Source of the DNA: Candidatus Saccharimonadota bacterium | Lineage (GTDB): Bacteria > Patescibacteriota > Saccharimonadia > Saccharimonadales > Saccharimonadaceae | Direction: 5' to 3' | DNA: 11,561 nt | Assembly: GCA_017515925.1 (NCBI GenBank) | Contig: JAFWEB010000038.1 | Location: forward strand, 1 to 11,561 | Part shown: piece by piece, positions 1-11,561 of the stretch | Numbering within the stretch: position 1 is the stretch's first letter | Layout: each line of letters starts with the position of its first letter | Notes under the pieces: generated by a model | What the model saw: only the letters and a program-made list of their open reading frames with translations | Databases searched by the model: none | What the model was told of the DNA's origin: nothing | Translations under genes and position numbers: made by a program

Positions 1-1185
1 GTCACAAAGTGTAGTACCGGTAGTAGTGTCTTTCAAACCCACAACTGCAGCGATATCGCCAGCGGTAACTTCGTCGATATCATCACGCTTATCAGCAAAC
101 ATACGAACGATACGGCCAACGCGTTCCTTGTTGCCAGTAGTAGCGTTAAGAATATAAGAACCTGATTTCAAAACACCAGCATAAACGCGGATAAAGATTA
201 GCTTGCCTACGAATGGGTCGGTAGCAATCTTAAATGCTAGAGCAGTTAGAGGCTCTTTGTCGTCAGCTTTGCGGATGATTTCATCACCAGTCTTTGGATC
301 GGTGCCAACGGTCTGACCCTGGTCACGATCAAGTGGAGATGGAAGATAGTCGGCCATGAGATCTAGAACCTTCTCGACAATCACACCACGGCCATCACCA
401 CCGGTAACTAGGAAGAAGTCACCATCAAGTACGCGCTTTCTTAATGCGGCCTTGAGCTCATCAATGGTGATTGCGTCTTCGCCTTCATTGAAGTATTTCT
501 CCATCAATTTTTCGTCTGCCTGGACAGCTTCTTCTACAAGCATTGCGCGAGCATTTTTGGCTTTTTCTACCATATCAGCTGGGATTTCGCCAACGGTAAG
601 CTCGTGATCAGCGTAATCTTTGTAGGTGTAAGCCTTCATATCAACGAGGTCTACTACACCGCAAATGTCCTTTTCGAAGCCAATTGGAAGATGAATAGCA
701 ACAGCGTTCTTAGATAGACGCTTATGAATAGAATCAAGAGATTTGTAGAAGTCACCACCAGTCTGGTTAATTTTGTTAACAAAACAGATACGAGGGACGC
801 CATATTTAGTAGCCTGGCGCCAAACTGTTTCAGACTGAGCCTCAACACCCATCTTACCGTCAAAGACCACAACTGCACCATCGAGGACGCGAAGAGAACG
901 CTCCACCTCAGCGGTAAAGTCGATGTGGCCCGGGGTATCGATAATATTAATCTGATGACCTTTCCAGTAAGCAGTAACAGCAGCGGATGTAATTGTAATA
1001 CCGCGTTCCTTTTCCTGCTCCATCCAGTCGGTAGTAGCACCACCGGTATCACCCTTCACTAGGTCGATCTTGTGCTTGAGACCTGTGCGATACAAAATCG
1101 CCTCTGATGTGGTAGTCTTACCAGCATCAATATGCGCAATAATACCAATATTGCGAAACTTTGATAAATCTTTGACTTCTGCCAT
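1..1185 (-). CDS. fusA: Translation elongation factor G (EF-G), N-terminal 395 residues; 3' part lies outside the window
   Basis: EF-G is the GTPase that moves tRNAs and mRNA through the ribosome after peptide bond formation. The reading frame shows the P-loop AHIDAGKTT (residues 17-25), switch I RGITI (61-65) and DTPGH (83-87), then YLPSPLD at the end of the G domain and the start of domain II ([10 protein letters not shown] onwards). EF-G is usually about 690-700 residues, so a little over half is present. The ATG at 1185 is supported by AAAGGAG six to twelve bases upstream and by the usual EF-G opening. Two guanine-recognition motifs are unusual. NKxD reads NKIN (137-140), and the G5 loop, normally GSAxKNKG, reads TGGDGRG (261-267). 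The gene follows gatB and is not in an rpsL-rpsG-tuf cluster here. Family assignment is certain; the effect of the motif changes is unknown. Confidence 0.97.
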
Positions 1186-1227
1186 ATTCTCCTTTATTCG
1201 GACATTAAAAATATAAACGTTGCATCC

Positions 1228-1257
1228 ATTTTACCATAAAATATACCGGTTTGACAA
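1228..1257 (-). promoter_or_regulatory. Sigma-70 type promoter of fusA
   Basis: On the minus strand a TTGTCA box (1252-1257) and a TAAAAT box (1228-1233) are separated by exactly 18 bp. Each differs from consensus at one base. Transcription would start near 1221, giving a leader of about 35 nt that ends in the AAAGGAG ribosome binding site. The -35 box lies only a few bases beyond the gatB stop codon and no terminator hairpin intervenes, so fusA may also receive read-through from the gat operon. Confidence 0.65.
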
Positions 1258-1263
1258 GAGAAA

Positions 1264-2676
1264 TTATTGTAGTTTTTGCTTCAAGATTTGCTGTGCAGCA
1301 CCTGGGTTGGCTTTACCACGTGATGCTTTCATTACTTGGCCAACCAAGAATCCAAGAACTTTTTCAGAACCAGCTTTATAATCAGCTACTGCCTGAGCGC
1401 AAGCCGGATCGGCAATTACGCCATCTACGATTGCTTCAAGTGCGCCAGTGTCATTTTCCTGAATCACATTTAACTCTTTGGCGATATTACAAGTATCCTT
1501 GGTCTTCATTTGTGGATCAAATAATTTAGCGAAAACCTCTTTCATACCAGTAGAAGAGAGTTCACCTTTTTCTTTCATTTCGCTCAAATCTTCTAGCTGT
1601 TTCCCTGTTGGGAGCTGTTCTAGCATTTCGCTGGATTTTTCTTCGGCTAGGAGGACGGATGAGAAAAGATTTGCAATATTCTTGATAGATTTATCTGACA
1701 ACTCGCCGAGTTTGCCCATCAACTGTGGGTAATCAAGTAATACCTCTAGAGTGTCATTCGGGATCACGCCGCCAAACTTTTCACGATAATCATTTGGAAG
1801 CATTGGAACTTTTTCCATCTCCTCTTTAATGAATTCTTCACTCAGCTTGATTGGTGGAATATCTGGCTCTGGCATATAACGATAATCCTTGGCCTCTTCC
1901 TTGCTGCGCTGACCAGTAGTTTCGCCCGTAGCATCATTCCAGCCAAGAGTTTCCTGAATCACCTTTTCGCCACTGTCTAGCAATTTACTCTGGCGCTTGA
2001 TTTCATACTCAATGGCACGTTCTACTGAACGGAAGGAGTTGAGATTCTTTACCTCTGTCCTAGTACCAAGTTCTTTCGCACCCTCTGGTGCAAGAGAAGT
2101 ATTCACATCAAAACGCATATTACCGTTATATAGGTCGCCATTGGTCACTCCGGCATAGCACATTAGTCTCCAAAGCTCTTTACAATAATCACGCGCGTCC
2201 GCAGATGAGTGAATATCTGGCATACTGACGATTTCAATTAGAGGTGTATCTACACGATTCAAATCTACTAGAGAATAAGTATCGAAATGCGTCAACTTGC
2301 CAGCATCACCCTCTAGGTGAGCATGCTCAATACGGATTTTAGTGCCAGATGGGAGTTCTACATAGCCCTCGCCAATGATAGGATGGTAAAACTGAGTAAT
2401 CTGGAAACCTTTTGGAGAATCTGGATAGAAATAATGTTTGCGATCAAAACGGGAATATTGATTGATTTTACAGTTCATTGCTTTGCCAGCACGAATTGCG
2501 TATTTAATTGCCTCGCCGTTGAGTCTAGGTAGCATACCAGGCAAAGCGTAATCCACAGGCGACACGCAGGAATTTGGCTCTTTACCACGAGCATCATTAT
2601 CTACTTCAGAAAATAGTTTTGTCTTGGTTGAAAGCTGTACGTGACATTCAATACCGATAGTTGGATAATATTTCAT
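1264..2676 (-). CDS. gatB: Asp/Glu-tRNA amidotransferase subunit B (GatB)
   Basis: GatB is the tRNA-binding and kinase subunit of GatCAB. It phosphorylates misacylated Glu-tRNA(Gln) or Asp-tRNA(Asn), which is then amidated with ammonia made by GatA. The 470-residue length is normal. The N-terminal cradle has IGIECHVQL, with the Mg-site residues E10 and H12, then EPNS, ALPGMLP, FDRKHYFYPD and DLNRVDTPLIEIVS. The C-terminal YqeY-like tail ends in GFLVGQVMKASRGKANP. The two CxxC zinc motifs found in some GatBs are absent, as in several functional homologues. The HMEEDAGK motif reads HLEGDAGK, so the second acidic residue is G123. The start codon shares one base with the stop of the upstream gene (TAATG) and has GGAG eight bases before it, which implies translational coupling. 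Confidence 0.97.
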   Translation of the reverse strand: MKYYPTIGIECHVQLSTKTKLFSEVDNDARGKEPNSCVSPVDYALPGMLPRLNGEAIKYAIRAGKAMNCKINQYSRFDRKHYFYPDSPKGFQITQFYHPIIGEGYVELPSGTKIRIEHAHLEGDAGKLTHFDTYSLVDLNRVDTPLIEIVSMPDIHSSADARDYCKELWRLMCYAGVTNGDLYNGNMRFDVNTSLAPEGAKELGTRTEVKNLNSFRSVERAIEYEIKRQSKLLDSGEKVIQETLGWNDATGETTGQRSKEEAKDYRYMPEPDIPPIKLSEEFIKEEMEKVPMLPNDYREKFGGVIPNDTLEVLLDYPQLMGKLGELSDKSIKNIANLFSSVLLAEEKSSEMLEQLPTGKQLEDLSEMKEKGELSSTGMKEVFAKLFDPQMKTKDTCNIAKELNVIQENDTGALEAIVDGVIADPACAQAVADYKAGSEKVLGFLVGQVMKASRGKANPGAAQQILKQKLQ

Positions 2677-3095
2677 TAGATCGCTCCTAAATCTTTTAGT
2701 GCCTGCTTGTAGCTAGAAAGTGCGCGTTTGGTCTGAGTATATTCTGGACTAAATCCGTGCTCGTGGGCAATTTGATTACGCATCTTGTGTGCGTGCCAAA
2801 CAGAGTTTAGCTGGGTAAAATGGTTTCCGGATTTTTTTAATCTTTCGCCCATAGTTTTACCTGGGATTCCCATCTCGGCCATAGCTTTGTCTAGTAATTT
2901 ATCTGCTTCAATAATTGCGCCATTATAGGTGGCTTTGTTCTCTTTTTGGAGACTATTTTCGATATGAAGCCAGTCAGATTGATAAGCGTCTTTGTCAAAT
3001 TCATAATTGCGTCTAGCAGTCAGAGAAATCGCTACGAATACAAAAATACCAACAATCGCAATCGCAGCCAAAAGTAGAAATACCGATCCGTCCAT
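2676..3095 (-). CDS. Membrane-anchored HEPN-like small protein inserted in the gat operon
   Basis: The 139-residue product has one hydrophobic helix at residues 5-27, a basic stop-transfer RR (28-29), and a soluble helical domain predicted to face the cytoplasm. Visible features are EADKLLD (63-69), GKTMGERLK (79-87) and W-x-AHKMRNQIAHEHGF (100-115). RNQIAH (106-111) fits the R-x4-H pattern of HEPN domains, many of which are RNases or RNA-binding. I recall similar proteins as uncharacterised families in CPR genomes but cannot name one. The gene overlaps gatA and gatB by one base at each end and has a strong GGAGG site before its ATG, so it should be made together with GatCAB. A role in tRNA or ribosome-linked RNA metabolism is only an inference; a simple structural membrane protein is also possible. 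Confidence 0.85.
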   Translation of the reverse strand: MDGSVFLLLAAIAIVGIFVFVAISLTARRNYEFDKDAYQSDWLHIENSLQKENKATYNGAIIEADKLLDKAMAEMGIPGKTMGERLKKSGNHFTQLNSVWHAHKMRNQIAHEHGFSPEYTQTKRALSSYKQALKDLGAI

Positions 3096-4489
3096 TATGC
3101 GCCCTCCTTATCTAAAGAATTACCAATTTTACCAGCAAAAGCAAGCAAACTCTTGTCGCTTCTGCGTGGGCCGATTAGCTGCAAACCGAGTGGAAGACCA
3201 GATTCGGTTTTGCCTACTGGAATTGCCACGCCAGGCACACCAGCCAGATTCAATGTCACAGATAGGATATCTTCCATATACATTGCCACTGGATCGTTGA
3301 CCTTTTCGCCAATCTTAAATGCTGGATTTGGTGAAACTGGAGCAAGGATTACATCGCATTTTTTGAATGCATCTTCAAATGCCTGAATGATGAGGGTGCG
3401 TGCTTTCATCGCCTTCAAGAAATAAGCATCATAAAAACCACTGGACAATACGAAATTTCCCACCATGATACGACGCTTGTTCTCTGGCATGAAACCATCA
3501 CTACGAGTTTTGCCAAATATTTCATCTACCGCCTTGGCTTCATCGGAACGATAGCCATAACGAATGCCGTCATAGCGAGAAAGATTAGATGTAACCTCGG
3601 CCGGACAGATAATGTAATAGACCGCTAGGGCGTATTTTAGAATTGGCATTTCTAGATCGACAATTTCATAGCCATCAGATTTGAGCTCGTCTAGTTTTTG
3701 CTTCAAGGCGCCACGAATAGTTGAATCAATAGCATCAGAATCAAAATCTTTGATCACGCCGATTTTCTTTGGCTCTTTCACCTCTCTATTTACATAATAA
3801 TCTGGCAATGTTGTCAAGTCTTTTGGATCTTGACCAGCACAGATCTCCATGAGCAAATCTAGGTCTTCTGCGCTTCTAGCAAGGAAACCTACACAATCTA
3901 AGCTACTTGCCATTGCCACTACGCCATAACGAGAGATAGTGCCATAAGTTGGCTTGATACCATAAATTCCGTTGAATGATGCAGGCTGGCGGATAGAGCC
4001 ACCAGTATCGGTACCAGTTGCAAATGGCACAATATCAAGTGCCACTGCTACAGCTGAGCCACCAGAAGAACCACCGGCCACACGAGTAGTATCGGCAGAG
4101 TTTTTAGTAACGCCAAAATATGAATTCTCCGTAGAAGAACCATGCGCAAAAGCATCCAGATTGACGCGGCCAATCATAATTGCGCCTTCTTTTTCTAGCT
4201 TCTCTATAGCGGTTGCATCAAGTGGAGCTTTGAGTGGCTCTAGAATCTTGGATGCAGCAGTAGTTGCACCTTGTTTGCTGAGGAAGTTGTCTTTACACGC
4301 ATATGGAACACCGGCAAGGCGCCCCACTTTTTCACCTTTTGCGATTTTCGCATCAATTTCTTTGGCACGGTTGAGCGCGGCCTCTTCGTTCATGGAAATG
4401 AAAATATTATAATCAGCATATTTTTTGGCTTTGTCAAGCGCTTCTTGTACGAGGCTGACAGCACTAATTTCTTTACTTGCAATCTTCAT
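3095..4489 (-). CDS. gatA: Asp/Glu-tRNA amidotransferase subunit A (GatA)
   Basis: GatA is the glutaminase of GatCAB and supplies ammonia to GatB through an internal tunnel. It belongs to the amidase-signature family. The full Lys-Ser-Ser triad is visible: K66 in YACKDN, S141 in GGSSGGS and S165 in TDTGGSIRQP. The 75- and 24-residue spacings match those of Staphylococcus aureus GatA. The 464-residue protein is a little shorter than usual because the N terminus begins directly at the KEISAVSLVQ helix. No upstream ATG exists in this frame before a stop at 4508, so the start at 4489 is firm. The ATG overlaps the gatC stop (TAATG), and its own stop overlaps the next start in the same way. It is essential where Gln-tRNA or Asn-tRNA synthetase is missing. 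Confidence 0.97.
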   Translation of the reverse strand: MKIASKEISAVSLVQEALDKAKKYADYNIFISMNEEAALNRAKEIDAKIAKGEKVGRLAGVPYACKDNFLSKQGATTAASKILEPLKAPLDATAIEKLEKEGAIMIGRVNLDAFAHGSSTENSYFGVTKNSADTTRVAGGSSGGSAVAVALDIVPFATGTDTGGSIRQPASFNGIYGIKPTYGTISRYGVVAMASSLDCVGFLARSAEDLDLLMEICAGQDPKDLTTLPDYYVNREVKEPKKIGVIKDFDSDAIDSTIRGALKQKLDELKSDGYEIVDLEMPILKYALAVYYIICPAEVTSNLSRYDGIRYGYRSDEAKAVDEIFGKTRSDGFMPENKRRIMVGNFVLSSGFYDAYFLKAMKARTLIIQAFEDAFKKCDVILAPVSPNPAFKIGEKVNDPVAMYMEDILSVTLNLAGVPGVAIPVGKTESGLPLGLQLIGPRRSDKSLLAFAGKIGNSLDKEGA

Positions 4490-4794
4490 TATAATACCTT
4501 TGGAACCTTAATTTGATTATCTTGAGTACCAATATTTCCCTGATAGGCTGGGACTAGATTTAGCAATTTTTCTCTATCTGCATCCTGTGGAATAATATCG
4601 TCTTCGCGCCAGACATTTTCCATCTCAAAGACCTGATAAGTAGGCTCCACACCCTCAGTGTCCAGCTCGTTTAATTGTGAAATGTATTTGATTATATTTT
4701 CTAGATCACCCTTCAGAGATTCTGCTTCTTTGTCGCTCAAAGACAAATCAGAAAGTCCCGCAAGGTGATCAATTTCCTCGCGTGTAATTTCCAT
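4489..4794 (-). CDS. gatC: Asp/Glu-tRNA amidotransferase subunit C (GatC)
   Basis: GatC is a belt-like subunit of about 100 residues that wraps GatA and GatB together. This 101-residue protein opens with the typical EITREEIDHLAGLSDLSLSD and ELDTEGVEPTYQ. The linker then carries WREDDI before a short C-terminal tail. It is the first gene of the gatC-gatA-orf-gatB operon. There is no Shine-Dalgarno sequence before the ATG. Instead, an extended -10 box ends only 7 nt upstream, which suggests a leaderless transcript. The assignment is clear from sequence and context. Confidence 0.95.
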   Translation of the reverse strand: MEITREEIDHLAGLSDLSLSDKEAESLKGDLENIIKYISQLNELDTEGVEPTYQVFEMENVWREDDIIPQDADREKLLNLVPAYQGNIGTQDNQIKVPKVL

Positions 4795-4801
4795 CTATAT
4801 A

Positions 4802-4810
4802 ATTATATCA
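4802..4810 (-). promoter_or_regulatory. Extended -10 promoter of the gat operon, predicted leaderless
   Basis: The minus strand reads TGATATAAT, a perfect extended -10 (TG-N-TATAAT). The box ends at 4802 and the A of the gatC ATG is at 4794, the eighth base downstream. A start 6-8 nt after the box would therefore fall on or within two bases of the start codon. No convincing -35 box is seen, which is common for extended -10 promoters. Confidence 0.6.
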
Positions 4811-4824
4811 CAATAATATAGCTA

Positions 4825-4833
4825 TGTTATAAT
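4825..4833 (+). promoter_or_regulatory. Extended -10 promoter of uvrB, predicted leaderless
   Basis: TGTTATAAT (TG-N-TATAAT) ends at 4833 and the uvrB ATG begins at 4840, the seventh base downstream, which is where transcription normally starts. The six bases between are AT-only and hold no ribosome binding site. A second TATAAT (4833-4838) overlaps but is too close to the ATG to be the promoter. No lexA-like operator was recognised in the 45-bp gap. Confidence 0.6.
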
Positions 4834-4839
4834 ATAATT

Positions 4840-6870
4840 ATGCCAAAGTTTCAACTTGTATCCAAATATCAACCAACTGGCGATCAGCCAAAAGCGATTG
4901 CTCAGCTTTGTCATGGTTTGGATAATCATATCAGAGAGCAAACTTTGCTTGGCGTGACGGGTTCGGGCAAGACTTTTACTATGGCTAATGTCATCCAACA
5001 CGCTCAAAAACCTACACTAGTACTCGCGCACAACAAGACTTTGGCCGCCCAACTTTATTCTGAGTTCCGTGAGTTTTTCCCAAATAACGAAGTGCATTAT
5101 TTCGTCTCTTACTTTGATTACTATCAACCAGAAGCCTATATTGCGAGTAGTGACACTTATATCGAAAAAGATAGCGCCATCAATGATGAAATTGACCGTT
5201 TGCGACATGCGGCGACTGTTTCGCTGCTGACTCGACCAGATACTATTATTGTCGCATCGGTTTCTTGTATTTACGGCATCGGTTCACCAGACCACTATAC
5301 GGAAATGTCTCTTGCCCTTACTAAAACAGAGAGTGGCTGGATCTTGAAAGATCAATGGAAAGGAATCAATGCCGGAAATGCTGGTGTTGTGAAACAGAGT
5401 GATTTTGTGATTTATTTAGTCGCGATGCAATATCATCGTAATGATCTAGCTTTTGAGCGTGGAAATTTCCGCGTAATGGGCGACACCATTGATTTGATGC
5501 CGGCATCTGGCGAAGTGGCTTATAGATTTGAATTTGATTTTGATACTCTTGCCGAGGTAAAGATAATTGACCCACTGACGGCAGAAGTTCTAGAAAAGCC
5601 AGAACAAGTTTTCATCTTCCCAAATACTCACTATGCCACGCCAAAAGACCAAATTGACCGAGCACTTGAAACTATCAAGGCCGAATATGACGAGAGACTG
5701 GCTTTCTTTGAGAAAAATGGCAAATTCCTAGAGGCCCAGAGATTATCTCAGCGCACCAAATACGACTTGGAGATGTTAAAAGAGACAGGTTTTGTAAAAG
5801 GTATTGAAAATTATTCTCGTCATCTAGATGGCAGAAAAGCAGGAGAGCCACCGGCAACACTTATTGACTTTTTCCTAAAAGATTTTCTACTATTAGTTGA
5901 TGAATCTCACATGACCCTGCCACAAGTTCGCGGTATGTATAATGGCGACCGCGCCAGAAAAGAAGTTTTGGTAGAATATGGTTTTCGTTTGCCTAGTGCT
6001 TTGGACAACCGTCCGCTCACATTTGAAGAATTTAATTCGCATATTGAAAACGCAATTTACGTCTCTGCTACACCTGGCGAATACGAACTAGAACATTCTC
6101 CAGAGTCAGCCGAGCAAGTCATCCGTCCTACAGGCTTGCTAGATCCAGAAATTGATGTCCGCCCAACCGATGGCCAAATTGACGATCTGATGGAAGAAAT
6201 TGACCAGCGCATTGCCAAAAACCAGCGCGTGCTCGTTACTACTCTGACCAAACGTATGGCCGAGGATCTATCTGATCATCTGAAAGAGCGCGGAGTAAAG
6301 ACGGCTTACATTCATTCTGATATTGATACCTTGGAGCGTGGTGACATTTTGCGTGATTTGCGTAATGGCATATACGATGTTCTAGTAGGTATTAATCTCT
6401 TGCGTGAAGGTTTGGACTTGCCAGAAGTATCGCTCGTTGCAATCCTAGATGCTGATAAAGAAGGATTCTTGCGCTCTGAGTCGGCTTTGATCCAGACAAT
6501 TGGCCGTGCTGCTCGCCATGTAGAGGGCAAAGTAATAATGTATGCTGACCACGAAACCGAGAGCATGGAAAAAGCCATCAGCGAAACCATGCGCCGCCGT
6601 GAAATACAGCAAAAATACAACGAAGAAAATCACATTACGCCAAAGGGTATCCAAAAAGATGTGAGTGTGGGCTTGCGTGCAATTATTCCAGAAAAAGAGC
6701 AAAAAGATGCGCTCAATTTGAAGAAAGTTCCACCAGAAGAAATTCCAAAGCTAGTCAAGCAATTAGAAAGCGAAATGAAATTAGCTGCTGCGAACTTAGA
6801 ATTTGAACGCGCCGCCTCACTTCGTGATTTGATTGATGATATCAAATCTGGCAAAGCCAATCAGAAATAA
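4840..6870 (+). CDS. uvrB: Excinuclease ABC subunit B (UvrB)
   Basis: UvrB is the damage-verifying helicase-like subunit of UvrABC nucleotide excision repair. It is loaded by UvrA and then recruits UvrC. The 676-residue length is normal. Motifs in order are Walker A GVTGSGKT (38-45), the damage-probing beta-hairpin region [18 protein letters not shown], the Walker B-type LLVDESH, the UvrB signature [12 protein letters not shown], the helicase motifs [17 protein letters not shown] and QTIGRAARH, and a C-terminal UVR coiled coil ([10 protein letters not shown] to [10 protein letters not shown]) that binds UvrC. The gene is divergent from gatC and convergent with the BRO-N gene, their stop codons being 2 bp apart with no terminator between them. 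The start is fixed by the conserved [14 protein letters not shown] opening and the adjacent promoter. Confidence 0.98.
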
Positions 6871-6872
6871 AT

Positions 6873-7724
6873 CTACTCGCCAAAATCACTCTCAATAAGA
6901 TTATTCATTAAGTCTCTAAAATCCGTAGCGTTTTTCTTTGTTATGATTTTCTTCCCTGTTTGTGATTCTATCGCACGACGAGCGTCGCCTGCCACTTTGC
7001 CGCCACGACGAGCCACATCCTTGTGTTTATCCATGTCATCAGGCTTTTCCGCCTCAGAGATTTCTTTCGTAGATACTTCTGCTAGCATATTGAGAACTAT
7101 CTCCGATGTGCTCATATTGTCGCGGAGATTTTCCTTCTTTAGGCCTTTGTGATTCTTGTATTGCCTTGTAGTCATTCCAGACCAAGCCTTGGATATTTCA
7201 TCTGTCAAGATTGCATATTCTTTGCCCTTTTTGACACCCCTAATTCGCCATTCATCAGTCAATTCTTTGCGGACACGAATAGATAAGACCCTCTGGTGAA
7301 TCCAATCTTCGCTGTAACCCTTCTTGCGATAAGTTTCGACAGCGCGATTGATGGCAAGCTCTGGATCTATGGTTTCATCGATTCTTTCTTTGCCTACTTT
7401 TGCTAGCCACATTTTGAACGGCTCTGCTTTTTTGGATGGGATGGACTGGATAATGCGGAAAATGCCTTCTGTATCCGCCACATCCGTAGCATACCTTTTC
7501 CCATCAGAAGACATTAGCTTCAGTTGGTGACAAATTGTCACCAACTCACTCCCTTCCTCTGAAAGACGCTGCTTAAGTTTGTTCCAGTATTTTCTACCGT
7601 CTACACTATCTGTCAATACTTGCACCACATCCACCACAGAGAAGTACCATTCCTCTTTTTCTTCATCCCATACGGAGCGAATTGGCTGATTCTCAAATAA
7701 TTGCATTTTATCCTGGTTTGGCAT
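6873..7724 (-). CDS. BRO-N domain protein (phage antirepressor-like)
   Basis: The 283-residue protein begins with a BRO-N type fold. Characteristic stretches are IRSVWDEEKEEWYFSVVDVV, VDGRKYWNKLKQRL, DVADTEGIFRIIQSIPS and AEPFKMWLAKVGKERIDE. The N-terminal third is the domain found in baculovirus BRO proteins and prophage antirepressors, which binds DNA. The remainder (about 120-283) includes GYSEDWIHQR, ELTDEWRIRGV, EISKAWSGMTTRQYK and GLKKENLRDNM, and matches a long form common in bacterial mobile DNA. Its target is unknown. AAGGAG lies 7 bases before the ATG. The gene sits at the edge of the accessory island next to the repeat array, which fits a horizontally acquired gene. The family is clear; an antirepressor role here is an inference. 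Confidence 0.9.
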   Translation of the reverse strand: MPNQDKMQLFENQPIRSVWDEEKEEWYFSVVDVVQVLTDSVDGRKYWNKLKQRLSEEGSELVTICHQLKLMSSDGKRYATDVADTEGIFRIIQSIPSKKAEPFKMWLAKVGKERIDETIDPELAINRAVETYRKKGYSEDWIHQRVLSIRVRKELTDEWRIRGVKKGKEYAILTDEISKAWSGMTTRQYKNHKGLKKENLRDNMSTSEIVLNMLAEVSTKEISEAEKPDDMDKHKDVARRGGKVAGDARRAIESQTGKKIITKKNATDFRDLMNNLIESDFGE

Positions 7725-7739
7725 AAGAATTCTCCTTAT

Positions 7740-7756
7740 AAATTATTTAATAATTT
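7740..7756. repeat. 17-bp perfect palindrome upstream of the BRO-N gene
   Basis: AAATTATT and AATAATTT flank a single central T. The palindrome sits immediately upstream of the AAGGAG ribosome binding site of the BRO-N gene. This is a plausible operator or RNA hairpin position for autoregulation, but AT-rich palindromes also arise by chance. Confidence 0.4.
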
Positions 7757-7829
7757 GTTGGAGAGCACGGACTTCAGCCGAGAGGTCATCTATGGTTTAC
7801 TCGCCTCGCGGACCCTACCATGTAAACTA
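7757..7829. other. GC-richer structured intergenic stretch
   Basis: This gene-free block is clearly richer in G and C than its flanks. Two stems can be drawn: GACTTC/GAGGTC (7770-7775 with 7782-7787, loop of 6) and TGGTTTAC/GTAAACTA (7793-7800 with 7822-7829, loop of 21). Each contains one G-U pair that works only in plus-strand RNA. On the minus strand a short open stretch just upstream of the BRO-N gene reads DDLSAEVRALQQIIK before a stop at 7743-7745. It follows an in-frame stop at 7797-7799 and could be the tail of a decayed gene. I do not recognise any known RNA family here. Confidence 0.35.
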
Positions 7830-7834
7830 CCCTT

Positions 7835-7863
7835 ATGATACTCTGTTATTTTAAATAATACAA
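7835..7863 (-). promoter_or_regulatory. Possible promoter for the BRO-N gene
   Basis: On the minus strand TTGTAT (7858-7863) and TATCAT (7835-7840) are separated by 17 bp. The -10 box is one base from consensus and the -35 is weak. Use of this promoter would give a leader of about 100 nt that contains the structured stretch and the 17-bp palindrome. Confidence 0.3.
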
Positions 7864-7882
7864 GTATGAATTACAAATTTCC

Positions 7883-8476
7883 ATCGACGGCACGGTGGCA
7901 GAGATGTTTATTTCTCAAACTGATGATGATCCGACACATGACCACACATATTATGGTAATGGCTGTCCTAATCAATGGATGGTAACAGATGATAGGCCCT
8001 GCACTACGAGAATTGTAAAAGATAAAAATAATGAGGACCAAAAAAATGGAACTTATTACAATTTTCAAGCTGCAACATCTGGTAAAGGAGGTGCTATTAG
8101 CACTGACAACACAAATTCTCCTGATACTTTCTGCCCTCTTGGTTGGCAATTGCCTTACGGTGGCACGGGTGGGGATTATTATAATAAGTCTAGATCATGG
8201 GCATTTTTATTGACAAAATATGAAAATGGTTTGGCAAGCTTTCCATATTACCCTTTTTCATATGTGTTCTCTGGTTTTTATTACTGGGCTTCAGGATATG
8301 GGAAAGCGTATGATATGACATACGGCGGAACATATTGGTCACTCACAAATAGCAATAGCACAAGTGCATATAGGGCCAATTTATGGAATAATGGCGGCGA
8401 CATTTCTGGCTCCTCAAGGGGAGGAAAAAACTATGGAAGCACTATTCGTTGCGTTTATCATTTTAGTATCCCTCTC
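7883..8476 (+). repeat. Repeat unit 1
   Basis: The unit opens with the 16-bp junction atcgacggcacggtgg (7883-7898) and carries the 78-bp core at 8123-8200. It reads IDGTVAE and then departs from the other units (MFISQTDDDP). Upstream of the junction there is no LASL or RCV remnant, so the array is cut off here. The tail (GFYYWASGYGKAYDM, then YWSLTN) keeps the FISUMP pattern. Only 3 of 10 tyrosines in it use TAC. Confidence 0.7.
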
Positions 8477-9769
8477 ATCGACGGCACGGTGGCAGGAACA
8501 AATGTTGAATTTGGTGATTCAGATTGGATACACGACTATTCTTATTACGGAAATGGATGTCCAAACGAATGGGATACATCTTTACCACACAATGGTCAGT
8601 CGAACGTCTCCTGTTCGTCGCGCGAGATCCAGGCAGATGATGGAAACCAAAAAATTGGTACATATTACAATTTTAGCGCAGCTACAGTCCACACAAATAG
8701 GACGTTGTACGAAAATCAAAATGCTCCTGATACTTTCTGTCCTCTTGGTTGGCAACTGCCTTACAGTGGCACGGGTGGGGATTATTATGATAAGTCTAGA
8801 TCATGGTCATATCTACTTGAATACTATAGTATAGAAAATAGTCAAATTGGGTCACAAAAATTACAATCATATCCATTTTCATACATTAGATCAGGAATGT
8901 ACAGCTTAGCTACTGGACTTCTCTATGGGCAAGGAACATCTGGCTCAAGTGATGCTACTTATCATCCATCAATCACAAATAAAGCTAAACTCCAGCATTA
9001 CAGATTTAATATTACAAGAATACATGTCACACCGAATGATTTAGTTGGCAAAGGAGGCGTAGAACCATTTCGTTGCGTTAGGTTTTTAGCATCCCTCATC
9101 GACGGCACGGTGGCAGGAAATCCTGCAAATATGACGGTTGCACCGTATAAAGATGGAACTGTAGCTAACGATCACACATATTACGGACGTGGCTGTAATA
9201 ATAGTTGGGGTACCAGTGGCGAAGGTGGTTCTCAAACTCCTTGTCCAGATAGTAATGCTGGCGGACGATATGTTAAGACCGCAGATAATGAAACACAAAA
9301 GAATGGCACATACTATAATTTCCAAGCCGGAACTTCTGGTGCCGGAGCTGCTATAACTACCGACAATACTAATTCATCTGATACTTTCTGTCCCCTTGGC
9401 TGGCAGTTGCCTTACAGTGGCACGGGTGGGGATTATTATAATAAGTCTAGATCATGGAATAAATTATTTACGGAATATAACATCGCCTTTGGAGACGGAA
9501 CAGCTGCAGATGCAACCAAGATTAAGTCTTACCCATTTTCCTACGTCTACTCTGGCTACTACGGCTGGAATACAGGTCGCTTGTACTACCAGAGTAACGG
9601 TGGCGTCTACTGGTCCTCTACCGTAGTTAGTAGTACCAATGCTTACTACCTGCGTACGTGGTCTTCGGGTGTTAGATCTGCCAGCACGGGTAGTAAGGCG
9701 GGCGGATTCACACTTCGTTGCGTTAAGTTTTTAGCATCCTCCCATCGACGGCACGGTGGAAGGAACTGA
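7895..9769 (+). CDS. Tandem FISUMP/DUF1566-like surface-type repeat protein, units 1-3 (possible silent cassettes or pseudogene)
   Basis: This open frame encodes three tandem domains of about 200 residues. Each begins near IDGTVAG and ends at RCV. Conserved elements per unit are DHTYYGNGCPN, a QKxGTYYNFxAAT-like segment, FCPLGWQLPY with GTGGDYYxKSRSW, then PFSY, and a variable tail ending in LRCV or FRCV. Each unit has four conserved cysteines, which fits two disulfides outside the cell. The tail (YWSST, AYYL, GFTLRCV in unit 3) resembles the Fibrobacter succinogenes major paralogous domain. No signal peptide, sortase motif or membrane segment is present. The frame is open only from 7859, after TAA at 7856-7858. 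The GTG at 7895 lies inside the conserved repeat start and has no ribosome binding site, so the true start is absent or lost. The frame ends at TGA after a shift at the unit 3/4 junction. Confidence 0.6.
   Translation: MAEMFISQTDDDPTHDHTYYGNGCPNQWMVTDDRPCTTRIVKDKNNEDQKNGTYYNFQAATSGKGGAISTDNTNSPDTFCPLGWQLPYGGTGGDYYNKSRSWAFLLTKYENGLASFPYYPFSYVFSGFYYWASGYGKAYDMTYGGTYWSLTNSNSTSAYRANLWNNGGDISGSSRGGKNYGSTIRCVYHFSIPLIDGTVAGTNVEFGDSDWIHDYSYYGNGCPNEWDTSLPHNGQSNVSCSSREIQADDGNQKIGTYYNFSAATVHTNRTLYENQNAPDTFCPLGWQLPYSGTGGDYYDKSRSWSYLLEYYSIENSQIGSQKLQSYPFSYIRSGMYSLATGLLYGQGTSGSSDATYHPSITNKAKLQHYRFNITRIHVTPNDLVGKGGVEPFRCVRFLASLIDGTVAGNPANMTVAPYKDGTVANDHTYYGRGCNNSWGTSGEGGSQTPCPDSNAGGRYVKTADNETQKNGTYYNFQAGTSGAGAAITTDNTNSSDTFCPLGWQLPYSGTGGDYYNKSRSWNKLFTEYNIAFGDGTAADATKIKSYPFSYVYSGYYGWNTGRLYYQSNGGVYWSSTVVSSTNAYYLRTWSSGVRSASTGSKAGGFTLRCVKFLASSHRRHGGRN
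8477..9097 (+). repeat. Repeat unit 2
   Basis: The junction is at 8477-8492 and the 78-bp core at 8729-8806, differing from unit 1 at four positions. The unit is in frame with units 1 and 3. Its tail is the most divergent: the YWSS motif is replaced by ATYHPSITNKAKLQHY, although the final cysteine (FRCV) is retained. This suggests either relaxed constraint or strong diversification. Confidence 0.7.
9098..9743 (+). repeat. Repeat unit 3
   Basis: The junction is at 9098-9113 and the core at 9380-9457. The tail (SGYYGWNTGRLYY, VYWSST, NAYYLRTW, GGFTLRCV) is closest to the canonical FISUMP pattern. All 10 tyrosines between 9530 and 9660 use TAC, unlike units 1 and 4. At 646 bp from junction to junction, the unit is one base out of step and moves unit 4 into another frame. 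Confidence 0.7.
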
Positions 9770-10355
9770 TATACAAACTGGCAATAAAGACACAAATTCA
9801 AAACACGATCACACTTATTACGGAAATGGCTGCCCGAATACATGGGGTAATGATGGCGATCTTGGTTCAAATACAGCTTGTTCAACACGAATAGTGCAAA
9901 CCGATGATACTGAAAACCAGAAAAATGGGACATATTATCACAACCAAGCCGCAACACTCGGAGAAGGCGATGCAATGGGAACTGACAATGCGATTACTCC
10001 AGATACTTTCTGTCCTCTTGGTTGGCAGTTGCCTTACGGTGGCACGGGTGGGGATTATTATAATAAGTCTAAGTCATTTAATTATTTAATTACACTTTAC
10101 GGCTATTCTTCTGGTGAAATAGGTAGCAAAAAAATGAGATCATACCCAATAAGCTATGTTCTCTCTGGAAGGTATTACTGGGTTCAAGCTATGTTATATA
10201 TGCAAACAATCAGAACTCATTTTTGGACTTCAACCAATAAAAGTGGCGGAAATTATTATTATTTTAATCTTGGTCCAGACTATTTTGTAGATAACGATTT
10301 TACCGGTAAGAAAATGGGGCTAGCACTTCGTTGCATTCCCGAATTAGCAACCTAG
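9744..10355 (+). repeat. Repeat unit 4
   Basis: The junction is at 9744-9759 and the core at 10002-10079. The core is near identical to the others until its last nine bases, where AAGTCATTT replaces AGATCATGG. This is the terminal unit: the LRCI cysteine is followed by PELAT and a TAG stop, with no FLAS linker as in units 2 and 3. Confidence 0.7.
9756..10355 (+). CDS. FISUMP-like repeat unit 4 in a shifted frame (probable silent cassette or 3' part of a broken gene)
   Basis: A 199-residue single domain follows the same plan as the upstream units: DHTYYGNGCPN, ENQKNGTYYHNQAAT, DTFCPLGWQLPY, PISYVLSG, HFWTSTNKSG and LRCIPELAT. The four conserved cysteines are present. It has no signal peptide and no ribosome binding site. 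The GTG at 9756 lies inside the conserved junction and is only a formal start. The frame is open back to a TAG near 9734, giving HPPIDGTVEG, so the junction IDGTV is intact but one base out of register with unit 3. Removing one base would fuse it to the preceding frame and give an array of about 820 residues. It may be a real sequencing- or biology-level frameshift, or an independent cassette never meant to be read in place. Confidence 0.5.
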   Translation: MEGTDIQTGNKDTNSKHDHTYYGNGCPNTWGNDGDLGSNTACSTRIVQTDDTENQKNGTYYHNQAATLGEGDAMGTDNAITPDTFCPLGWQLPYGGTGGDYYNKSKSFNYLITLYGYSSGEIGSKKMRSYPISYVLSGRYYWVQAMLYMQTIRTHFWTSTNKSGGNYYYFNLGPDYFVDNDFTGKKMGLALRCIPELAT

Positions 10356-10367
10356 AAAAGCTTTCCA

Positions 10368-10566
10368 TGGCATCCGCGTTCACTCATTAGTATTATGGCT
10401 TTTCATTTTTTAAAAGCGCATTTCCCCTCTGTCAAAATTATGAGTAATTACCTTAAAAATGAAACGAAGTATTTCATTTTTATGGAACTGAGAGCTAATT
10501 TTGACGAGGCGGAAAGCAAGTACAAAATGGAAAACAGAATACTAATGAGTGAGTAACAGGATGCCA
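10368..10566. repeat. 199-bp imperfect palindrome (MITE-like fold-back element)
   Basis: The ends are exact inverted repeats TGGCATCC (10368-10375) and GGATGCCA (10559-10566). Further in, CACTCATTAGTATT on the left matches AATACTAATGAGTG on the right. GTCAAAATTA on the left matches TAATTTTGAC on the right. The centre is a perfect 10-bp stem, AAAAATGAAA/TTTCATTTTT (10455-10464 with 10472-10481), around a 7-nt loop. The geometric centre of the whole element falls on that loop. No coding frame is evident and no clear target-site duplication was seen. It fills the space between the repeat array and the LOG gene and could also end transcription from both sides. Confidence 0.7.
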
Positions 10567-10575
10567 GAGACAAAC

Positions 10576-11316
10576 CTATTTCTTATAGTGATCGTAAAGA
10601 TTCTCTTGAATCCTCTGATGCCCAATCTTATTTGCAGCTTTTACTACATCTTCAATATCATCTGTAATTTTATAAATGTTTAGATCTGGTGCTTTAATCA
10701 TTTTGTTTGCAAGCAATCGGCTACGGAAGAATTTATCTAGTGGCTTCCAATAAGATTTACCAAATAGAAAGACTGGCATACGAGGCATTTTTCCCTCTTG
10801 CATTAGGCAGAGAATCTCTGATAATTCGTCCAGTGTACCAAACCCACCTGGGAAATAGACATAGACTTTGGACGCCATAGAGAGCATCACTTTGCGGGCA
10901 AAGAAATAGTGAAATTCCATTTCGTCAGAAAGATATGGATTAGCAAATTGCTCGTGCTCTAGGGTGATATTTAGACCAATTGATCTACCGCCAAATTCAT
11001 ATGCACCTCTGTTCACCGCTTCCATAATACCTGGACCACCGCCTGTGATGACTGGATGACCGTTTTGTGCGAGTAGTCCCCCTAGTTCCCTAGCTTTGTC
11101 ATAATATTTGTCGCCTTCTCTGACTCTGGCCGATCCAAAAGCCGTCACGCCTTGTGGCAAAGTTCGAAGCAAAACCAAGCCTCGCCCCAGATCATAAGCA
11201 TAGGCCAAAGCTCGTTCCTGATCGTCTGGATGCACCTCTTTGAATAATTTGTGGAGGCGTTTGGTTAATTCTTTATCATCTAACCCATCTGGAGATAAAA
11301 TTTCTTCTTCATTCAT
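10576..11316 (-). CDS. LOG family protein (TIGR00730-type Rossmann fold phosphoribohydrolase)
   Basis: LOG proteins hydrolyse the N-glycosidic bond of nucleoside 5'-monophosphates. In plants and some bacteria this releases cytokinin bases from their riboside monophosphates; in most bacteria the natural substrate is unsettled. The 246-residue protein has a GSAR motif (61-64), GGGPGIMEA (92-100), a conserved RK pair (141-142) and the signature PGGFGTLDE (156-164). These cover the phosphate- and ribose-binding and catalytic residues of the family. The first 55 residues are an N-terminal helical extension. The ATG is one base after the stop of the upstream kinase gene and is preceded by AAAGGA, so the two are probably co-transcribed, which fits nucleotide salvage. 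Function beyond the family is an inference. Confidence 0.93.
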   Translation of the reverse strand: MNEEEILSPDGLDDKELTKRLHKLFKEVHPDDQERALAYAYDLGRGLVLLRTLPQGVTAFGSARVREGDKYYDKARELGGLLAQNGHPVITGGGPGIMEAVNRGAYEFGGRSIGLNITLEHEQFANPYLSDEMEFHYFFARKVMLSMASKVYVYFPGGFGTLDELSEILCLMQEGKMPRMPVFLFGKSYWKPLDKFFRSRLLANKMIKAPDLNIYKITDDIEDVVKAANKIGHQRIQENLYDHYKK

Positions 11317-11317
11317 A

Positions 11318-11561
11318 TTATCCTTTCACTTCTTGAATTGGCATCTGATGTAATTCTTCACCGCCGTATAGCAATCCGTCTTTGGCGCCGAGTCTTGCGA
11401 CTACAGAGGTAGAATTAGCTGAGGCAAAAATCAACGACTGACGGAAAGATTTGCCGGCAGCTAGATGTGCTAAAAATCCTGAGCCAAAAGCATCGCCTGC
11501 ACCAGTCGTATCTTTGACTGGACAATCCTCATAGATGCTAAATCGGTAGGTTTTTTCACCA
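11318..11561 (-). CDS. PfkB-family sugar/nucleoside kinase, C-terminal 81 residues (5' part outside the window)
   Basis: The visible frame carries the second PfkB signature, VKDTTGAGDAFGSGFLA. Its GAGD forms the anion hole and supplies the catalytic aspartate for phosphoryl transfer from ATP. It continues through SLIFASANSTSVVARLGAKDG and ends YGGEELHQMPIQEVKG, a usual end for ribokinase-like enzymes. The substrate (ribose, adenosine, fructose or another sugar) is decided by the missing N-terminal lid and sugar site, so no gene symbol is given. It is upstream of and nearly fused to the LOG gene, with a 1-nt gap, pointing to a shared transcript. Confidence 0.93.
   Translation of the reverse strand, partial: GEKTYRFSIYEDCPVKDTTGAGDAFGSGFLAHLAAGKSFRQSLIFASANSTSVVARLGAKDGLLYGGEELHQMPIQEVKG

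Follow-up and report, generated by a model that had tools for sequence, protein, structure and literature searches.

Layout of the cassette array

The window, the whole 11,561-nucleotide stretch that was analysed, carries on its forward strand a silent-looking array of four cassettes, each opened by an exact copy of a 16-bp junction (ATCGACGGCACGGTGG) at 7883..7898, 8477..8492, 9098..9113 and 9744..9759, with junction spacings of 594, 621 and 646. Measured from junction to junction, cassette 1 (7883..8476), which corresponds to the C-terminal part of a FISUMP protein and has no start, is followed by cassette 2 (8477..9097), by cassette 3 (9098..9743), the last part of which is a retroelement-type variable region (9529..9723), and by the final cassette 4 (9744..10355), which has a TAG stop at its end. 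Cassettes are about 200 aa long from the junction (IDGTV) to the protein end, and each contains a conserved 78-bp core (8121..8198, 8727..8804, 9378..9455 and 10000..10077) that differs at 1 to 4 positions from a single reference sequence; the wider repeat family around the cores measures 194 nt. The 3' boundary of the array is occupied by a 219-bp near-palindromic element (10352..10570, forward strand), present in 11 copies in the genome including the window's own, with a predicted DNA fold of -50 kcal/mol (z -9.9). In the seven copies with that side assembled, the element follows the last cassette on its 3' side.

Units 1-3 read through into one another, and the spacing of 646, not a multiple of three, puts unit 4 in a different frame from unit 3. 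No in-frame start precedes unit 1, where eight open codons include no ATG, GTG or TTG, and the only possible start for the array returned by the ORF finder is a GTG within the junction. Units 1-3 matched the NCBIfam FISUMP model (TIGR02145) with 52.3 bits against a cut-off of 41.65, and unit 4 alone scored 25.4, under the cut-off. Pfam gave nothing above cut-off on the array, TRF reported no tandem repeat, and Rfam yielded no match up to E 0.5 over 7700-10800. A phage origin of the array was considered and rejected, as the phage collection gave no protein-level match and viral contigs gave no match. These results bear out the first-pass annotation in its description of four tandem FISUMP-like units with a shared junction and core, no start ahead of them and a fourth unit out of frame; its suggestion of a probable CPR host agrees with the origin of a close locus, L124, from Candidatus Saccharibacteria.

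Dispersed cassettes and their full-length partners

The genome to which the window belongs is a Saccharibacteria assembly of 516 kb that is 66% complete. The 16-bp junction occurs in it as 30 exact copies on 15 contigs (2.4e-4 expected by chance, and none with a reversed-pattern control) and three one-mismatch copies, and the cassette layout was found on 16 contigs, the window array being one of many. All 27 complete cassettes are open, with 0 stops in 5375 codons compared to 162-508 stops in the other five frames; there is no pile-up of stops or frameshifts inside units such as would mark a pseudogene array. The frame between neighbouring cassettes looks random, 14 junction-to-junction spacings being distributed 5/6/3 over the three frames. 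Together, the open cassettes and the random frames of neighbours indicate that each cassette is constrained singly, which plain decay does not fit. Median nucleotide identity between cassettes is 56%, and dN/dS between them was 0.42, although the pairs are saturated (median dS 1.36, 119 pairs).

Among the 20 first junctions surveyed (19 in the window's own genome and one in L124), 15 had no in-frame start and five had one; a ribosome-site-like GGAG was seen at one (C63, TTG) and a hydrophobic stretch at another (C61). At none of the 20 did a start with a ribosome site occur together with a signal-like helix, the pattern of silent cassettes. The 5' edge of the cassettes is sharp, lying between YTC and the junction with unrelated DNA before it, and contigs C67 and C36 converge on 141 identical bases that begin exactly where TTC meets the junction. 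Cassette proteins were also found in databases, by a search whose length limits exclude full-length proteins. Of the 120 listed among 378, 100 start at the junction or beyond it. Another 10 are preceded by 1-15 residues and 10 by 16-60; P0121 and P0127 belong to these and bear the expressed genes' constant part. At the junction GTG, 52 of the 120 start M[AE]G-like.

A gene of the expressed kind, with a constant part and the matching junction, which the first-pass annotation had placed elsewhere on the chromosome, was found in relatives (P0006, P0008, P0121 and the sister genome G030) but not in the 66%-complete own assembly, where a search with the N-terminal part of G030's gene, run without a positive control, found nothing. 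P0006 and P0008 are full-length database proteins that share the junction and have a hydrophobic helix near the N terminus; they are identical at 514/553 positions ahead of the junction, and identity drops to 57/108 between junction and core and to 35/91 beyond the core. P0121 agrees with P0006 at 33/33 positions before the junction and 129/211 after it, a third cassette behind the same constant part. The junction holds a constant position in the full-length protein, and alleles compared across assemblies are variants over a constant frame. The cassette of P0006 recurs as P0112 (195/208 aa, with differences at both ends), the start-less status of which rests on a predicted start at the junction. 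In P0007, window cassette 1 is kept and is followed by a whole foreign cassette and then by a stretch that agrees with window cassette 2 at 101/110 positions; array content differs between strains by one whole cassette. No exact donor cassette for an expressed tail was found within any single genome, and a profile search of the full-length proteins against solved structures gave no relative up to E 1; for the variable region a C-type-lectin fold would be expected.

G030, which has the most cassettes, contains one full-length gene among 84 hits; 0 of 83 had both a ribosome site and a helix, and 52 were without any in-frame start. Fifty cassettes contained 0 stops in 3300 codons. There are 32 distinct cassettes, in which the third codon base is fixed and most variation falls on the first two, and in one pair an 83-bp end is identical and all 10 differences lie ahead of it. 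Cassettes in G030 do not begin where those of the window genome's own type do, their starts falling at several neighbouring sites by the core, and the switch point between alleles is just past the core in the G030 type and at the junction in the own type. Another assembly's copy of the gene (P0001) is identical to that of G030 at 566/566 and 122/122 positions (688 residues) and then at 53/91. Among the fetched G030 cassettes, the best were just 62% (G030 tail) and about 72% (P0001) identical to the expressed tails over most of the tail, and therefore no recent donor was found.

Two further same-genus genomes show the same cassette layout, and the junction occurs at no more than one mismatch in 4 of 174 same-genus genomes, the own genome counted. 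G125 has three junctions on a single 4.4-kb contig, taken to be L124, which may be misbinned since the remaining G125 hits, of 25, are weaker. The flank of L124 past its cassettes finds no more than short matches in the window's own genome.

A diversity-generating retroelement in the same genome

The window's own genome carries a diversity-generating retroelement (DGR) with a reverse transcriptase, a template and adenine-directed changes, and thus both the enzyme and the template/variable-region pair by which membership in this class is recognised. The reverse transcriptase matches PF00078 (E 2e-10), and its best match among solved structures is 8ub7 (molecule name: Reverse transcriptase; E 6.6e-21), which we take to be the DGR enzyme of a Bordetella phage. 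Generic reverse transcriptase and group II intron models scored below their cut-offs on it, and its IGNLSSQ motif is presumably DGR-typical. The 276-aa gene before it, in which the accessory protein Avd was sought, matched no Pfam or NCBIfam family above cut-off. Such a reverse transcriptase is present in 24 of 36 same-genus genomes. Neither the retroelement nor the many further arrays had been noticed in the first-pass annotation.

On contig C82, change between template and variable region is confined to adenine but for a single T (A 16/52, C 0/49, G 0/42, T 1/54), a bias of 16/52 against 1/145 for the other bases (p 1e-9). The variable region closest to the reverse transcriptase is truncated by the end of this contig. 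Unit 3 of the window bears the same signature relative to the C82 template, with 18/51 template A and 7/144 other bases changed over its variable region (p 3e-7). This signature is confined to some of the genome's own cassettes, being weak in C73 (p 0.002) and absent from C2_2746 (A 9/34, others 28/86, p 0.81). Among the 120 database cassettes listed of 378, the template backbone is common to 58; each template-Asn position shows 11.6 residues and other positions 3.2. G030 yielded no reverse transcriptase at E 1e-10 and no template, with at most 5/12 hypervariable codons AAY in 51 cassettes compared to 14 AAY codons in the own template. A reverse transcriptase is therefore not needed everywhere, and the link to the retroelement may be historical in G030.

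A candidate archive of surface variants

The presence of the retroelement shifts the picture from a plain silent store, as the first-pass annotation had proposed, to a store carrying retroelement-made variation. Full-length helix proteins with the junction, their differing cassettes and the recurrence of one cassette as P0112 support the silent-store reading at the level of sequence. We consider it quite probable, from these comparisons, that the window array is part of a retroelement-linked silent archive that recombines into one expressed surface gene. The dispersed archive would hold alternative C-terminal parts of one FISUMP-type surface protein, and the expressed gene would consist of a constant N-terminal part (about 555 aa, including a hydrophobic helix), the junction and one cassette. 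Start-less cassettes would become useful once copied or recombined into this gene, presumably by homologous recombination in the direction from archive to expressed gene, aided by short sequences common to all (junction, 78-bp core and CGTTGC end). The retroelement would hypermutate the last ~190 bp, the variable region, from its adenine-rich template, and some archived cassettes, including window unit 3, would hold variable regions of retroelement origin. The archive may have received its contents from the expressed gene, or the retroelement may have altered it in situ; the protein may function in attachment or evasion. A further step, which we offer tentatively and hold to be possible rather than probable, is that the archive is a written one: the retroelement would invent variants, and the cell would keep past versions as start-less cassettes for recall by recombination, with G030 a lineage that has shed the writer and now depends on its archive, and the window genome possessing both.

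It is conceivable that the cassettes are instead remote targets of the retroelement, mutated in place by retrohoming, and not donors for an expressed gene. DGR remote targets are mentioned in a passage of Roux et al. 2021 (PMC8144416). Adenine-biased change on a matching template backbone is seen in several dispersed cassettes, and the shared backbone and the excess of residues at template-Asn positions among the listed database cassettes point the same way. However, mutation would be no gain for start-less cassettes unless these reached an expressed gene, alleles swap an entire cassette from the junction on, a point well away from the variable region, and G030 is without the enzyme; we judge this explanation unlikely. 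Integron-like or MITE-like mobile gene cassettes, moved by a recombinase of the site-specific or single-strand kind and producing surface variation only as a by-product, would suit the sharp 5' edge and the near-palindrome 3' of the last cassette. We find it very unlikely, given the fixed place of the junction in the full-length protein, which the end of a mobile element need not have, and the G030 cassettes that begin elsewhere.

Decay of a large surface gene or gene family, which the first-pass annotation had named as the simpler rival, would explain the lack of a start and promoter and the frame break between units 3 and 4. It is contradicted by the complete openness of cassettes at so low a median identity, and by a layout repeated on 16 contigs and in two more genomes, and appears most improbable. 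A reading of the cassettes as ordinary genes with translation from the junction GTG, where gene callers do start 52 of the 120 listed database proteins, is likewise barely credible: the junction has no Shine-Dalgarno-like stretch before its GTG, and the products would be without a signal helix and without the N-terminal domain part present in P0006.

Saccharibacteria have reduced genomes, and those in cultivation live on other bacteria. If the retroelement-linked archive is real, a single surface protein can have its variants both invented and kept by one lineage, template-made variation can persist beyond its enzyme (G030), and hundreds of database proteins starting at the junction are donor cassettes, not genes. 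If the archive is also a written one, targeted hypermutation and silent-cassette storage would combine, in an ultrasmall symbiont, into a single inherited memory of its surface variants. How symbionts alter the surface shown to their hosts would become a testable question.

DGRs and silent-cassette stores are each known; our literature search found no paper joining the two, and none naming FISUMP together with Saccharibacteria. Like FISUMP domain proteins (TIGR02145 / PF09603), cassettes 1-3 score above the NCBIfam cut-off, but the cassettes hold only the domain part after the junction. In Neisseria pilS/pilE and the Mycoplasma genitalium mgpB repeats, dispersed partial copies feed one expressed surface gene, a likeness to the arrangement described here; unlike it, those systems are without a retroelement, and the proteins are unrelated. 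The direct repeat of Borrelia vls is 17 bp. Our system resembles vlsE in pairing a single expressed gene with silent cassettes devoid of expression signals, and in the short direct repeat (16 bp here) that opens each cassette. It differs from the contiguous vls store in that its cassettes are spread across at least 16 contigs, are linked with a retroelement and are very diverged (median 56%), compared to the identity of about 90% given for vls cassettes in the abstract of PMC11499132. The likeness to DGRs lies in the reverse transcriptase, the adjoining adenine-rich template, the 3' variable region of a surface-type gene and the adenine-confined change, and a passage of Roux 2021 (PMC8144416) describes DGRs as enriched in CPR bacteria. 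Unlike known DGRs, the present system has many dispersed start-less copies of the C-terminal part of the target in one genome, and its alleles differ by whole cassettes at the junction, a site that is not within the variable region.

Cassette arrays in the window and its genome

The four tandem cassettes claimed in the first-pass annotation are present in the window (7883–10355); they measure 594–646 bp, each starts with ATCGACGGCACGGTGG, and all contain the 78-bp core. As also claimed, unit 4 differs in frame from unit 3, and no start codon lies upstream of unit 1. Because housekeeping genes (fusA, gatB, gatA, gatC and uvrB, named by eye from translations) surround the array, it is chromosomal and not a stray contig; its long reading frame (protein P0002) is recorded on four contigs in the protein collection. 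The product of a gene at 6873–7724, which is transcribed away from the array, has a Bro-N domain (PF02498, E 7e-12) and is related to phage-type antirepressors. The 219 bp at 10352–10570 form a near-palindrome that may be a MITE or a signal marking the end of an array; its DNA fold has −50.1 kcal/mol (z −9.9). The genome holds 11 copies including this one, with 86–100% identity; seven, those with an assembled 5' side, directly follow a last cassette, and in the remaining four the contig stops inside the element.

The assembly (516,375 bases in 90 contigs, 65.7% complete; the window is contig C12) contains 30 exact junctions spread over 15 contigs and three more with one mismatch, which bring in contig C10; a reversed-junction control gave 0 matches. 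Complete cassettes stand behind 27 of these 33 junctions, the other six being cut by contig ends, and a profile built from 15 units (A1) matched 40 times. Short genes resembling the PemK and RelE toxins of toxin-antitoxin pairs, identified by eye, lie directly upstream of three array starts (L013:4700–5456; L021:2870–3356; L012:5500–8474, reverse strand), a likeness to superintegrons. Repeated TGGACACTTGTCC-like palindromes lie ahead of the arrays of contigs C61 and C77, upstream of the junctions (L018 and L020), and are perhaps operators of a regulator. Two further array starts (L024 near 6261, L010 near 1936) adjoin what appear by eye to be promoters of divergent tRNA genes.

Coding constraint, rearrangement and missing starts

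Cassettes are constrained singly. The 27 complete cassettes contain no stops in 5375 codons, and their other five frames contain 162, 508, 266, 409 and 257. Since median pairwise nucleotide identity is only 56% (range 50–79%), these open frames are not due to recent copying. Identity has two peaks, 0.80 at the junction and 0.92 at the core, and drops to about 0.35–0.4 at the 3' end; median dN/dS is 0.42 (119 pairs, with dS saturated). The 14 tandem spacings keep the frame in five cases, shift it by one in six and by two in three, as chance would.

Arrays also differ between strains and contigs. Another strain's version of the window array (P0007, 518 aa) consists of a cassette close to window cassette 1 with a local patch of differences, a wholly different cassette, and window cassette 2 (101/110 identical) in another frame. 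The ends of contigs C67 and C36 have 141 identical bases, the first lying exactly at TTC|junction, and therefore one cassette stands behind two different neighbours, either because two copies exist or because the sample contains two arrangements. The end of C35 and the last cassette of C17 have the same variable region and different downstream sequence.

Taking as first any junction whose upstream 900 bp contain no other (n = 20; 19 in this genome, one in L124, a close Saccharibacteria locus), we found no in-frame start upstream of 15 and one or more upstream of five. Two of the 19 (C67:240 and C35) come after the tail of another cassette. On C63 a TTG has a GGAG but lacks a helix, and on C61 a hydrophobic stretch (1.63) lacks a ribosome site. 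Upstream DNA is unrelated between copies except for a short YTC, with one exception, a leader common to C2, C35 and C62. In contrast, the full-length gene of the sister genome G030 has AAAAAAGGAGGTGTG ahead of its start.

Full-length partners and spread within the genus

The proposal of a silent store with an expressed gene elsewhere is supported: a full-length gene exists in relatives, but was not found in the window's own 65.7%-complete assembly. The G030 protein (780 aa) has an N-terminal hydrophobic stretch, RKLADGNCWMTENM, then DDFIDGTLAG at the position equivalent to the junction, and then the remaining domain. Its last 251 residues retrieved 17 proteins. Two of these, P0006 (772 aa) and P0008 (752 aa, from a 54-kb contig), both read WAPTANFIDGTV and are identical at 514/553 positions before the junction, 57/108 from junction to core and 35/91 past the core. 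A third allele, P0121, cut on its N-terminal side, matches P0006 at 33/33 positions before the junction and 129/211 after it. P0001 is the G030 gene again, identical up to the core (566/566 and 122/122) and then at 53/91, the switch falling just past the core, where dispersed G030 cassettes start. P0112 (211 aa, predicted to start at the junction GTG) is a near-copy of the P0006 cassette (195/208) with both ends differing; it terminates in RCVSELAT, resembling the RCIPELAT of the window array end, and P0006 in RCVTRY. Such a pattern is as would be expected from exchange inside the cassette.

Among same-genus genomes profile A1 matched 35 of 36, and it matched none of 24 genomes from elsewhere in the order; most same-genus matches listed are ordinary genes with long reading frames. 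Among genomes whose loci were read, dispersed cassettes occur besides in G030 and G008. G030 has 84 matches in 25 stretches, one being the full-length gene; 52 of the 83 others have no in-frame start and 31 have one, with a ribosome-site-like stretch in two, a hydrophobic stretch in three and both in none. Fifty G030 cassettes contain 0 stops in 3300 codons. In one pair the final 83 bp are identical and all 10 differences lie ahead of them, a sign of recombination. Three G030 cassette families at L056–L075 alternate in direction (head to head, tail to tail), and their 5' ends differ by a few bases. In G008, a reverse transcriptase (RT), adjoining Asn-rich tails and unit rows on C54 and C32 were found, several rows having in-frame ATGs. 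L124, from sheep ileum (RGIG5768), carries three window-type cassettes; it is probably the same as contig C15 of genome G125, where it is perhaps misbinned.

Window unit 3 retrieved 378 protein clusters (search range 118–376 aa). Among the 120 listed, 100 start at or after the junction, ten have 1–15 residues before it and ten have 16–60.

The retroelement and its proposed role

Genes resembling recO and glyS by eye are found on contig C82, together with a 276-aa gene without a family and a 388-aa RT. The RT matches PF00078 (E 2e-10); among solved structures its best match is 8ub7 (E 6.6e-21). The recO/glyS-like pair also occurs in G030, about 1 to 4 kb ahead of the full-length gene. On the other strand of C82 is an Asn-rich FISUMP tail, and at the contig end a second, which we infer to be part of the expressed gene; the contig stops at the core. 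Between the adenine-rich template on C82 and this second tail, 16/52 adenines and 1/145 other bases are changed (p 1e-9), and judged by its sequence the element is a diversity-generating retroelement (DGR). Against other cassettes, the changes at adenines and other bases were 17/51 vs 4/144 (C67), 18/51 vs 7/144 (window unit 3), 14/50 vs 6/140 (C17), 11/51 vs 4/144 (L124), 8/26 vs 6/88 (C35 end) and 24/49 vs 34/137 (C73, p 0.002); C2_2746 showed no adenine bias against the template (9/34 vs 28/86). Dispersed cassettes have common base changes absent from the C82 tail, such as G148A in 5/5 compared, which fits an older version of the template.

The template backbone (at least 75% of non-Asn positions) occurs in 58 of the 120 listed clusters, where template-Asn positions average 11.6 residues per position vs 3.2 elsewhere. 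An RT is found in 24 of 36 same-genus genomes (15/22 and 9/14). In G017 it lies beside an Asn-rich template-like tail (L162:5707–7103), with matching tails in longer genes, the textbook retroelement layout within the same genus. Searches of G030 found neither an RT nor a template. Its 32 distinct cassettes of one length vary in NNY codons with the third base fixed, in retroelement-like fashion, and 35 hypervariable columns fall at codon positions 1, 2 and 3 in 16, 14 and five cases.

We propose that the expressed gene would display one cassette, which the archive would replace, wholly or partly, by recombination via the junction, the core and the 3' end, and that the retroelement would add point changes within the last ~190 bp. 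The archive could be filled by copies from the expressed gene or by mutation in situ. The cassettes' sharp 5' edge argues for a defined process, in which the 3' palindrome may take part. The N-terminal helix, together with the usual role of DGR targets in the portions available of Roux 2021 (PMC8144416), suggests by analogy a surface function. In the literature searched, partly at the level of abstracts and passages and including portions of PMC9938205, we found no DGR joined to a silent-cassette store; the passages available of PMC5745447 discuss both together, each as a system of its own. The proposed working would resemble that of the silent cassettes of vls and pilS, with the expressed gene known here from relatives and not from the organism's own assembly.
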